Source: Bacillota bacterium
GTDB taxonomy: Bacteria; Bacillota; UBA4882; UBA10575
Reading direction: 5' to 3'
DNA: 64,000 nt
Assembly (NCBI GenBank): GCA_012735195.1
Contig: JAAYIC010000014.1
Location: 1 to 64,000 of the forward strand
The translations under genes were made by a program, and so were the position numbers. Positions 1 to 64,000 of this stretch are shown here, piece after piece (position 1 is the stretch's first letter; each line of letters starts with the position of its first letter). The notes beneath the pieces were generated by a model. The model had not been told where the DNA came from. It ran no database searches and saw only the letters and a list, made by a program, of their open reading frames with translations.

Positions 1-309
1 GCGGACGACTGGGCGCGGGAGGAGGCCAACAAGATCCAGGCCTTTTTTGCCGAACGCGGCGTGACACCGCCGTATCTGAAATACAGGATCGACGGTACGC
101 CTCTGGGTGAAGAGGCTTTCCATTCGGCGGGCCTGTTGGCCATGAACGCCATGGCCTCCCTGGCTGCCGACGGGCCGCATGCGAAAACGTTTGTCGACGC
201 CTTTTGGCAGGCGCCGCCTTGTACCGGGCCGCGGCGCTATTATGACAATTGCCTCTATTTCTTCAGTTTACTGGCATTAAGCGGCCGTTACCGGATCTGG
301 AAACCGTGA
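1..309 (+). CDS. GH8 glycoside hydrolase, C-terminal part (reducing-end xylose-releasing exo-oligoxylanase type)
   Basis: The reading frame is open from base 1, so the gene starts outside the window and only about 102 C-terminal residues are seen. The tail contains HSAGLLAMNAMASLAAD and RRYYDNCLYFFSLLALSG. These match my recollection of the C-terminus of GH8 reducing-end xylose-releasing exo-oligoxylanases, which trim xylo-oligosaccharides inside the cell. The catalytic residues lie outside the window. It sits 56 bp before a GH10 xylanase on the same strand, in line with one xylan-utilisation operon. Another GH8 activity cannot be excluded from this fragment. Confidence 0.8.
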   Translation, partial: ADDWAREEANKIQAFFAERGVTPPYLKYRIDGTPLGEEAFHSAGLLAMNAMASLAADGPHAKTFVDAFWQAPPCTGPRRYYDNCLYFFSLLALSGRYRIWKP

Positions 310-365
310 TATCGCAACCTGTGGATCCACGTGCAAGACGTGGGGGAGGAAAGGAGGCATAACCA

Positions 366-1445
366 ATGAAATTAAAGGTTCTCACAGTATCCTTTCTGAT
401 TGTTATCTGCGCCGGAGCACTGCTGGGCCAGGGAGTCCGCTCGGAGGAGGAGATCCCCTCCCTATGGCAGGCCTATGCCGGTTATTTTCCCATCGGCGCG
501 GCTGTGCGTTACCAAAGCCTGAGGAGCCATGGGGAGTTGTTGGAGAAGCATTTTAACAGCATCACCGCGGAGAATGAGATGAAATTCGCCACTTTGCAAC
601 CGGGGGAAGGGACCTTTGCCTTTTTCCGGGCCGACGAGATCGTGGATTTCGCCAAGAAAAACAATATGCTGGTCAGAGGGCATACCCTGGTCTGGCACAG
701 GCAGTACCCGGGCTGGCTCTTCCGGGACGGCGCAGGAAAGGCCTCGGCTGAACTGGTGCTGGAACGGCTGGAAACCCATATCAATACGGTACTCCCCAGG
801 TACAAAGGGGATGTGTATTGTTGGGATGTGGTCAACGAAGCGGTGAGCGACAGCATGTCGGAGTATCTACGCCGGGACTCCCCGTGGTACCAGGCGACGG
901 GGGAGGCGTACATCGCCGAAGCTTTCCGTATAGCCCACAAGGCGGACCCGGAAGCCAAGCTTTTTTATAACGATTACGGCGCCACCAGGTCCGACAAGAT
1001 GGAGAAGATCTGTGTCCTCCTGGAAGACTTGCTGGCTGAAGGGGTCCCGGTCCACGGCATGGGGATGCAGGGGCATTGGGACATCTTCGGGCCCACGGTC
1101 AAGCAGATCGAGACCGCTATCCGACGTTATGCCGCCCTGGGGTTGGAGGTGCAAATCACCGAACTTGACATCTCCCTTTACCACTGGGCAGACAAGAGAA
1201 AGGCGATTACCGATCCGGAAGAGTTGGCGGAACGCCTGGCGATGCAGGCGGAGAAATATGAGGAGGTCTTCCGGGTCTTTCGGGAGTACCGGGATGTGAT
1301 CACCGGCGTGACCTTCTGGGGGGTGGCCGACGACCTGCCCTGGACGGACCAGGAGCCGGTCCGGGGGAGAAAAGACTTCCCGCTCCTTTTTGCCGCTACA
1401 GAACACCGGCCCAAGGAGGCCTTCTGGCAAATAGTTAATTTTTAA
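366..1445 (+). CDS. Secreted GH10 endo-1,4-beta-xylanase
   Basis: This 359-residue protein is a single-domain GH10 xylanase that cuts internal beta-1,4 bonds of xylan. Residues 1 to about 26 form a signal peptide (charged MKLK, hydrophobic core, RSEEE at the end), so it should be exported. The catalytic acid/base is E158 in WDVVNEAV and the nucleophile is E266 in ITELDIS; the substrate-binding GHTLVWH motif is at 105-111. The ATG follows a strong GGGGGAGGAAAGGAGG stretch. No carbohydrate-binding module or anchor is present. It is the first of three GH10 paralogues within 5.4 kb, and 57 bp separate its stop from the next GH10 start chosen here. Confidence 0.95.
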   Translation: MKLKVLTVSFLIVICAGALLGQGVRSEEEIPSLWQAYAGYFPIGAAVRYQSLRSHGELLEKHFNSITAENEMKFATLQPGEGTFAFFRADEIVDFAKKNNMLVRGHTLVWHRQYPGWLFRDGAGKASAELVLERLETHINTVLPRYKGDVYCWDVVNEAVSDSMSEYLRRDSPWYQATGEAYIAEAFRIAHKADPEAKLFYNDYGATRSDKMEKICVLLEDLLAEGVPVHGMGMQGHWDIFGPTVKQIETAIRRYAALGLEVQITELDISLYHWADKRKAITDPEELAERLAMQAEKYEEVFRVFREYRDVITGVTFWGVADDLPWTDQEPVRGRKDFPLLFAATEHRPKEAFWQIVNF

Positions 1446-1502
1446 ACCGGTGGTAAAAAGAGAAAAATGAGGGAGCGCGGAACCCGCGGGGAGGGGTGTA
1501 TT

Positions 1503-2591
1503 TTGAGAAAACGCCTTTTTTACCTGTTGCTGCCGGTGGTTGTGATCTGGTGTATTGCCTGTGGCTGTCAACCGGCGGAAGAGATCTCTGCCTCATATGA
1601 AGAGATCCCCGCTTTGTGCGAAGTCTATCAAGACTTCTTCCCAATCGGCGCGGCGGTCAACTCCTGGACCATTGACAGTCATAAGGATCTCATCGAAAAG
1701 CATTTCAACAGCCTTACCCCGGAAAACGAGATGAAATTTGAGTTTCTGCAGCCGTCACCGGGGAATTACACCTTTGACCGGGCCGATGCCATTGTCGAAC
1801 TGGCGGAGAAAAACGGGATGCTGGTCCGCGGGCATACGCTGATCTGGCATAACCAGACTCCGGCCTGGGTTTTTAAGGATGAGAATGGAAACCCGGCCGG
1901 CCGCGAGTTGCTGCTGAAAAGGATGGAAGAGCATATCACCACGGTGGTCTCCAGGTACCGGGGGCGGGTCTACGCCTGGGATGTGGTGAACGAGGCGGTG
2001 GCGGACGGACAGGGGCCGGGGTATCTGCGGACCGATTCGCCATGGTACCGGATAATCGGCCCGGACTATATCGCCCAAGCCTTTATCTTCGCCCACCAGG
2101 CCGATCCCGAGGCCAAACTCTTTTATAACGATTACAGCGCGACGGACCCGGTGAAATCCACCCGTATCTATCGGCTCCTCAAGGATCTATTGGATCAGGG
2201 GGTGCCTGTTCACGGTGTGGGCATTCAGGGGCACTGGGATATAAACCACCCGCCAACATACCAGGTCGAGGCGGCGATCAGGAAATATGCCTCATTGGGT
2301 CTGGAGGTGCAAATCACCGAGTTTGATATCTCGGTTTTTTCCTGGGGCGACAACCGGCGCCTGCAGTCAAAGCCGGAAAATCGCCTCCGTATACAGGCTG
2401 GGCGTTACCGGAAGTTTTTTGAGGTTTTCCGGAGAAATAAAGATGTGCTCACCGGTGTTACTTTTTGGGGCGTGGCCGATGACCGGACCTGGAAGGATAA
2501 CTTCCCGGTGCGGGGGAGAAAAGACTGGCCGCTGGTCTTTGACGAGGAACACCGGCCGAAAGCGGCTTTTTGGGAGATTATAAATTTCTAA
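1503..2591 (+). CDS. GH10 endo-1,4-beta-xylanase, probable lipoprotein
   Basis: The second GH10 paralogue has 362 residues from a TTG start. TTG at 1503 is preferred because GGGGAGGGGTG lies about 5 bases upstream; an in-frame ATG at 1467 lacks a ribosome site and would add 12 residues before the signal sequence. The N-terminus LRKRLFYLLLPVVVIWCIACGC resembles a lipoprotein signal ending at Cys20 or Cys22, although the lipobox is imperfect. The acid/base is E164 (WDVVNEAV) and the nucleophile E273 (ITEFDIS). A lipid-anchored enzyme beside a soluble secreted one and a cytoplasmic one suggests division of labour by compartment. That is inferred from N-termini only. Confidence 0.92.
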   Translation: MRKRLFYLLLPVVVIWCIACGCQPAEEISASYEEIPALCEVYQDFFPIGAAVNSWTIDSHKDLIEKHFNSLTPENEMKFEFLQPSPGNYTFDRADAIVELAEKNGMLVRGHTLIWHNQTPAWVFKDENGNPAGRELLLKRMEEHITTVVSRYRGRVYAWDVVNEAVADGQGPGYLRTDSPWYRIIGPDYIAQAFIFAHQADPEAKLFYNDYSATDPVKSTRIYRLLKDLLDQGVPVHGVGIQGHWDINHPPTYQVEAAIRKYASLGLEVQITEFDISVFSWGDNRRLQSKPENRLRIQAGRYRKFFEVFRRNKDVLTGVTFWGVADDRTWKDNFPVRGRKDWPLVFDEEHRPKAAFWEIINF

Positions 2592-2608
2592 AAGGAGTGG
2601 CTGATAAC

Positions 2609-4165
2609 TTGCAAAAGAAGACTTTCACCAACCCGGTGCTGCCCGGGTTTTACCCCGATCCTTCAATCTGCCGGGTCGGCGATGATTACTACCTTGTTAC
2701 TTCCACCTTTGCCTATTTCCCCGGGGTACCGATCTTTCACAGCCGGGACCTGGTCAACTGGCGCCAGATCGGGCATGTGCTGGACCGGCCTTCCCAGTTG
2801 AACCTGGACGGCGCCGATCACTCCGGGGGGATCTATGCCCCGACCATCCGGTACCACCAGGGGCGTTTTTATATGATCACCACCAATGTCACTCATGGTG
2901 GGAATTTTTTGGTTACCGCTGAAGACCCGGCCGGCCCTTGGTCGGAACCGTACTGGCTGGAGGGGACGCCGGGGATCGACCCTTCGCTCTTCTTTGACGA
3001 CGACGGCAGGGCCTACTATACGGGCACCCGCCCTAACCCTGCCGGCATGAGGTATAACGGCGACTGTGAGATCTACCTCCAGGAACTGGACCTCAAGACC
3101 ATGCGCCTCACCGGCGAGGTCCATATCCTGTGGAAGGGGGCCTTGAGGGAGGCGATCTGGCCGGAAGCCCCCCATATCTATAAGGTCAACGGTTATTATT
3201 ACCTGATGATCGCCGAGGGCGGGACCGCCCACGAACACGCGGTGACCATTGCCAGAAGTAAAAAGATTACCGGTCCTTACACCGGAAACCCGGGCAACCC
3301 GATTTTAACCCATCGCCACCTGGGACGGGATTATCCCATCGTCAACGTGGGCCATGGCGACCTGGTGGAGACGGCCAACGGTGAGTGGTGGATGGTCCTC
3401 CTGGCTTCCAGGCCTTACGGCGGGTACTACCGGAATCTGGGACGGGAGACTTTTCTGGTCCCGGTGAAATGGGAAAACGGTTGGCCGGTGGTAAGCCCGG
3501 GCGAAGGGCGGGTGCTTTTTGAGTACCCCCGGCCGGACCTGCCTGCCGGCGACCGGCCGGCAGAAGCGGCCTGTGACCATTTTGACGGGCCGGAGCTGGA
3601 CTTTAAATGGGTCTTCCTCCGGACGCCCCGGGAAAACTTTTGGAGTCTTCAGGAACGCCCCGGGCATCTCCGCTTGAAGCTGCGGCCAACTATGATCACA
3701 AGAAAGGAAAACCCCAGTTTTGTGGGGCGGCGCCAGCAGCATATGGATTTCTGTGCCCGGACGGTAATGGAGTTCACCCCCGCCGCAGAGAACGAAGAGG
3801 CGGGTCTGGCCTTTATCCAAAGCGACCTGTATAATCTCCGGGCGATCCTCACCAAGGGGAAAGACGGGCACCTCCTTCGCCTGGTCAAGTGTTACGATGG
3901 GCGGGAGGAGGTCCTGGCGGAAGAACCTTATGCCGGCGGGCGAGTTTACCTGCAGGCGGAGGCGAAGGGGCAGGATTACAGCTTCTATTTTGGCGCCACC
4001 GAGCGGGAACTGAAACCTTTGGCCACCAAGGTGGACGGGCGGTTCTTAAGCACCGACGTGGCCGACGGCTTTGTCGGTACCTGCCTTGGTCTTTACGCCG
4101 GCAGCAACGGGAAGGAGAGCGGTAACTACGCGGATTTCGACTGGTTTGAGTACCGGGGGCTGTAA
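2609..4165 (+). CDS. GH43 beta-xylosidase / alpha-L-arabinofuranosidase
   Basis: This cytoplasmic glycosidase of about 518 residues should release xylose or arabinose from short xylo-oligosaccharides. The N-terminal five-bladed propeller carries the catalytic base D17 (FYPDPS), a modulating aspartate near D124 (GIDPSLFF) and the acid E186 (WPEAPHIYK). The C-terminal half, about residue 330 onward, is a beta-sandwich typical of two-domain GH43 xylosidases. No signal peptide is present. TTG 2609 is chosen because AAAGGAGTGG ends 8 bases upstream; an ATG at 2570 would overlap the upstream xylanase and has no ribosome site. The split between xylosidase and arabinofuranosidase activity cannot be settled from sequence alone. 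Confidence 0.93.
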   Translation: MQKKTFTNPVLPGFYPDPSICRVGDDYYLVTSTFAYFPGVPIFHSRDLVNWRQIGHVLDRPSQLNLDGADHSGGIYAPTIRYHQGRFYMITTNVTHGGNFLVTAEDPAGPWSEPYWLEGTPGIDPSLFFDDDGRAYYTGTRPNPAGMRYNGDCEIYLQELDLKTMRLTGEVHILWKGALREAIWPEAPHIYKVNGYYYLMIAEGGTAHEHAVTIARSKKITGPYTGNPGNPILTHRHLGRDYPIVNVGHGDLVETANGEWWMVLLASRPYGGYYRNLGRETFLVPVKWENGWPVVSPGEGRVLFEYPRPDLPAGDRPAEAACDHFDGPELDFKWVFLRTPRENFWSLQERPGHLRLKLRPTMITRKENPSFVGRRQQHMDFCARTVMEFTPAAENEEAGLAFIQSDLYNLRAILTKGKDGHLLRLVKCYDGREEVLAEEPYAGGRVYLQAEAKGQDYSFYFGATERELKPLATKVDGRFLSTDVADGFVGTCLGLYAGSNGKESGNYADFDWFEYRGL

Positions 4166-4177
4166 GGGAAGGAGTAA

Positions 4178-4466
4178 AGGTCGAAAATAATACGACACTA
4201 CGACACCGGCAAGATTAAGGCCTTGGCTTTCCTCTCCCCGGACGGGGAGAAGCTAACCCTGGTCTTGATCAATACCGACAGCGCCCGGTGTGAGGTGGCT
4301 TTGGGATTCAGCGGGTTTTCCGTGGGGAAAACGGAGATTTACCGGACCACCGATGGGACGACAGAAAAGTTTGCAGCGATTGGCAGCCTGGGACCAGGTA
4401 TCACTTGTCTTGAACCCCGGATCCGTGTCGACGGTGGTGGTCTCCGCCGGTGATAACGGGAGCTGA
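4178..4466 (+). pseudogene. Remnant of a glycoside-hydrolase-associated C-terminal beta-sandwich (GH30-like), frameshifted
   Basis: After a stop at 4175, an open frame reads YDTGKIKALAFLSPDG and continues through LVLINTD and GFSVGKTEIYRTTDG, the style of the C-terminal beta-sandwich of GH30 glucuronoxylanases. No start codon with a ribosome site fits. Near 4400 the similarity moves to another frame, where LNPGSVSTVVVSAG, the expected last strand, runs to a stop at 4464-4466. The segment is therefore a 5'-truncated, frameshifted fragment with no catalytic domain. It sits between GH43 and the third GH10, which fits decay of a fourth xylanolytic gene. The GH30 label is from recollection of the family pattern. 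Confidence 0.65.
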
Positions 4467-4632
4467 AAGAGGAGAGTGATTGAAGAACCGAATATACCAT
4501 ACCCTTTTCCGGAGACCTTTTCATGGCTTTTCTTATCCCGCTGCGGAACCCGGAGATTGGGTTTTTTTGGCGCGGTAATTATGAGAAGAGTGGATCTTAC
4601 GGAAAATTTAACATATTTAACATAGAAGTCTG

Positions 4633-4661
4633 TTGATTAGAATGCGGAAAGAGGCTACAAT
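4633..4661 (+). promoter_or_regulatory. Sigma-A type promoter of the third GH10 gene
   Basis: TTGATT at 4633-4638 and TACAAT at 4656-4661 are separated by 17 bases. It lies 67 bp before the GH10 start at 4728, giving that gene its own transcription start downstream of the broken fragment. Confidence 0.7.
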
Positions 4662-4727
4662 AGATGCGGTTCTGAAAAAGGGATAAAAAACGGAGTAAGG
4701 AAAGGAACAGGGAGGGGTGTGGTTGCC

Positions 4728-5747
4728 ATGAAAAACAACATTTTACCGGCGTTTATCAATGCAGGTAAAGAAGAAAACGGTTTGCCGCCCTTGCGCGAGG
4801 TCTTTAAAGAGTATTTTCCAATTGGGGTTTGTGTAAACCCGCAAACACTCCAGACCCATCGCCATTTGATTATAAGGCAATTTTCCAGTATAACAGCGGA
4901 AGACGAGATGAAATTCGACCGCCTCCAACCGGAGGAGGGCCGGTTTGATTTTACCGAGGCGGACGCAATTGTTGCTTTCGCCCGGGAGAACGGACTTCTG
5001 ATCCGCGGACATACCCTGGTCTGGCATAACCAGACTCCGGAATGGGTCTTTTTGGACAAGGAGGGGCGGCCGGCCCCCAAGGACCTGGTTTTACAGAGGA
5101 TGGAAGACCACATTACCACTGTGGTTTCCCGTTACAAGGCGGATATCAAGGTCTGGGATGTGGTTAATGAGGCGGTTTCCGACCGCGAAGGTTATCTGCG
5201 GGTTAAATCCCCCTGGTACCAGAGGACCGGGGAGGAATTTATCCGCCGGGCTTTTACCTGTGCCCACCGGGTTGACCCGGAGGCCCGGCTGTTTTATAAC
5301 GATTACAACGCCGCGGTGCCGGAAAAAAGAGACCGGATCGTCAGGTTTTTACGGGATCTGCTGGACCGGGGGGTACCGGTTCACGGTATGGGCATCCAGG
5401 GCCACTGGACTATTTACGATCCGTCGCTTGCCGAGATCGAAGAGGCGATTGAGGCCTATGCCGCGCTGGGGTTGGAGGTCCAAATTACCGAACTGGACGT
5501 TTCTCTCTACCATTGGAGTGATACAGGCAATTTCAAGGCTCCCCCGCCGGAACTCTTGGCAAGACAGGCCGAACGCTACCGGCAGATCTTTGATCTCTTC
5601 CGGCGGTACCGGCAAGTGATCACCGGGGTAACGGTTTGGGGACCAGCCGATGACCGGACCTGGAAGGATAACTTTCCGGTTCAGGGGAGAAAGGACTGGC
5701 CCCTTTTGTTCGATGAGAATCACCGGTTGAAAACGGTATTGTTCTAA
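4728..5747 (+). CDS. Cytoplasmic GH10 endo-xylanase
   Basis: The third GH10 paralogue has 339 residues and no signal peptide, so it probably acts in the cytoplasm on imported xylo-oligosaccharides. The acid/base is E148 (WDVVNEAV) and the nucleophile E255 (ITELDVS). ATG 4728 is chosen because GGAGGGG lies 10 bases upstream; a GTG at 4719 abuts that site. The protein ends KTVLF, a few residues short of the WQIVNF and WEIINF ends of its two neighbours. This could be a small terminal truncation but leaves the barrel intact. It has its own promoter at 4633-4661. Confidence 0.93.
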   Translation: MKNNILPAFINAGKEENGLPPLREVFKEYFPIGVCVNPQTLQTHRHLIIRQFSSITAEDEMKFDRLQPEEGRFDFTEADAIVAFARENGLLIRGHTLVWHNQTPEWVFLDKEGRPAPKDLVLQRMEDHITTVVSRYKADIKVWDVVNEAVSDREGYLRVKSPWYQRTGEEFIRRAFTCAHRVDPEARLFYNDYNAAVPEKRDRIVRFLRDLLDRGVPVHGMGIQGHWTIYDPSLAEIEEAIEAYAALGLEVQITELDVSLYHWSDTGNFKAPPPELLARQAERYRQIFDLFRRYRQVITGVTVWGPADDRTWKDNFPVQGRKDWPLLFDENHRLKTVLF

Positions 5748-5800
5748 AAGGCAAGATTTTTGCGGGCCGGGAGAAGGCCCAAAGGACCGTTCAGAATTTG

Positions 5801-5830
5801 CAGCCCGTGCCGGGGAATCCCCACGGGCTG
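5801..5830 (+). terminator. Strong hairpin between GH10 and permease genes
   Basis: CAGCCCGTG at 5801-5809 pairs with CACGGGCTG at 5822-5830. A second small hairpin, GGGCC/GGCCC, lies just before it. The sequence after the stem (TCCTTAAATT) is only weakly U-rich, so it may be a weak terminator or a leader structure 10 bases before the permease ribosome site. Confidence 0.4.
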
Positions 5831-5852
5831 TCCTTAAATTGGAGGGGCGGAT

Positions 5853-6770
5853 GTGTTTTACCAACAAGTAATGCTGGTTCTAGAAAAATCCGGACGGGCG
5901 ATCCTGAACCTCTGGCCCTACGTGGCCGGAGGGGTCTTGATCGGAGAGATTTTGCGCTATACGTCATGGACGGGCGTGATTGACCGGGCCTGCCGGCGTT
6001 CACTCCCGGTGGCGGTGACAGTCGCCGCACTTTTGGGGATGGCTTCGCCCCTTTGCACCTACGGCACCGTCCCCGTGGTTTTGCGGCTGCTTGGCGCCGG
6101 AGTTCACCCGGCGCCGCTGGTGACCTTCCTTTGCGCCTCGTCCCTCTTCAACCCGCAGGTTTTTATCATTACCTGGGGCGGGATCGATTGGGAGATGGCG
6201 CTGGTCCGGACGGGAGTCACCCTGTTGATCAGTCTTTGTATAGGCTTTTTCCTTTTGTTTATCCCCCCGCGCTTTGTCGTCCGTACCGGAGCGGCGACGG
6301 AACCGGGAGACGGGACAGGAAGGGGAGAAAAACCGGAGAACCCGGCGGCGGATCCTGGAGAGGACAGAGGAAGAGTCTTTACGGAGCGGTTGCGGAGTTT
6401 CTGGCATAACCTGGAATACATCGGGTTCTATCTATTGCTCGGGGTTTTATTGGGGTCCCTGGTGGAGGTGGCAGTCCCCGATTCCTGGCTCTCCTTCCTC
6501 TTTAACCGCAGCCGTTGGTTTTCGATTTTGGCTGCCGCCGGTATGGGAGTGCCCTTATATGCCTGCGGCGGCGGGGTAATCCCTTTTATCCGGGCTTTGC
6601 TTGAGGAAGGGATGAGCAAAGGGGCGGCCTTGACCTTTTTCCTGGTGGGACCGGCAACCAGGGTCACCCCGCTTATGGCCCTGGCAGCGGTATTGCGCCC
6701 GGTTTTTCTTTTTTTCTACATAGTTATCCTGGTTGTCCTGGCGATCGTAGCCGGGTTGTTATATAATTAA
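5853..6770 (+). CDS. YraQ/ArsP-type (UPF0718) inner-membrane permease
   Basis: This 305-residue polytopic membrane protein has two homologous halves, each with a family motif: SPLCTYGTVP at 65-74 and VPLYACGGGVIP at 233-244. Both carry a conserved cysteine in a membrane segment. A hydrophilic Gly/Glu-rich loop at about 143-175 separates the halves. Related permeases include ArsP, which exports organoarsenicals, and metal-associated members; the substrate here is unknown. GTG 5853 follows GGAGGGG by 5 bases. The DUF362 gene starts 68 bp after it on the same strand, so the two may be co-transcribed. No arsenic or metal regulator is adjacent. Confidence 0.85.
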   Translation: MFYQQVMLVLEKSGRAILNLWPYVAGGVLIGEILRYTSWTGVIDRACRRSLPVAVTVAALLGMASPLCTYGTVPVVLRLLGAGVHPAPLVTFLCASSLFNPQVFIITWGGIDWEMALVRTGVTLLISLCIGFFLLFIPPRFVVRTGAATEPGDGTGRGEKPENPAADPGEDRGRVFTERLRSFWHNLEYIGFYLLLGVLLGSLVEVAVPDSWLSFLFNRSRWFSILAAAGMGVPLYACGGGVIPFIRALLEEGMSKGAALTFFLVGPATRVTPLMALAAVLRPVFLFFYIVILVVLAIVAGLLYN

Positions 6771-6837
6771 AGTATAAAGCAGAACTGAATATGCGGTGGT
6801 GCCGTATGCGGCACGAATCCAGAAGGGGGTTGCGCTG

Positions 6838-8319
6838 ATGAAACTTACTCCCAAACAACGGTTATCTTTTTGGCTGCTGCTTGGTTTAACCGTATTTACA
6901 GTGGTTCTCCGGGAAGCCGGCGGCGTGAACCTGGACGGGGTGGAACCGGTTATCCTCCCCACCTCCGAAGTGGCGATCGTCCAGTCAGACCGGGCTTCGG
7001 CGGCGGAAATTGATTACGAAGAGATCAAAGCGATGATCCGTGAGGCGGTGGAGTTGGCCGGCGGTTTCTCCGACCTGATCTTTGACGGTGCGACCGTGGT
7101 GATCAAGCCCAACCTGGTGAACTGGACCGATTACACCCGCCCCGGCTGGGGAGGAGAACCGCTGCCAACGGAGGTCAACGGGGTGACCACCGACTGGCGG
7201 GTGACCAAGGCCGTGGTGGAACTGGTACGGGAACTGAACCCCAGCGGGAAGGTGTATGTCATGGAGGGCTCCAGTGTCCCGACGCGGCTGGTGATGGAGA
7301 AGCTAAAATATACGCCGGAGTACATACCGGGGACCGACGGCATTTTGGCGATTGAGGAGGACAGCGGCGGGTGGCGGGATTATGATTCCACGGGCATTGT
7401 CGCGGTGGACCTCCCCGACGGTCTCCTTCACAAGAGGTATTATTTGAACAAAAAGTATAAAGAGGCGGACGTTGTGATCAGCCTGCCCTGCCTGAAGAAC
7501 CACTGGCACGCCGCAGTCACCGGCGCCATTAAGAACGTGGGGATCGGGGCCACGCCCGGCAATATCTACGGGAATTCCTCCGCCAACCCGGGGCGGAACA
7601 GCATGGTCGACCACAACAGCCGGCGGGGGGATCTCCACATGTGGATCCATGATTATTACAAATGCCGGCCGGTGGATTTTGTGATCATGGACGGGTTACA
7701 AGGGATCCAGAACGGCCCCACCCCCTGTTATGAAGTGAGCCGGACCATGCGGTTGAGCAAGGACCAGATGAATATGCGTTTGATCCTGGCCGGCCGGGAC
7801 GCGGTGGCCGTTGATACGGTCGAGGCGCTGATTATGAACTGGGATCCCCAGTCCGTCAAATACCTGGTCTTTCTCAACAGAAGCGGGCTGGGGAATATCT
7901 GCCCTTCAGCGATCAGCGTGAAAGGAAAAAGGGTCGACGAGATAAGGAAGGATTTTGCCGGGGTCAGGCCGCCTGCCGGCGGGCATCCGATTAAGAAGAT
8001 GACAACACCGGCCTTTGCCTATACCGGTTATGAGGTCCAGGAAGGCCGGGTTCTATTTTCTTTGGTTCCGGAGAGTTCTATTGTCAAAATGGAACTCTGC
8101 CTTAATGGGGAGGACCGGCCGGAACAGGTAATCACCGGGGACTTCCACCGGGTTGCCGTGGACCTCTCCAGGCTCAACCCCGGTGAAAACCGGGTGACCA
8201 TCCATGCTTACGACCGTTTCTTCAACCGGGTGACCAAGACTTTTCTTGTCCGTACCAAACCGCAACTGGTTGTTGTTCAGCCCCTGGAAGGCGAAGCGAA
8301 CGTGGAACAACAGGGTTAG
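6838..8319 (+). CDS. Exported DUF362-domain protein
   Basis: This 493-residue protein starts with a signal peptide or membrane anchor (residues about 8-28, FWLLLGLTVFTVVL). The DUF362 domain covers about 60-370, with GATVVIKPNLV, a long segment including LPCLKNHWHAAVTGAIKNVG, and FVIMDGLQGIQNGP. About 400-480 looks like a small beta-sandwich. Function is unknown; some DUF362 members carry ferredoxin-like Fe-S motifs, but none is visible here. ATG 6838 is chosen because AGAAGGGGG lies upstream; an earlier in-frame start at 6796 would precede the signal sequence. The stop overlaps the convergent exbD stop by a few bases. Confidence 0.85.
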   Translation: MKLTPKQRLSFWLLLGLTVFTVVLREAGGVNLDGVEPVILPTSEVAIVQSDRASAAEIDYEEIKAMIREAVELAGGFSDLIFDGATVVIKPNLVNWTDYTRPGWGGEPLPTEVNGVTTDWRVTKAVVELVRELNPSGKVYVMEGSSVPTRLVMEKLKYTPEYIPGTDGILAIEEDSGGWRDYDSTGIVAVDLPDGLLHKRYYLNKKYKEADVVISLPCLKNHWHAAVTGAIKNVGIGATPGNIYGNSSANPGRNSMVDHNSRRGDLHMWIHDYYKCRPVDFVIMDGLQGIQNGPTPCYEVSRTMRLSKDQMNMRLILAGRDAVAVDTVEALIMNWDPQSVKYLVFLNRSGLGNICPSAISVKGKRVDEIRKDFAGVRPPAGGHPIKKMTTPAFAYTGYEVQEGRVLFSLVPESSIVKMELCLNGEDRPEQVITGDFHRVAVDLSRLNPGENRVTIHAYDRFFNRVTKTFLVRTKPQLVVVQPLEGEANVEQQG

Positions 8320-8723
8320 CCGCCGTCTTTTACAGCCAAAGCCACGCGGTGCAAGCCGCTTCTGGCACAGAGGTCGAGAAGGTCGATGATCTCCTGGTAT
8401 TGGCAGTCCCGGTCGGCCCGGATAACCGTGGGCGTATCCGGGGGATAGCCTGATAATAGGGGCGGCAGTTCTTCCCTTGCCACCGGCCGGCTATTCAGGA
8501 AAAGCTCATGCCCGACGGTTAATTCCAGGACCACTTCTTTGGCGCTGGCAGTAGAGAGGGCCTGCTCCGCCCGGGGGAGTTCGATCTCCAGTTGGCCGCG
8601 GTTTTCCGGCAGGACCATGGTCAGGAGGAAAAAGGCGACCAGGGTGATGAGGACGTCGATCAGGTTGATAATCTCGATCCGCGGGGGCGGAAACTTCTTA
8701 ATCACCGGCGGTCTCTGCTTCAT
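8316..8723 (-). CDS. exbD: ExbD-type biopolymer transport protein
   Basis: This 135-residue single-span protein carries the conserved membrane aspartate D23 in INLIDVLITLVAFFLLT, the residue thought to conduct protons in ExbD. A periplasmic domain of about 100 residues follows. With ExbB it powers TonB using the proton gradient. Its ATG overlaps the exbB stop as ATGA, so translation is probably coupled. It is the last gene of a riboswitch-led four-gene operon. An upstream extension of the frame lies inside exbB and is not used. TolR is an alternative name, but the tonB neighbour favours ExbD. Confidence 0.92.
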   Translation of the reverse strand: MKQRPPVIKKFPPPRIEIINLIDVLITLVAFFLLTMVLPENRGQLEIELPRAEQALSTASAKEVVLELTVGHELFLNSRPVAREELPPLLSGYPPDTPTVIRADRDCQYQEIIDLLDLCARSGLHRVALAVKDGG

Positions 8724-9175
8724 TGGCCGTTCTCCCCGGTGGTCTTGTTCTCTTCGTCCCCGTACCACTCCCGGGCGTACCGCTCCAGGCGGTGGGTGAA
8801 GTAATTATAGAAGATGGTGGCGACGACCGCGATAATCAAACCCGCAGCAGTGGTCAACAGGGCTTCGCTGATCCCAAGACTGACGGTGTGCGGATCGTAA
8901 CCCTGTACCCGGTCGCCGAGCAGGTCAAAACAGCGGATCAGTCCGGTCACCGTCCCCAACAGGCCCAGCATGGGGGCGATGGTGATGATGGTGTGCAAGG
9001 CCGGCAGGCCCCGCTGCAGTTCCTGAAAGAGGCGGCCGGGGTTTTCCACCGCCGCCGGCGGGGACTTCATCTTTTTGGAAAAAATAAGCAAACGCTCAAT
9101 GATGATCGCTGTCATGACGACGGAAGCAAGCAGCAGGAGGATCATTACCGGGCCGCCGCGTTCGATTAGGGTCAT
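8720..9175 (-). CDS. exbB: ExbB/TolQ/MotA-family proton channel
   Basis: This 151-residue protein has three predicted membrane spans: about 9-30, about 60-80 (TIAPMLGLLGTVTGLI) and about 103-125 (LTTAAGLIIAVVATIFYN). The second and third are the conserved ExbB/TolQ core. It is shorter than typical ExbB of 220-240 residues because the long cytoplasmic loop is reduced. It forms the stator complex with ExbD that energises TonB. It starts only a few bases after the tonB stop (tonB end 9179) and overlaps exbD as ATGA, so all three genes sit on one message. Confidence 0.92.
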   Translation of the reverse strand: MTLIERGGPVMILLLLASVVMTAIIIERLLIFSKKMKSPPAAVENPGRLFQELQRGLPALHTIITIAPMLGLLGTVTGLIRCFDLLGDRVQGYDPHTVSLGISEALLTTAAGLIIAVVATIFYNYFTHRLERYAREWYGDEENKTTGENGQ

Positions 9176-9178
9176 TGT

Positions 9179-10072
9179 TCATTCCTCCAATACAAATCGG
9201 ATATTTATCCTTATCCTGCAGGCGACCGGGGCATTGTCTTTTAAGGCCGGCCGGTAGCGCCAGTCTTTCACCGCGGCCAGCGCTGCGGCATCCAGGAGTT
9301 CATAACCGGAAGAGCGTTCCACCCGGAGGTCGCCAACGGTGCCGTCGGCGAGGATCAAGGCGTCCAGCAGTACGTTTCCTTCCCAATTATTCTCCCGGGC
9401 GGTCTGCGGATAGACCGGCGGTTTGCGGTTGACCGCTACCGGCCGGGTGATCTCCGCCCTGCCGGAGGGCATTGCCCCGTCGCTGCCGGCGGCTTCCGCT
9501 TCTCCTGTCAAGCCCGTTTCCCCTGTCAGACCCATTTTCTCTGTTAAGCCCATGCCGTCCGTTGCGGTGTTTATCTTTTCCCCGCTTACGGTTCCGGTCT
9601 CCGGACCGCTCTTTTCCGTTGCCATTGCAGCCTCTGTCGCGATTATTCTCTTGGATAGCTCCGCCTTGCCATCGTCCTGATCAGCGGGGGCTTGAGCCGG
9701 TTTTTCACCCTTGTCATCACCCGGTAGGGGGAAGACAGGAGTCACGGGAGCGGGCACTACCGCCACCGCTCGCTTTTCTTCTTTCAATATGGCCGGCTCC
9801 CTTACCGGTTCCGGAAGGCTTTGCATATCGGTTGCCCGCAAGGGAGCGGGGCTTTCTTGCGGTTGCCGGGGTTCGGCCTCCCGGCTGATGGGCGCGGGTG
9901 CAACCGCCGGTTCTTGAATGGTCACGGTCAAACGGACCGGCCCCGGGCCGGCGTCTTTTTTTCCCGGAAAAACCGGGTTCCAGAAAAGATCCGCCGCCAA
10001 AAGGGCCAGACCGTGCAGGATAAGGGAGAAAAAGAGGCTCCAGGCAAAGCCGGGGCCCTTCTTAAAAAGCAT
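9179..10072 (-). CDS. tonB: TonB energy-transducing protein
   Basis: The 297-residue protein has the classic three parts. There is an N-terminal membrane anchor at about 10-30 (LFFSLILHGLALLAADLF, with the SxxxH-like polar face), a long Pro/Glu/Ala-rich periplasmic spacer, and a C-terminal TonB domain (about 220-297) with YPQTARENNWEGNV, DGTVGDLRVERSSG and AVKDWRYRPA. It transfers energy from ExbBD to the outer-membrane receptor encoded just upstream. ATG 10072 is chosen since residues before it lack a ribosome site; it overlaps the receptor stop by 11 bp. The spacer holds three tandem GLTxxx repeats coded by an 18-bp repeat. Confidence 0.93.
   Translation of the reverse strand: MLFKKGPGFAWSLFFSLILHGLALLAADLFWNPVFPGKKDAGPGPVRLTVTIQEPAVAPAPISREAEPRQPQESPAPLRATDMQSLPEPVREPAILKEEKRAVAVVPAPVTPVFPLPGDDKGEKPAQAPADQDDGKAELSKRIIATEAAMATEKSGPETGTVSGEKINTATDGMGLTEKMGLTGETGLTGEAEAAGSDGAMPSGRAEITRPVAVNRKPPVYPQTARENNWEGNVLLDALILADGTVGDLRVERSSGYELLDAAALAAVKDWRYRPALKDNAPVACRIRINIRFVLEE
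9501..9554. repeat. Three tandem 18-bp units inside tonB
   Basis: Units at 9501-9518, 9519-9536 and 9537-9554 differ at a few positions and encode GLTGEA, GLTGET and GLTEKM in the TonB spacer. Because 18 bp is a multiple of three, copy-number change would alter spacer length without breaking the frame. Confidence 0.75.
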
Positions 10073-12002
10073 GATAAAGGCTGACCTCCAGGTTGCGGCC
10101 GGGCATGGGGTAGCCGGCATTGATTTCGTAGGCCGTATCCAGCAGGTTGTTGACGGCCATTTTCAGTTCGAAACCACCACGGGTCCGGTAGATAAGGACC
10201 GTATCCAGCAGGTGGTAGTCGGGCATAATATTAACCACTCCATCCGGGGTTTTCTGCGGGGTTCGGCCTTCCACCAGCCGCCAGTAGCCCCGTGCCTGCC
10301 ACGGCCCGCGGGTGTAAGTTATCCCAATGGCTACCCGGTGTTCGCCCAGACGGGTATTTTTAACGTAACCGGTCTCCGGTTTCCAGTCCTGCCGGTTGAG
10401 CCAGGTATAAGTGAAATCTCCACCAAAGCCGTTTTTGGCCTTCCGTTCCCAGCGGAGATCAAAACCGCTGATCCTAACCCCGTCGATGTTTTGGGTTTTG
10501 TACCCCTCGGTCCTCTGTACCCAGGCGATACCGTCGGTAAGCCGGGACCGGAAAACCCCGGCTGTCAGCGTCCCCCCGGCCCTGTCCTGCCAGTGCAGGG
10601 TCAGGTCGTAGCTTTCCCCCTTCTCCGGGCGGAGGTCCGGGTTACCGAACATGTTCCTTTCCGGGATACCGTAGTCCTCGTGCCAGTAAAGCTCATTTAC
10701 GGTCGGCGGGCGGAAGGCCCGGCCGTAACCGGCTTTTAGGGTAAGGTCCCCGGTCAGGTGTTTAACCAGGCTGAGCCGCGGGGAGAGGGCGGCCCCGTAA
10801 TCGGAGCTCTCGTCCCAACGCAGGCCGGTGAGGAGGATCAGGTCCCGCCGGATCGCCCAGTGGTCCTGGAGATAGACGGCCCCCTGCGTCCGGCTGTTCC
10901 GCCCGCTTTTTGTGCTGTGGAAATTATCATGAGCCAAGGAGATTCCGGCCAAAAGAATATGGTTTCCCGCTTCGCGGCGGAGGGAGAGTTCAGCGCCGTG
11001 CCCCTCCACCCGGTGCCGGTCGGCGCCAAAATCACTGTTGTATCGGTTATCCCAGGTCTGGGTGAAAACCCGGTACTCCCAGAGGTTTGCCGCCGCCTCT
11101 TTCCTGCCGCTGAGGTTGAGGATGAGCCGCTGGTCGTACTGGCTTCCCGTAGAAGGGAAAACAGTCGACCCGGGGATCTCCGCCTCCTTCATCAGGAGGT
11201 GGCCTTGGAGGACCAGACGGTCGCTGTTTTCACCCGCCGCCCTGAAGCTGTATTCTCCGGAAAAGTACGACTTGTTGGTGGCAGAGTTGGGCAGATACCC
11301 GGCGCTGCGACCGCCGCCGGCCGCCAACCCCCATTGCTTGCTTTTCAGGAAGACGTTCATTTCCCCGGAGCCAAATGAGCCGCCGCCCAAGAGGAAGCCG
11401 GAACGTTCCTCCCCGCTTAAGGCAGTCTCAATATTCACCACCCCGCCCATGGCGTTGGCGCCGTATAAAGGCGAAAGCGGGCCGCGGGAGATCTCCATGC
11501 GGTCCAGGGTGGCCGTGGGAAAGAGACTGAGGTCTACTTCTCCGGTGGGACCGGGATTGACCGGAACACCGTTGAACAGGAGCAGGCTCTGGTTGGCGGA
11601 AAAACCGCCCAGTTGGATGGAGGCCTGGGCAAAATCGCCTCCGGAAGCGGCGACCGGGAACCCCGCCTCTGCGACCAGGGCGGAGAGGTTGTTGCCTGTG
11701 CTTTGCCGGAGTGCCTCCCGGTCCACCACGATGGTCAGCCCGGGAGTTTCCGCGGGGCGGAGCGGGAAGCGGGCGGCGGTGACCACGACCTCCTCTTCGA
11801 TCCCTTCAAATTCAATAACCTCAACAGCTTCCGTTTCGTCAGCCCCCGCCACCGGTAAGAAGACCAGTGCCAGCAGGGTGATAACGGTAAGTAATGGCAG
11901 CCAGGATGTTGTCCGCCCAAAGGGGGACCTGTTTTTTCCTGAAAAACAGAAAAAACCTGTAATTCCCAGGCGGAACACAGGCAGTCTTCTTCTTTCCTTC
12001 AT
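10062..12002 (-). CDS. btuB: TonB-dependent outer-membrane receptor, BtuB-like (cobalamin uptake)
   Basis: This 646-residue receptor has a signal sequence (about 33-53, LLTVITLLALVFLPVAG), a TonB-box-like EEEVVVTAARF near 70, a plug domain (about 75-200, with LSLFPTATLDRMEISRGPLSPLYGANAMGGVVNIET-type motifs) and a beta-barrel ending in a terminal phenylalanine (YHAF), the usual outer-membrane sorting signal. The barrel motifs LKAGYGRAFRPPTVNELYW and NPDLRPEKGESYD are typical. It follows a cobalamin riboswitch on the same strand, so a corrinoid is the likely ligand; corrinoid specificity is inferred from that context. ATG 12002 has GGAGGG upstream. Inner-membrane BtuCDF partners are not in the window. 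Confidence 0.93.
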   Translation of the reverse strand: MKERRRLPVFRLGITGFFCFSGKNRSPFGRTTSWLPLLTVITLLALVFLPVAGADETEAVEVIEFEGIEEEVVVTAARFPLRPAETPGLTIVVDREALRQSTGNNLSALVAEAGFPVAASGGDFAQASIQLGGFSANQSLLLFNGVPVNPGPTGEVDLSLFPTATLDRMEISRGPLSPLYGANAMGGVVNIETALSGEERSGFLLGGGSFGSGEMNVFLKSKQWGLAAGGGRSAGYLPNSATNKSYFSGEYSFRAAGENSDRLVLQGHLLMKEAEIPGSTVFPSTGSQYDQRLILNLSGRKEAAANLWEYRVFTQTWDNRYNSDFGADRHRVEGHGAELSLRREAGNHILLAGISLAHDNFHSTKSGRNSRTQGAVYLQDHWAIRRDLILLTGLRWDESSDYGAALSPRLSLVKHLTGDLTLKAGYGRAFRPPTVNELYWHEDYGIPERNMFGNPDLRPEKGESYDLTLHWQDRAGGTLTAGVFRSRLTDGIAWVQRTEGYKTQNIDGVRISGFDLRWERKAKNGFGGDFTYTWLNRQDWKPETGYVKNTRLGEHRVAIGITYTRGPWQARGYWRLVEGRTPQKTPDGVVNIMPDYHLLDTVLIYRTRGGFELKMAVNNLLDTAYEINAGYPMPGRNLEVSLYHAF

Positions 12003-12149
12003 TCGTATCCCTCCTATCGACCGTAGTCCGGATTACTGGCGTACCGGCGCAATACCCAAGGGAGGTGCGGCTATGCACTGTAGAGCTTATGGGCGGCGCA
12101 TCCCCACACCGGATTGCAGATAGACCATGGGCGGGCGGCCGTGTACGCA

Positions 12150-12312
12150 CCGGCCTAAGGCAGTTCTCCTGACTTGGGTTCCTCGTCCTTTAGCGCCTTC
12201 CCGGCCGTAGCCAGTGGCTGCGTCATCCGCGGTGCTAAAGGACTCCCTCCTCACAGTGGCGGGACCGTACAGGATTTGCACCTGTTTCCCTATTAAGCCC
12301 GAAGGCACCTTA
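12150..12312 (-). promoter_or_regulatory. Cobalamin (AdoCbl) riboswitch
   Basis: Read on the minus strand, the leader shows the class elements in order: AAGGTGCCTTCGGGCTTAAT, then GGGAAACAGGTGCAAATCCTG, then the B12 box GCCACTG, and finally GGAACCCAAGTCAGGAGAACTGCC. It lies about 150 bases upstream of the receptor start. It should repress the receptor-tonB-exbBD operon when cellular cobalamin is high. Edges are approximate. Confidence 0.95.
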
Positions 12313-12337
12313 AGCCGTGGATTAAATTGTCAAGGAT

Positions 12338-12365
12338 ATTATACCAGTTTTTATCCGGGTGTCAA
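12338..12365 (-). promoter_or_regulatory. Sigma-A type promoter of the cobalamin-riboswitch operon
   Basis: On the minus strand TTGACA (12360-12365) and TATAAT (12338-12343) match both consensus hexamers exactly, with 16 bases between. Transcription would start about 20 bases before the riboswitch. Confidence 0.8.
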
Positions 12366-12431
12366 GGAAGTTTTGGCAAAGATTGACAGCCAAAACCATT
12401 TCCGCCTGTATACAATCGCCTCTCTACCTTC

Positions 12432-12460
12432 TTGGAAAAGGTTTGGAGGAATGATATAAT
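12432..12460 (+). promoter_or_regulatory. Sigma-A type promoter of the OmpA-family gene
   Basis: TTGGAA at 12432-12437 and TATAAT at 12455-12460 are spaced by 17 bases, 44 bp before the gene start. It is divergent from the riboswitch promoter. Confidence 0.7.
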
Positions 12461-12504
12461 AAAGCAAAAGCCCATATAGGCAAGGAAAAGGGGGAGGGAA
12501 GCGG

Positions 12505-13509
12505 ATGTACCGGCGGTTTCCGCAGAACAAAACCGGGGATGACTTAAGACGGCCCGCGCGGGCGCGGGAACGGGCGCGAAACCTGTGTTTTCTAGGGCTT
12601 GTTCTCCTCTGCCTTTCGGGGGCTACCGGCGCCGCCGGGGAGATAGCACCGGATGGCCGGGATCATCCCTTGCTTGCCCGTTTCCCCGGTTCAGTCATTG
12701 CCTACTATGCCGAGCGCAACTATGATGAGTTCATTTTACCGCTGGACTCGGTGGTGGAAGAGTTCCTCCCTGTGGAAGGACGGGTGACCCAGATCCAGTA
12801 CCGCCTGGAAGGCCGGTCCACTGTGGAGGTCTACCGCTACTATGAATCTCTCTTAAAAGAAGCCGGGTTTGAGATCCTCTTTACTCACCAGGGACGGAAT
12901 TCTGAGGATACCCGTCAGTGGGTTGTCGGCTACTACGATCTCTATGCCAAACAGTCCTGGGCCGGCCGGAACAACCCGTCCTTTGTCGGGGACGACTTTC
13001 GCTATCTCGTGGCCTGGCTGGCCGGTGAGGAGGAGGACGTTTTCCTCTCACTTTATGTGACAACCAAGACGCGGAGCATTATTCAACTGGATATTATTGA
13101 GGGCGTTTCCACCCTCGGCGAACTCTTGGAGTCCCAGGATATTGATTACGGGCAAGAAGTAAAAGAAAAGGGTTTTGTCGCCGTCTATGAAATCTTTTTT
13201 GCCAGCGGGGAAGCGGAGATGTTGGAGAGTTCGCGCCCGGCATTAGTCGAGATCGCCCGGGTGCTGAGGGAAAACCCCGAACTCTCCTTCTACGTTGTGG
13301 GTCATACCGATAACCGGGGAACCTACGAGTTCAACCTGGACCTCTCCAGGCGGCGGGCGGAGTCGGTCGTCAAAGAGCTTGTGGAGGCTTACGGGATTGA
13401 GGAGGAGCGTTTGCAGGCGGTGGGGGTCGGACCGGTCGCCCCGGTCGCCACCAATGAAACCAGGGAGGGGCGGGCGCGTAACCGCCGGGTGGAACTGGTG
13501 GTCCGGTAG
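12505..13509 (+). CDS. OmpA-family protein with N-terminal DUF4892-like domain
   Basis: This 334-residue exported protein has a hydrophobic signal at about 27-45 (FLGLVLLCLSGATGAAG) after a very Arg-rich start. Residues about 60-210 resemble DUF4892 (GRVTQIQYRLEGRSTVEVYRYYESLLKEAGFE pattern). Residues about 225-334 are an OmpA-like peptidoglycan-binding domain with IFFASGEAEM, VVGHTDNRG and the arginine-rich NLDLSRRRAESV. It should tether the outer membrane or a periplasmic complex to peptidoglycan. The ATG follows GGGGGAGGG, and the gene has its own promoter and a bidirectional terminator. The domain pairing is the notable feature. Confidence 0.88.
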   Translation: MYRRFPQNKTGDDLRRPARARERARNLCFLGLVLLCLSGATGAAGEIAPDGRDHPLLARFPGSVIAYYAERNYDEFILPLDSVVEEFLPVEGRVTQIQYRLEGRSTVEVYRYYESLLKEAGFEILFTHQGRNSEDTRQWVVGYYDLYAKQSWAGRNNPSFVGDDFRYLVAWLAGEEEDVFLSLYVTTKTRSIIQLDIIEGVSTLGELLESQDIDYGQEVKEKGFVAVYEIFFASGEAEMLESSRPALVEIARVLRENPELSFYVVGHTDNRGTYEFNLDLSRRRAESVVKELVEAYGIEEERLQAVGVGPVAPVATNETREGRARNRRVELVVR

Positions 13510-13601
13510 TTTAACCCTCTGCTGGAAAAGACGGGTGCGCCGGTGAATGCTTGGCTTACCGGCGCCGGGCGGTGGGAGAGGCTCCGTCCAGGGAAAAAAA
13601 G

Positions 13602-13629
13602 AAAGCCGTGTTAACGGCTTTTATTTTTA
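13602..13629 (+). terminator. Bidirectional intrinsic terminator
   Basis: AAGCCGT and ACGGCTT arms around TTA are followed by TTTATTTTT on the plus strand and by a T-rich tract on the minus strand. It can end both the OmpA-family message and the tRNA-Pro transcript. Confidence 0.8.
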
Positions 13630-13630
13630 A

Positions 13631-13707
13631 TGGTCGGGGCGACACGATTTGAACGTGCGGCCTCTCGGTCCCGAACCGAACGCTCTACCAAGCTGAGCTA
13701 CGCCCCG
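13631..13707 (-). tRNA. tRNA-Pro (CGG)
   Basis: The minus-strand cloverleaf has acceptor CGGGGCG/CGCCCCG, D arm GCTC-AGCTTGGTA-GAGC, anticodon loop TTCGGGA with anticodon CGG, T arm with GTTCAAATC, and an encoded CCA. It reads the proline codon CCG. Confidence 0.96.
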
Positions 13708-13717
13708 TCTACTAAAT

Positions 13718-13746
13718 AATATACCAGAGGCGGCGGTGATTGTCAA
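13718..13746 (-). promoter_or_regulatory. Promoter of tRNA-Pro
   Basis: On the minus strand TTGACA (13741-13746) and TATATT (13718-13723) are spaced by 17 bases, about 10 bases before the mature tRNA 5' end. Confidence 0.75.
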
Positions 13747-13905
13747 AGGGAAATTCGGACGTTACCAAAATGTTATCAAAGGCCCGGGCGGTACCGGCTG
13801 GGAAGGAATTTGTAGACCGGCCGGCGAATATCAGGTTACATCTGGACGCCGCTGCCTGGAAAAGCGTATAATAGAGGAGAATTTTTTCCAGGGATGGAGG
13901 GGACG

Positions 13906-14769
13906 ATGCGGTTGATTCTTTATGTTTCGGATCTCGACGGGACTCTGGCCGGCCCGGATGAACGGCTCAGCAGGGAAACGGTGGAGATTATTAATACCTT
14001 AATCGACAACGGGCTGGCCTTTACGATCGCCACCGCCCGTTCTCTGACCTCCGCGGCGGAGATGATCGCCCCGCTTCACCTGCAGTTGCCGGTAATACTC
14101 AATAACGGCGCTTTTATTTATCACCCGCTAAAGAAGAGATATATTGCTGCCAATTTCCTTTTTCCCGCTATTGTGGAGCGCCTGGTCGCCGAATGCCGGC
14201 GGCACGGGGTCTCCCCGACGCTCCACCTTTTGACCGGAGAAGGGAAAATGCGCGTCTATTACCGGGAAGCCATCCACCCGGGAGAAAAACACTATATCTG
14301 CGGACGGCAGGCCAGCGGTGACCCGCGCTTTCTTCGCGTGAACGACCTCCGGCCGGCCCCGGACGACCGTGTTTATGCCCTTTTGGTCATCGGCGACCAG
14401 CCGGAACTGGCGGCTTTGGCTGAAAAATGGAGTGCCGATCCGGAGATTGCAGTCCATTATGCCCAGGATATTTATTCCGGCGCCTACTGGCTGGAAGCCA
14501 CTGACCGGCGGGCAACCAAGAAATGGGCGGTCCAGTTTTTACGTGACTTGCTCTCCGTCGAAAAGGTGGTCTGTTTTGGCGATCATCTGAATGATCTCTC
14601 CATGTTTGAAGAGGCCGATGAGGCCTATGCCGTTGCCAACGCCCATGAGCTCTTAAAGAGTAAAGCCAGCGGGGTCATTGAGGCCAACGACCGGGACGGG
14701 GTCGCCCGTTTTCTTCTGCAGAGGGCAGCCGGCGGGCGGGCCAATACCCGTCCGGCCGCCTCCTCCTGA
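13906..14769 (+). CDS. Cof-type HAD-superfamily phosphatase
   Basis: This 287-residue HAD hydrolase has the Cof/IIB cap architecture. Motif I is DLDGT with nucleophile D9 and acid D11. Motif II is TIATARS, a Lys lies in the ATKKWAV region, and motif IV is CFGDHLNDLSMF. Such enzymes dephosphorylate sugar phosphates or phosphorylated cofactors in the cytoplasm; the substrate is unknown. ATG 13906 is preferred because GGAGG ends 5 bases upstream; ATG 13894 is four codons earlier. A TATAAT lies at 13868-13873 but the -35 is weak. The last 15 residues are Ala/Arg-rich and may be non-essential. Confidence 0.88.
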   Translation: MRLILYVSDLDGTLAGPDERLSRETVEIINTLIDNGLAFTIATARSLTSAAEMIAPLHLQLPVILNNGAFIYHPLKKRYIAANFLFPAIVERLVAECRRHGVSPTLHLLTGEGKMRVYYREAIHPGEKHYICGRQASGDPRFLRVNDLRPAPDDRVYALLVIGDQPELAALAEKWSADPEIAVHYAQDIYSGAYWLEATDRRATKKWAVQFLRDLLSVEKVVCFGDHLNDLSMFEEADEAYAVANAHELLKSKASGVIEANDRDGVARFLLQRAAGGRANTRPAASS

Positions 14770-14952
14770 TTGCCACAGTTGGTTGCATTTTCAGAACATC
14801 TTCCGCCGCCGGCGCTTTTTCCACAGGTTGCGGCAGGCAGGACCGAGGTTAAAAGGGCAGGACCGGTGGCGGTCGCAGAAAACGGGAAAACTAAGCTGGG
14901 GAATAAAAGCGGGCAGGCGCATAGCGCGGGCACGCGGAAGGAGGAAAAAAGA

Positions 14953-15918
14953 GTGGGCACATACGGACAGTTTTTTCCGCAAAGAAGTAAAGTGGCGATT
15001 ATTGGTGCAGGGATGGTCGGCTCCAGTTTTGCGTATGCCTTGATGATCAGCGGCTTGGTTTCGGAGATCGTTATCCTCGACGTCAATAAGGACCGGTTGG
15101 AAGGCGAAGTGATGGATCTCAACCACGGGATGCCCTTTGTCCGTCCGGTGATTATCCGGGCCGGCGATTATCCGGACCTGAAAGACACGGACCTGGTGGT
15201 TATTACCGCCGGTGTGGCGCAGAAGGTGGGCGAGACCCGGTTGGAACTGGTACATAGGAATGTTGCGGTTTTCCGGGAAATCATCCCCAAGGTGGCGAAG
15301 TACGCCGCCGGTTCCGTCTTGCTGGTGGCGACCAATCCTGTTGACGTCATGACCTATGTGACCTATAAGCTCTCCGGGTTCGACAAGCGGAGGGTGATTG
15401 GTTCCGGTACGGTTCTGGATACAGCCCGCTTCCGTTACTTGCTCAGCAACCATTGTCAGATTGACCCGGCAAATGTCCACGCCTATATCCTGGGGGAACA
15501 CGGCGACAGTGAGGTGCCTATTTGGAGCCTGGCCAACATAGCCGGTGTCCGCTTCTCCGATTACTGCCCGGTTTGTGGCCGGGATTGTGGTCCCATCAAG
15601 AAAGAGAAGATTTTTGAAGAGGTCAAAAATGCCGCCTACAAAGTGATTAAAGGAAAAGGGGCGACTTATTACGGGATCGGGCTGGCCATGGTTAATATTG
15701 CCGAGAGTATCCTTAGGGATGAGTATTCTGTCCTGACCGTCTCCTCGCTTATGGAGGGGGAGTACGGCCTGAAAGACCTCTGCCTTAGCCTGCCGTCGGT
15801 TGTCGCCCGCGAGGGTGTGATGAAAAAGATCCGGTTGGAGCTTACCCAGGAAGAAGAAGGGCTTTTGCGCCGTTCCGGAGAAGTAGTACGCAAAGTCCTC
15901 TCCGAGGCGGGATTTTAG
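14953..15918 (+). CDS. ldh: L-lactate dehydrogenase
   Basis: This 321-residue NAD-dependent enzyme interconverts pyruvate and L-lactate. The Rossmann motif GAGMVG is at 18-23. The substrate-specificity loop has Q90 and R96 (GVAQKVGETR), where Q marks lactate rather than malate dehydrogenase. The catalytic histidine is H183 in GEHGDSE. GTG 14953 is chosen because AAGGAGG lies 8 bases upstream and the family begins just before the Rossmann fold; the open frame extends 61 codons further upstream with no family similarity. An unusual cluster of three cysteines follows (C205, C208, C212), at a place where many homologues have a variable loop. Confidence 0.95.
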   Translation: MGTYGQFFPQRSKVAIIGAGMVGSSFAYALMISGLVSEIVILDVNKDRLEGEVMDLNHGMPFVRPVIIRAGDYPDLKDTDLVVITAGVAQKVGETRLELVHRNVAVFREIIPKVAKYAAGSVLLVATNPVDVMTYVTYKLSGFDKRRVIGSGTVLDTARFRYLLSNHCQIDPANVHAYILGEHGDSEVPIWSLANIAGVRFSDYCPVCGRDCGPIKKEKIFEEVKNAAYKVIKGKGATYYGIGLAMVNIAESILRDEYSVLTVSSLMEGEYGLKDLCLSLPSVVAREGVMKKIRLELTQEEEGLLRRSGEVVRKVLSEAGF

Positions 15919-15942
15919 CCTTACCCCGTGGGACAGCCGCGT

Positions 15943-15999
15943 GGGACAGGGGACGGTTCCTTGTCCCACCCCATGGGACAAGGAACCGTCCCCTGTCCC
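15943..15999. repeat. 57-bp perfect palindrome (25-bp arms)
   Basis: GGGACAGGGGACGGTTCC plus TTGTCCC at 15943-15967 is repeated as an exact inverse at 15975-15999 around a 7-base loop. It lies between ldh and rnhA. The core GGGACAGGGGACGGTTCC recalls a small dispersed repeat that I remember from several Firmicute genomes. No other copy was noticed in this window. In RNA it would form a very stable hairpin. Confidence 0.9.
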
Positions 16000-16024
16000 G
16001 GGGCAAGTGGAAGGGAGGAGTTGG

Positions 16025-16483
16025 ATGCAGGGAAAAGAGGTGGAAATTTATACCGATGGCGCCTGCAGCGGTAATCCCGGCCCCGGCGGCTGGGGGGTTG
16101 TCCTGCTTTATGACGGACACCGCCGGGAGCTTTCCGGCGGCGAAGCCCATACCACCAACCAACGGATGGAACTGACGGCGGCAATCGAAGGTTTGAAGGC
16201 CTTGAAGCGCCCTTGCCGGGTCCGTCTTTACTCGGACAGCGCCTACCTGGTCAACGCCTTTAACCAGAAATGGCTGGAACGCTGGGTAAAAAACGGTTGG
16301 CGGACGGTGAAAAAGACCCCGGTGGAGAATAGGGATCTTTGGGAGCAATTGTATACTCTGACCCGGAAACACCATGTCAGCTGGATTAAAGTGCGGGGCC
16401 ATGCCGGGAACAAGGAGAACGAATACTGTGATAAACTGGCCAATGAGGCCATGGCCAGTTTTCTTTCTGGTGAAAGTTCTTGA
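16025..16483 (+). CDS. rnhA: Ribonuclease HI
   Basis: This 152-residue RNase HI removes RNA from RNA-DNA hybrids. The DEDD metal-binding set is complete: D11 (YTDGACSGNPGPGGWG), E49 (NQRMEL), D71 (YSDSAYLVN) and D137 (NEYCDKLAN). The flexible-loop histidine is H127 in VRGHAGN. ATG 16025 follows GGGAGGAG by about 4 bases; the upstream open frame through the 57-bp palindrome is not coding. The tRNA promoter begins within the last codons of the gene. Confidence 0.97.
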   Translation: MQGKEVEIYTDGACSGNPGPGGWGVVLLYDGHRRELSGGEAHTTNQRMELTAAIEGLKALKRPCRVRLYSDSAYLVNAFNQKWLERWVKNGWRTVKKTPVENRDLWEQLYTLTRKHHVSWIKVRGHAGNKENEYCDKLANEAMASFLSGESS

Positions 16484-16508
16484 CCCCGTGGAGACCTGGT
16501 GATATAAT
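16480..16508 (+). promoter_or_regulatory. Promoter of the tRNA-Gln/tRNA-Glu unit
   Basis: TTGACC at 16480-16485 (over the rnhA stop) and TATAAT at 16503-16508 are spaced by 17 bases, about 14 bases before tRNA-Gln. Confidence 0.8.
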
Positions 16509-16522
16509 ATAAAGGCGTAGGT

Positions 16523-16596
16523 TGGGGGGTCGTCTAAGGGTAGGACGGCGGGTTCTGGCCCCGTTGGTGAGGGTTCGAATCCTTCCCCCCCAGCCA
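16523..16596 (+). tRNA. tRNA-Gln (CTG)
   Basis: The cloverleaf has acceptor TGGGGGG/CCCCCCA, anticodon loop TTCTGGC with anticodon CTG, T loop GTTCGAATC and encoded CCA. It reads CAG. Confidence 0.95.
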
Positions 16597-16622
16597 TTAT
16601 TCATAATTACTATTGTGGACAA

Positions 16623-16698
16623 GGCCCCATCGTCTAGAGGTTCAGGACACCACCCTCTCAAGGTGGAGACACGGGTTCGATTCCCGTTGGGGCTACCA
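16623..16698 (+). tRNA. tRNA-Glu (CTC)
   Basis: The cloverleaf has acceptor GGCCCCA/TGGGGCT, anticodon loop CTCTCAA with anticodon CTC, T loop GTTCGATTC and encoded CCA. It reads GAG and is probably co-transcribed with tRNA-Gln. Confidence 0.95.
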
Positions 16699-16711
16699 TA
16701 TAAAAGGTTGA

Positions 16712-16744
16712 AAGAGGCTTCAGGAAAAGCCTCTTTTCTGTTTT
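16712..16744 (+). terminator. Intrinsic terminator of the tRNA unit
   Basis: AGAGGCTT and AAGCCTCT arms are followed by TTTCTGTTTT, directly after tRNA-Glu. Confidence 0.85.
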
Positions 16745-16910
16745 ACCCGCGTATGCACATCGTCTGGATCAACCTCTAGAAGAAGAAAAATGATGATAAC
16801 AACAGAAATAAAGAAAATCATTTCTTCGAAACGGAATGAAATTGTGTTCTCGGACTTCCTATGAGGAATTGATCATATCCCAGATTCCTTTTCCGGGTTT
16901 TAGCCTTTTT

Positions 16911-16955
16911 ATAAAAAATAAAAAACAGGGCGGTAGACTCAAAAATCTACTGCCC
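16911..16955 (-). terminator. Intrinsic terminator of the nitroreductase gene
   Basis: On the minus strand GGGCAGTAGA pairs with TCTACCGCCC around an 8-base loop, followed by TGTTTTTTATTTTTT. It lies about 40 bp after the nitroreductase stop. The stretch from 16745 to here shows no gene. Confidence 0.85.
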
Positions 16956-16993
16956 ACAAGTTCTTATCCTACATGGGAAACTGAAACCCTCTT

Positions 16994-17500
16994 TTATTTC
17001 CAGGTAACAATCTCATCAAGACTCTTTCTTTTTTTATCCGGTATTGTTTCGTCGTCAGGATAACCCAATGGCAACAGGGCGATTACTTCCAGGTTCTCCG
17101 GCAACTCCAGTATCTCATGACAACTCTTGGCATCAAAGGCACAGATCCAACAGGTGCCTAAGCCCAGGTCAGCAGCGGCAAGGGTCATATGGTCAATGGC
17201 GATCGCCAGGTCAACATCACAGTGGTCTTTACCGTCCGCCCTCTTCCAGGAGACAGAATGATCGCCACAGGCGACGATAACAACGGGCGCTTTTTTAAAC
17301 CAATCTTTTGGATAGGTTTCCGCTACTTTCGTTTTTATTATTTCATCATTAAGCACAATGAAGTGCCAGGGTTGATAATTACAAGCAGAAGGCGCATTTC
17401 TGGCTGCTTCAAGCACCTGGAGAATCTTTTCCTTTTCCACAGGCTTATCTTTATATTTCCTCACAGAATACCTCTTTTTTGTAAGTTCCAAAAATGACAT
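16994..17500 (-). CDS. Nitroreductase-family FMN oxidoreductase
   Basis: This 168-residue protein is a compact NfsA/NfnB-type nitroreductase that binds FMN and uses NAD(P)H to reduce quinones, nitro compounds or similar acceptors. Family motifs are KKRYSVRKYKDKPV near the start, RNAPSACNYQPWHFIV (FMN binding), the ADLGLGTCWICAF segment and LPLGYPDDE near the end. The substrate is unknown. Its ATG follows a GGAGG-like site on the minus strand. It lies in the AT-richer patch with the ABC exporter, and its codon choice is more A/T-ended than that of ldh or rnhA. Confidence 0.9.
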   Translation of the reverse strand: MSFLELTKKRYSVRKYKDKPVEKEKILQVLEAARNAPSACNYQPWHFIVLNDEIIKTKVAETYPKDWFKKAPVVIVACGDHSVSWKRADGKDHCDVDLAIAIDHMTLAAADLGLGTCWICAFDAKSCHEILELPENLEVIALLPLGYPDDETIPDKKRKSLDEIVTWK

Positions 17501-17570
17501 TTTATCAATCCCTCCTTTATTATTCTTTTCCTAAATATAATAACATAATGATCAATTACAGGTAATAACC

Positions 17571-18353
17571 TTAACTATGATCCGCATAACGCCACCATAG
17601 TACAGTGATGAGAATGCCGATAATAGCAGTAATAAATACTATGAGAAAACTAAGAGCCCCTAAATGAGCCTGCTCTACTCCTGCAGCTCCACTGTAAAGC
17701 GCAGGTATAGCCCAGGGAATATATGCTCCATGGCCTAAAACAACAGCAATTTGCGAGAAAGCTACCGTAAAAACCACATATCCCATTGGCAAGAGATAAC
17801 CCCGGCTATAGCTGGCGAAAAAAGCTACAGGAGTGGAACTGGCCATCGCCATTATCGAGGAGACTGCCAATTGTTTAAAAAACTTATAAAACAGCGGTCT
17901 GGACCATCCCTCTATAGCAACGATATTCCCGGCAATCAGCCCAACCCCCACTACTATGAGAAATAACAGGATGGTCCAGAAAAACATGACAATGAACTTG
18001 GCCAGGATAATTATTGACCTGGAAACAGGTAAAGCCAGCAAATCCTTGGCGGTATCATCAGAAAATTCCCGGCCAAATAACCAGGTGGCGATAAAACCAT
18101 AGCCTACCAAACCGCCTATGGCTAAAGCTAGAGCAAGAAAAGTAAAATATGAAGACCAATCAGCTTCCCCTATCAACTGGGCCTTTGCCCCCACAAGACC
18201 GGTATTACGGGCCAACTCAGGGTCTTTAAGTATTAGCATCATTAAACCCAGAATAGCTGTAATGAAAGAAAAAAAGCCAATGGTTATCGGGAAGATCTTT
18301 GAACGGACAGCTTTAAGGCTTTCCACCCGGATTGCTGTTCGCAACTTTTTCAT
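17571..18353 (-). CDS. ABC-2 type transporter permease
   Basis: This 260-residue membrane protein has about six predicted spans, starting at FPITIGFFSFITAILGLMMLI and ending at IVFITAIIGILITVLWW. A long external loop lies after the first span. The pattern matches ABC-2 permeases of the BcrB/NatB type, which export antibiotics, peptides or sodium. It overlaps the ATPase gene by 4 bp (ATGA), so the two form a stoichiometric exporter. No signal peptide or substrate clue is visible. A TetR gene heads the operon. Confidence 0.88.
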   Translation of the reverse strand: MKKLRTAIRVESLKAVRSKIFPITIGFFSFITAILGLMMLILKDPELARNTGLVGAKAQLIGEADWSSYFTFLALALAIGGLVGYGFIATWLFGREFSDDTAKDLLALPVSRSIIILAKFIVMFFWTILLFLIVVGVGLIAGNIVAIEGWSRPLFYKFFKQLAVSSIMAMASSTPVAFFASYSRGYLLPMGYVVFTVAFSQIAVVLGHGAYIPWAIPALYSGAAGVEQAHLGALSFLIVFITAIIGILITVLWWRYADHS

Positions 18354-19273
18354 TCTGTATCTCCTCCACTAATGCCAATTAATCTCAAGAAGTAAGACTC
18401 CAGATCCTCTTCTTCCACCTTCAAAAGTGTTGGCGGAGAGCCGGATTCTACAAGCTTGACTGCGATTTTTTCCGGGTTTCCGGTAGCAGACTCATCTTCA
18501 ACCTCCAAATTTCCTTCCTCATTCTCCAGCACACGCAGTCCTGATTGAACAAGTATTCTCTTTGCTTCAGCAGGCCGGCGGGAATTAACCAGTAACCGTC
18601 TTTTTCTGAGCTTCTCCAGTTGAACCTTATCAAGCTCCTGGATTAACCGGCCTTCATGAATTATCCCGATTCTTTTGGCCATTTTTGAAATTTCACTTAA
18701 AATATGACTGGAAATAAAGATCGTTATTCCCTTTTCAGCCAGTTCCATTAGGAAATTGCGAATTTCCACTATGCCAACGGGATCAAGGCCATTGGTCGGT
18801 TCATCCAAGATCAAGAGTTCCTGTTTATGGATTAAGGCTTTGGCCAGACCTAATCTCTGAAGATTTCCAGTGGAGAGCTTCCCGGCCTTTTTCCTTCGAT
18901 AGGGATCCAGTTTTAATTTGGCAATAATCCGGTCAATTGCCTTTTTATCGGAAATCTGCCGTAAACTGCAGACAACTTGCAAATTCTCATCTACTGTTAG
19001 ATCCGGATAGGCGGAAGCTCCTTCAACAACGTAGCCCACCTTTTTCCAGAGATCTTTTTTATCGGGGCTGACCTTTTTCCCAAACAAGTAGGCAGCGCCT
19101 TTATCCGGAGTGAGCATACCCAGTAAGAGCCGTATTGTCGTGGATTTACCGGCGCCGTTAACACCTACAAAACCGTAGATTTCTCCTTTCTCCACTGTAA
19201 GGGAGACGCCATCGACTGCCTTCAGCCAGCCGTAATTTTTACTTAAATTCTCGGTCCTAATAACAGAAGTCAT
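18350..19273 (-). CDS. ABC transporter ATP-binding protein (BcrA-type exporter)
   Basis: This 307-residue ATPase has Walker A GVNGAGKSTT (about 37-46), the Q-loop region, signature LSTGNLQRLGLAKAL (about 132-146), Walker B LLILDEPTNGLD (about 151-162) and the switch histidine in FISSHILSE. A C-terminal extension of about 90 residues is typical of drug and bacteriocin exporters such as BcrA. It pairs with the ABC-2 permease encoded downstream. Its start overlaps the TetR stop by one base (TAATG), so repression and transport are on one message. Confidence 0.93.
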   Translation of the reverse strand: MTSVIRTENLSKNYGWLKAVDGVSLTVEKGEIYGFVGVNGAGKSTTIRLLLGMLTPDKGAAYLFGKKVSPDKKDLWKKVGYVVEGASAYPDLTVDENLQVVCSLRQISDKKAIDRIIAKLKLDPYRRKKAGKLSTGNLQRLGLAKALIHKQELLILDEPTNGLDPVGIVEIRNFLMELAEKGITIFISSHILSEISKMAKRIGIIHEGRLIQELDKVQLEKLRKRRLLVNSRRPAEAKRILVQSGLRVLENEEGNLEVEDESATGNPEKIAVKLVESGSPPTLLKVEEEDLESYFLRLIGISGGDTE

Positions 19274-19878
19274 TATTCTCTCTCTCCTTCAACCAGGCCG
19301 TCCACTATTAAATCAAGCAACAATTCAAAAGTATCCTTGTAGTTCTCGCCGAACTCCTTCTTGTGCAGGGCAATATAAAAGAGGACATGAAAAAGTCCAG
19401 TTATAGCCTGGGGGTTCTTCCTCTTCAAGACCCCTTCATTTTGCCATTTTATAATCAGCGGCTTCAGACTGGCATAATCCATCATCATGTGTTCTTTTAT
19501 CTTTTCTTCCGGCAATTTTCTCAGGAGAAGATCATAACTGCCTGAAAACAAATCTTTAAAGAGATCATTTTCGCCAAGGGCCATATAAGCCTCGAAAATC
19601 ATTTTTTTCAGGCCTGCTCGCGGATTATCTTTTATTAAATCCAAATCTTTCTCCATGTGCTCGCGAATTTCCCGGCTTTCCAGATCCAGTATCTCAAAAT
19701 ATAGTTCCTCTTTAGAAGCATAGAAATTATAAAAGGAACCCTGGGCAATGCCAACAGCACCGGTAATATCTTTTATTGTCGTTTTCCTCAATCCATATTG
19801 GCTAAACAACTTCCTGCCTTCTTCTATTAACCCTTCTTTTATCTTCTGTTTTTCCGTATCAGTAAAACCTGCCGGCAT
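19273..19878 (-). CDS. TetR-family transcriptional regulator
   Basis: This 201-residue regulator has an N-terminal helix-turn-helix (about 28-50, TTIKDITGAVGIAQGSFYNF) followed by YASKEELYFEIL. The remaining all-helical part is a ligand-binding and dimerisation domain. It is the first gene of the exporter operon and probably represses it until the exported compound binds. ATG 19878 is preferred, with AAAGG 10 bases upstream; a GTG at 19887 is three codons earlier but abuts that site. A candidate operator lies between the promoter and the start. Confidence 0.9.
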   Translation of the reverse strand: MPAGFTDTEKQKIKEGLIEEGRKLFSQYGLRKTTIKDITGAVGIAQGSFYNFYASKEELYFEILDLESREIREHMEKDLDLIKDNPRAGLKKMIFEAYMALGENDLFKDLFSGSYDLLLRKLPEEKIKEHMMMDYASLKPLIIKWQNEGVLKRKNPQAITGLFHVLFYIALHKKEFGENYKDTFELLLDLIVDGLVEGERE

Positions 19879-19902
19879 TATTTTCACACCTTTTGTTTTA
19901 TA

Positions 19903-19965
19903 TATGAATATTTTTATTTTTTGTTCATACGTTTTTATTATAAATTATTTGTATTTACATGTCGA
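19903..19965 (-). promoter_or_regulatory. Promoter and candidate operator of the TetR-ABC operon
   Basis: On the minus strand TCGACA (19960-19965) and TATAAT (19937-19942) are spaced by 17 bases. Downstream, TATGAA at 19903-19908 is the inverse of TTCATA at 19924-19929, a possible TetR site covering the initial transcribed region. The remaining 19966-20258 shows no gene and no other clear signal. Confidence 0.55.
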
Positions 19966-20258
19966 GGATTTTTCGGACAAAAAAATAAAACCCCTTTATT
20001 AGGGGCAAGGCGGCCATGTCCGGGAAATATAACCCAGCCCTCTTCTGTTAAAGGATATAAACGTTTTTCAGAGAAATATATTTGCAACAGAAGGACGGAG
20101 ATACGGGGTCCGGGCACAGAATAAAGTGCCATACTGGTTTATTGCAGAATTAAAGGAAAGTCAAGCAGATTGAAAGCAAAACTTTGTTTAATGGCGCGCG
20201 TATACAGGCATGAGCTTAATATGCGACAATGGTTGGGAAAAAAGGCGGTGGAGATATA

Positions 20259-21050
20259 GTGACAGGGCAACAGAGGTTATCTTTGCCCCGCCTGTATAAC
20301 CGGAAGGTGTTGAAGGCGCTCCGGGAATTCGAAATGCTTGACCCGGGAGACCGGATCCTGGTGGGCTTTTCCGGGGGGAAAGACAGCGCCCTTCTCCTTT
20401 ACGCCCTGGTGGTTTTGGGCCGTTACGGGATTGTGGAGGGGGAGGTGGCCGCTATTACCGTCGATCCGGGGATGGAACCCCTTGACCCGGAGCCGCTGGG
20501 GGAGTACTGCCGTTTGCTCGGGGTGGAGCATTACTTGGTGAAAACGGAGATCGGGCGGGCGGTGGCCGGGTTTGACGACCCCTGCGCCCGCTGTTCCCAT
20601 TTGCGGCGGGGGATTATCTGCCGGTTTGCCAGAGAGCATGGGTATAATAAAGTAGCCCTTGGGCACCACCATGACGATGCGGTGGAGACTTTTCTCATGA
20701 GCATCCTTTACTCCGGGCAGATTCGCACCTTTTTGCCCAAGACTTACCTGGACCGGAGCGGGGTGACTGTAATCCGGCCCTTGGTGTATCTGCGGGAGCG
20801 GGAGGTAAAAAAGGCCGCATCTTTTCTGCCTTTCACCCCGGTGAAGCCGGTTTGCTCCTATGCGGGCACCTCGTACCGGCAGAAGGTCAAGGAGTTGCTG
20901 AGGGAGCTCACCCGGGAACGCCGTTGGGTCTATACCAACCTGGCAGCGGCGATGCGGGAGGGTAACCCCATCCAGCTTTGGCCGGCCAAACGCTCACCCG
21001 GTCTTTTTAAGGCTGTTTCTGAGGTTGACGGGGGTTCCGGTCCGGAGTAG
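20259..21050 (+). CDS. TtcA/TtuA-type PP-loop ATPase, probable tRNA thiolation enzyme
   Basis: This 263-residue PP-loop protein has the ATP motif SGGKDS at 38-43 and the GHHHDD motif at 135-140. C109 and C112 (CARC) plus C199 (KPVCSY) match the three cysteines that hold a 4Fe-4S cluster in TtcA and TtuA. Family enzymes adenylate a tRNA base and insert sulfur (for example 2-thiocytidine). Which base is modified here cannot be told. GTG 20259 is preferred, with GGTGGAG upstream; an ATG at 20229 is ten codons earlier. It is a single gene, convergent with the activase operon. Confidence 0.85.
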   Translation: MTGQQRLSLPRLYNRKVLKALREFEMLDPGDRILVGFSGGKDSALLLYALVVLGRYGIVEGEVAAITVDPGMEPLDPEPLGEYCRLLGVEHYLVKTEIGRAVAGFDDPCARCSHLRRGIICRFAREHGYNKVALGHHHDDAVETFLMSILYSGQIRTFLPKTYLDRSGVTVIRPLVYLREREVKKAASFLPFTPVKPVCSYAGTSYRQKVKELLRELTRERRWVYTNLAAAMREGNPIQLWPAKRSPGLFKAVSEVDGGSGPE

Positions 21051-21183
21051 ACCGCGGATGAAGGCCTGCCGGGTGTCCGTGTCCGGTCTGGGCTAAACCG
21101 TGGGCTACTACCGGATTACCGGGCTCGCACAGCCGTGGGCGGTTAGTGGTCTCTGACGGTCCCCGGATGAGGGCAAAGACGGA

Positions 21184-22173
21184 TTACCCCACCTCTTGGG
21201 TGGCGGCGGCTTCCGGTACGCGCTGGGACCATTTGCCGCAACGGTCGCCGAAGTAGGCGACGATTTTGCCACTGCGCCGTATCTCCGCCAATTCGCAGTT
21301 GTTGGCGCAGTCGTGGCACCTTTTGCCGGTGGTGGAGATCTCCTCTTCACACAGGCTCCAACCAACGAAGGCGGTGGGGGCGCCGGAGTTGATGGACTTA
21401 TCCCGGACCAACAGGGCGGCGCCCAAAGCCCCCATTACGTCGTAGTATTCGGGGGTAATCACCTCGTAGCCGAGGATTTTCTCGAAGGCCCGGCGAATAC
21501 CGCAGTTGGCGGCAACCCCGCCCTGGAAGATCACGGGCGGGAGGATCTCCTTGCCTTTCCCCACGTTGTTCAGGTAGTTTTTGACCAATGCCTCGCAAAG
21601 GCCGGCGGCGATATTATTAAGCGGATGGCCGACCTGCTGTTTATGGATCATGTCTGACTCGGCAAAAACAGCGCAGCGCCCGGCGATGGCCACCGGGTCA
21701 TCGGCGGTCAGGGCCAGCTCACTGAATTCCTCAATGCTAATCCCCAGCCGGGCCGCTTGTTGGTCAAGGAAAGAACCGGTACCTGCCGCGCAGATGGTAT
21801 TCATGGCAAAGTCAATGGCAATCCCGTCCCGGATGATGATGATCTTCGAGTCTTGGCCGCCGATTTCGATAACGGTCTGGACGTCGGGCCGGTAGTGAAG
21901 GGCGGCCACGGCGTGGGTGGTGATTTCGTTTTTGATCAGGTCGGCGCCGACCAGTAACCCGGCCAGTTGCCGGGCGCTGCCCGTTGTCGCCACTCCCGAA
22001 ATAGCTCCTCCTCCGGCGGCTTCCTTCATCCGGGCGAGACCTTTTTGAACCGTCTGGAGCGGCCGGCCGCTGGTCCGCAGGTATAATTTATCTATGACGT
22101 TCCGGTCTTCGTCCAGTAAAACCAGGTTGGTACTGACTGAACCGACGTCAATCCCTAAAAAGAGCTTTGACAT
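21184..22173 (-). CDS. BadF/BcrA/HgdC-type ATPase (2-hydroxyacyl-CoA dehydratase activator family)
   Basis: This 329-residue ASKHA-fold ATPase starts GIDVGSVSTNLVLLD (phosphate 1) and has IEIGGQDSKII. The cysteines C128 region (NTICAAGTGSFLDQQ) and GRCAVFAESDMIHK match the pair that bridges a 4Fe-4S cluster between the two subunits of HgdC. A C-terminal tail of about 50 residues adds four cysteines (CEEE, CHDCANNC) not found in minimal HgdC, perhaps a second metal site. It starts 4 bp after the next-upstream gene's stop, so the three minus-strand genes form an operon. The true substrate is unknown; no dehydratase alpha/beta pair is nearby. Confidence 0.87.
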   Translation of the reverse strand: MSKLFLGIDVGSVSTNLVLLDEDRNVIDKLYLRTSGRPLQTVQKGLARMKEAAGGGAISGVATTGSARQLAGLLVGADLIKNEITTHAVAALHYRPDVQTVIEIGGQDSKIIIIRDGIAIDFAMNTICAAGTGSFLDQQAARLGISIEEFSELALTADDPVAIAGRCAVFAESDMIHKQQVGHPLNNIAAGLCEALVKNYLNNVGKGKEILPPVIFQGGVAANCGIRRAFEKILGYEVITPEYYDVMGALGAALLVRDKSINSGAPTAFVGWSLCEEEISTTGKRCHDCANNCELAEIRRSGKIVAYFGDRCGKWSQRVPEAAATQEVG

Positions 22174-22177
22174 CCTT

Positions 22178-23296
22178 TTATCCTCCTTGCAACCTCCGGC
22201 CTTCGTGGAGCTTCCGGTTTTTAATCAGATCCACAAAGGCTTCGACTCTTGTATAAACACCGGTACCGGAGGTATGCTCATCCAGGAGCAGGGAGAGGGT
22301 GGGGAACCGCTTTTCCCTGCTGATTTGCTGGATTAGCGACATGGCGGTTACTTCCGGCATACAGCCGAAGGGGGCCAGGTGGATAAGGCCGTCATAGCCT
22401 TTATGACATGCCTCCACTGTATGAGCCACCGATTCCACGGCATGCCCGCCCACAAAGCGGGAGAGATATGGGCGGGCCAGGTCCAGATATTTCTTTTGCC
22501 AGTTCACCCGGAGCATACTGAGGAAGACCGCCTTTTTAAACCAGTCCCAGAAGAAGATGGTCCTTTCAACCTCGATCCCGGCCAGGCTCAGATATTCCTC
22601 CAGGTGAAAGTTGACGCCCGGCTCCAGAACCATGAAGAACTCGCCTGTGATCATCAGGCGGAAGATCTCCTCCGGTTCTTCCCTGGGGAAACTCCCAATC
22701 TTTGCTACGGTTTCCCGGACGATCCGGTCGACCTGGGCGGCGCCGGTGGTATAATCAATCTTCCGCACAAAAGCCTTTTTTTCCTTCCACAGTTGCTGCC
22801 GCCATTTGGCGTCTAGATACGGGGCAAGGGCGAGGACCTTTTTTTCGATTTTTTCTATAGCCATAAGTTTTTTGTAACCTATGTAGAGAGCCTGCGGGAG
22901 ACGGCGCCAGGCCCCGTCCCCTAAAAAGCGGACAAACAGATCAATCACTTCCCGCAGGTGTTCTTTGGGCGGCTCCAGGACGACGAACTCCAGGTCATAG
23001 CCGAGACTGTGGAGGATCTCCTTTTGCACTTCGCCGTAGAGACCAAAACGGCAGGGCCCGACCCCGCCGACCATGAAGATGACCTCCGGTTCCTGCGGCA
23101 GGATCTGCAGGTAACTGCCGACATTCACTTTCAGCGGCAGGCAGGCGAATTCCGGCGTATGGCTGCTCCCCAGCATCAGGGTTTCTTTGGAAACCGGCGG
23201 CGGCATAATCACATCAAAACCCAATTCCAGCATGATGCTTTTTATGGGGATAATGGCCGTGCCCAATTGGGCCACGGAAGCTTTATACCGCGGCAT
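22178..23296 (-). CDS. Acyl-CoA dehydratase activase-related protein (DUF2229/HgdB-like)
   Basis: This 372-residue protein belongs with the DUF2229 and HgdB-like proteins that accompany CoA-enzyme activases in Firmicutes. Visible motifs are FACLPLKVNVGSYL, MVGGVGPCRFGLYGEVQ, HLAPFGCMPEVTAMS and the C-terminal LLLDEHTSGTGVYTRVEAF. Conserved cysteines in the first three may bind an Fe-S cluster. It overlaps the gene upstream by 14 bp. In other genomes, as I recall, the activase and such domains are fused in one long protein; here they are three genes. Biochemical function is not established. Confidence 0.82.
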   Translation of the reverse strand: MPRYKASVAQLGTAIIPIKSIMLELGFDVIMPPPVSKETLMLGSSHTPEFACLPLKVNVGSYLQILPQEPEVIFMVGGVGPCRFGLYGEVQKEILHSLGYDLEFVVLEPPKEHLREVIDLFVRFLGDGAWRRLPQALYIGYKKLMAIEKIEKKVLALAPYLDAKWRQQLWKEKKAFVRKIDYTTGAAQVDRIVRETVAKIGSFPREEPEEIFRLMITGEFFMVLEPGVNFHLEEYLSLAGIEVERTIFFWDWFKKAVFLSMLRVNWQKKYLDLARPYLSRFVGGHAVESVAHTVEACHKGYDGLIHLAPFGCMPEVTAMSLIQQISREKRFPTLSLLLDEHTSGTGVYTRVEAFVDLIKNRKLHEGRRLQGG

Positions 23297-24326
23297 TCTT
23301 CTTCCTCCAGTGTAACAAGTCGATAAATGCCTCGACCCGGGTCTCCAGGCCGGCGCGGCCGGTATGCTCGTCCAGGGTCAGATTTAGCAAAGCCGGCATT
23401 CCGGACAGCCGGGCCATGTATTTCGCCAGCAGCTCACTGATGATGGCATCCGGCCCGCAGAGACAGGCGGTGAGAAAGATGATCCCGTCCACCCGTTCGG
23501 CGGTGGAGTAGTGGAGCGCCGCTGCCAACAGTTGCTGGCCCAGCGGCCAGAAGACCTCCTTGCGCTGGCTGGGCCAGGATTCCCCTTGCGCGGAAGGGGG
23601 AATTGTCTCTTTGGTGTAGATCCGGACGTTTTCTCCTTGGAGCAGTGAGAAAATTTGCTGGTTCAAGGTTTCATCATAGACCAGGTAGGGATGGCCCAGG
23701 ACCGCGATTTTGAGACCGGAAGGGCCTTCCGGTTCCCCTCTCTTTAGAGTGGAGGGGAGCCCCGGTTCTCCTATCTTCAGGACAGAGGGGTCTTCTGGTT
23801 CCTCCGGCCTTTCCCCGTCAAGGCGGGCAACGGCTGCCAACGGGTTATAGCCGGCGGCCCACAGCTGCTGAAAGGCGGTTTGCTGCCTTTGGGCTTCCTT
23901 CCAGGCGGCGTGGAATTTTTTCTTTTTAACTCCCGGTACCATGTTGGCAACCACTTTCCACCAGGGGCCGGGTTGCAGCATCTCCTTGGCGTCCAGGTCG
24001 TGCCAGAACTCAACGGCCCGGGGGAAACGGCGCTTTACCAAGTCATGGATGGCTTTGAGTTTAGGGCAGAAGTGCCCGCGTTTGCCCCAACGGCCAAAGG
24101 CGGGGGAGAAGATCAGGTCGACTCGATCTTCCAGGTAAGCCAAATGGCCGTAATGGACCTTCACCGGCAGGCAAAACTCGTCAAGGGCCAGTTCCAACCC
24201 TTGTTGAAGGATGGCCGGGGTGGTGGGGGGCGAGATCAAGTAGTCAACCTCCAGTTCCCTCCATAAGGTGGTCCAAAAGGGGTTATAGTAAAAGAAAAAT
24301 AATGAACGGGGAATTCCCAGGCGCAT
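23283..24326 (-). CDS. Acyl-CoA dehydratase activase-related protein, paralogue with repeat linker
   Basis: This 347-residue protein heads the three-gene operon and opens MRLGIPRSLFFFYYNPFW. Its C-terminal LTLDEHTGRAGLETRVEAF mirrors the end of its downstream neighbour, and DEFCLPVKVHYGHL mirrors that protein's FACLPLKVNVG, so the two are distant paralogues. The ACLCGPDA motif takes the place of the neighbour's FGCMPEV. A Pro/Glu-rich linker at about 170-205 contains three imperfect repeats of the type EPxxPSxLKxG. Function is unknown. The ATG is the first possible start and the open frame continues no further in family similarity. Confidence 0.82.
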   Translation of the reverse strand: MRLGIPRSLFFFYYNPFWTTLWRELEVDYLISPPTTPAILQQGLELALDEFCLPVKVHYGHLAYLEDRVDLIFSPAFGRWGKRGHFCPKLKAIHDLVKRRFPRAVEFWHDLDAKEMLQPGPWWKVVANMVPGVKKKKFHAAWKEAQRQQTAFQQLWAAGYNPLAAVARLDGERPEEPEDPSVLKIGEPGLPSTLKRGEPEGPSGLKIAVLGHPYLVYDETLNQQIFSLLQGENVRIYTKETIPPSAQGESWPSQRKEVFWPLGQQLLAAALHYSTAERVDGIIFLTACLCGPDAIISELLAKYMARLSGMPALLNLTLDEHTGRAGLETRVEAFIDLLHWRKKNAAV

Positions 24327-24885
24327 AAGATTCCTCCCTTATAAGGCGTTAATTTTCCCGTTTTTAAAGCTGCCGGGCTTGAGGCAAAACTTTGCTTTAA
24401 GGAGCTTATTCCCCTGTTTCTTTTTCCGTACCGGAAAAGAAAATCCTGCCGGAAGAAGAAATTTTTCCTTCCCGGCCTCCCCCCGTCCTGCACCGGAGGT
24501 GAAAGTCCATTTAATTCCTGGGGTTTTATGGGAGAGGAATTCTTTTAATCGTGTCGAAGTAATAATCTTTAATGCTAACATTTTCATGAGACTCCAGGTT
24601 TTTTGCAGAAAAATCAGGAAAAGGAGAGATACTAACTTAAAAAACAACCGGGACATATGGGTTTTTGCTGGGGGCTACGCGTTCAAGAGGGTACAGGGCT
24701 ACTGGTTTTGTGGCCTTCTGGGTCATCTTGGATCGTCTTGGCAATAATTTCAACAAGGTATTTCGTACTTTAACAGAGTATACAAAATGCAGTAAGGTAT
24801 TATTTTGGTGATTTTGGCGAAGCCTCTATTTTAAGGAAGGCATTTCCGGAGAACGTATACTTAGATCTTCCGGGAGGTGGCGATT
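24327..24885. other. Intergenic region without a supported gene
   Basis: This 559-bp space separates the divergent activase operon and mazE. Open frames here lack ribosome sites and recognisable products. A hairpin of CTTGAGGCAAA with TTTGCTTTAAG lies near 24378-24401. No convincing promoter pair was found. Confidence 0.5.
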
Positions 24886-25161
24886 ATGATTAACCGGCGG
24901 GTAGTCGTGATCATGCCAGATACCTTACTGAAAGCTGTGGATGAGGTGGCTTTTCAGGAGTACGGTAGTAGAAGTGCATTTATCAGGGAGGCCTTAAAGT
25001 ATTTATTGGAAAAACGCCTTTTGGAGGAAAGACGGGAAAAAATGGCTGAAGGATACCAAAAAATGGCAAGACTAAACCAGGAACTGGCTGAGGAAGGTTT
25101 GGCAGATGCTGCCGGCATTATGGAAAAATACCTGCAGAGCCTGGTAAGTGGGGGAAAATAG
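24886..25161 (+). CDS. mazE: Ribbon-helix-helix antitoxin of a MazEF-type pair
   Basis: This 91-residue protein has an N-terminal ribbon-helix-helix (RRVVVIMPDTLLKAVDEVAF, then SRSAFIREALKYLLEKR) like the EndoAI antitoxin of Bacillus, and a charged C-terminal helix that would wrap the toxin. It should neutralise the RNase encoded next and repress the pair's promoter. ATG 24886 has GGGAGGTGG upstream and is chosen over a start three codons earlier. The toxin start directly follows its stop, so translation is coupled. The pair is not in the acpS-nnr-alr cluster, where I would expect it in Bacillus. Confidence 0.9.
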   Translation: MINRRVVVIMPDTLLKAVDEVAFQEYGSRSAFIREALKYLLEKRLLEERREKMAEGYQKMARLNQELAEEGLADAAGIMEKYLQSLVSGGK

Positions 25162-25515
25162 TTGCAGGTTAAAAGGGGAGACCTTTTTTTTGCCAATCTC
25201 AATCCGGTTATCGGCTCGGAGCAGGGTGGGCTGCGGCCGGTTTTAATCATTCAAAACGACATCGGGAACACATACAGCCCGACGACGATCGTGGCGGCTG
25301 TTACTTCCAGGATCAAACGGGCGAAATTACCCACCCATGTGGAGATTAAGAAGAATCACAGCCCCTTGGAGCGGGATTCGGTTATTCTCTGCGAACAATT
25401 GCGGACCATTGACAAGAAAAGGCTGACAGAGAAGATCGGCCAACTGGATGAGGAGACAATGAAAAAGGTCAATACCGCGCTGGAGATCAGTTTGGAACTC
25501 ATCCCTTTACATTAA
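25162..25515 (+). CDS. mazF: MazF/PemK-family mRNA interferase toxin
   Basis: This 117-residue toxin begins with TTG directly after the antitoxin stop. Hallmarks of the MazF/EndoA fold are [37 protein letters not shown] and [13 protein letters not shown], which include the catalytic Arg and Thr positions. It should cleave single-stranded RNA at short specific sites, halting translation unless bound by the antitoxin. Length and motifs are complete, so it appears functional. The ribosome site GGGGGAAAA overlaps the end of mazE. Cut-site specificity cannot be read from the sequence. Confidence 0.95.
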
Positions 25516-25604
25516 TCTTAAATCTTACAAGTGATTTTTCTGAGAAGGAATTTTGGAGGCGATGCCGAAGCAATAAAGGTATTTTTACGAATGGGGTGTT
25601 AGTA

Positions 25605-27059
25605 TTGGCGGCAAGAGTAAGAGTGAGATTTGCTCCAAGTCCCACAGGATACCTCCATATCGGCAGTGCGCGAACGGCCCTTTACAATTGGCTTATGGCC
25701 AAGAAGGAGAAGGGTCTTTTTCTTCTGCGCATTGAAGACACGGACCGCTCGCGCTATGTCCCGGAGGCCATGACGGATATTATGGAGAACCTGCGGTGGC
25801 TGGGGCTTGATTGGGATGAAGGGCCGGAGGCCGGCGGCCCGGCCGGTCCTTACTACCAGTCGGAACGGGTTGAAATTTACCGGCGCCATGCCGAAGACCT
25901 GGTGGTGCAAGGTAAGGCCTATTACTGTTTCTGTTCTCCGGAACGCCTTGAAGAGCTGCGCCGCTCCGGTTACGGGTATGACGGGCATTGCCGGGAGTTG
26001 TCCGCGGAGCGTTGCCGGGAATACTTTGAAGAGGGAAAAGAGGCGGTCATCCGTTTTAAAATGCCGCGGGAGGGGAAGATCACCGTCCGGGATTACTTGC
26101 GGGGGGAGATCCTTTTTGACCTGCAGACCCTGGATGATTTTGTCCTCCTCAAGTCGGACGGATTTCCCACCTACCACCTGGCGGTTGTTGTTGACGACCA
26201 CTTGATGGCGATCACCCATGTTTTGCGGGGGGATGAATGGATCGCCAGCACTCCGCGGCATATTCTCTTGTATAAGGCCTTCGGTTGGGAACCGCCGGTC
26301 TTTATCCATCTGCCGGTCTTGTTGGCCCCGGACGGCAAGGGGAAACTCAGTAAAAGGCACGGATCCACCAGTCTCCGGGAGTACCGGGAACAAGGCTACC
26401 TGCCGGAAGCTGTGAACAACTTCTTGCTCCTCTTGGGCTGGCATCCCCCGGATGACCGGGAGGTTGTAACCATGGAGGAGGCGGCGGCGGTTTTTTCTCC
26501 GGAGCGCATCAACACTGCACCGGTGGCTTTCTCCCTGGAGAAACTGAATTGGCTTAACGGGGTCTATATCCGGAGGCTGGCCCCGGAGGATTTGGCCGCC
26601 CGGGTCTTGCCTTTCCTGCAGAAGGACGGGCTTTTGCCCGACCCCTGCCCGCCGGAGCGCTTTGCCTACCTGGTCCGGATTATCCCGCTGGTCCAGGAGA
26701 GGTTGAGGCTCCTCTCGGAGATCGGCGAGCAGACCGCCTACTTTTTTCAGGAGGAGATTCCCGCCCCGTCCCCGGAGCTTCTGGTCGGAAAGAAAAGCTC
26801 CGCTTCTGAGACCCGGGACCTTTTGGCTGCAGCCTTGAAGGTCCTGGAAGGGGTGGCGGATTTCTCCGCCGCTAATGTGGAAGAGACTTTGCGCGGACTC
26901 GCCGCAGAGTTGGGGAAAAAACCCGGACTTCTCTTTATGCCGCTCCGGGTGGCCATAACCGGGAGAACGGCCACCCCCGGGCTTTTTGAGACCATGGAGG
27001 CCATAGGGAAGCCGCGGGTCCTCCGGCGGATCCGGGCCGCCCTCAGCGGGCTGGCTTAG
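25605..27059 (+). CDS. gltX: Glutamyl-tRNA synthetase
   Basis: This 484-residue class I synthetase has HIGS at about 18-21 within RFAPSPTGYLHIGSARTAL, and KLSKRHG (KMSKS motif) near 246-252. Cysteines in YCFCSPERL and GHCR match the zinc-binding insert of bacterial enzymes. The C-terminal anticodon-binding helical domain is present to LSGLA. TTG 25605 is taken as start; a GTG three codons earlier is equally close to the GGGG ribosome site. It charges tRNA-Glu, and in Firmicutes that lack GlnRS often also tRNA-Gln. Both tRNA genes lie at 16.5-16.7 kb. Confidence 0.96.
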   Translation: MAARVRVRFAPSPTGYLHIGSARTALYNWLMAKKEKGLFLLRIEDTDRSRYVPEAMTDIMENLRWLGLDWDEGPEAGGPAGPYYQSERVEIYRRHAEDLVVQGKAYYCFCSPERLEELRRSGYGYDGHCRELSAERCREYFEEGKEAVIRFKMPREGKITVRDYLRGEILFDLQTLDDFVLLKSDGFPTYHLAVVVDDHLMAITHVLRGDEWIASTPRHILLYKAFGWEPPVFIHLPVLLAPDGKGKLSKRHGSTSLREYREQGYLPEAVNNFLLLLGWHPPDDREVVTMEEAAAVFSPERINTAPVAFSLEKLNWLNGVYIRRLAPEDLAARVLPFLQKDGLLPDPCPPERFAYLVRIIPLVQERLRLLSEIGEQTAYFFQEEIPAPSPELLVGKKSSASETRDLLAAALKVLEGVADFSAANVEETLRGLAAELGKKPGLLFMPLRVAITGRTATPGLFETMEAIGKPRVLRRIRAALSGLA

Positions 27060-27108
27060 GCGGAACTCAAGCGGGTTTTGGAAAAGACTTGGAAAGGAGG
27101 TGAAAGGG

Positions 27109-27624
27109 ATGGCAAAAACAGCCGTGTTGGTGATTGCGGAGAAGATCTTCCGGGATGAGGAGTATCTGGTCCCCAAAGAGGTGCTGGAAAAAGCGGGGAT
27201 CAAAACTTTGACCGCCTCGACCACCAGGGAATGGGCTGAAGGAAAACTGGGCGCCCGGGTACGGCCGGAGATTCTACTCAACGAGGTAAAAGCCGGGGAG
27301 ATTGACCTTCTGGTCTTTGTCGGCGGCGGTGGGGCCGAGCAGTACTTTGACGATCCGGTTGCCCATGGCCTGGCCAAGGCGATGGTCTCCGCCGGGAAAC
27401 CGGTGGCCGCCATTTGTATCGCCCCGGTAATCCTGGCCCGTGCCGGACTGCTCAAAGGGAAAAGGGCGACCGTCTATATTGACGGGGCTGAAGAACTGAA
27501 ACAGGCCGGCGCCGTTTATACGGGAAAACCCGTGGAGACCGACGGCTTGCTGATTACGGCGAACGGGCCGGAGGCGGCGGAGGATTTTGGCAGAGAACTG
27601 GTCGCCTGTTTGCAGCAGGAATAG
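27109..27624 (+). CDS. DJ-1/PfpI-family protein
   Basis: This 171-residue protein has the class I glutamine-amidotransferase-like fold of DJ-1/PfpI. The nucleophile elbow cysteine is in AAICIAPVILA (about residue 104), with FVGGGGAEQYFDD before it and the glutamate in EIFRDEEY. Members act as chaperones, deglycases or proteases, and which applies is unknown. ATG 27109 follows AAAGGAGGTG by 6-8 bases; a GTG at 27100 lies inside that site. It sits between gltX and glmM on the same strand with short gaps, probably in one operon. Confidence 0.88.
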   Translation: MAKTAVLVIAEKIFRDEEYLVPKEVLEKAGIKTLTASTTREWAEGKLGARVRPEILLNEVKAGEIDLLVFVGGGGAEQYFDDPVAHGLAKAMVSAGKPVAAICIAPVILARAGLLKGKRATVYIDGAEELKQAGAVYTGKPVETDGLLITANGPEAAEDFGRELVACLQQE

Positions 27625-27645
27625 AGAGGAGGAACAGCAGCGCAG

Positions 27646-28983
27646 ATGGGACGTTTTTTTGGTACGGATGGCGTGAGGGGGGTGGCCAACCGGGATCTAA
27701 CTCCGGAACTCGTTTTTCAACTAGGCAGGGCCGCTGCCCATGTCCTGCTCAAAGGGGGCGGCCGCATGCTGGTGGGGCGTGACACCCGCCTTTCCGGCAC
27801 GATGCTGGAGGCCGCTTTGGTGGCAGGGGTAACAGCCACCGGAGTCGATGTTGAACTTTTGGGGGTGGTCCCAACCCCGGCAGTGGCCTACCTGACCGGA
27901 CAGCGGGAGAACGCGGCCGGCGCCATGATCTCCGCTTCGCATAACCCCATTGCCGACAATGGGATCAAGTTTTTTGATCAGGAGGGTTACAAACTCAGCG
28001 ATGAGATTGAGGCGGAGATTGAAGCCTGCCTGGAGGAAACAGCCGCGGCGAAAATTGCCCGGCCGACCGGGACCGGGGTGGGCCGGGTCTTTACCACAGA
28101 CCGGGCGGAAGATGAGTATCTTGATTTTCTCAGCCGGACGGTTAAAGAGAGGTTTGACGGCCTGACGGTCGTGGTGGACTGTGCCTACGGCGCCACTTAC
28201 CGGATAGCCCCCCGTATTTTGGAGGCTTTAGGCGCCCGGGTCTACGCCTTGCACGCGGAGGACGACGGTTCCCGGATCAATGTGGACTGCGGCTCCACCA
28301 ACCCGGAGAAGCTGCGCCGGGCGGTACTGGAGAAAGGGGCGCAGGTGGGGCTGGCCCACGACGGGGACGGCGACCGGGTGATCGCCGTGGATGAAAAGGG
28401 CGAAGTGGTGGACGGCGATGCGATCATGACCGTTTGCGGCTTGCAGATGTTGGCTGAAGGCCGGTTGTCCCGCCGGACCATCGCGGCTACGGTCTACAGC
28501 AACCTGGGGCTCACCGAGACCTTCAGAGAGGCCGGGGGGGATGTGCTGATCACCGGCAACGGCGACCGCTGGGTCTTGGCGGCCATGCGCGAGAATGGGT
28601 TGAACCTGGGCGGAGAACAATCGGGCCATATCATTTTCCTTGAGCACAACACCACCGGGGATGGAGTCCTTACCGCCCTGCAGTTATTGTCGGTTTTGGT
28701 CCGGACCGGGCAACCGCTTTCGCAGTTGGCCGGACGCTTGAAGAGATTTCCCCAGCTATTGGAGAATGTCCGCGTAACCCGGAAAGAAGGTTGGGAGGAG
28801 AATACGGCGATCCGGGAAGCCATTGCCAAAGCAAAAAAACGCCTGGGTCAAAGCGGGCGGATCTTTGTCCGTGCCTCCGGTACCGAACCGTTGATCCGGG
28901 TGATGGTTGAGGGCCCGGACCGGAATCTCCTCGCCGCTTTACTGGCGGAGGTCACCGGTGTCATCGACCGGGAATTGTCTTAA
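27646..28983 (+). CDS. glmM: Phosphoglucosamine mutase
   Basis: This 445-residue enzyme converts glucosamine-6-phosphate to glucosamine-1-phosphate for peptidoglycan and LPS precursors. The phosphoserine is S98 in MISASHNP. The metal loop is DGDGDR, the sugar-binding loop GGEQSGHII, and the phosphate-binding loop RASGTEPLIRVM near the C-terminus. All four domains are complete. GGAGGA lies upstream of ATG 27646. About 60 bp after its stop comes a glmS-class ribozyme and then nagB, so the enzyme that makes its substrate may be encoded next to it. Confidence 0.97.
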   Translation: MGRFFGTDGVRGVANRDLTPELVFQLGRAAAHVLLKGGGRMLVGRDTRLSGTMLEAALVAGVTATGVDVELLGVVPTPAVAYLTGQRENAAGAMISASHNPIADNGIKFFDQEGYKLSDEIEAEIEACLEETAAAKIARPTGTGVGRVFTTDRAEDEYLDFLSRTVKERFDGLTVVVDCAYGATYRIAPRILEALGARVYALHAEDDGSRINVDCGSTNPEKLRRAVLEKGAQVGLAHDGDGDRVIAVDEKGEVVDGDAIMTVCGLQMLAEGRLSRRTIAATVYSNLGLTETFREAGGDVLITGNGDRWVLAAMRENGLNLGGEQSGHIIFLEHNTTGDGVLTALQLLSVLVRTGQPLSQLAGRLKRFPQLLENVRVTRKEGWEENTAIREAIAKAKKRLGQSGRIFVRASGTEPLIRVMVEGPDRNLLAALLAEVTGVIDRELS

Positions 28984-29037
28984 CCATTATCTTTGCTTTG
29001 AAAAACTTGTCGCAAAGAAACGTGTTTTAGAGAAACG

Positions 29038-29250
29038 ATTGAGCGCCTGGACTTGGAGGAGATTCCAAGTTGACGAGGAGGGGGATCTCGAGTTAATCGG
29101 CGGGTGACCTCCGGTTTGCCCACAACCGTTAAAGGATCCACAAAGCCCGGCGGCGACGGCGGGGACAAAAGGGTCCGGGTGGGCGCGGCACGTATGCACC
29201 GCAAGGAAAACGTGTGCCCGGCAGTGCTCACGGGGCGACGGGTAGAAAAT
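29038..29250 (+). ncRNA. glmS-class self-cleaving ribozyme in front of nagB
   Basis: The conserved elements occur in order: A-GCGCC at the cleavage site (between 29042 and 29043), a P1 hairpin ACTTGGA/TTCCAAGT, TTGACGAGGAGGGGG, GGCGGGTGACCTCCGG, and CCGTTAAAGGATCCACAAAG, followed by longer peripheral helices. This is the glucosamine-6-phosphate-activated ribozyme normally found in glmS mRNAs. Here the next gene is nagB, starting at 29293 behind GGAGGAGG. Cleavage would leave a 5'-OH message and lower nagB expression when GlcN6P is high. No clear promoter lies between glmM and the ribozyme, so read-through from glmM is likely. The 3' edge is approximate. Confidence 0.93.
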
Positions 29251-29292
29251 GAATAACAGAAGGTGTATACGCACAATGGAGGAGGAAGCTTG

Positions 29293-30111
29293 ATGGAAGT
29301 TATTATAAAAGAGAATTATGAGGAAATGAGTAGGTGTGCGGCGGAGATCATCGCTGCACATATAAAAAAGAATCCCCGCTTGGTTTTGGGTTTGGCCACC
29401 GGCGCCACCCCGGTTGGCACCTATAAGGAATTGATCCGGATGCACCGGGAAGGGCTGGATTTTTCCCAGGTGGTCACCTTTAATCTCGATGAATACCTGG
29501 GGGTGGGGATGGACCTTGGCAAACCGTATCACTTGGACCAGAGTTATGCCCGGTTTATGCATGAAGAGCTGTTTGCCCATATTAATCTCAAGCCGGAGAA
29601 TATTCATCTCCCGGACGGCTTGGCCCCGGACCCGGAGGAGTTTTGCCGCAGGTATGAAGAGGCGATTAAAAACGCCGGCGGTATCGACCTGCAGGTCTTG
29701 GGGATTGGGAGGGACGGACACTGGGCCTTTAATGAACCCGGTTCATCCCTGGCGTCCAGAACCCGGATTCAGGCGTTGACCAAAGAGACTTTGGATGATA
29801 ATTATGAGAGTTTTTACCGGCAGGCGGGGATCGCGCGGGAGGAGATGCCGCATTTTGCGATTACCATGGGGATCGGCACGATCCTTGAAGCCCGGCATAT
29901 TCTCATGCTGGCCAGCGGGAAGAAAAAAGCCCAAGTGGTGGCGAAAGCACTGGAGGGGCCGGTAACCTCCCAGATCACCGCTTCTGCCATCCAATTGTAC
30001 AGCGGGAAGGCCACGGTCATCCTTGACAAGGAGGCGGCCTCGGAATTAAAAAATATCGAATACTACCGGCATGTCGAGAAATTGAAAGCGGAAATGGAAG
30101 CCGGCCGCTAA
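29293..30111 (+). CDS. nagB: Glucosamine-6-phosphate deaminase (possibly working as aminating synthase)
   Basis: This 272-residue NagB has the full active site: D66 in FNLDEYLG, and D141, H143 and E148 in GIGRDGHWAFNEPG, the same spacing as in E. coli. SSLASRTR follows. The family interconverts GlcN6P with fructose-6-phosphate plus ammonia and is usually catabolic. A GlcN6P-sensing ribozyme in its leader and glmM directly upstream suggest product feedback on a biosynthetic enzyme, meaning it may run in the aminating direction in place of GlmS. That is inference; no glmS is seen in this window. ATG 29293 follows GGAGGAGG; an in-frame start at 29263 lacks such a site. Confidence 0.95.
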   Translation: MEVIIKENYEEMSRCAAEIIAAHIKKNPRLVLGLATGATPVGTYKELIRMHREGLDFSQVVTFNLDEYLGVGMDLGKPYHLDQSYARFMHEELFAHINLKPENIHLPDGLAPDPEEFCRRYEEAIKNAGGIDLQVLGIGRDGHWAFNEPGSSLASRTRIQALTKETLDDNYESFYRQAGIAREEMPHFAITMGIGTILEARHILMLASGKKKAQVVAKALEGPVTSQITASAIQLYSGKATVILDKEAASELKNIEYYRHVEKLKAEMEAGR

Positions 30112-30156
30112 AAAAGGCGGGTGCACGCCCGCGCGCCGGCGGGGGTTGCGGATTGA

Positions 30157-30564
30157 TCAACCGTTAACCGGGAAGAGGAGGCCGTCGCGGAGGTCAAAGG
30201 CGGCCTCCGCCAGCAGGTGGTTTCCTTCCGTCACCGTAATCTGCAGAAGATGGGGACCGGGGCCGGGCAGGTCAGGGGTGGAAAGATAGAACTCCGCCAT
30301 GATTGTCCCTTCCGGGCGGATCGCGATCATTAAGCGTTTTCCCGGTTCAATGCCCCAGTGCGGGGGCGGGGTGATGGTCAGCCATCCCTCCACCCGCCGG
30401 CTGGTATTGTTCTTCAAAAGCAAAAAGAGCTCGGTCAGAGAACCCGGACGGGAAAAGGGCCTCTGGTATTGCAGGAACGGCCGGATCTTATCGGTTTTTC
30501 CACCCTCCACCGGGGATAGGATTGTGCGCCCGGTTCCGGAAGGGCGGCGTCTCTTTTTTATCAT
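30157..30564 (-). CDS. Hypothetical protein with beta-sandwich-like region
   Basis: This 135-residue protein is not recognised. It begins with a basic segment (MIKKRRRPSGTGR) and lacks a signal peptide. Residues about 45-125 alternate hydrophobic strands (LTELFLLLKNNTSRRVEGWLTITPP, then AEFYLSTPDL, then HLLQITVTEGNHLL), suggesting an Ig-like or NEW3-like sandwich. GGAGGGAG lies before its ATG and a good promoter at 30623-30651 supports expression. It is convergent with nagB. No function is proposed. Confidence 0.6.
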   Translation of the reverse strand: MIKKRRRPSGTGRTILSPVEGGKTDKIRPFLQYQRPFSRPGSLTELFLLLKNNTSRRVEGWLTITPPPHWGIEPGKRLMIAIRPEGTIMAEFYLSTPDLPGPGPHLLQITVTEGNHLLAEAAFDLRDGLLFPVNG

Positions 30565-30584
30565 CCTGCTCCCTCCTGCGGCAA

Positions 30585-30675
30585 AGGCCGTCGCGCTTAG
30601 TGCCTGGTTTTAGTATAGTTTTATTATAGCCCAAAGGGGGAAATTTCTCAAGAAAGGAAAGAAATCCTAATCCGT
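30585..30675. repeat. First copy of a ~90-bp direct repeat carrying a minus-strand promoter
   Basis: This stretch resembles 43420-43505 in the same orientation, roughly 80 percent identical over the best 40 bases (for example CAAAGGGGGAAA against CAAAGAGGGAAA). Both copies keep a minus-strand promoter at equivalent positions. The copies bracket the Lrp-to-cysteine-desulfidase gene set. Confidence 0.6.
30623..30651 (-). promoter_or_regulatory. Promoter of the small hypothetical gene
   Basis: On the minus strand TTGAGA (30646-30651) and TATAAT (30623-30628) are spaced by 17 bases, about 60 bp before the gene start at 30564. Confidence 0.75.
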
Positions 30676-30849
30676 TTCCGTTTTGGCTGCTCGCTGGCTC
30701 ACCGTAATGCCTCACGGAGATGGCCTAAGACCGCCTGCTTTTTCAGGTATTTGTCTAAATAATGAAAGTTTATGCGAAATGGGTTGTGCATTGCTAAATA
30801 AAGGTAACGTCGGCTTAAGGAAAACAGGATAATATAAGTAAAAGAAAAG

Positions 30850-30874
30850 CTCCGGCTCCTGCCGGGGTTTTTTT
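30850..30874 (+). terminator. Orphan intrinsic terminator upstream of the Lrp gene
   Basis: CTCCGGC and GCCGGGG arms around TCCT are followed by seven T. No gene on the plus strand ends nearby, so it may insulate the following operon or end a short leader transcript. Confidence 0.7.
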
Positions 30875-31144
30875 GATGCAAGGGGAAAGGACCCCCCGCA
30901 TCAGCTTTGATCGGGTTCTTTTGTTAACGATGGTTTACTTTGTTAAGAAAAATGGAAGTCTTAACTCCGAAAGCACTATAAATAAGTGGATTTAACTAAA
31001 AAACACTTACAATGTAAAGAAGGAAATGGTAACAGGCTATCGAATATTAAATATACAGCAAAAAATAATTTACATTTGAAAAACAAAGGGGCGTACTGCT
31101 TACCGGGTTCCATGATCAGTAAAGGAGGTGAAGAAGCCCTGAAA
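30875..31144 (+). promoter_or_regulatory. Leader region of the Lrp-type regulator
   Basis: This AT-rich stretch has an inverted repeat, GTTAAG at 30942-30947 and CTTAAC at 30960-30965, a possible operator, and a TATAAA near 30977 with only a weak -35. AAAGGAGGTG at 31121-31130 is the ribosome site. No gene is seen in it. Confidence 0.35.
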
Positions 31145-31594
31145 ATGTCCAATTTGGATGAGATCGACAAGCAGATCATCAGTATCCTCCAAAAGGACAG
31201 TAGAACATCTTATGCAGAAATTGCCCGTTCTCTTTTTATTTCCCGTGTTGCAGTAAGAGACCGAGTGAATAATTTGCTGAAAGAGGGAGTAATTGAAGAG
31301 TTTACAGTGGTGATAAATGCAAAATCCATCGGTTACAACCTTAATGTGTTTTTAGATATTCAGGTGGAACCAAGCAAATTGGAAGAAGTTGCTTCACGTT
31401 TGGTGCAAGAAGAGAATGTCATTGTGGTTTATCAGATGACGGGCCCCACAACCTTACATGTTCATGCTTGTGTGGAGAGTCCTGAAGCTTTAAATGCATT
31501 TATGAGGGAACGGATCTATCCTATTCCCGGGATTACTCATGTGGAAAGCCATATACTTTTAGCTCGTTACAAAGCGAAATTAAATATCCGGTGA
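31145..31594 (+). CDS. Lrp/AsnC-family transcriptional regulator
   Basis: This 149-residue regulator has an N-terminal winged helix-turn-helix (LDEIDKQIISILQKDSRTSYAEIA, then SRVAVRDRVNNLLKEGVI) and a C-terminal RAM ligand-binding domain with LDIQVEPSKLEEVA and THVESHILLA. Such regulators sense amino acids. It stands first, 65 bp before an operon ending in a cysteine-desulfidase-family gene. In E. coli an Lrp-family protein (CyuR/DecR) activates the cysteine desulfidase gene, so cysteine is a plausible effector here. ATG 31145 is chosen; AAAGGAGGTG is 14 bases upstream, so a CTG at 31139 is also possible. Confidence 0.9.
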   Translation: MSNLDEIDKQIISILQKDSRTSYAEIARSLFISRVAVRDRVNNLLKEGVIEEFTVVINAKSIGYNLNVFLDIQVEPSKLEEVASRLVQEENVIVVYQMTGPTTLHVHACVESPEALNAFMRERIYPIPGITHVESHILLARYKAKLNIR

Positions 31595-31607
31595 GGACCC
31601 GGTCATT

Positions 31608-31638
31608 TCTCGCGGCAATTGCCACCTTTATTGCGAGA
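31608..31638. promoter_or_regulatory. Nested dyad between the Lrp gene and the oxidoreductase operon
   Basis: TCTCGC at 31608-31613 and GCGAGA at 31633-31638 enclose the perfect 10-bp palindrome GGCAATTGCC (31614-31623). It may be an operator for the adjacent Lrp protein. No U-tract follows, so a terminator is less likely. Confidence 0.4.
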
Positions 31639-31658
31639 TTATTAGAAGGAGTAAGTAG

Positions 31659-32213
31659 ATGAAGCAGATAAAGTTCTACGGACGGGGAGGTCAAGGGGTT
31701 GTAACGGCCTCCAAAATATTCGTGTCAGCTGTGATTCAAGAAGGGAAATTTGCCCATGCTGTCCCAAGTTTTGGACAAGAGCGAAAAGGGGCCCCTGTGT
31801 TTGCTTATGCCCGCTTGGATGAGAAGCCTATAGACCTGAGGTCTTTTGTTTATAATCCGGATGGAGTAATTGTTTTTGATCTTTTCATCAGGGAACTGGG
31901 GATTGATATATCCTCCGGAGTTAAACCGGAAACCGTTTTAGTGGCAAACACCAAAATGAGTCCGGAAGAAACGGGGCTTACTTCTGATTTTAAGAAGATA
32001 GGCTGCATCGATGCTTTTGCCATAACCGAAGAGATCTTGGGGAAGGCGCCTCCCAATGCGGCGATGTTAGGAGCCTTGTGTAAAACTACGGAGTGGGTTT
32101 CCCTGGAGTCCATTTGTAATGCCCTGCGCGAATATTTGCCAGGGAAGAGAGGGGAGTTAAATGCTAAAGCGGCAAGGTGCGGTTTCTCCCGCGTCCAAAT
32201 TTGGAAGAAATAA
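31659..32213 (+). CDS. porC: 2-oxoacid:ferredoxin oxidoreductase, gamma subunit
   Basis: This 184-residue subunit has the family opening IKFYGRGGQGVVTASKI and the VPSFGQERKGAPVFAYARLD segment. It forms, with the next three genes, a four-subunit pyruvate-type oxidoreductase that turns a 2-oxoacid plus CoA into acyl-CoA, CO2 and reduced ferredoxin in the cytoplasm. The order gamma, delta, alpha, beta matches PorCDAB. GGAG lies before ATG 31659. The delta gene starts inside its last codons (53 bp overlap). The preferred oxoacid, whether pyruvate, 2-oxobutyrate or an aromatic one, is not certain. Confidence 0.93.
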   Translation: MKQIKFYGRGGQGVVTASKIFVSAVIQEGKFAHAVPSFGQERKGAPVFAYARLDEKPIDLRSFVYNPDGVIVFDLFIRELGIDISSGVKPETVLVANTKMSPEETGLTSDFKKIGCIDAFAITEEILGKAPPNAAMLGALCKTTEWVSLESICNALREYLPGKRGELNAKAARCGFSRVQIWKK

Positions 32214-32478
32214 AGAAGGACCGGTGGCATTTATCTTAGCGAATGCAAATACGGGCACTTGGCGGTTGAAAAGACCGGTGCCTCAAAATGAACATTGCAA
32301 TAGATGTGGTTTATGTGCACAATATTGTCCTTGTGGAGTCCTCACAATAGAGGATTGCGGCTGCCGGATAGACTACTATTACTGCAAGGGCTGCGGCATT
32401 TGTGCGGAGATGTGTCCCCAAAAAGACATAAAAATAATTACTGAGCCTACGGAGGAGGAGAAAAATATTGATTCGTAA
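32161..32478 (+). CDS. porD: 2-oxoacid:ferredoxin oxidoreductase, delta subunit (2x[4Fe-4S] ferredoxin)
   Basis: This 105-residue protein has two 4Fe-4S motifs, CNRCGLCAQYCPCG at about 46-59 and CKGCGICAEMCPQK at about 75-88. It passes electrons from the catalytic subunits to free ferredoxin. The segment KEGPVAFILANANTGTWRLKRP before the clusters is typical of PorD. ATG 32161 overlaps porC by 53 bp and has GGGGAG upstream. Its 3' end overlaps the alpha subunit start by about 11 bp, so the four genes are tightly coupled. Confidence 0.93.
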   Translation: MLKRQGAVSPASKFGRNKEGPVAFILANANTGTWRLKRPVPQNEHCNRCGLCAQYCPCGVLTIEDCGCRIDYYYCKGCGICAEMCPQKDIKIITEPTEEEKNIDS

Positions 32479-33658
32479 AGCAATGGACGGCAACATGGCC
32501 GCAGCAGAGGGAGCGCGTCTTGCCCGTGTTCAGGTGGTCGCAGCCTATCCCATCACTCCACAGACACCCATTGTGGAGCATCTGGCGTCATTAATTGCCA
32601 AGGGAAGGCTGGCCGCCCGTTATATAAATGTTGAATCCGAGCATTCCGCTTTATGCGCAGTAATAGGGGCTTCTCTTGTGGGGGCCCGGGTATTTACGGC
32701 CACCGCCTCGGCAGGCTTGGCTTTAATGCATGAAGTGACGGGAGTGGCGGCAGGTTGCAGGCTGCCCATTGTAATGCCCATTGTCAATAGAGCCCTCCCC
32801 AGCCCTTGGAGTCTATGGTGCGACCATTCTGACAGCATGGGTGAAAGAGACCAGGGGTGGATCCAGTTTTACGCCGAAAATAGCCAGGAAGTCCTGGATT
32901 TGGTGATTCTCGCTTACCGCCTGGCTGAAGACAAGCGGATTCTATTGCCGGTAAATATTTGTCTGGATGGGTTTTTTCTTTCCCACACTACTGAAGCTGT
33001 CTTGGTTCCAGAGCAAGGTGAGGTTGATGCTTTTCTTCCTCCTTATTGCGGGCAGAATTTAATCCTTGATCCGCAGGAACCGTTGGCTGTAAATGTCCTT
33101 ACCGGTCCGGAAATATTTACGGAGATTAAGTACCAGCAGAAGCAGGCGATGGACCGGGTGTTTCCAGTGATGGAGGAAATTGGCTTGGAGTTTGCGCGGC
33201 GCTTTGGCCGTTTTTATCCTCCTTTTAGTGCTGAATTTTGCGAGGACGCGGAGGTTATTCTTGTTACGATGGGAACGATGTCCGGAGTAGCCCGCTATGT
33301 AGTCAAAGGCCTTCGTGAACAAGGAAAAAGAGTTGGCTTACTTAAACTGCGGGTCTTTCGTCCTTTCCCGGGGAAAGAAATCTCCCGGGTGCTTCGTAAA
33401 GCCAAGGCGGTGGCTGTTATCGATCGAAGCGCCGGCCTGGGCTCCTTAGGGCCTTTAAGCCTAGAGATCAAAGGGGCGTTGTATACCTCCGGTTTGGACG
33501 AAGCCCCTATGGTAAGAAGTTATATTGCCGGGCTGGGCGGAAGGGATATAACCGAAGAAACCATCGGGCAGGTTATTGAAGATACCTTTGGAACACTGGG
33601 GAATCCGCGGGATGAATATGCCTCGAAATGGATTGATCTCCGAAAGGAGGAGTGTTAA
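32468..33658 (+). CDS. porA: 2-oxoacid:ferredoxin oxidoreductase, alpha subunit
   Basis: This 396-residue subunit has AAYPITPQTPIVEHLA, the NVESEHSALCAVIGASLVGARVFTATASAGL region that contacts the thiamine cofactor, and a C-terminal transketolase-like domain (VILVTMGTMSGVARYVVKGL). It carries the substrate- and CoA-binding parts of the pyruvate-type oxidoreductase. The start is TTG 32468, overlapping porD, with GGAGGAG just upstream. Length is as expected for PorA of four-subunit enzymes. It works with the beta subunit encoded next. Confidence 0.94.
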   Translation: MIRKAMDGNMAAAEGARLARVQVVAAYPITPQTPIVEHLASLIAKGRLAARYINVESEHSALCAVIGASLVGARVFTATASAGLALMHEVTGVAAGCRLPIVMPIVNRALPSPWSLWCDHSDSMGERDQGWIQFYAENSQEVLDLVILAYRLAEDKRILLPVNICLDGFFLSHTTEAVLVPEQGEVDAFLPPYCGQNLILDPQEPLAVNVLTGPEIFTEIKYQQKQAMDRVFPVMEEIGLEFARRFGRFYPPFSAEFCEDAEVILVTMGTMSGVARYVVKGLREQGKRVGLLKLRVFRPFPGKEISRVLRKAKAVAVIDRSAGLGSLGPLSLEIKGALYTSGLDEAPMVRSYIAGLGGRDITEETIGQVIEDTFGTLGNPRDEYASKWIDLRKEEC

Positions 33659-33660
33659 GG

Positions 33661-34548
33661 ATGGCATCTGTGAGTAAAAAAACAAGTGAAAAAGATTACC
33701 TCTGTAAGGGGCTTACCACTTGTGAAGGTTGTGGAATGGAGTTAATCGCCAGAAAAATGCTGCAAATATTGGGTCCCAATACCATCATCCTGACTCCTCC
33801 CAGTTGCTCCGCTATTTTAACCGGTATCAGCAGGGAAACTGGTTGGCGGGTGCCTGCTTTTATGTCCAATCTTGAATCCGTAGGGGCATATGCTTCCGGA
33901 ATAAGGGTTGGCCTTGAGGTGCTGGGGCGAAATGATATTCATGTTGTTGGTTTTGCAGGGGATGGCGGTACAGTCGATATCGGGCTGCAGGCCCTTTCCG
34001 GTGCAATAGAGAGGGGACATCGTTTTATTTATGTATGCTATGACAATGAAGCATATATGAACACCGGTATTCAAAGAAGTGGGGCGACAACCCTGGGGGC
34101 GTGGACAACTACAACCCCCGGGGGAAAAACAAACCAGCGCAAAGATGTGGCGAGGATGCTGCTCGCCCAAGGAATCCCTTACCTGGCTACCGCTTCTGTA
34201 GGTTATATTAATGATTTTGCAAACAAGATTAACAAAGCGAAAAGCGTGGACGGACCAAGTTATATCCATGTCCATACCCCTTGTTCCACCGGGTGGCGGT
34301 TTCCGGCTGAGCGGACCATCGAGGTTGCCAGGATGGCCGTTCAGACCGGGATGTGGGTTTTATATGAAGCCGAAGAGGGTAAAGTGAGGATCACCAGGAA
34401 AATTCGGAGTTTTAAACCTGTTGAAGAGTATTTGCGCTTACAAAAAAGATTTAGCGGGATTACAGAACAAGTCCTGCAGGAGCTAAAGGATTACATCAGA
34501 GAAGGGTATGAATTCTTACAAGAAAGGGAAGAAAAAAGTGGTAAGTAA
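33661..34548 (+). CDS. porB: 2-oxoacid:ferredoxin oxidoreductase, beta subunit (TPP-binding)
   Basis: This 295-residue subunit binds thiamine diphosphate and a 4Fe-4S cluster. Cluster cysteines are in CKGLTTCEGCG and TPPSCSAI, with a further cysteine in HTPCSTGW. The TPP/Mg motif is GFAGDGGTVDIGLQ followed by DNEAYMNTGIQRSG. The fold and order match PorB. ATG 33661 is chosen because GGAGGAG lies 9 bases upstream; a GTG at 33652 would overlap the ribosome site. Its end overlaps the acyl-CoA synthetase start. Confidence 0.94.
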   Translation: MASVSKKTSEKDYLCKGLTTCEGCGMELIARKMLQILGPNTIILTPPSCSAILTGISRETGWRVPAFMSNLESVGAYASGIRVGLEVLGRNDIHVVGFAGDGGTVDIGLQALSGAIERGHRFIYVCYDNEAYMNTGIQRSGATTLGAWTTTTPGGKTNQRKDVARMLLAQGIPYLATASVGYINDFANKINKAKSVDGPSYIHVHTPCSTGWRFPAERTIEVARMAVQTGMWVLYEAEEGKVRITRKIRSFKPVEEYLRLQKRFSGITEQVLQELKDYIREGYEFLQEREEKSGK

Positions 34549-35968
34549 AAGGTCTTTGGATCACTTTTTCAACGCAGAAAGTGTTGCGGTAATCGGTGCT
34601 TCTAAGGATCCGGGGAAAGCGGGGAACCAGATCTTAAAGAATATGCTTGCAGTGGGATATCAAGGAAAGATATACCCGGTACATCCTACTGTTGAAAAGA
34701 TATTTGATTTGAAATGTTACCCGGATTTAACCAGTATCCCCGGTAAAGTGGAATTGATTGTGGTGGTAATACCCGACTTTGGTGTCCCCGCTGTGATGAG
34801 GCAGGCCGCCCGCAGGGGAGATGTAAAAGCGGCTATTATTATTGCAGCCGGGTTCAGCGAGACGAAAATCCCGGAAAGGGTTGAATTGGAGAAAGAGGTA
34901 TTATCTATTGCCAAAGAAGCAGGGATTCGGGTTTTTGGGCCAAATTGTGTGGGCATCATCAATACAGTGAATCACCTTGATACAACCTTTGCCCCTAATA
35001 TTAGGCAGAGTTTTCGGGAGGTCAGTTTTATCTCACAGAGTGGAGCCACCGGAGCCTCTATTTTAATGTTTGCGCAGGATCAGCCCGTTCCGTTTGGATT
35101 TAACAAATGGGCCCATGTGGGAAATATGAGCGATGTAGATATAATAGAGATCTTAAAATACTATGGCGAGGACGAAAAGACAAAAGTCATTGGGATGTAT
35201 ATGGAAGGGATAGAAAACGCCGCTGATTTCCTGGACGAAGCCGGAAAAATCAGCGTGGAAAAACCGATATTAATTTTAAAAGTGGGGCGGAGTGAAATCG
35301 GCTCCAAGGCTGCGGAGTCACATACCGGTTCTTTAGCGGGTGTTGATCTGATCTATGATGGAGTGTTCAGACAGACAGGGATTACCAGGGTGATGACCAT
35401 AGAGGAACTGCTGGATACCGCCAAGGCCTTTGCCATGCAACCCTTACCGCGGGGCAACAGGATTTGTGTGCTTACGGAAGCCGGTGGTCCCGGGATTATT
35501 TGTATGGATGAAATAGGTTTGTGCCCCCAGGTGACAATGGCCACCCTTTCCCAGAAGAGCGTGGCCAAATTAGAAGAAATATTGCCTCCCATGGCGATTA
35601 TTAACAGGCCTTCCGGCTATATCGATATGAGTGCTGCGGCCTTGGAGAAAGCTCATAGAGAAGCGTTGGAAGTGGTGCTGGCGGATGAAGGGGTGGATGG
35701 TGTGATCCTTATAACCGTTCCCCCAACCTTTTTACAGCCGACTCTTTTAGCCCGCGAACTGGTAGAGGTAGTAAAAAATAGTGCCAAACCCGTTTTGACC
35801 TGTTTAATGGCTGGGGAATGGGTTAAGGAAGGCAGGATCATTCTGGAGGAGAACTCCGGACCTACTTTTGATTTACCGCAAAGAGCCGCCAGGACCATGA
35901 TTAATATGGTAAAACGCAGCAATTTCCTGCAGAGAATCATGGAGGAGGCCGGGTGTAATGAGTCATGA
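34541..35968 (+). CDS. acdA: ADP-forming acetyl/acyl-CoA synthetase, alpha subunit
   Basis: This 475-residue protein has an N-terminal CoA-binding domain (SVAVIGASKDPGKAGNQIL), an NDP-sugar-type ligase middle (SFISQSGATGASILMF) and the phosphorylated histidine in ESHTGSLAGVDL. With the beta subunit encoded next it converts acyl-CoA plus ADP and phosphate to the acid, CoA and ATP. That is an energy-conserving step known from archaea and some anaerobes. Placed after PorABCD, it would finish oxidation of a 2-oxoacid to the acid with ATP gain. GTG 34541 is preferred, with AGGGA upstream; an ATG at 34508 lies inside porB. Confidence 0.9.
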   Translation, partial: VSKRSLDHFFNAESVAVIGASKDPGKAGNQILKNMLAVGYQGKIYPVHPTVEKIFDLKCYPDLTSIPGKVELIVVVIPDFGVPAVMRQAARRGDVKAAIIIAAGFSETKIPERVELEKEVLSIAKEAGIRVFGPNCVGIINTVNHLDTTFAPNIRQSFREVSFISQSGATGASILMFAQDQPVPFGFNKWAHVGNMSDVDIIEILKYYGEDEKTKVIGMYMEGIENAADFLDEAGKISVEKPILILKVGRSEIGSKAAESHTGSLAGVDLIYDGVFRQTGITRVMTIEELLDTAKAFAMQPLPRGNRICVLTEAGGPGIICMDEIGLCPQVTMATLSQKSVAKLEEILPPMAIINRPSGYIDMSAAALEKAHREALEVVLADEGVDGVILITVPPTFLQPTLLARELVEVVKNSAKPVLTCLMAGEWVKEGRIILEENSGPTFDLPQRAARTMINMVKRSNFLQRIMEEAGCNES

Positions 35969-36641
35969 ACTGATTAAGAAGGCCGGGAAGGAAGGAAGGA
36001 ATCTACTGGAACACGAGGCCTTTTTTTTACTGAAGTCCGCGGGTTTTCCAGTACCTGCTGTTTATTTGGCCAGAAGTGCCGATGAAGCGGTAAAAATAGC
36101 GGAGGAGATTGGATTCCCGGTAGTCTTAAAGATAGTATCACCCCAGATAATTCATAAAACTGAAGCAGGCGGGGTCATCCTTAATCTACAGGATTCAATG
36201 GAGGTAAGAGAGTCTTATCAGGCAATTGTCGCCAACGCCCGGCAATACAACGGCGACGCGGAAATAACCGGAGTATTGGTAACACCGATGAGTAAACCGG
36301 GTTTGGAGATTATCGTCGGTATGGTGAGAAATCCGATGTTTGGTCCTACGGTAATGTTTGGCTTAGGCGGGATTTTTGTGGAGGTATTTAAAGATATCGC
36401 TTTTCGCCGGGCTCCATTAACCAAGCAAGATGCTGAAGAGATGATCAAAGAGACAAAAGGATATGAAATATTAAAAGGTATCAGGGGACAAAGCCCCCGG
36501 GACCTTGAGGGGGTAAAGGAAGTACTGGTGAAAATCTCTGAATTGGCCTTGAGGGAAGAGCAAATAAAGGAGATTGATCTTAATCCGGTGGTTGTATATG
36601 AGGAGGGACTACAAATCCTTGACGCTAGAATTCTACTATAA
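35958..36641 (+). CDS. acdB: ADP-forming acyl-CoA synthetase, beta subunit (ATP-grasp)
   Basis: This 227-residue ATP-grasp protein has VVLKIVSPQIIHKTEAGGV (nucleotide and phosphohistidine contacts), VGMVRNPMFGPTVMFGLGG and the C-terminal EIDLNPVVVYEEG metal-binding motif. It is the nucleotide-binding partner of the alpha subunit encoded just upstream, with which it overlaps by 11 bp. Separate alpha and beta subunits are usual for archaeal Acd enzymes, while many bacteria have a fused form. Substrate range (acetyl, propionyl, branched or aryl) cannot be read from sequence. Confidence 0.92.
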   Translation: MSHELIKKAGKEGRNLLEHEAFFLLKSAGFPVPAVYLARSADEAVKIAEEIGFPVVLKIVSPQIIHKTEAGGVILNLQDSMEVRESYQAIVANARQYNGDAEITGVLVTPMSKPGLEIIVGMVRNPMFGPTVMFGLGGIFVEVFKDIAFRRAPLTKQDAEEMIKETKGYEILKGIRGQSPRDLEGVKEVLVKISELALREEQIKEIDLNPVVVYEEGLQILDARILL

Positions 36642-36656
36642 GAAGGGAGGAAAAGG

Positions 36657-38477
36657 ATGGTGTTGGATGTCAGTAAGGTTGTGGAGTGTGACGTCTTAGT
36701 AATCGGCGGAGCAGGAGCGGCGGTAATGAGTGCGGTCTCTGCCCTGCGCGAGGGTGCGGATGTATGTCTGGTGTCCAAAGGGAAAGTAGGCCGCAGCGGC
36801 AATACGATCATGATTGGAGGAGGCTTTGGAATTGACGGTCGCAGTGCTTACGAGGTCTGTGGCGAAACAGCGGCCAATCAGAACTTTACCAAGGAGCAAT
36901 TGTTTGAGACTATTGTAAAAAGCTCCTTCTACCTGTGTGATCAGGAACTGGTGCGACAATATGTAGACAAGGGTCCGTACGCGGTTAAAGAATGCTTGGA
37001 TTGGGCCAGGAAGGCGGGGCAGAAGTTCTTCTTCATTCCCCCGGCCAGTCTCTGGATGACTTCCGGCCGCAGTTTCGGCAAGGCAGTTAAGCAGGGGGTT
37101 CTGGAGAACCCCGCCATCAGAGTATTCGAAGATACTATCATCTGTGACTTGCTTACCTCCTCTACGGGGGTCTGTGGCGCTTTGGGGATAAGCATCTATA
37201 CAGGAGAGATCATTAAATTTAAGGCGGGCGCCGTCATACTGGCCACCGGTGGCTACCAGCCCTTTTCCCTGAAAAACTCCATAAGTGATATGACGGGAGA
37301 TGGGATAGCCATGGCTATGCGGGCGGGGGCAGACGTGGTTGATATGGAATTTCTGCTTTTTATCCCCACTGCCTTAGAACCACAATATATAAAAGGTTCG
37401 ATTCTGCCATATCTGATGACAATTCCGAATTATTTCCCGCTTTATCCGACCATTACGGATCTGGATGGAAAAGAGCTGGCTATCGCTGAAGAATATCGCC
37501 GTATCCCCCCGGCCAATAAAATGAATAAAATTCTCTATGCCTATTTCTGGGGCAAAGGCATTTTCGAAAAACTTGATAAATATGGAAATGCCATGTATTT
37601 TGATTTCTCCAAGTATACCGATGAGGAACTGCTTGGAAGCTTCGAAAAAATGATGGCCAATGTTGCCCCTTGGCATGCCAAGAATCATTACAATGGGATA
37701 AACCTTTATGAAGTGTACGAGTTCCTCCTTAAAAACAACAAGCGTTTCAAGGTGGGGCTGGGTAATGAGTACAGCATGGGCGGGATTGTGGTAGACAAAG
37801 ACTTTGCCAGTACGGTTAAGGGATTGTATGCTGCTGGAGAAGTAACTGGCGGCGTGTTTGGCGCTTTTCGAAGCGCCGATGGGCTCACAGAAATGCTGGC
37901 CCATGGTTGGGATGCCGGTAAGAAGGCGGCAGAATATGCCGGTAAGCATGGCAAACAGACAGATTCCAATACCGCGGATGTTTTAGAGAGATTGCAAAGG
38001 GTTTTGGAGCCTGGAGAAGGCATTAGCCCGTATCTGGTAATCTCCCAGCTCGAACAGGTATGTGATAAAGGATTTAACTTCTTCCGCACCGGCGAGCTCC
38101 TGCAGGAAGCAGAAGAAGGAATAAACAGGCTCAAAGAGATGCTGCCGAAGATGAAAACAGCGGTGGCGGAGCGACGTTACAATTTTGAATGGATAAGCGC
38201 GGTGTTGGCGGAGAACCTCATTCTCTGTGCCGAAGCGGGAATTCATGCCGCAAATTTACGCACGGAGAGCCGGGGGACTCATATGCGGGCCGATTATCCG
38301 GTTGTCAACAACCGGGAGCATTTATACAGAATTATTGCAAAATTAGAGCAAGGCGCCTTAATCCATCGGCGGGAAAAGCCCAATGCCCCGTATTTGCCAC
38401 TGCCAGAGGAAAATGTAGCCACAATACCGGATTATATTTTAGCCTCGGTGAAGGAGGATAGTAATCATGAAGGTTAG
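36657..38477 (+). CDS. Fumarate-reductase-type flavoprotein (soluble oxidoreductase subunit)
   Basis: This 606-residue flavoprotein belongs to the succinate dehydrogenase/fumarate reductase/APS reductase family. The FAD Rossmann motif is VIGGAGAAVMSAVSA near the start, the second dinucleotide region is VKGLYAAGEVTGGVFGAFR, and the C-terminal part has THMRADYPVVNN. It has no signal peptide. The next gene encodes a small 2Fe-2S protein and overlaps it, so the pair probably forms a soluble reductase or dehydrogenase. A membrane anchor and a 4Fe-4S/3Fe-4S domain are absent. The substrate is unknown; it could take electrons released by the oxoacid oxidoreductase or oxidise an intermediate. Confidence 0.88.
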   Translation: MVLDVSKVVECDVLVIGGAGAAVMSAVSALREGADVCLVSKGKVGRSGNTIMIGGGFGIDGRSAYEVCGETAANQNFTKEQLFETIVKSSFYLCDQELVRQYVDKGPYAVKECLDWARKAGQKFFFIPPASLWMTSGRSFGKAVKQGVLENPAIRVFEDTIICDLLTSSTGVCGALGISIYTGEIIKFKAGAVILATGGYQPFSLKNSISDMTGDGIAMAMRAGADVVDMEFLLFIPTALEPQYIKGSILPYLMTIPNYFPLYPTITDLDGKELAIAEEYRRIPPANKMNKILYAYFWGKGIFEKLDKYGNAMYFDFSKYTDEELLGSFEKMMANVAPWHAKNHYNGINLYEVYEFLLKNNKRFKVGLGNEYSMGGIVVDKDFASTVKGLYAAGEVTGGVFGAFRSADGLTEMLAHGWDAGKKAAEYAGKHGKQTDSNTADVLERLQRVLEPGEGISPYLVISQLEQVCDKGFNFFRTGELLQEAEEGINRLKEMLPKMKTAVAERRYNFEWISAVLAENLILCAEAGIHAANLRTESRGTHMRADYPVVNNREHLYRIIAKLEQGALIHRREKPNAPYLPLPEENVATIPDYILASVKEDSNHEG

Positions 38478-38760
38478 AGTCAGGAGATCCGGGGAGAAAA
38501 ACGGAATTGATCTCTTCCAGGTACCGGCAGTAGAGAATCAGTGGACAGTAATGGATGTATTAGATTACATCGCTCTAAATCTCGATCCTTCTTTAGGGTA
38601 TTATCGGCATAGCGTCTGTAATCAGGGGGTTTGCGGGCGTTGTGGAGTGAAGGTAAATGGGCGGCCGGTCCTGGCTTGCACCAGCAAAGTTCAGGGCGAA
38701 GATATTTTGCTTGAACCACTAAATAACAGGGTTATTCGGGACTTAATTGTCGAACCGTAA
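38467..38760 (+). CDS. 2Fe-2S iron-sulfur protein partnering the flavoprotein
   Basis: This 97-residue protein matches only the N-terminal plant-type ferredoxin half of SdhB/FrdB. Cluster cysteines are in HSVCNQGVCGRCGVKVNG and LACTSKV. The usual C-terminal 3Fe-4S/4Fe-4S half is missing, but the gene ends cleanly at EP and shows no frameshift, so this looks like a real short form. It starts inside the last codons of the flavoprotein gene (11 bp overlap) with GGAGGA upstream. It should relay electrons to or from the flavoprotein's FAD. Confidence 0.9.
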   Translation: MKVRVRRSGEKNGIDLFQVPAVENQWTVMDVLDYIALNLDPSLGYYRHSVCNQGVCGRCGVKVNGRPVLACTSKVQGEDILLEPLNNRVIRDLIVEP

Positions 38761-38791
38761 AAAACATGAAAACAAGAAGGAGGAAGAGAAG

Positions 38792-39247
38792 ATGGGAACC
38801 ATCAGAAGTAGTGAACCAGCAGCGGTAAGGAATGCAAAACTCCTGGCCAAGCTCTACTATTATATGGCCAAAGAAATGATTGAACGTATGGGGAAAGAAG
38901 AAGGTAGCAAAGCCATCAAGGCAGCGGTTACCGCTTTTGGCAAAGACAGGGTGGCCTCTATGCGGGAAGAGGCCGCTGAAAGAAGGATCACCGAATTTTC
39001 TTCTGTGGAGGATTATTTTAAAGTACGCGATATGCCCTCTGATGGTTGGGTAAACACAATGGATCCGCCTACCTGCCAATACTGTCCTTTGCATGATATA
39101 TGGAAGGACTACGGGGAACTGGGCAATTATGTGGGTAGCCTTTATTGTGATATTGACTTTATTCTTTTTGAAGGTTTTGGGTTTAAGCTTTCACGGAAAA
39201 ACTGCCTTACCAAAGGGGATAAATTCTGTGACTTTATTCTGGAATAG
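38792..39247 (+). CDS. L-2-amino-thiazoline-4-carboxylic acid (L-ATC) hydrolase-family protein
   Basis: This 151-residue protein resembles the ATC_hydrolase family. The C-terminal part has GFGFKLSRKNCLTKGDKFCDFIL, with the paired cysteines typical of the family. Before it lies TCQYCPLHDIWKDYG with a CxxC. In Pseudomonas the namesake enzyme opens 2-aminothiazoline-4-carboxylate to N-carbamoyl-cysteine. The family is broad and many members are uncharacterised, so the activity is only a hypothesis. An M20 amidohydrolase and a cysteine-desulfidase-family gene follow in the same block, which fits. ATG 38792 has AAGGAGG 8 bases upstream. Confidence 0.75.
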   Translation: MGTIRSSEPAAVRNAKLLAKLYYYMAKEMIERMGKEEGSKAIKAAVTAFGKDRVASMREEAAERRITEFSSVEDYFKVRDMPSDGWVNTMDPPTCQYCPLHDIWKDYGELGNYVGSLYCDIDFILFEGFGFKLSRKNCLTKGDKFCDFILE

Positions 39248-39288
39248 GTTTGGCTTGGCGTTTAAAAGAATTGAAAGGAGTAGAAATT

Positions 39289-40617
39289 ATGAATGCTCAA
39301 TTAAACACCAAAACCACAGATGGTCTCAGTACAAAAACAAAAGTTTGTTATAGTGTTACAGAAGCGGGGTTGTTATTAGTTGCTTTCATGTTCTCATCGC
39401 AACTGCTCTTCTTCATGACCGACATCCTTGGTATCAGTGCCGCCGCCGCCGGTATGATGTTTCTGGTAACAAGGATTTGGGATGCGATTAATGATCCTAT
39501 TATGGGTATTATTGCCGATCGGAATAATTCCCGGTACGGGAAGTACCGCCCTTTTATCCTGATCGGGGGCATTCCAGTAGCCATCTCCCTGGTTCTTAGT
39601 TTTACGAAGCTGAATTTTTCACCCATGGGTAATCTTATTTATATCTATTTTACGTACACGCTTTTTGGTATGGCTTACACAGCCATCTTTATCCCCTATA
39701 CCAGTATGATTGGCAGACTGGCGACTAATCCTCTGGATCGTTCTTCTCTTTCGGCTACTAAAGGGGCCTTCCAAGCAGGAGGTGTTCTTTTTGCCGCGAT
39801 TTTTACCATTCCTTTGATTATTTGGCTTGGGGGTACGGGGGAAATGAACCCCCGGGGCTTCCAATCCGTGGCGATTATCTATGCGGTGATTGCCCTAACG
39901 TTATTCTTTATTACTTTTTTCACTGTAAAAGAGAAAAACACCGCGGAAGAAGATGCAAAAACTTATAAACTGAACGTAAAAACCTTCGTGGAACTTGTGT
40001 TTAAGAATCGAAACCTGGTTGCCGTTGGTATAATGTACTTCTTAATCTATCTAAGGATGTTTCTAAACAATAGTGCAGTCAATTATTTCTTCATTTATCA
40101 GATGAGGAAGCCATTTCTAATCCCTGTTTTTATGGTAATGATCTCCGGCTTTAATATTGTCTGTGCTATGTTTGTTGCCAAACTCGCCACCAAGTTTGGT
40201 AAGAAGAAATTAACCATGGGTGGAATGCTCATTTGCTTCCTGGCTTACCTGGGGATGTATTTTGCAAAAGGGGCTCCCCCGGCAGTCTTCTTTACATTTA
40301 CCGCGATTGTCGCTCTCAGCGGGGCCATTCCGTATCTGCTGATTTGGAGTTTTGTGGCGGACGTTGCCGATGAAACTGAAAAAGTAAAAGGAGTCCGTGC
40401 CGATGGCTTGCTCTATTCTACAACCAGTTTTATGAATAAAATGGGAGCGGCGGTGGCCGGAGCTGTTAGCGGTTTGGTTCTGGACGCTTTTGGGTATGTT
40501 CCTAATGCCCCGCAGACGGCTAAGGCTCTCATGGGGATCAACCTGCTCATGTTCATTATTCCTGCTGCTTGCATGGGATTAGTAATCCTGGCATTGGCTT
40601 TTTATAAGCTGGATTAA
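39289..40617 (+). CDS. GPH-family (MelB-like) cation symporter
   Basis: This membrane protein of about 442 residues has roughly twelve spans. The GPH/MelB signature DAINDPIMGIIADRNNSRYGKYRPF covers the loop between the second and third helices. The central loop is charged (VKEKNTAEEDAKTY). Such carriers import sugars or small acids with Na+ or H+. Within this operon an organic acid or amino-acid derivative is as likely as a sugar. ATG 39289 follows GAAAGGAG; an in-frame start 13 codons earlier has no ribosome site. A large hairpin follows the stop. Confidence 0.88.
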   Translation: MNAQLNTKTTDGLSTKTKVCYSVTEAGLLLVAFMFSSQLLFFMTDILGISAAAAGMMFLVTRIWDAINDPIMGIIADRNNSRYGKYRPFILIGGIPVAISLVLSFTKLNFSPMGNLIYIYFTYTLFGMAYTAIFIPYTSMIGRLATNPLDRSSLSATKGAFQAGGVLFAAIFTIPLIIWLGGTGEMNPRGFQSVAIIYAVIALTLFFITFFTVKEKNTAEEDAKTYKLNVKTFVELVFKNRNLVAVGIMYFLIYLRMFLNNSAVNYFFIYQMRKPFLIPVFMVMISGFNIVCAMFVAKLATKFGKKKLTMGGMLICFLAYLGMYFAKGAPPAVFFTFTAIVALSGAIPYLLIWSFVADVADETEKVKGVRADGLLYSTTSFMNKMGAAVAGAVSGLVLDAFGYVPNAPQTAKALMGINLLMFIIPAACMGLVILALAFYKLD

Positions 40618-40626
40618 TTTGAGATA

Positions 40627-40662
40627 GGGGGTGCCTCAGGCAAATTCATCTGAAGCACCCCC
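40627..40662 (+). terminator. GC-rich hairpin after the symporter gene
   Basis: GGGGGTGCCTCAG pairs with CTGAAGCACCCCC (one mismatch). No U-tract follows, so it may stabilise the upstream mRNA end or attenuate rather than fully terminate before the M20 gene at 40753. Confidence 0.5.
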
Positions 40663-40752
40663 CCTCGAGTTTAACTGGCTTGTGGCTATTCCCTAACCAG
40701 AGCGAGGGAGAAGCAGCGCGCGCGCGTGCAAATATTTGTGGAGGAAGGGTAG

Positions 40753-42060
40753 ATGGATCAAGATATCCGGAGTTGGTTTGCGGAAAATAGTGAGGGCATA
40801 AGGGAGATTAGTCAAAAGATATTTGATAAAGCTGAAACCGCCTTTGAGGAGAGGGAGTCCGCCAAAATAATCGCCGAATACCTCTCTTCTTATGGCTTTA
40901 CTACTGAATTCGGGATAGCCGGCTTGCCCACGGCATTTCGCAGTAGGGCAGGTCAAGGTCAACCGGTTATTGGCTTTTTAGGTGAATATGATGCTTTGCC
41001 CGGCTTAAATCAGGGAAGAGACCCCTATTTTACCGGTGATTCGGCAAAAAATGGCCATGGGTGCGGCCACAATTTACTTGGAGCAGGCGCGGCTGCGGCG
41101 GCTGCCGCTCTGCATAGTGCCCTTCGCCGGCAAGGGAAGGAAGGAACGGTGGTATTCTATGGTTGTCCTGCGGAGGAAGTCTTTGAAGGTAAAAATAAAA
41201 TGGTTGCCGCCGGTGCTTTTAGGGAATTGGATGTGGCCTTGAGTTGGCATCCTTTTCATCTGAACTTTGCAGGGAAAGCGAAATACCAGGTGATGGATTC
41301 TATTGAATTCGCTTTTCAGGGTTTAAGCGCCCACGCCGCCGTTGAACCCCATTTAGGGAGAAGCGCTTTGGATGCTTGTGAGTTGATGAACGTGGGTGTG
41401 AATTATTTGCGGGAACACGTGCCGGAAGAGGTGCGAATGCATTATTGCTACTTGGATGCGGGAGAAACGCCAAATATTGTTCCGGAATATGCGCGTGTAT
41501 TGTATTATCTGCGTGCCAGAGACCGGAATACCCTTGATGATGTGGTTGCGCGGGTAAAAAAAGTGGCGGAAGGGGCTGCTCTCATGACGGGTACTACTGT
41601 GACCGGCAAAGTCTTGTGTCGTGGCAGTGAAACCGTGCTGAACGAGAGGCTGATTCGTCATTTGGATGGCTTGATGAGGCAAATAGAGTTTCCCGAATAT
41701 ACGGAAGAAGAGAAGAAATTTGGAATAACCCTGGCGGAAAATACCAATTTGTCCCAGGTAAAAGGGGAGTTTAGTAGGGAGATTATGCCCATAACCGGTG
41801 AGGTTATTTATCTCAGTGGCTCCACAGATTTGTCGGCGGTTAGCCAAATTGTTCCCACGGGGTTTATTTTTGTTACTTGTTTCCCAAAGGGGACCCCGCT
41901 TCATCACTGGGCTTGTACGGCTTGTGCCGGGACTTCGGTGGGACAAAAAGGAATGCTCTATGCGGCAAAAGTCTTGGCGCAATGCGGCTATGATTTGATA
42001 ACCCGGCAGTCTTTATTGGAGGAGGTAAAAGACGATTTTTATCAGGCTTGTCGGAAGTAA
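40753..42060 (+). CDS. M20-family amidohydrolase (M20D, AbgB-like)
   Basis: This 435-residue metallo-amidohydrolase has the M20D zinc motif GHGCGHNLLGAG, the catalytic glutamates in GCPAEEVFEGKNKMV, a dimerisation domain insert around 190-310 (FQGLSAHAAVEPHLGRSALDACEL) and a final ligand region near HHWACTACAGTSVG. Relatives cleave aminobenzoyl-glutamate or N-acyl and N-carbamoyl amino acids. Next to the ATC-hydrolase-family and desulfidase genes, removal of a carbamoyl group from cysteine would fit, but this is inference. GGAGGAAGGG precedes ATG 40753. The next start lies 38 bp after its stop. Confidence 0.88.
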   Translation: MDQDIRSWFAENSEGIREISQKIFDKAETAFEERESAKIIAEYLSSYGFTTEFGIAGLPTAFRSRAGQGQPVIGFLGEYDALPGLNQGRDPYFTGDSAKNGHGCGHNLLGAGAAAAAAALHSALRRQGKEGTVVFYGCPAEEVFEGKNKMVAAGAFRELDVALSWHPFHLNFAGKAKYQVMDSIEFAFQGLSAHAAVEPHLGRSALDACELMNVGVNYLREHVPEEVRMHYCYLDAGETPNIVPEYARVLYYLRARDRNTLDDVVARVKKVAEGAALMTGTTVTGKVLCRGSETVLNERLIRHLDGLMRQIEFPEYTEEEKKFGITLAENTNLSQVKGEFSREIMPITGEVIYLSGSTDLSAVSQIVPTGFIFVTCFPKGTPLHHWACTACAGTSVGQKGMLYAAKVLAQCGYDLITRQSLLEEVKDDFYQACRK

Positions 42061-42098
42061 CTTCGTACAATAATATTCACGTCCAGAGGAGTGGTGTT

Positions 42099-43364
42099 AT
42101 GGTTACCAGGAATACGTATCAAGAATATCTCCAGATTTTGCAGAAAGAACTGATTCCTGCTCTGGGATGTACAGAACCGATCTCTATCGCTTATGCCTCC
42201 TCAAAGGCCCGGGAGCTTTTGGGAGAGTTCCCGGATCATGTTTTAGTGGAATGCAGTGGTAATGTAATCAAAAATGTGATGGGCGTTGTTGTACCAAACA
42301 CCGGGAATCTACGGGGCGTTGATACCAGTGCCATACTGGGGATAGTGGCCGGAATAGCAGAAAAAAAACTGGAAGTACTCTCTTCGGTCACGCCGGAAGA
42401 TCTTAAGAGAACAAAGGAATTACTGGACAAGCGCATATGTAAAGTAAAAATCTTGGAAAAAAGCGATGGTTTGCACTTACGCGTTACTGTTTTTAAGGGA
42501 AAAAAATCGGCCATGGTGGAAATCGCCAATGGGCATACGAATATTGTAAGAATGGAAATAAACGGCATGACCGTATTCCAAAAAGAGGAGGAAGCATTCT
42601 GTGAAGACACTGAGCGCAGCGGCCTTAATATAGCGGGTATTCTGAAATTTGCCGAGAGTGTAAAGATCCAGGATGTGCAAGACCTTTTAGATAAACAGTG
42701 CGAATACAACAAACGGATTGCCGAAGAAGGACTGGCCAATAATTACGGGGCGGATGTAGGGAAAATGCTACTTACAAATTACGGGAACGATGTTAAAGTC
42801 TTGGCCAGAGCTTATCCGGCCGCCGGCGTAGATGCGAGAATGAACGGTTGCTCTTTACCGGTAATAATTAACTCCGGCAGTGGCAATCAAGGGTTGACCG
42901 TATCCTTGCCGGTGTTGATATACGGTGAGCAACTGGGTGTCTCAAAGGAGAAATTGTATCGTGCCTTGGTTCTCAGCAATCTTACGGCAATTCATATAAA
43001 AACAGGCATTGGTAAACTATCCGCTTTTTGTGGGGCCGTTAGTGCAGCTTGTGGATGTGGAGCGGGGATTGCCTATTTATATGGTGGAGGTTACGAAATG
43101 ATCGCGAAAACCATCACCAATACCTTAGCGAATATCGCCGGGATGATTTGTGACGGGGCTAAATCATCTTGCGCCGCCAAGATCGCTTCGGCTGTGGAGG
43201 CGGCAGTGTTTGCTTTCTATTTGGCCAGGGAGAATAAGACCTTCGGGGCCAGAGAAGGATTAGTCAAGGACGATGTTGAGGAGACAATAAGGAGTTTTTG
43301 CACGATGGCACGGGAAGGGATGTATTCCACGGATCAGAAGATTTTATCTTTGATGCTCAATTAA
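42099..43364 (+). CDS. L-cysteine desulfidase / UPF0597 family protein
   Basis: This 421-residue protein is of the UPF0597 family, which includes archaeal L-cysteine desulfidase and E. coli CyuA. The characteristic N-terminal PALGCTEPISIAYA carries the catalytic-type cysteine. Cluster-type cysteines are in CGAVSAACGCGAG and CDGAKSSCAAKI, and MNGCSLPVIINSGSGNQG is conserved. Desulfidase splits cysteine to pyruvate, ammonia and sulfide using a 4Fe-4S cluster; serine dehydratase activity is the main alternative. Pyruvate formed this way would feed the oxidoreductase encoded in the same block. ATG 42099 follows AGAGGAGTG; an earlier in-frame start overlaps the M20 gene. Confidence 0.88.
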   Translation: MVTRNTYQEYLQILQKELIPALGCTEPISIAYASSKARELLGEFPDHVLVECSGNVIKNVMGVVVPNTGNLRGVDTSAILGIVAGIAEKKLEVLSSVTPEDLKRTKELLDKRICKVKILEKSDGLHLRVTVFKGKKSAMVEIANGHTNIVRMEINGMTVFQKEEEAFCEDTERSGLNIAGILKFAESVKIQDVQDLLDKQCEYNKRIAEEGLANNYGADVGKMLLTNYGNDVKVLARAYPAAGVDARMNGCSLPVIINSGSGNQGLTVSLPVLIYGEQLGVSKEKLYRALVLSNLTAIHIKTGIGKLSAFCGAVSAACGCGAGIAYLYGGGYEMIAKTITNTLANIAGMICDGAKSSCAAKIASAVEAAVFAFYLARENKTFGAREGLVKDDVEETIRSFCTMAREGMYSTDQKILSLMLN

Positions 43365-43379
43365 GGAAGAGACAGGAAT

Positions 43380-43408
43380 GAAGCAAGGGGGGCTCTTGCT
43401 TCTTTTAT
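43380..43408 (+). terminator. Intrinsic terminator after the desulfidase-family gene
   Basis: GAAGCAAG and CTTGCTTC arms are followed by TTTTATCTT. It closes the catabolic operon. Confidence 0.8.
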
Positions 43409-43419
43409 CTTCCTCCTCG

Positions 43420-43505
43420 CGTAAAGGCAGGCGTGTTCAATGCCTGCTTTTATTGTAGCTCAAAGAGGGAAAATTCCCAATAAAAGAAATAAATCCCGAA
43501 TTCAC
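43420..43505. repeat. Second copy of the ~90-bp direct repeat
   Basis: It matches 30585-30675 in the same orientation. It starts with a second terminator (GGCAGGC/GCCTGC then TTTTATTG, 43426-43455) and keeps a minus-strand promoter, TTGGGA (43475-43480), 17 bases, TACAAT (43452-43457). Here that promoter faces the end of the desulfidase-family gene and has no gene to express. Confidence 0.6.
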
Positions 43506-43523
43506 CGGAGGTGCCTATCCTTT

Positions 43524-43617
43524 GCACAATGTGAAATCATGATTGCATTGATTAAAGGGTTTGGGTAGGAGATATGGAACATCCAAAATATATGGTGAAA
43601 AGCAGGCACAATGTGAA
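43524..43617. promoter_or_regulatory. Two identical 12-mers, candidate IclR operators
   Basis: GCACAATGTGAA occurs at 43524-43535 and again at 43606-43617, 82 bp apart, with the palindromic core CACAATGTG. Both precede the IclR start chosen at 43631, so they could be sites of autoregulation. Confidence 0.5.
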
Positions 43618-43630
43618 CGGGGGAAACGTT

Positions 43631-44392
43631 TTGGGTAAAAAAATCCAATCAGTAGATAAAGCTTTGCAAATTTTAGATTTCTTGTCATCTTCTCGCTACG
43701 GGTTTGGGACCACAACTATTGCTGAAGAATTGGGTATGAGTCCAGCCACAGTTTCGCGGATACTTCAAACATTAATGCAACGGGAGTTTGTGGAGCAAAC
43801 AGAGAATCAACGGTATCGGTTAGGAATGCGGTTTATTCACATAGGCATTGAAATACTACGCCGTATTGATATTCGGGCAGAAGCCAGGCCTTTTTTAAAG
43901 GAATTGGCTAAACAATATGATGATTTGGCTATTCTTGCGATTCGAAACCATAATTCAATATTATGCATAGAAAAAGCTGAGGGGAAACAACCCATACAGC
44001 TTTCAATGGAAGTAGGCACTTATATTCCATATACTAGTGCTTTTGGAAAGGCGATCTTGGTTGGTATTCCCAACGAAAGACTTGATGAGCTGTTGGATAG
44101 GATAAAAGCCAGTTCTGAAGGGAGGAATTTGGATAAAGCAGTTTTTTTAAGGGAATTGGCAGAAATAAGAAAACAAGGGTATGCCCTAAAAATAGATGAA
44201 GGGAAAACAGGTTTTTCGGAGGTGGCAGTTCCTATCTTTGATTATAATGGGAATGCCATTGCCAGTATTGGAATATTCGCCCTCTCGGCTAGAAACTCAA
44301 AAAAACGGTTGTCTTCAATAATAAAGTCATCTGTAAAAGCAGCCAACTCAATTTCTCATCGATTGGGGGCGGAGGGCATTTTAACACAATAA
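43631..44392 (+). CDS. IclR-family transcriptional regulator
   Basis: This 253-residue regulator has an N-terminal winged HTH (IQSVDKALQILDFLSS, then TTIAEELGMSPATVSRILQTL) and a C-terminal GAF-like effector domain (IPYTSAFGKAILVG, GYALKIDEGKTGFSEVAVPIFD). TTG 43631 with GGGGGA upstream is preferred because family proteins begin just before the QSVDKAL motif and because it leaves both GCACAATGTGAA sites outside the coding region; an ATG at 43574 is 19 codons earlier with a badly spaced ribosome site. It heads the M24/ABC/PLP gene set 31 bp upstream and probably controls it. Confidence 0.9.
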   Translation: MGKKIQSVDKALQILDFLSSSRYGFGTTTIAEELGMSPATVSRILQTLMQREFVEQTENQRYRLGMRFIHIGIEILRRIDIRAEARPFLKELAKQYDDLAILAIRNHNSILCIEKAEGKQPIQLSMEVGTYIPYTSAFGKAILVGIPNERLDELLDRIKASSEGRNLDKAVFLRELAEIRKQGYALKIDEGKTGFSEVAVPIFDYNGNAIASIGIFALSARNSKKRLSSIIKSSVKAANSISHRLGAEGILTQ

Positions 44393-44423
44393 AAACAACA
44401 AGGCGAAAGGCGGAAAAGAGCAA

Positions 44424-45578
44424 ATGAAAAACGAACTAAAGCAGCGTTGGGAACGGGCTAAGGAAGAATTGCGTAAAGAGGAGATGGATTTTTTACTGGT
44501 AACAAATAAGGAGAATTTCGAGTATTTCACCGGCTATAAGGTTGAACATTTATGGTTATCCCGGTCCAGAGTACTAATGGCGTTAGTGTCTGCAGAGGGT
44601 GAACCAGCCATTGTTGGCCCGGAGGTTTTGAAAGAAGATATTTATGAAAGGTCGCCAATAAGAAATTTTGTTCCCTGTGAACCCAATTCAAGTGGAGCCG
44701 TAAAGAGTTTACTAGGAGAGTTAAAACGGCTTTACCCTCGAAGTGGTAGAAAACCGGTTATCGGATTGGAACTTGGATATGAGCAAAGAATGAATATGCC
44801 TCCCATAGATTATCAACTGCTTATTGAAAAAGGTGACGAGTTTGTTTGGAAAGATTGTGCCTATTTGATTTGGGGACTACGCATGATAAAAAGCGAATAT
44901 GAGTTGCAACAATTACGTACAATTTCGTCAATTACGGCAAAAGCATTTGAAACACTTTTCGAACAAGCCCGTGAAGGCATCAGGGAAGATGAGGCGGCCT
45001 TAATACTTAAACAGGCCCTTTTAGCAGGTGGTGCCGATGCTCCTTGGTTCTTGATGGTTACTTCTGGAGAAGGTGATTATCATCGTGTATTTGGTAAACC
45101 TAGAAATAGACAGGTTAGGGCCGGTGACATGCTCTGGTGTGACATTGGAGCCACTTTTAATGGATATTGGTCTGACTATGACCGGGCTGGAGTAGTAGGG
45201 GGACCATCAAAGCATCAACAGAAAATGTGGAGTACGGTAGAAGCAATAACACTGGAGATTTGCGACATGGTAAAACCAGGGATAGAAATGAGTCAATTGG
45301 GGTTGAAATGTGAAGAGCTATTTGAGAAGCATCATTTGCCAAGGCTTTCCGGAAGGCTTGGACATGGAATAGGATTAACTGCCACCGAACCGCCTGATGT
45401 TGCTATTTATGATCGAACAATCCTCCGCCCGGGCATGGTGTTTAGTGTAGAACCGGCCTATATTGATAATACAGGCATGTATCAAGTTGAGGTTTATGTT
45501 GAAGTTACTGAAAAAGGTTATGAACTTATGACACATCCTAATCGTTCTCTTCAAACCATTCCATTAAAGGGGAATTGA
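44424..45578 (+). CDS. M24-family metallo-hydrolase (Xaa-Pro peptidase / creatinase-like)
   Basis: This 384-residue protein has the creatinase N-terminal domain and a pita-bread catalytic domain. Metal ligands are visible in CDIGATFNGYWSDYDR (two Asp), GHGIGL (His), SVEPAY (Glu) and YQVEVYV (Glu). Family members cleave Xaa-Pro peptides but also hydrolyse creatine and open the ring of ectoine (DoeA). In this operon, with an importer, an M20 deacylase, a PLP enzyme and RidA, a small-molecule hydrolase is as likely as a peptidase. Its stop overlaps the next gene's leader. Confidence 0.88.
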   Translation: MKNELKQRWERAKEELRKEEMDFLLVTNKENFEYFTGYKVEHLWLSRSRVLMALVSAEGEPAIVGPEVLKEDIYERSPIRNFVPCEPNSSGAVKSLLGELKRLYPRSGRKPVIGLELGYEQRMNMPPIDYQLLIEKGDEFVWKDCAYLIWGLRMIKSEYELQQLRTISSITAKAFETLFEQAREGIREDEAALILKQALLAGGADAPWFLMVTSGEGDYHRVFGKPRNRQVRAGDMLWCDIGATFNGYWSDYDRAGVVGGPSKHQQKMWSTVEAITLEICDMVKPGIEMSQLGLKCEELFEKHHLPRLSGRLGHGIGLTATEPPDVAIYDRTILRPGMVFSVEPAYIDNTGMYQVEVYVEVTEKGYELMTHPNRSLQTIPLKGN

Positions 45579-45583
45579 AGAAA

Positions 45584-46435
45584 ATGAAAACAACTAAGAA
45601 AAAAAGGAATTGGAATCTTATTCTTTTCTTGCCTGGGTTTATTATTCTAATCCCTATCCTGGCTTCACTTGCCCTTCTTCTTAGATTTTCGCTTAGCACA
45701 GGTGATTCCAGTTTAATTCAAGGTTTAACATTGAACCAATTTGTGATGTTTTTGAAGGACCCTTATTATTGGGGTATATTTAAGAGCACTGTATGGATTA
45801 GTATATTGGTTACTGTGGGTGCGATCGCCATAGGATACCCTATTTCTTTACACATATGGCGTTCACCGCGGAAGAAAATGTTTTTACTCATTGTCTTAAC
45901 TCCAATGATCACTGATATTATGGTTCGGACCTATGGCTGGCTTTTAATTTTAGGGCCTAACGGTCTTTTATCCGGAGCTTTCCGGCTTTTTGGATTGAAT
46001 TTACCGAAAATACTGTATACCCCTACTGCTATCGCCATTGGATTAATTCACGAATTGATACCATTAATTGTCATTCCCTTGCTGGTATCCTTGCGCACCA
46101 TTGAGCCAACGCAGTTAAAAGCGGGAATGACTCTAGGGGCTGGTTCCTGGCGGTTGTTTACAAATGTGATTTTTCCTTTAAGTGTACCGGGATTAATGGC
46201 GGGTTCAATATTGGTTTTTGCCTTAACATTCAGCGCGTTAGTTGCCCCTATTCTTTTAGGGGGACGCCAGGTTATGACGCTCTCTCTTTTAATTGAGCAA
46301 CAGATGACGTACGTTGTAAACTGGCCGTTTGGGGCAGCTATTTCCATAATTCTAATTGTTTCTGTATTACTATTTTCGTTAGGATTTGAAAGATTAATAC
46401 GTAAATCATTCGGCAAATATGTAGGGGGGAGGTGA
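45584..46435 (+). CDS. ABC transporter permease (PotB-like)
   Basis: This permease of about 283 residues has six predicted spans, beginning LILFLPGFIILIPILASLALLL. The EAA-type loop is SLRTIEPTQLKAGMTLGAGSWRLFTNVIFPLSVPGL near 175-210, which couples to the ATPase. It resembles the PotB permease of spermidine/putrescine and related (thiamine, Fe3+, opine) importers. ATG 45584 is used; a TTG three codons earlier overlaps the M24 stop. It pairs with the next permease gene, with an overlap near the stop. Substrate is not determined by sequence. Confidence 0.9.
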   Translation: MKTTKKKRNWNLILFLPGFIILIPILASLALLLRFSLSTGDSSLIQGLTLNQFVMFLKDPYYWGIFKSTVWISILVTVGAIAIGYPISLHIWRSPRKKMFLLIVLTPMITDIMVRTYGWLLILGPNGLLSGAFRLFGLNLPKILYTPTAIAIGLIHELIPLIVIPLLVSLRTIEPTQLKAGMTLGAGSWRLFTNVIFPLSVPGLMAGSILVFALTFSALVAPILLGGRQVMTLSLLIEQQMTYVVNWPFGAAISIILIVSVLLFSLGFERLIRKSFGKYVGGR

Positions 46436-46440
46436 AGGAT

Positions 46441-47256
46441 ATGCTGAAAAAATTTAAGCAGTTATTGAACTTTATAGTTCTGTTTCTGATATACTCATTT
46501 ATTCTAGCACCATTAGCCGTGGTAATATTGGTGTCGTTCTCTGAATCAAGTAGAATTGTTGTTCCTCCAGCAAGTTTCTCTCTAAAATGGTACGCAAACA
46601 TGCCGAAGTATGATGGCTTGTTTCAATCGGTTAAAGCCAGTACTATAATTGCGGTTGTTTCAAGCTTGGTTACGACTTTTATTGGGGGAATAACCTCATA
46701 TGCACTATATAAAGAGACTGCTTCTGCCAGGATTAAATGGTTACAATCCTTCTTCCTTTTACCGGTGGTTTTTCCTCAAATCGTCTTAGGAATAGCGCTT
46801 TTAATTTTGTTTAGTATGATTCGTGTTTCTAATGATTGGATAGCTTTAATAGTTGCCCATTCTGTACTGGTTTTGCCCTACGCGCTAAGAATAATTGGAG
46901 CCGGTTTCCAAGGGATTTCACCTTCGCTGGAGAAGGCGGCCCATACTCTAGGCGCTTCCCGCTGGAAGACAATCTGGTATATTTTTGTTCCCAACTTGAT
47001 GCCTGCGATCTTTGGCGCGTTCATTTTTGGGATGATTGTTTCCTTTACCCAGTTTACAATTACGTTTTTTGTTAGCAGTGGTACAGTTAGAACCCTGCCT
47101 CTTTGGTTGTTCAACTACATCCACTATATGTTTGATCCGGGGATCGCAGCAGTCAGTACAGTTATGATCATAGTTATGGCTATTTCAGCTTATCTGCTTG
47201 ATCGGTTGGTTGGTGTCGGCAACTTAATGGAAATAACCAGTGGAGTTAAAGGGTAA
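46441..47256 (+). CDS. ABC transporter permease (PotC-like)
   Basis: This 271-residue second permease has about six spans, starting LLNFIVLFLIYSFILAPLAVVILVSF. Its EAA loop is ISPSLEKAAHTLGASRWKTIWYIFVPNLMPAIFGAF, typical of PotC. With the PotB-like subunit it would form the heterodimeric channel of an importer. ATG 46441 follows GGGAGGTGA by about 6 bases. It is followed by the substrate-binding protein gene, while the ATPase gene lies about 3.5 kb further downstream in the same direction. Confidence 0.9.
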   Translation: MLKKFKQLLNFIVLFLIYSFILAPLAVVILVSFSESSRIVVPPASFSLKWYANMPKYDGLFQSVKASTIIAVVSSLVTTFIGGITSYALYKETASARIKWLQSFFLLPVVFPQIVLGIALLILFSMIRVSNDWIALIVAHSVLVLPYALRIIGAGFQGISPSLEKAAHTLGASRWKTIWYIFVPNLMPAIFGAFIFGMIVSFTQFTITFFVSSGTVRTLPLWLFNYIHYMFDPGIAAVSTVMIIVMAISAYLLDRLVGVGNLMEITSGVKG

Positions 47257-47324
47257 AAGGAGGTGCTAATAAGGTTTCAACTTAATAAGCACTACAAACA
47301 TTAAAATTTAAGGAGGTATTAATT

Positions 47325-48365
47325 GTGAAAAGGTTATTTCTAGGAATCGTGTTGACTTTGTTGGTTTTAGGTCTTTGTCTTTCAGGAAGTACAGCAAGTA
47401 AGACTCTTTATGTACAATATTGGGCAGGCAGTGAAGGCGAAACTGTTTACAAATGTATTATCGAACCGTTCCAGAAGGAAACCGGGATCAAGGTGGTTGT
47501 ATCCCACGGTCTTACCAGTGAAACAGTTCCCAAAGTAATTGCCCAACGTAGGAATCCACGTTTGGATGTTGTCTTTATTGATGATGTGGGGATATATAAA
47601 TTGGCTGAAGAGGGTTTGCTGGAACAACTTCCTTTAGATAAAATACCAAATTCAAAATATATACCTGAAGGATTTAGGATTGCGAACAACTACGGACTTG
47701 GCGTTTTTATGTATGAGACTGTAATAGCTTATAACCCGAACTACATTAAGGAAGAGCCGACGTCTTGGAATGAGTTGTGGGATCCTAAATACCGTAACAA
47801 GGTGGCCATGCAACCCGTGGAGTGGGGTGGCGGTTATATGTTTATTCCCCTCTGTTCCATGCTTGCAGGAGGAGATCAGTATAACCTTGAACCGGCGTGG
47901 CAAAAATTACGTGAGTTAAAACCGAACGTTCTTACGTTTGCAAGTAATATGGCAGATTTGGCCCAACTTATGCAAGATGGATCTGTTTGGCTCGCAGTTG
48001 CCAACCCCTATCTTCTTTATGAGTATGTAGATGCGGGGTATCCCATTCGTTTTGCCAAGGATAGCTTAAAAGAAGGGTTTTTTGCGGGTGTGGCAGGCGT
48101 AGCCCTGGTTAAAAACGGTCCCGGGGATAGAGAAGCCGCTCTTAAACTCATTGATTATGCCCTCAGTAAAAAGGCACAAGAAGGCATGGCCAATGAAATG
48201 TATTTTGGCCCGTGCAGCATGAATGTGGAGCTTTCACCAGAGGTTGATGCTAGAGTAACAAACGGTGAAGAAGAATATAAGAAATTGATCTTTATGGATT
48301 GGGGAGTTCTTGGCGCACAAAGAGCAGAAGTAACACAAAGATTTTACCGGGAATGGAATAAGTAG
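47325..48365 (+). CDS. Extracellular solute-binding protein (PotD/Fe-type)
   Basis: This 346-residue protein has a signal peptide (about 1-24, KRLFLGIVLTLLVLGLCLSGSTAS) without a lipobox, fitting a periplasmic protein in a diderm cell. The mature part has LYVQYWAGSEGETVYKCIIEPFQKETGIKVVV and the hinge region typical of the polyamine/iron/thiamine binding group. It delivers the substrate to the two permeases encoded upstream. GTG 47325 follows AAGGAGGT. A terminator hairpin lies just after its stop, so downstream genes may be expressed less. Confidence 0.9.
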   Translation: MKRLFLGIVLTLLVLGLCLSGSTASKTLYVQYWAGSEGETVYKCIIEPFQKETGIKVVVSHGLTSETVPKVIAQRRNPRLDVVFIDDVGIYKLAEEGLLEQLPLDKIPNSKYIPEGFRIANNYGLGVFMYETVIAYNPNYIKEEPTSWNELWDPKYRNKVAMQPVEWGGGYMFIPLCSMLAGGDQYNLEPAWQKLRELKPNVLTFASNMADLAQLMQDGSVWLAVANPYLLYEYVDAGYPIRFAKDSLKEGFFAGVAGVALVKNGPGDREAALKLIDYALSKKAQEGMANEMYFGPCSMNVELSPEVDARVTNGEEEYKKLIFMDWGVLGAQRAEVTQRFYREWNK

Positions 48366-48368
48366 GTT

Positions 48369-48413
48369 CACTTGCCTAAGGCAGGTGGGGTTTTTTAGAA
48401 CCCCACCTGCCTT
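48369..48413 (+). terminator. Terminator / nested hairpins after the binding-protein gene
   Basis: CACTTGCC and GGCAGGTG form a hairpin followed by GGGTTTTTT. An alternative larger hairpin pairs AAGGCAGGTGGGGTT (48378-48392) with AACCCCACCTGCCTT (48399-48413). The two are mutually exclusive. Confidence 0.7.
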
Positions 48414-48422
48414 GACTACCTA

Positions 48423-49604
48423 TTGAAAGCAGTGATAATCGTGCGAATTACCTGTTCAAGTTGTGGCTATTCTACTGATGACCTAACTTTGTGTCATACT
48501 GCTTGTCCACATTGTGACGGTTACTGGGAACTATCTTACGAAAAAAAACTTAAACTTAAGCCTCCCGTACCTTTGGAAGGGATAAGAATCTTTTCTGGTG
48601 CGCTTCCTCCTGTTATTAACGGTTTTCCTTCCCTTGGAGAGGGTAATACCCCACTGGTAGAGGCTGGTGTCAGTAAACTAGGCATCACAAATACCAGGAT
48701 TTTCCTTAAAAATGAAACAACTAATCCCACAGGGTCCTTTAAAGATCGTTTTTCTTCAGTTAATTCTGCGATTGCTCGTAAACTGGGTGCTAAAGGTATA
48801 GTTTGCGCTTCAACCGGTAATGCGGCTATGGCTGCAGTAGCCTACTCAAATATCAATGGTTTACAATCTGTTGTTTTTGTCCCGGAGACCACACCTAAGA
48901 CTATTATTGATATTCTTAAAATAATGGGGGCAAAGGTTGGATTTTGCCGTTGGGGTGATAGTCTAAAATCAGTAGAACCTTTTGTTAAAAAAGGCTGGTT
49001 TCCTGCTACCGGCCTTACATCTTATCCAGTTGCTACCCCGTTCGGAGCTGAAGGTTATAAAACAATAGCCTACGAGATAATTAGGGATACCATAGAGGAA
49101 CCGCCTGATGTAATTGTAGTACCTGTCGGGGGTGGTGATCTGCTTTATGGACTAGTAAAAGGGCTGTTTGAGTTAAAATCAGAAGGGATTATCGATCGGA
49201 TTCCTACGATATTAGCATCCCAAGCAGAACAGGCTGCCCCATTGGTTAAGGCTTACTCGCAGAAGCTCGATAAGATCGAACCCTTAAATTTGGCTACTTC
49301 AATTGCAACTTCTATCAATGAAACCTTGACTGGCAATCATGCTTTAGCGATTTTGAGAAGGGCTAATGGTCTTGCCATAACCGTAAGTGATGAAGAGATA
49401 ATGGAAGCATCAAGTTTTATGGCTCGTATGGGTGTGATGGCAGAGTTGGCATCTTCAGCATCTCTTGCGGGTGCGCTTAAGGCTGTAAAGAAAGGATTAA
49501 TTAAAGAGAAATCAAAGGTTGTTTGTGTCATTACCGGTTCACTGCTTAAATGGAATGATGCCTTAGAAACACTAGTAGAAAGGCTGGGAAGACTGGACAG
49601 ATGA
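48423..49604 (+). CDS. Threonine-synthase-like PLP-dependent enzyme
   Basis: This 393-residue fold-type II PLP enzyme has an N-terminal zinc-ribbon-like segment (CSSCGYS and CPHCDGY), as in many threonine synthases. The PLP lysine is in NPTGSFKDRFSS and the phosphate loop in VVPVGGGDLLYG. Members make threonine or deaminate hydroxy-amino acids and diaminopropionate. Here, with RidA and a deacylase, a catabolic lyase releasing an enamine/imine is plausible. The start is uncertain: TTG 48423, or GTG 48441 just before the zinc ribbon; none has a good ribosome site. It overlaps the M20 gene as ATGA. Confidence 0.85.
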   Translation: MKAVIIVRITCSSCGYSTDDLTLCHTACPHCDGYWELSYEKKLKLKPPVPLEGIRIFSGALPPVINGFPSLGEGNTPLVEAGVSKLGITNTRIFLKNETTNPTGSFKDRFSSVNSAIARKLGAKGIVCASTGNAAMAAVAYSNINGLQSVVFVPETTPKTIIDILKIMGAKVGFCRWGDSLKSVEPFVKKGWFPATGLTSYPVATPFGAEGYKTIAYEIIRDTIEEPPDVIVVPVGGGDLLYGLVKGLFELKSEGIIDRIPTILASQAEQAAPLVKAYSQKLDKIEPLNLATSIATSINETLTGNHALAILRRANGLAITVSDEEIMEASSFMARMGVMAELASSASLAGALKAVKKGLIKEKSKVVCVITGSLLKWNDALETLVERLGRLDR

Positions 49605-50788
49605 ATATAAGCAATTTTAAAGAAGTTATGGACGACGAAGAAGTTATTCAACTGTTAGTAAAATTAGTTCAAATTGAGACTGAGAATCCTCCGGGAAACG
49701 AAGGCCGTTTAGTTGAACTGCTCGTTGAAATTGCAGACAAGGAAGGTTTATGTTACGAAGTAGATGAATACTCCCCGGGTAGATTTAATGTTTACATGTC
49801 AATAGGTCAGCAATCATCCGGAATAAAACTACTCTATAACGGGCATACAGACGTAGTGCCTGCAGGTGAAGGCTGGAGTGTTCATCCTTATTCAGGTGCA
49901 ATTATTGATAATAAAGTTTATGGACGAGGATCATGTGACATGAAAGCTGGAGTTGCGGCGATGCTTGCTTCTATGATTACACTAAAGAGGGGTTTATTTC
50001 AACCGCAGGGGTTTTTACTACTGGCTTTAGTAGCAGATGAGGAAGAGCACCAGAGCGGCACCTTACGACTTATGGAAAAATATCCGGATTTCGATTACGC
50101 GATCGTCGGGGAACCATCGAAAATGGGTTTAGTAGTAGCACATAAAGGTAACATGTATATAAAAGTCACTGCTACCGGTCGTGCTTCTCATGCTTCGGTC
50201 CCGCATATGGGTGTTAACGCCGTTGAAGAGATGTCTAAGTTTATTAATTACATGGAGTCATATAAGAAAAGTATAAGTGAAAGAGTTGATCCGCTTCTCG
50301 GACCACCAACTATTGCTTCTACAATGATTAATGGTGGTAAAAGCGCTTGCGTCATTCCTGAGACATGTGAAGCAGTCTTTGATCGGAGAGTGGTTTCGAT
50401 CGAAGATCCGAAAGCTGTCTGGGAAGAGATTCAAGACCTTGTTGGCGAATACAACAAGAAATGCAAAGCAAATTTTTCCCTCGAATGTCTTTGGGAAGCT
50501 TCAGGAATGCATACACCTGAAAATTCACGCATTATCAGCGAGTTAATTGAAGCCAGTAAAGAAGTTACCGGGGCTGTTCCTGAAACATCTATTTGGCCTG
50601 CAGTTGCGGATAGCGGAATTTTAGCAGCTCACGGTATTGAGACTGTTTTATTTGGTCCCGGAGACATTACTGTAGCTCATAAACCAGATGAATATGTTCC
50701 TATTGATGAATTACTCAATGCCAGATTAATCTATGCCCAGGTTGCTTTATCAATGTTGAAAGGGGGAGAAGAACTTGGGATTTCTTGA
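49601..50788 (+). CDS. M20-family deacylase (ArgE/DapE type)
   Basis: This 395-residue metallo-hydrolase has YNGHTDVVPAGEGW (first zinc ligand), RGSCDMKAG (bridging Asp), VADEEEHQSGT (catalytic Glu and ligand), GEPSKMG, and the late histidine in ITVAHKPDEYVP. A dimerisation domain lies between about 185 and 300. ArgE/DapE relatives remove acetyl or succinyl groups from amino acids. It overlaps the PLP gene and the ATPase gene, so the block is tightly coupled. An N-acylated amino acid produced by the M24 enzyme is a plausible substrate. Confidence 0.92.
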   Translation: MNISNFKEVMDDEEVIQLLVKLVQIETENPPGNEGRLVELLVEIADKEGLCYEVDEYSPGRFNVYMSIGQQSSGIKLLYNGHTDVVPAGEGWSVHPYSGAIIDNKVYGRGSCDMKAGVAAMLASMITLKRGLFQPQGFLLLALVADEEEHQSGTLRLMEKYPDFDYAIVGEPSKMGLVVAHKGNMYIKVTATGRASHASVPHMGVNAVEEMSKFINYMESYKKSISERVDPLLGPPTIASTMINGGKSACVIPETCEAVFDRRVVSIEDPKAVWEEIQDLVGEYNKKCKANFSLECLWEASGMHTPENSRIISELIEASKEVTGAVPETSIWPAVADSGILAAHGIETVLFGPGDITVAHKPDEYVPIDELLNARLIYAQVALSMLKGGEELGIS

Positions 50789-51866
50789 ATTAGTGAATAT
50801 AAAAAAGTCATTCGATAAGACTAAGGTGCTTGAAGATATAAACCTTACTGTGGAAAAAGGACAGTTTGTATCTCTACTTGGGGCTAGTGGTTCCGGGAAA
50901 AGCACATGTCTGGGAATAGTTGCCGGGTTTATCCATCAGGACTCTGGAAAGGTAATTATTAAAGGAGTTGATGTTTCGTCATTTGAACCCCAGGAAAGAA
51001 AGATCGGTATGGTTTTCCAAGATTATGCGCTTTTCCCTCATATGACAGTGGCCGATAATGTTGCTTTCGGACTGAAAATGAGACATTGTCCCCTAAAAGA
51101 ACGTATGGCTAAAGTTAAGAAGGTACTAGAGATCGTAGGTCTTGAGGAACAGTTTCACCGGTTACCCAAAGAGTTGAGTGGAGGACAGCAGCAACGAGTG
51201 GCATTAGCCCGGGCTTTAGTTCTCGAACCCGAGATACTATTGCTTGACGAACCATTGAGTAACCTTGATGCTAAACTAAGGGAACGTATGCGTGGTGAAC
51301 TGCGCCGGATACAAAGAGAATTTGGAGTGACAACCCTTTTTGTAACCCATGATCAATCTGAAGCCATGTCTCTATCCGATATGATCGCGGTTTTAGATAA
51401 AGGACAGATCGTGCAGTATGGAACACCTGAAAACTTATATATGGAACCAAAGAACAAGTTTGCCGCAGATTTTATTGGGAGAATTAATTTCATTGAAGCT
51501 GTAGTCTTTGGGAAAAATGATGATATTTCCGGCGAATACCTGGCTTTGGATAGTGGAGGCAGGAGATGGGTTGGAACAACTGTTGATGGATCCGTCTTAA
51601 CAAAAAATCAGCGTGTGACGGTTGCTTTTCGTCCGGAAGACTTAACCATCGTTGCAGAAGATGCTAAAAGTGGCGATAAAGAAGAGAATACATTTACAGC
51701 CGAGGTTGTTCAAGTGGCCTACCAAGGAAGTTTTACCTATATTACTCTGCGAGTAGAGAAAACAGGAGAGGAAGTAATTTATTTGGCTTTTAAAAATTTA
51801 GAAAAATTTCAACTAAACCATTATTTAAAATTCCGTGTTTCCAGGTTACAGTTGTTAACCGATTGA
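50775..51866 (+). CDS. ABC transporter ATP-binding protein (PotA-like)
   Basis: This 363-residue ATPase has Walker A GASGSGKST (about 36-44), Q-loop VFQDYALFPHMTV, signature LSGGQQQRVALARAL, Walker B LLLDEPLSNLD and switch FVTHDQSEAMSLS. A C-terminal TOBE domain starts near 285 (VTVAFRPEDLTIV). It should power the PotB/PotC-like importer encoded at 45.6-47.3 kb. TTG 50775 has GGGGGAG upstream and lies inside the end of the deacylase gene. Separation of the ATPase from its permeases by two enzyme genes suggests all belong to one pathway. Confidence 0.94.
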   Translation: MGFLELVNIKKSFDKTKVLEDINLTVEKGQFVSLLGASGSGKSTCLGIVAGFIHQDSGKVIIKGVDVSSFEPQERKIGMVFQDYALFPHMTVADNVAFGLKMRHCPLKERMAKVKKVLEIVGLEEQFHRLPKELSGGQQQRVALARALVLEPEILLLDEPLSNLDAKLRERMRGELRRIQREFGVTTLFVTHDQSEAMSLSDMIAVLDKGQIVQYGTPENLYMEPKNKFAADFIGRINFIEAVVFGKNDDISGEYLALDSGGRRWVGTTVDGSVLTKNQRVTVAFRPEDLTIVAEDAKSGDKEENTFTAEVVQVAYQGSFTYITLRVEKTGEEVIYLAFKNLEKFQLNHYLKFRVSRLQLLTD

Positions 51867-51951
51867 ATCCGTATAAACCAATAAAAGAAATGGTACGTAA
51901 CGGTCAGTTTTTTCGATGAGATGATAATTGAGAGTAAGTGAGGAGGAATCG

Positions 51952-52416
51952 ATGATGAAAATTGAAAAGAAACTGGAAGAACTAGGGGTTAAATTACCAG
52001 AGCCGGCTACGCCTGTCGCCGCCTATGTTCCTTTTCGCCGCACAGGTAATTTGGTCTACATTTCGGGACAGGACTGTAAAGTTAACGGAGAATTAAAATA
52101 CAAAGGGAAAGTGGGCAAGGATGTGACGGAAGAAGAGGCTTATGAAGCGGCAAAAATCGCTGCAATTAATCTGTTGGCGATTTTAAAAAGCGCCGTGGGC
52201 GACCTGGATCGGGTCAGGCAGATTGTTAACTTGCACGGTTATGTCAATAGTGCTGCCGGTTTCGTGCGGCAACCTTTTGTAATTAACGGAGCTTCCGAAT
52301 TTTTAGTGGAGGTATTCGGTGAAAAAGGTAAGCATTCCCGGTGCGCCCTCTCTTGTAATGAACTACCTTTTGATACCCCGGTTGCGATCGAGATGATTGT
52401 AGAAGTGGAAGCCTAG
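51952..52416 (+). CDS. RidA/YjgF-family enamine/imine deaminase
   Basis: This protein of about 154 residues belongs to the RidA superfamily, in the longer subgroup that starts IEKKLEELGVKLPEPATPVAAYVP. YISGQ, a later RQIVNLHGYVN and the final strand AIEMIVEVEA are visible. The RidA arginine would lie near HSRCALSCNELPF. It hydrolyses reactive enamine/imine intermediates made by PLP enzymes, matching the PLP gene upstream. ATG 51952 has AGGAGGA upstream; ATG 51955 follows directly. Confidence 0.9.
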   Translation: MMKIEKKLEELGVKLPEPATPVAAYVPFRRTGNLVYISGQDCKVNGELKYKGKVGKDVTEEEAYEAAKIAAINLLAILKSAVGDLDRVRQIVNLHGYVNSAAGFVRQPFVINGASEFLVEVFGEKGKHSRCALSCNELPFDTPVAIEMIVEVEA

Positions 52417-52516
52417 GATAATTACCAGGCGGTAGCCATTGGGTATTTCTCTTTGGTTCACTTAGTCGGTTAGCAAACTGGTTTAAGAACAACAGGTAGA
52501 CGAAAGGGGAGTAACA

Positions 52517-53545
52517 GTGGTGGCAAAAAAAGTAGTTACTTTTGGTGAGATCATGCTTCGACTTTCACCGCCGGGCTATCAACGCTTTGTCCAGGCCAAT
52601 AGTTTCGATGTGGTTTACGGGGGCGGAGAAGCTAATGTCGCTATTTCTTTGGCGAACTATGGTTTGGATGCATATTTCGTAAGCAAGATTCCAAAACACG
52701 AGATTGGCCAGAGCGCTGTAGACCACCTCCGGAGATACGGAGTACACACCGATTATATTGTTCGTGGTGGAGACCGGCTTGGGATCTATTTCCTCGAAGT
52801 GGGGGCATCCCAACGGCCGTCGAAAGTCGTTTATGACCGGGCTAACTCGGCGATCTCCCAGGTCAAAGCTGGAGAGTTGGATTGGGACCGGATCTTGGAC
52901 AGCGCCGATTGGTTCCACTTTACCGGGATTACACCAGCCCTTGGCGATGGCGTGGCGGCGGCAACGCTAGAAGCAGTCCAAGCGGCGAAAGCGAAAGGCG
53001 TGAAAGTTAGTGCTGACCTTAATTACCGCAAAAAACTATGGACGCCGGAGAAAGCCAACCAAGTGATGAGTAAATTAATGGAATATGTCGACGTGGCCAT
53101 CGGCAACGAAGAAGACGCGGAAAAGGTTTTTGGGATCAAAGCGGGCAGCACCGACGTGACCAGCGGGCAGATTGATCAGGAGGGGTACCGGCAAGTAGCA
53201 AAAAAATTGGTTGAACGTTTTGGTTTTGAAAAAGTGGCGATTACTCTCCGCGAAAGTATCTCGGCCTCGGATAACAACTGGTCGGCCATGCTCTATGATG
53301 GTCGCGAGTTTTACCACTCCCGCGCGTACAAAATCCATATTGTGGATCGGGTTGGCGGCGGCGACTCCTTTGGTGGTGGGTTAATTTATTCGTTGCTAAC
53401 CGGGAAGACACCGCAAGACGCTCTGGAATTTGCGGTGGCGGCTTCCGCTTTAAAGCATTCGATCTTTGGCGATTTTAACTTAGTTACAGCCGCGGAGGTT
53501 GAGACCTTAGCGGGTGGCGATGCTTCCGGCCGGGTACAAAGGTAA
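52517..53545 (+). CDS. kdgK: 2-keto-3-deoxygluconate kinase (PfkB family)
   Basis: This 342-residue sugar kinase has the PfkB N-terminal FGEIMLRLSPPGYQRFVQ and GGGEANVAISLANYG signatures and the catalytic VGGGDSFGGGLIYSLLTG loop near the C-terminus with the catalytic Asp. Sequence pattern and the adjacent KDPG aldolase identify KDG as the likely substrate, giving KDPG. GTG 52517 or the next GTG at 52520 may start translation, behind GGGGAG. This is the lower part of hexuronate or pectin/glucuronoxylan breakdown, and so links metabolically to the xylan genes at 0-5.7 kb. Confidence 0.92.
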   Translation: MVAKKVVTFGEIMLRLSPPGYQRFVQANSFDVVYGGGEANVAISLANYGLDAYFVSKIPKHEIGQSAVDHLRRYGVHTDYIVRGGDRLGIYFLEVGASQRPSKVVYDRANSAISQVKAGELDWDRILDSADWFHFTGITPALGDGVAAATLEAVQAAKAKGVKVSADLNYRKKLWTPEKANQVMSKLMEYVDVAIGNEEDAEKVFGIKAGSTDVTSGQIDQEGYRQVAKKLVERFGFEKVAITLRESISASDNNWSAMLYDGREFYHSRAYKIHIVDRVGGGDSFGGGLIYSLLTGKTPQDALEFAVAASALKHSIFGDFNLVTAAEVETLAGGDASGRVQR

Positions 53546-53576
53546 AGGCAACGAAGGAAAAAGGAGTGAATCCAGG

Positions 53577-54242
53577 ATGAGCAAGAAGGAACAATATATT
53601 CAGACTCTGATCGACACCGGGGTAGTGGCGGTGATCAGGGTAAATAACGCTTCGGAACTGCTTGATACAACCATTGCTTTGAATGAAGGTGGCGTCAAAG
53701 CCTTGGAGATTACCATGACTTCGCCCGGGGCTCTAGATGCCATCAATGAAGCTTCGCACAGACTAGGCGCTGAGGCAATTATTGGCGTGGGCAGTGTGCT
53801 TGATCCGGAAACCGCACGGATGGCGATCCTTGCCGGCGCAAAATTTGTCGTTGGTCCGGTACTTAACCGGGAAGTTATCAAGTTGTGTCAAAGATACAGT
53901 ATTCCCTGTATTCCCGGGGCTTTCACCCCTACCGAAATCCTTACGGCTTGGGAGGCTGGGGCTGATGTCGTCAAGGTCTTCCCTGCCACTAAATTAGGGC
54001 CCTCCTTCTTTAAAGACATTCTTGGACCCTTACCCCAAGTCCGGTTGACTCCAACCGGTGGGGTTAACTTGGAAACGGCTGGGGAATTTATCAAAGCCGG
54101 CGCCAGTTTTGTTGGTGTCGGTAGTGCATTGGCCAGCAAGAAATTGATCGCTGAGAAGAACTGGGAAGAAATGAGCGCTTTAGCCGCCAAATATATTCAG
54201 GTTGTCAAAGATGCGCGGACCCGGGTAAACTGGCAAAAATAA
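53577..54242 (+). CDS. eda: Bifunctional KDPG/KHG aldolase
   Basis: This 221-residue class I aldolase has the EVTM-like EITMTSPGAL, GVGSVLDPETA, PGAFTPTEILTAWEAG and the Schiff-base lysine in DVVKVFPATKLGP, then TPTGGVNLETAGEF. It cleaves KDPG to pyruvate and glyceraldehyde-3-phosphate. ATG 53577 follows AAAAAGGAGTG; the open frame extends 21 codons upstream into the kinase gene without family similarity. It is probably co-transcribed with kdgK, with a gap of 31 bp. Confidence 0.95.
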   Translation: MSKKEQYIQTLIDTGVVAVIRVNNASELLDTTIALNEGGVKALEITMTSPGALDAINEASHRLGAEAIIGVGSVLDPETARMAILAGAKFVVGPVLNREVIKLCQRYSIPCIPGAFTPTEILTAWEAGADVVKVFPATKLGPSFFKDILGPLPQVRLTPTGGVNLETAGEFIKAGASFVGVGSALASKKLIAEKNWEEMSALAAKYIQVVKDARTRVNWQK

Positions 54243-54264
54243 TCATAGACGTGCTGTTTTTTTC

Positions 54265-54293
54265 TTCACAGTGGTACAGAAATAGGATATAAT
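54265..54293 (+). promoter_or_regulatory. Sigma-A type promoter after eda
   Basis: TTCACA at 54265-54270 and TATAAT at 54288-54293 are spaced by 17 bases. It would transcribe the cation-efflux remnant and then cheR, acpS, nnr and alr. Confidence 0.7.
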
Positions 54294-54413
54294 CATATTA
54301 TGATTAAGGCCCTTTTTCGGGCGGCAGGTCATCTGGGCTCTGTGGGACGCGTGCGTGCGCGCGCGAAACCCATGGGCTTTTATTTTTCTGCAGAAGGGAA
54401 GAGGTTAAGGTGC

Positions 54414-54698
54414 GAGGTTTTTTTGCACGCGGACGGGAGTGTACATGGGATCCAGGTACATGACTACGGGTTCCACCGGTAGATCTCCTTGCACATAGAG
54501 GTACCGCCCGGGCTTGATCTGGTCGCGGCCCACCGGGTGGCGGATGAGGTGGAGAAGAAACTGGCCGGCGCTTTGGGCGCCGGGGTCGTGGTTCATGTGG
54601 ACATTGATTCGCAGGCGGGCGATGTTTCCGCGGTTCCGGGAACCCCGGAGAAGGAGCAGGAAAACCCGGGTGTTTGTCGAAACAACAATATGCCGTGA
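54414..54698 (+). pseudogene. Remnant of a cation diffusion facilitator (CDF) C-terminal domain
   Basis: In one frame the sequence reads VHGIQVHDYGFHR, a TAG stop at 54480-54482, and then ISLHIEVPPGLDL followed by AAHRVADEVEKKLAGALGA and VVVHVDID. The second part is the typical cytoplasmic end of CDF metal exporters, and the first part is the preceding strand. The six-span membrane domain is missing. The gene is thus 5'-truncated and interrupted by a nonsense codon. It fills most of the 54.3-54.8 kb gap before cheR. Confidence 0.65.
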
Positions 54699-54785
54699 GC
54701 CCGCGGTGCCGGCGGCTGTGGCCGCTGCGTTCGTGCAAGGTTATGAAGAGAATTTGTCCGGGCGGGAAAGGCGGGGATTAAGAAA

Positions 54786-55574
54786 ATGCCCTTGAGCTAC
54801 GAGGAGTTTAAGGAGCAGGCCTCCCTTTTGTGCGGTATTGATCTTTCGCTTTACAAGAGCCAGCAGTTGGACAGAAGGATCAATTCCCTGATGAACCTGT
54901 GGCAGGTGGAGAATTACGATGAGTATCTCCGGATCTTAAAGACCGACCCCCAACGGTTCCAAGTATTCTTAAAGAAGCTCACAATTAATGTTTCCGAGTT
55001 TTTCCGGAACCCGGAATGCTATTTTTTCCTTTGGGAGACGCTAATCCCCGAATTATTGGAGGAGCAACCGAAGATTAAAATATGGAGCGCCGGGTGTGCC
55101 ACCGGTGCGGAACCCTATTCGGTGGCAATCATCCTGAAGGAGTTGAAAGCTCTTCATCGCGCGGAAATTCTTGCCACCGACGTCGATGCCGCGGTGTTGA
55201 AACGGGCCCGCGAGGGGGTTTATTCTCCGAATGAGGTGAAGTCTTTGCCCCAAGAGTTGCTGGTACGGTATTTCCGGGAGGAAAAAGGCTTTTATCACCT
55301 GCTGCCGGAGATAAAAACAGGTGTTAATTTTGAACGCCACAACCTGTTGCTGGATCCTTTTCCCACCGGTTTCGACTTGATCCTCTGTAGAAATGTGGTT
55401 ATTTATTTTGCCGAAGAAGCCAAATCCGATCTCTACTACAAGTTCCACCGCTCGCTGCGCAACGGCGGTTATCTTATGGTCGGCGGGACCGAACCGCTTC
55501 TCGGCTATAAGCAACTGGGTTTTGAAACCATCCGTTATTCCTTTTACAAAAAAGTGGCGGCGGAGGATCTTTGA
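54786..55574 (+). CDS. cheR: CheR-family protein-glutamate O-methyltransferase
   Basis: This 262-residue methyltransferase has the CheR N-terminal helical domain (about 1-75, LCGIDLSLYKSQQLDRRI, NVSEFFRNPECY) and a SAM-binding domain with WSAGCATGAEPYSVAI, ATDVDAAVLKRAREGVY and LILCRNVVIYF. CheR methylates glutamates of chemoreceptors. No other chemotaxis gene is in the window, so it may serve receptors encoded elsewhere. acpS begins over its stop codon (TTGA), so it is translationally coupled to a lipid-biosynthesis gene, an odd pairing. Confidence 0.94.
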   Translation: MPLSYEEFKEQASLLCGIDLSLYKSQQLDRRINSLMNLWQVENYDEYLRILKTDPQRFQVFLKKLTINVSEFFRNPECYFFLWETLIPELLEEQPKIKIWSAGCATGAEPYSVAIILKELKALHRAEILATDVDAAVLKRAREGVYSPNEVKSLPQELLVRYFREEKGFYHLLPEIKTGVNFERHNLLLDPFPTGFDLILCRNVVIYFAEEAKSDLYYKFHRSLRNGGYLMVGGTEPLLGYKQLGFETIRYSFYKKVAAEDL

Positions 55575-55963
55575 AGTTGGGGGGGTTGACGATAAAGATT
55601 AGAGGTGTGGGCATAGATATAGTTGAGGTCTCCAGGTTCTCCCTGGCTTTAGCCCGTAGAGGCGAACGTTTTGTAAAGAGGGTTTTTTCCCCGGAAGAAC
55701 GGGCAACCTGCGGCGCCTCTCCCCACCGTTTGGCGGCGCGTTTTGCCGCCAAGGAGGCTTTTTACAAAGCCTTGGGGACCGGAATGCGCCATTTCCGCTG
55801 GCGGGAGGTGGAGGTGAAGAATGACCGGCTGGGAGCGCCGTACCTTTCTTTTTCCAGCCGTCTCTCCGCCCACCTGGCGACAGAGGGGATAAGAACAGCC
55901 CATCTCTCGCTCTCCCATAGTGGAAGCTACGCGGTGGCCCAGGTGATTTTGGAGGGGGATTAA
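55571..55963 (+). CDS. acpS: Holo-[acyl-carrier-protein] synthase
   Basis: This protein of about 130 residues transfers 4'-phosphopantetheine from CoA to apo-ACP. Metal-binding motifs are GIDIVEVSRF (Asp) and RFAAKEAFYKALG (Glu), and the C-terminal LSLSHSGSYAVA is conserved. TTG 55571 has GGAGG 5 bases upstream and overlaps cheR; a TTG at 55586 is the alternative. It precedes nnr and alr, an order familiar from Bacillus-type genomes. Confidence 0.94.
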   Translation: MKLGGLTIKIRGVGIDIVEVSRFSLALARRGERFVKRVFSPEERATCGASPHRLAARFAAKEAFYKALGTGMRHFRWREVEVKNDRLGAPYLSFSSRLSAHLATEGIRTAHLSLSHSGSYAVAQVILEGD

Positions 55964-55970
55964 GGTTAAT

Positions 55971-57461
55971 ATGCAGTGGCTTGCCACCGCCGGTGAGATG
56001 AAAACCATCGACCGGCGGGCGATTGAAGACTACAAGATCCCCGGCGTCATCCTTATGGAACATGCGGCGCAAGCGGTGGCCCGGGCGGTACGGGAGCGGT
56101 TTGCTCCGGTGCGCACGGCTGTTTTCGCCGGGACCGGAAACAACGGCGGTGACGGGTGGGCTGTCGCCCGCCTGCTCCGGACGGCTGGTTGGGAAGTGAC
56201 GGTCTTCCATCCCGGTTCTGAGAAGGACCTGCCGCCGGACGCCGCGGCCAATAGGGAGATGGCTTTGCGTTTCGGGGTTCCGGACCGGCCTTGGGATGCG
56301 GTTTTTCAGGCGCCCGGGCTTATTAAGGAGTATGGGTTGATCATCGACGCCCTGCTGGGGACGGGGTTCAGGGGAACGGTGACCGGTGATTATGCCCGCT
56401 TGATTACGGCGATCAACGGTTCCGGTTTACCGGTGACGGCCGTGGATATCCCCTCCGGGGTGGAAGCGGATACCGGCAGAATTTCCGGGCCGGCGGTCCG
56501 CGCCCGGTTGACGGTTACTTTCGGCCAGCCCAAAGTAGGGCTGATGCTTTTTCCCGGGCGGGAAGCAGCCGGGGAGGTGGTGGTGGATACCATCGGCCTG
56601 CCCGGGGCGTTGCTGGCGGAGCCGGCGTCTTTTTATACCCTTGCTCCGGAGGAGGCGGCGGCGCTGTTGCCGCCCAGAATTCCCGACAGCCATAAGGGTA
56701 ATTACGGGCGCCTTTTGGTCGTCGGGGGCAGTCCCGGCTTGACCGGGGCCCCGGTCTTGGCCGGTCTTGCCGCCCTCCGTTGCGGGACAGGCCTGGTCAC
56801 CCTGGGCCTCCGGGAGGGGCTGGCGCTGCCGGAGAAACCGGCGGAATTGATGACAGCCCGCTGGTCGGCTTTACGCTGGGAGGATTTTCAGGCGGTGGTC
56901 ATGGGGCCCGGGCTCTCCCGGGCGGCGGACGGGAAGGAACTTCTCTGGACGCTGCTTCCGGCAGAATGCCCAAAAGTCCTGGATGCCGATGCCTTGAATT
57001 TGCTCGCAGGGGAAGAGGGTTGGTGGCGGCGGCTGCGGGGTCCGGCGGTACTCACCCCGCATCTGGGAGAGATGGCCCGCCTCTGCGGGGTTAGCCCGGA
57101 AACGGTGCGAAGGGATCGTCTGGAGCTGGTGCGGGAGAAGGCACGCCAATGGGGCGTGGTCCTTGTCCTGAAAGACGCGGTCACCCTCGTGGCCCCGCCG
57201 GAAGGCGCGGTCTATATCAACGCCACCGGTAATCCCGGTTTGGCCACCGGGGGAACCGGGGATGTTCTGGCTGGTGTGATCGGGGGTTTATTGGCCCAGG
57301 GGCTTTCCGCAGAAGAAGCCGCTGTTCTAGGGGTCTGCCTCCACGGCGCCGCCGGCGACCTGGCCGCCGCCGAATTTGGCGCTGCGGGGATGATCGCCGG
57401 CGATCTTTTGCAAAAACTTGCACTGGTAATTAAGAGGGGGACGGAATGTGGCAAGGTATGA
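55971..57461 (+). CDS. nnr: Bifunctional NAD(P)H-hydrate epimerase / ADP-dependent dehydratase
   Basis: This 496-residue fused enzyme repairs damaged NADH/NADPH hydrates. Residues about 1-210 are the epimerase half (MKTIDRRAIEDYKIPGVILMEHAA, FAGTGNNGGDGW, DIPSGVEADTG). Residues about 225-490 are the dehydratase half of the ribokinase-like fold (YGRLLVVGGSPGLTGAP, LTPHLGEMARLCG, NATGNPGLATGGTGDVLAG). It overlaps alr by 14 bp and follows acpS by 7 bp, so the three are one operon. Confidence 0.95.
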   Translation: MQWLATAGEMKTIDRRAIEDYKIPGVILMEHAAQAVARAVRERFAPVRTAVFAGTGNNGGDGWAVARLLRTAGWEVTVFHPGSEKDLPPDAAANREMALRFGVPDRPWDAVFQAPGLIKEYGLIIDALLGTGFRGTVTGDYARLITAINGSGLPVTAVDIPSGVEADTGRISGPAVRARLTVTFGQPKVGLMLFPGREAAGEVVVDTIGLPGALLAEPASFYTLAPEEAAALLPPRIPDSHKGNYGRLLVVGGSPGLTGAPVLAGLAALRCGTGLVTLGLREGLALPEKPAELMTARWSALRWEDFQAVVMGPGLSRAADGKELLWTLLPAECPKVLDADALNLLAGEEGWWRRLRGPAVLTPHLGEMARLCGVSPETVRRDRLELVREKARQWGVVLVLKDAVTLVAPPEGAVYINATGNPGLATGGTGDVLAGVIGGLLAQGLSAEEAAVLGVCLHGAAGDLAAAEFGAAGMIAGDLLQKLALVIKRGTECGKV

Positions 57462-58656
57462 GAAGGAGTTAATCAGGCCGGTTTGGGTGGAGGTGGATCT
57501 GGAGGCGATCCGGGAGAATATCCGGCAAATCCGGAAGTTTACCGGGCAGGGGGCGAAGGCGCCGGAGATCATGGCCGTGGTTAAGGCTGAGGCTTACGGC
57601 CACGGCGCTGTGGCAACGGCCAGGGCGGCCTTGGAAGCGGGCGCCACCCGGCTGGGGGTAGCCATGCCGGAAGAAGGGATCTTCCTGCGGGAGGCCGGGA
57701 TTGACTGCCCGATCCTGGTTTTTACACCGCACCTCCCGGACCAGGCGGAGACCTTTCTGGACTACGGGCTGACCGCGACCATCGCCGGGGAGGAAAGCGC
57801 CCGGGCGCTCTCGGCTGCAGCCGAAAGGAGAAGGCAGAAAGCCCGGGTTCATCTTAAGGTCGATACCGGCATGGGGCGGGTCGGGGTCGCGCCCGCGGAG
57901 GCGCCGGATTTGGCCAGGAAGGTTGCTGCCCTGCCCTTTTTGGAAGTGGAAGGGGTCTATTCCCATTTCGCCACCGCCGACGAGGCGGATCTGACTTTTG
58001 CCTATCAGCAACTGGCCCTCTTTAAAGAAGTCCTTAACAACCTGAAAGAAGCAGGGATGACAATTCCCCTGAAGCATATAGCGAACAGCGGGGCCATTAT
58101 CAACCTGCCGGAGAGCTATTTTGACCTGGTCCGGCCCGGGATTATCATCTACGGACTCTACCCTTCGGCAGAAACGCCCCGCGACCGGTTGCCGCTCAAA
58201 CCGGCTTTATCATTAAAAACCCGGGTTATTCAGGTAAAACGGGTTCCGCCGGGGACCGGGATCAGTTACGGCCAGGTCTACCATACCAAAAGAGCAACAA
58301 ATATTGTTACCCTGCCGCTGGGTTATGCCGACGGCTGGAGCCGGTTATTATCAGGGAAAGCCCGGGTCCTGCTGAGAGGAGACTCCTTCCCCCTGGTGGG
58401 CCGGATCTGTATGGACCAGTGCATGGCCGATGTCGGGGATCTGGAGGTGGCGCCGGGCGAGGAAGCGGTGTTAATCGGGAAACAGGGAGAGGAAGAGATC
58501 TCCGTGGACGAAGTAGCCGGTCTTTTGGGGACAATCAACTATGAAGTCGTCTGTATGCTCAGCGACCGGGTTCCCCGGGTATGGTTGCATGCCGCGCCGG
58601 GGTCCGGGAAAAAAGAGAAAAAACCTGAAGTTGACAAGTGCAACAACTTGTTGTAA
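57448..58656 (+). CDS. alr: Alanine racemase
   Basis: This 402-residue PLP enzyme makes D-alanine for peptidoglycan. The PLP lysine is in MAVVKAEAYGHGA. The second active-site tyrosine is in GTGISYGQVYHT, and MGRVGV and the VGRICMDQCMADV motif are present. GTG 57448 overlaps the nnr end and has AGGGGG upstream. The last 20 residues are Lys/Glu-rich and not conserved. Its stop codon forms part of the -35 of the next promoter. Confidence 0.96.
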   Translation: MARYEKELIRPVWVEVDLEAIRENIRQIRKFTGQGAKAPEIMAVVKAEAYGHGAVATARAALEAGATRLGVAMPEEGIFLREAGIDCPILVFTPHLPDQAETFLDYGLTATIAGEESARALSAAAERRRQKARVHLKVDTGMGRVGVAPAEAPDLARKVAALPFLEVEGVYSHFATADEADLTFAYQQLALFKEVLNNLKEAGMTIPLKHIANSGAIINLPESYFDLVRPGIIIYGLYPSAETPRDRLPLKPALSLKTRVIQVKRVPPGTGISYGQVYHTKRATNIVTLPLGYADGWSRLLSGKARVLLRGDSFPLVGRICMDQCMADVGDLEVAPGEEAVLIGKQGEEEISVDEVAGLLGTINYEVVCMLSDRVPRVWLHAAPGSGKKEKKPEVDKCNNLL

Positions 58657-58679
58657 TCTGTTATTGTATATCGTAGAAT
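58651..58679 (+). promoter_or_regulatory. Sigma-A type promoter of the surface-protein leader
   Basis: TTGTAA at 58651-58656 (containing the alr stop) and TAGAAT at 58674-58679 are spaced by 17 bases, predicting a start near 58686. Confidence 0.6.
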
Positions 58680-58685
58680 TTCATC

Positions 58686-58796
58686 AATGGTTGGCATTAG
58701 CGAGGCAATGAACTCCAGATCCTATGTGGTCACTTGGTCTGGAGGGAGCGAGTAGTGAAACCGGCGCTAATAATGGGGCGCCGGTTTTTTATTGCT
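58686..58796 (+). promoter_or_regulatory. Unclassified leader RNA with terminator/antiterminator pairing
   Basis: A hairpin CTCCAGA/TCTGGAG (about 58713-58745) is flanked by ATTAGCG (58696-58702), which is complementary to CGCTAAT (58765-58771). The latter overlaps the left arm of an intrinsic terminator, ACCGGCGC (58760-58767) pairing with GGCGCCGGT before TTTTTTATT. The two pairings exclude each other, as in riboswitch or attenuator leaders. It matches no riboswitch class I could recall. It precedes the first small secreted protein gene. Confidence 0.5.
58760..58793 (+). terminator. Intrinsic terminator inside the leader
   Basis: ACCGGCGC and GGCGCCGGT arms are followed by TTTTTTATT, 52 bp before the coding start at 58845. 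It may end the alr operon or act conditionally. Confidence 0.85.
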
Positions 58797-58844
58797 GTCA
58801 GGATTACCGGTTAGAAAGGAAATTTTACAAAGGGGGTATTTGTT

Positions 58845-59354
58845 TTGAAGCGGACAACTATTATTATTTTGGCTTTCATATTGACTCTATCAGTAGGCGG
58901 GGCGGTAATGGCAGATGATCACGTGGCCTACCACACACTGAAGGTCACCATCCCAGAGGTAACCAAACTTGAATTGGCTCAGGCGGGTGAACTCATTGAC
59001 TTTGGTACAATTAGCTCGGCCGGTACATACGGGGAAGATAAATTGTTCACCTTGACGTACCGGTGTAACAAAAACGTCAAATGGCAGTTAAAGGTTTCCG
59101 CCGGCAGTTTTGTTGGCGACGGGCAGGAATTACCGGTTAGTGCGTTGAATATATGGATCCGTGACGGCATCACCAAGAACAAGTCCTTTGATATTCTAAA
59201 TAAGGAAGCCGTCATTGACAGCGCCAATGAGACGGGGGCGAAAGAGAAGACTATTGAGTTCAATTACGAACTCAATATCTCCCCGGAAAACCTCTATGAG
59301 GCCTATGCCGGTGAGTATACCAATCAAGTTACTTACACGTTGTTTGTCTACTGA
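58845..59354 (+). CDS. Small secreted beta-rich protein, candidate pilin-like subunit 1
   Basis: This 169-residue protein has a signal peptide (about 1-23, KRTTIIILAFILTLSVGGAVMA). The mature part has alternating hydrophobic strands (YHTLKVTIPEVTKLEL, LIDFGTIS, FTLTYRCNKNVKWQLKVSAG) and ends YAGEYTNQVTYTLFVY. Three other proteins in this locus share the IDFG/DLGLP-type strand, a W-x-x-x-(I/V)S strand and a terminal Y-x-LF strand, so they form a local paralogous family. The terminal alternating strand resembles the chaperone-recognition strand of pilins; that role is inference. TTG 58845 follows AAAGGGGG by about 8 bases. Confidence 0.75.
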   Translation: MKRTTIIILAFILTLSVGGAVMADDHVAYHTLKVTIPEVTKLELAQAGELIDFGTISSAGTYGEDKLFTLTYRCNKNVKWQLKVSAGSFVGDGQELPVSALNIWIRDGITKNKSFDILNKEAVIDSANETGAKEKTIEFNYELNISPENLYEAYAGEYTNQVTYTLFVY

Positions 59355-59404
59355 TTGATTTATAGTTTTATTAACACGCGTGCACGTACAAGGAAGGAAA
59401 TCCG

Positions 59405-60226
59405 TTGCGAAAAAAACAGAGAAACCTGTATTGCTTTTTTCTGCTCACCTCAGTGGTGGGCTTTTTTGCCTTGGCGGCGGAAGCTGCGGCAGCCATGAAT
59501 ATTTCGATCTCTCCGCCCCGTTGGGAAATAGTGGTGGAACCGGGCGAGGGGATTGATGGGTTTTTTGAGGTAACCGGTGCGGTAGACCGGGATCTCCGGG
59601 TAAAGATCTATTTTCAAGATTGGCGCTTCAACCGCCGGGGCGAGGTGGAGTTTTTGCCCGCCGCCGGACCCCGTTCGGTCGTTTCCTGGCTGCGGATTGA
59701 GCCCGCGGAGATGTTGATTCCCGCCGGTGAAAAGCGGGTCTTCAGAATTTTTGGGACCGTTCCGCCGGAAACCGCAGGCGGTGATTATTGGAGCGGCTTT
59801 TTTGTGGAGACGGTACCGGAGGTCCCGCAAAGGGGCTCCGGGATGGTGGTGACCGGCCGGGTAGGCGGGGGAATTTTCCTTACGGTCTTGGGGGAAGCAG
59901 AGAAGGCGGGGAGAATACAGGATTTCGCCGTCAAATGGGAAAACGGCCTTTCCGGCCGGGTGCTTTTTATCAATTACGGGGATACGCAATTGCATCCCTC
60001 CGGACGGGTGGAGGTCCGGGATAGCCGGGGAAAAACCGTAGAAAGATTCTCTCTGCCGGAAATAACGGTCTTGCCCGGCGGCGAGCGGGAGATTTTTTTC
60101 GAGGAAGCCATGGCCCTTCCGGCCGGGGATTATGTGGTCCTGGCGATCCTGGATTACGGCGGCGAGCGGTTATTGGGGGCCCAAACCCTGTTAAAAGTGG
60201 ACGTGCCGGAAGAAGGGGAAAGATGA
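59405..60226 (+). CDS. PapD-like periplasmic chaperone
   Basis: This 273-residue exported protein has a signal peptide (about 1-30) and two Ig-like domains. SISPPRWEIVVEPGEG at the start of domain 1 holds an arginine at the place of the PapD pilin-anchoring Arg. SWLRIEPAEMLIPAGEKRVFRIFGTVP and GGDYWSGFFVET match the domain-1 end of fimbrial chaperones. Domain 2 follows (GRVLFINYGDTQLHP onward). Such chaperones bind secreted subunits lacking a strand. It lies among four small beta-rich secreted proteins. TTG 59405 has AAGGAAGG upstream. Assignment is by pattern, not by a search. Confidence 0.75.
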   Translation: MRKKQRNLYCFFLLTSVVGFFALAAEAAAAMNISISPPRWEIVVEPGEGIDGFFEVTGAVDRDLRVKIYFQDWRFNRRGEVEFLPAAGPRSVVSWLRIEPAEMLIPAGEKRVFRIFGTVPPETAGGDYWSGFFVETVPEVPQRGSGMVVTGRVGGGIFLTVLGEAEKAGRIQDFAVKWENGLSGRVLFINYGDTQLHPSGRVEVRDSRGKTVERFSLPEITVLPGGEREIFFEEAMALPAGDYVVLAILDYGGERLLGAQTLLKVDVPEEGER

Positions 60227-60240
60227 GGTGAGAGCGGGTG

Positions 60241-60789
60241 ATGAAAAAGAGCCGTTTATGCCCGCAGATGGGGGCGCGGACAGACACCCGCGCCCGGGTA
60301 CGCAAGCAGGCATGGTTGGCGGCCTTCCTTATCCTGCTTTGTTCTGCCTCTGTTTTTGCGGCCGAGTTTACCCTGAGATTTACTGTTCCGCCCCGGGCCG
60401 AGTTTTATCTCTCCACCGACTATGTTGACCTTGGTCTGCCGCGGACTACCGGCGGGGTCACCTATTTTGAAGGGAAAAATGTGGTGATCCTTTCTTTCCG
60501 GACCAATATCGCCTCCCCGTGGGAGATCCACATCTCGGGTACGGATTTCCGGAGCGCGGCAGGGACCTCGATTCCCATTAACCGGCTGCAGTGGCGGATG
60601 GGAAGAACCGGTGGATACCGCTTTATGCCCCCTGAAGGGGAATCCCTGCTGGTGATGGATTGGCAAGATTTTGCCGATAAGGTCCTTGCCGGGCAGCAGT
60701 TCCAAATCTCTTATTACCTGGAATTGACGGGCGATGAATACGAAGGGGAGCATACCAGCACCATTATTTATTCCCTGTTTATCCCCTGA
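60241..60789 (+). CDS. Small secreted beta-rich protein, candidate pilin-like subunit 2
   Basis: This 182-residue paralogue has a long basic N-region and a hydrophobic signal core at about 25-40 (AWLAAFLILLCSASVFA). It then has FTLRFTVPPRAEFYL, VDLGLPRT, WEIHISGTDF and the ending YEGEHTSTIIYSLFIP, closely matching the terminal strand of subunit 1. No catalytic motif is seen. ATG 60241, or the GTG just before it, follows GAGCGGG. It starts 14 bp after the chaperone stop. Role as a structural surface subunit is inferred. Confidence 0.72.
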   Translation: MKKSRLCPQMGARTDTRARVRKQAWLAAFLILLCSASVFAAEFTLRFTVPPRAEFYLSTDYVDLGLPRTTGGVTYFEGKNVVILSFRTNIASPWEIHISGTDFRSAAGTSIPINRLQWRMGRTGGYRFMPPEGESLLVMDWQDFADKVLAGQQFQISYYLELTGDEYEGEHTSTIIYSLFIP

Positions 60790-60832
60790 TCGGCCGCTTC
60801 CGGGGATCGATTTGGAAAGAAGGTGAAGGGGT

Positions 60833-61321
60833 TTGTGGAAAAAGGTACCGGTCCTCTTGATAATAGTGGTTCTTTTTTTCCCGGGTTTGATCTTTGCCGG
60901 GACCTGGGACTACTATCCGGAACACAACGCCTGGTTGTTGCTTTCCACCGGCGAGGTGAATCTGGGGTTGCCGGCGCCGGGTCCGTCCGGAGACGACTAC
61001 TGGGAAGCAAGAAACGCCCTTTTAATCATCTTCCAGTGTCTGAAGCGCGGACGAAGATGGCAGGTAAGCCTTAACGGCGGTGATTTTGTTGCAGGGAACC
61101 ATGCCATCAAGCGCCACCGGATGGAATGGAGAACCGCGTCAGGCAGTTACCAATCGTTGAAGCCGGCCGGCCATGAGTTGGTTTTGGCCCAGTCGGGCGA
61201 TTATCCCGGGAGCGAATTGAACCTTCATCTTCTATTACTCTCTTTCCGGCTGTCTCTCGCCCAATGGGAACCGGCCGGGGAATATGCCGGCGAAATGCGG
61301 GTAACACTCTTTTGTTGGTAA
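60833..61321 (+). CDS. Small secreted beta-rich protein, candidate pilin-like subunit 3
   Basis: This 162-residue paralogue has a signal peptide (about 1-22, VPVLLIIVVLFFPGLIFA) followed by WLLLSTGEVNLGLPAPG, WQVSLNGGDF and the ending YAGEMRVTLFCW. The NLGLP and terminal YxGExxVTLF elements are shared with its neighbours. It starts at TTG 60833 behind GAAGGTGAAGGGG, 43 bp after subunit 2. It ends the first transcription unit before a separate promoter and riboswitch. Sequence divergence between paralogues is large, so they are not recent duplicates. Confidence 0.7.
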   Translation: MWKKVPVLLIIVVLFFPGLIFAGTWDYYPEHNAWLLLSTGEVNLGLPAPGPSGDDYWEARNALLIIFQCLKRGRRWQVSLNGGDFVAGNHAIKRHRMEWRTASGSYQSLKPAGHELVLAQSGDYPGSELNLHLLLLSFRLSLAQWEPAGEYAGEMRVTLFCW

Positions 61322-61362
61322 AGACCGGTTTAATGGTTACAGAAGGCTTTTCCATTGGTCTA

Positions 61363-61391
61363 TTGACAGAGCTTGCTTTTTGTTGTATAAT
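61363..61391 (+). promoter_or_regulatory. Perfect-consensus sigma-A promoter before the c-di-GMP riboswitch
   Basis: TTGACA at 61363-61368 and TATAAT at 61386-61391 match both consensus hexamers exactly with 17 bases between. Transcription should start about 70 bases before the riboswitch aptamer. Confidence 0.85.
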
Positions 61392-61466
61392 GACATTACA
61401 AAAGAAAAATTCCATAAAAGGATAACCGAAGGGAAAGACTGACCTTAGGTTAAAGACTAACCCAAG

Positions 61467-61568
61467 AGGTTTCCGAAAAGGCAAACCCGTCGAAAGGCGG
61501 GGACGCAAAGCCACGGATCTACAGTGACGCGCAGGTCACCAGGATCGCCGGGCCGCCGAAGAACCTAT
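61467..61568 (+). promoter_or_regulatory. Cyclic di-GMP-I (GEMM-I) riboswitch
   Basis: Class elements occur in order: GGCAAACC, a GAAA-capped hairpin (CCCGTC-GAAA-GGCGGG), GACGCAAAGCC, ACGGATCTA, then AGGATCGCCGGGCCGCC, enclosed by a P1 stem AGGTT/GAACCT. It lies 50-150 bases before the small secreted protein at 61620. Whether ligand binding turns the gene on or off is not evident; no strong terminator follows the aptamer. Confidence 0.93.
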
Positions 61569-61619
61569 TTTTCTTCTCCGGTTTTTCCGGTGTTCCTGCC
61601 GGGCAAAGGGGTGTTTAAA

Positions 61620-62117
61620 ATGCTTAGTAAACGCCTTATAAGAACGGCAGGACAGGCGCGTAGAAGCGCCTTATTTTTTCCCCTTCTTTTGGCAACAGCG
61701 CTCTCCGTCCCGGTTCAGGCGGGAGAGGAGTCAGTCGGCCACCGTCTAACCGTACGCATTCCACCAATACTCCGGGTGGAAACCGACGGCTTTGAGCTGG
61801 TCTTTTCCTGGAACCGCACGGTGGAACAGGCCAAGATCCGGATCCTCTCCAACCAAAAAGACCGGTGGCAACTGCGGATCAAAGGCGGGAATAACGGAGA
61901 GTTTCCACTGGCGCGGGTTCAGTGGTCGCTGAACGGGGAGGACTGGGCTGAACTCTCCCCGTTGCCAAGCCCGTTATTGTCCGGGGGCCACACCGGAGGA
62001 TGGCAGGAGATCGAGATCCATTTCCGGCTCGCCCTTCCGGAAGAAGAATCTGCTGTGGCGTCCATGGCCGCGGTGGAATATCATGTACAGCTTGCCTATG
62101 ACCTGATCATATTCTGA
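61620..62117 (+). CDS. Small secreted beta-rich protein, candidate pilin-like subunit 4, c-di-GMP controlled
   Basis: This 165-residue paralogue has a signal peptide (about 12-33, SALFFPLLLATALSVPVQA). It then has HRLTVRIPPILRVETDGFELVFSW, WQLRIKGGNNGEFPLARVQWSLNG and the ending VEYHVQLAYDLIIF. The WxLRI strand and terminal strand relate it to the other three. It is the only gene directly behind the c-di-GMP-I riboswitch before the convergent barrel gene, so its synthesis should follow the motile-sessile switch. ATG 61620 is used; an earlier in-frame start lies inside the riboswitch. Confidence 0.75.
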   Translation: MLSKRLIRTAGQARRSALFFPLLLATALSVPVQAGEESVGHRLTVRIPPILRVETDGFELVFSWNRTVEQAKIRILSNQKDRWQLRIKGGNNGEFPLARVQWSLNGEDWAELSPLPSPLLSGGHTGGWQEIEIHFRLALPEEESAVASMAAVEYHVQLAYDLIIF

Positions 62118-62140
62118 TCCGGTTCTGATCCGGGCGGTAA

Positions 62141-64000
62141 TTAGAAATAGGTGAAATCGATCTCGCGCTCTTCTTCATAGAGCGGGAACAGGAGCAAAAG
62201 CGGGGGTGAGTCTTTGACGGTCAGGATTACCGGTTCGGCTGCGGTAAACCCGGGCAGGGTTTCGGCAACAGCCTCCAGACGGTAATTGCCGGGAAAAAGG
62301 CCGGGCAGGAAGAAGGAACCGTCCGGGTTTGCTTCAATAGTAGCAAGCGGTTCTTCACCGCCTACCGGGTAAAGCAGGAGTTGCACACGACCGGCCGGCG
62401 GTTCATCCGGGTCGGGCAGGCCGTTCCTGTTCTTATCGATAAAGGCCAGACCTTTCAGGTCCAACGGCGGCAGGGCGGGGAGATCAACGGTCAAAACCCG
62501 GTTTTCCCTGAGACTGACCTGTTTTGCCGCAGGCGCAAGATACCGGAGGCTTTCTTCCTGAGGAAAGGAGAGGAGGTATTCCCCTTTTTTCAACCGGGGA
62601 AGGAGAAAATACCCGCGTTCATCGGTTACGGCTTTGCCCTCTCCGTCCAAACAAACAGTCACCCCGGGAATTCCCGGTTCATCCGGGTCAAAACGGCCGT
62701 TCCGGTTCCGGTCCAGAAAAACCCGGCCTTCAATGCCCCCCCAAGGCGCCGGGAGGAAGAACAGGTCGCGGTAATAGAGGTAGAGCCCGATTTTGGCCGA
62801 GACGGTCTCCTTCTCCTCCCAACGGGCGGTAGCCCGGAGTTGCAGGAAAGTACCGGGGGAAAACCAGTAGCCGGTGGCGGCCTGCAGCAAATAATAACCT
62901 GCGGAAGTAATGGGATCATGGAAATAGATACTGCCATAACCCTCCCAGTTTGAATAAAGCAGGTGGTGCCATCTTAAACCCAGGGCCAGGGGGGCGGAGA
63001 GCCCGACCGGGCTCTCCACCCAGCGCTGGTCGTAAGCGGCTTCCAGATAAGAAGCGGCATAAAACCAACGGCGCAGACGGCCGTAAAAACGCAGGGTGCC
63101 GGTGGTATTCTTCCGGCTCCAGGAAAGGATGGCCGCTCCCTGGTAGTCATCGCCTGCCGGCTGTTGCCATTCGTTGGAGAAGCCGACTTCAACACCTTCT
63201 TCTCTCTGACCGTACAGGTCCTGCCTGCACCGGAGGAGCAGGTAGGCGCCGGGTAAAGAAAAACGGTTTTGCAGGGTATAGCTGGTCCGCGGCTCATGGC
63301 CCACGGTGGCAACGCGGAAGTTTAACCCCGGTTCCAGGGTCAGGCGGGGGGAAAGATAATACTCCATATTCAAATCAACCTCGCCAAAACGTGTAGCGTA
63401 TCCGCCGGTATATGCACTCTCGTCCCCCCCTGGTTCCTGGGCAAAATGAAAATTTTCCCCTCCGGCCAGGGCGGCGATGAACCGCCAATCCAATGCCGAT
63501 CTTTGCAGGGAGAATTCACCCTGGTTCAAGAGGCGGTTTTCATCAAAACCCAGGGCGTGCCGGTAAGACCAACGCCAATCCCGGAAAGCAACAGGAGCAT
63601 AGCGCGTTTCCAAAACCCCGCGGAGACGGTTTTTCTCAAAAGGAACCAGTAAGTACCAGCGGAGATTTTTCCCGGGTTGGTCTATGATCCCACCAAGCCA
63701 GGAAGGGCCGATGAAATCTTTATCCGCGCCCAACCAGAGACTCCAGGGTCTGGCGCCCAGGATTTGCAGGTAAAGATTGGCCGCGGTCGACGGGGAGGCA
63801 ATCAACCCGGGCCAGCCGGAAGAGAACCGCCCGGCCTGCATATACCAGCGGTCTCCAGTTAGCGCGAGAAAAAGTGCGGAGGGGAAGAAGATATCCTCTT
63901 CGCTCTCTCCGGCCAGATAAAAGTTGTAGTGAAATAAAGGATGAATTTCACCGCTTAGTCCGACGGTGGTCGCCCAGGTAAAAAAGGCTGCCGGGTCCTG
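62141..64000 (-). CDS. Outer-membrane beta-barrel with C-terminal SdrD-like domains, 5' end outside window
   Basis: The frame stays open to base 64000, giving more than 619 residues and no N-terminus. Most of the protein alternates amphipathic strands with aromatic ends (RWYLLVPFEKNRLRGVLETRYAP, YATRFGEVDLNMEYYL), as in outer-membrane barrels. Two SdrD B-like repeats follow, IEGRVFLDRNRNGRFDPDEPG-type and LKGLAFIDKNRNGLPDPDEPP-type, with calcium-loop-like DRNRNGRFD. It ends IDFTYF with a terminal Phe. Facing a chaperone and pilin-like genes, it could be a non-canonical usher or an adhesin. An ATG at 63841 exists but coding similarity continues upstream of it. Confidence 0.75.
   Translation of the reverse strand, partial: QDPAAFFTWATTVGLSGEIHPLFHYNFYLAGESEEDIFFPSALFLALTGDRWYMQAGRFSSGWPGLIASPSTAANLYLQILGARPWSLWLGADKDFIGPSWLGGIIDQPGKNLRWYLLVPFEKNRLRGVLETRYAPVAFRDWRWSYRHALGFDENRLLNQGEFSLQRSALDWRFIAALAGGENFHFAQEPGGDESAYTGGYATRFGEVDLNMEYYLSPRLTLEPGLNFRVATVGHEPRTSYTLQNRFSLPGAYLLLRCRQDLYGQREEGVEVGFSNEWQQPAGDDYQGAAILSWSRKNTTGTLRFYGRLRRWFYAASYLEAAYDQRWVESPVGLSAPLALGLRWHHLLYSNWEGYGSIYFHDPITSAGYYLLQAATGYWFSPGTFLQLRATARWEEKETVSAKIGLYLYYRDLFFLPAPWGGIEGRVFLDRNRNGRFDPDEPGIPGVTVCLDGEGKAVTDERGYFLLPRLKKGEYLLSFPQEESLRYLAPAAKQVSLRENRVLTVDLPALPPLDLKGLAFIDKNRNGLPDPDEPPAGRVQLLLYPVGGEEPLATIEANPDGSFFLPGLFPGNYRLEAVAETLPGFTAAEPVILTVKDSPPLLLLFPLYEEEREIDFTYF

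Follow-up and report, generated by a model that had tools for sequence, protein, structure and literature searches.

The nagB gene considered here lies in a window of 64,000 nucleotides from the draft genome of a Bacillota bacterium and has, very probably, taken the place of glmS, its product acting as an ammonia-dependent glucosamine-6-phosphate (GlcN6P) synthase under feedback control by a glmS-class ribozyme. This interpretation, first put forward in the initial annotation, is supported by direct observation of the identity and core of the ribozyme, the absence of GlmS, the gene order, the exchange in situ and its repeated occurrence. From these we infer the direction of NagB in vivo, the triggering of cleavage by GlcN6P and the decay of the mRNA. 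The enzyme would aminate fructose-6-phosphate with free ammonia to give GlcN6P, which GlmM, encoded next door, would pass towards UDP-GlcNAc and the cell wall. Accumulated GlcN6P would then act as the cofactor of the leader ribozyme, the mRNA would be cut at 29042/29043, and the nagB message downstream of the cut would be degraded, so that synthesis falls, as for glmS in Bacillus. In evolutionary terms, a nagB from a subfamily that is widespread and linked to GlmM/GlmU would have been placed in the glmS slot, behind a ribozyme that remained.

The ribozyme and the nagB gene

The features of the locus, in window coordinates, are as follows:

25596..27059, + strand: gltX-like aminoacyl-tRNA synthetase gene, left part of the locus frame; named from its sequence
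27100..27624, + strand: PfpI/DJ-1 family gene (TIGR01382, 119.5 bits, under the cut-off of 139)
27646..28983, + strand: glmM, phosphoglucosamine mutase (TIGR01455, 567 bits, cut-off 448), directly upstream of ribozyme and nagB
29031..29186, + strand: glmS-class ribozyme, full length, of the GlcN6P-dependent self-cleaving type (RF00234, 88.7 bits, gathering threshold 37)
29042..29043, + strand: predicted self-cleavage site, A(-1)/G(+1) in AGCGCC, from alignment to the family
29278..29285, + strand: ribosome-binding sequence of nagB, GGAGGAGG, read from the sequence
29293..30111, + strand: nagB, 272 aa, glucosamine-6-phosphate deaminase/isomerase family, DGHW subfamily (TIGR00502)

The covariance-model search firmly bears out the glmS-class ribozyme that the initial annotation had recognised in the nagB leader, between nagB and the glmM directly upstream: the RF00234 match spans model positions 1–167 with an E-value of 4e-19, and a whole-genome search returned this single copy, with no second ribozyme elsewhere to count as evidence against the claim. 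Only the edges have to be moved: the earlier left edge, 29038, falls inside the match, and 29293 is the more plausible start of nagB. All core columns that do not vary across 19 homologues are intact, including the cleavage dinucleotide A29042-G29043, and AGCGCC is kept at 29042–29047. The region folds better than its own shuffles (z -2.5, from a plain fold that cannot represent the pseudoknots of the family), and a further stem can form in the leader that separates the ribozyme from nagB. The RNA thus shares with the Bacillus-type glmS ribozyme (RF00234) its family, full length, core, cleavage site and place behind glmM in a cell-wall sugar locus. It differs in heading nagB, not glmS, in a genome without glmS, a glmS leader being the usual context of RF00234 and not a structural criterion for it.

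NagB scores 284.2 bits against TIGR00502 (equivalog cut-off 236.9), and its active site, aligned to solved NagBs and numbered from the ATG at 29293, is intact with D66, D141, H143 and E148 exactly as had been claimed. The closest solved structures are ordinary NagBs, the best being 2bkv (also 2bkx), and with these deaminases (TIGR00502) it shares fold family, length and active-site residues. It differs from them in belonging to a GlmM/GlmU-linked subfamily with a DGHW motif and two short insertions, in its putative control by a ribozyme, in having no nagA neighbour and in the aminating direction proposed for it. A GlmS in the sense of TIGR01135 has a glutaminase domain fused to tandem SIS domains, which the ribozyme-linked gene, a nagB, does not encode; the source NagB works like GlmS at most and is not a GlmS.

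NagBs of this DGHW type come from several phyla (Bacillota, Actinomycetota, Myxococcota, Chloroflexota, Elusimicrobiota and others) and are often neighbours of GlmM or of a stand-alone acetyltransferase of the GlmU type. Among 76 loci whose NagB is at least 55% identical to the source NagB, glmM was found within 2.5 kb in 17, a GlmU-type acetyltransferase in 13 and either of them in 26, and nagA within that distance in none. The one-contig chromosome CP070770.1, labelled Deltaproteobacteria, carries glmM-nagB with a weaker hexapeptide-transferase match.

Downstream of nagB lie a pyruvate/2-oxoacid:ferredoxin oxidoreductase set and an acyl-CoA synthetase-like pair, genes that would suit an amino-acid fermenter with ample ammonia. 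The window holds further riboswitches. A cobalamin riboswitch (12142–12327, reverse strand, 109.5 bits) lies ahead of a TonB-dependent receptor-like gene (10062–12002), which suggests an outer membrane in the source organism. Two c-di-GMP riboswitches of different classes (58692–58775 and 61471–61561, forward strand), 2.7 kb apart, flank a series of short ORFs that lie after an alanine racemase gene and have no match in Pfam.

Absence of GlmS and exchange in situ

The genome-wide search for glmS, set beforehand as the test that could refute this reading, found no GlmS in the source genome (a 131-contig draft, 94% complete, searched with TIGR01135 down to E = 1) or in two congeners, G010 and G011 (97% and 96% complete). 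The sole TIGR01135 match in the source genome covers residues 1–227 only, at 113–114 bits against a cut-off of 418; it was rejected as a GlmS, being PurF (TIGR01134, 522 bits), whose glutaminase half is what the model matched. The same search placed 14 of 14 control genomes over the cut-off and therefore works. The source genome also has two nagA genes, one of them in a cluster that also encodes a LacI-type regulator and another, divergent NagB-like protein (26% identical); GlcN6P could therefore also come from amino sugars, and amino-sugar breakdown apparently exists in this organism with separate genes.

Comparison of the locus with its relatives shows what nagB has displaced. In G009, of the same family, the order is antitoxin-mazF-gltX-cdaA-PfpI-glmM-glmS, and in G016, of the same order, it is gltX-cdaA-(other ORF)-glmM-ribozyme-glmS, whereas the source genome and its congeners have gltX-PfpI-glmM-ribozyme-nagB (the names antitoxin, mazF, cdaA, cdaR and gltX being given here from sequence and comparison). 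The gltX order is common to G009, G010, G011 and G016, and the PfpI-family gene, identically positioned in G009 and G011, is part of the conserved frame. Since neighbouring genera have glmS behind glmM at the matching locus, nagB occupies the glmS slot. In the source genus the locus (25596–27624) lacks cdaA, which G009 and G016 carry between gltX and glmM.

The two halves of the unit have different histories. The source ribozyme is 73–75% identical to glmS ribozymes of its own order against 49–62% to those that head nagB in other lineages, and in the NagB tree the source enzyme sits in a well-supported clade distinct from that of the NagBs of its own family; the RNA therefore stayed in place and a foreign nagB entered.

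Recurrence in other lineages

The initial annotation had pointed to related genomes as a place to look for the same order, and ribozyme-nagB was found throughout the genus as well as in separate lineages outside it. In a tree built from 100 NagBs, the ribozyme-linked members fall in five separate places, requiring five changes that are all forced by supported branches, and no bootstrap tree needed only one change for the ribozyme label. A single origin followed by spread of the ribozyme-nagB unit is ruled out by these forced changes and by the ribozyme identities. Three of the five lineages have no detectable glmS and two have a coexisting GlmS, so that capture of the ribozyme by nagB does not strictly depend on loss of glmS.

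Of 399 genomes drawn from the phylum, the ribozyme is present in 266 and GlmS in 328. Six have the ribozyme without GlmS, namely the three of the source genus, G142, G323 and G392. Genomes without glmS carry nagB in 54 of 71 cases against 121 of 328 with glmS (Fisher p 2e-9, ignoring kinship).

The other lineages differ in arrangement. Two Syntrophomonadaceae drafts (L028 and L071) have cdaA-cdaR-FAD oxidoreductase-glmM-ribozyme-nagB, L028 starting within cdaR, with ribozymes of 105.9 and 88.0 bits and with neither GlmS nor nagA found over cut-off. G142 and G323 have ribozyme-glmM-acetyltransferase-nagB, and neither glmS nor nagA was found in them. Their acetyltransferase is matched by GlmU-type models in the acetyltransferase part, so that the ribozyme-headed operon would cover nearly the whole route from fructose-6-P (Fru6P) through GlcN6P and GlcN1P to GlcNAc-1-P (GlcNAc1P). 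G406, a member of the same family, has ribozyme-glmM-ribozyme-glmS-acetyltransferase-ORF-nagB, likely an earlier state of this operon. In genus g130, G392 and G183 share glmM-ribozyme-nagB, and G183 has GlmS elsewhere, scored as a fragment only because a contig end and a stretch of N interrupt the gene; G392 (87% complete) was left out of the GlmS-less set for that reason. Finally, L065 (G019) has ribozyme-acetyltransferase-nagB-glmM, with GlmS elsewhere and no ribozyme pattern in the stretch examined there.

Our literature searches found no earlier link between this ribozyme and nagB, two exceptions in a 2011 collection lying outside them. That collection, by McCown et al., reportedly includes two glmS ribozymes without a glmS, and a non-glmS target may thus have been seen earlier.

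Direction of the reaction and competing explanations

The NagB reaction is reversible, enzymes of the family often favour deamination, and the aminating direction is usually dismissed as non-physiological. Cleavage triggered by GlcN6P suits an enzyme that makes GlcN6P and would be perverse wiring for one that degrades it, which is why we favour feedback; ribozyme and gene context together argue for the aminating, not the catabolic, direction in vivo. An anabolic NagB-type enzyme has been described in Giardia, with a Vmax of 100 aminating and 38 deaminating and a Km for ammonium of 23 mM (PMC4281351). The glucosamine-6-phosphate isomerases of Giardia and Entamoeba belong to the NagB family and make GlcN6P from ammonia, as is proposed for the source enzyme, in organisms likewise described as having no GlcN6P synthase; they differ in belonging to eukaryotic parasites, in having no ribozyme and in serving a cyst-wall sugar and not peptidoglycan (PMC4281351).

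Of the competing explanations, the one that survives best, though we regard it as unlikely, is that glmS was lost, that imported or recycled amino sugars sustain the organism and that the old ribozyme stands by chance before a catabolic nagB. Akkermansia provides a precedent, being likewise a bacterium with NagB and without GlmS, with no ribozyme reported; it still needs GlcNAc, and its NagB fails to aminate at physiological levels (PMC5902328). By analogy, having NagB but no GlmS may go with amino-sugar auxotrophy, and both the nagA genes of the source genome and eight GlmS-less members of its family, which have no ribozyme and carry nagB among other, transporter-like gene families, fit such a life. 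A relic would decay, however, whereas the source ribozyme and its core are kept in three congeners at 86–89% identity. Nor would one expect a catabolic gene to have captured the ribozyme time and again, yet ribozyme-linked NagBs form five separate lineages; several of these have no nagA, and glmM and an acetyltransferase occur as partners.

We give still less credence to a feed-forward arrangement in which cleavage increases nagB expression, the gene being released from the glmM transcript, say, or from structure in the leader, and GlcN6P would thereby switch on its own degradation. Co-transcription of glmM and nagB may occur and the stem past the ribozyme could form, but the same ribozyme class lowers expression where tested, according to the glossary of PMC10043782. 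Elsewhere the ribozyme heads glmM, glmS, glnA and fbp, all of which supply the GlcN6P pathway, and an opposite sign for nagB alone is thus unlikely; moreover, no GlmS would remain to make the GlcN6P. It is scarcely credible that glmS simply lies in the missing 5–6% of the draft, with NagB playing no part in synthesis: draft gaps do happen, as the G183 gene shows, but the congeners at higher completeness also lack glmS, its ancestral slot is assembled in all three genomes of the genus and holds nagB, and GlmS is likewise absent from the one-contig chromosome CP070770 (L008) with its glmM-nagB.

Replacement of GlmS by an aminating NagB thus remains our preferred reading, and we consider it likely, with somewhat less confidence, that the DGHW subfamily is an ammonia-dependent GlcN6P synthase replacing GlmS in many anaerobes, that the glmS ribozyme repeatedly came to control NagB and that the RNA tracks the metabolic step rather than the gene family. 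If so, an enzyme can take over the metabolite-sensing ribozyme of a non-homologous enzyme for the same step, as would have happened several times, and these loci would be direct genetic evidence that bacterial peptidoglycan sugar synthesis can start from ammonia via NagB. Annotation would then need caution, as not every nagB would be catabolic and not every GlmS-less genome that of an amino-sugar auxotroph. The direction of NagB, moreover, becomes testable through its own regulator.

Other genes were also seen behind glmS ribozymes. One ribozyme (L191, G071:C165, 2266–2418, reverse strand, 101.3 bits) lies directly ahead of a glutamine synthetase gene (TIGR00653, 578 bits), and another (L187, G390:C7, 7952–8125, forward strand, 100.1 bits) directly ahead of a fructose-1,6-bisphosphate aldolase/phosphatase (NF041126, 592 bits), a maker of Fru6P; both genomes also have ribozyme-glmS. 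Two ribozymes at one locus (L189, 6941–7094 and 8598–8751) head glmM and glmS, respectively. In two genomes of one genus (G351 and G260), a ribozyme precedes a GlmS of 388–389 aa with SIS domains only and no glutaminase domain (L236, 1501–2664, and L237, 1001–2167, both reverse strand), possibly a different way of arriving at an enzyme that depends on ammonia or has two parts.
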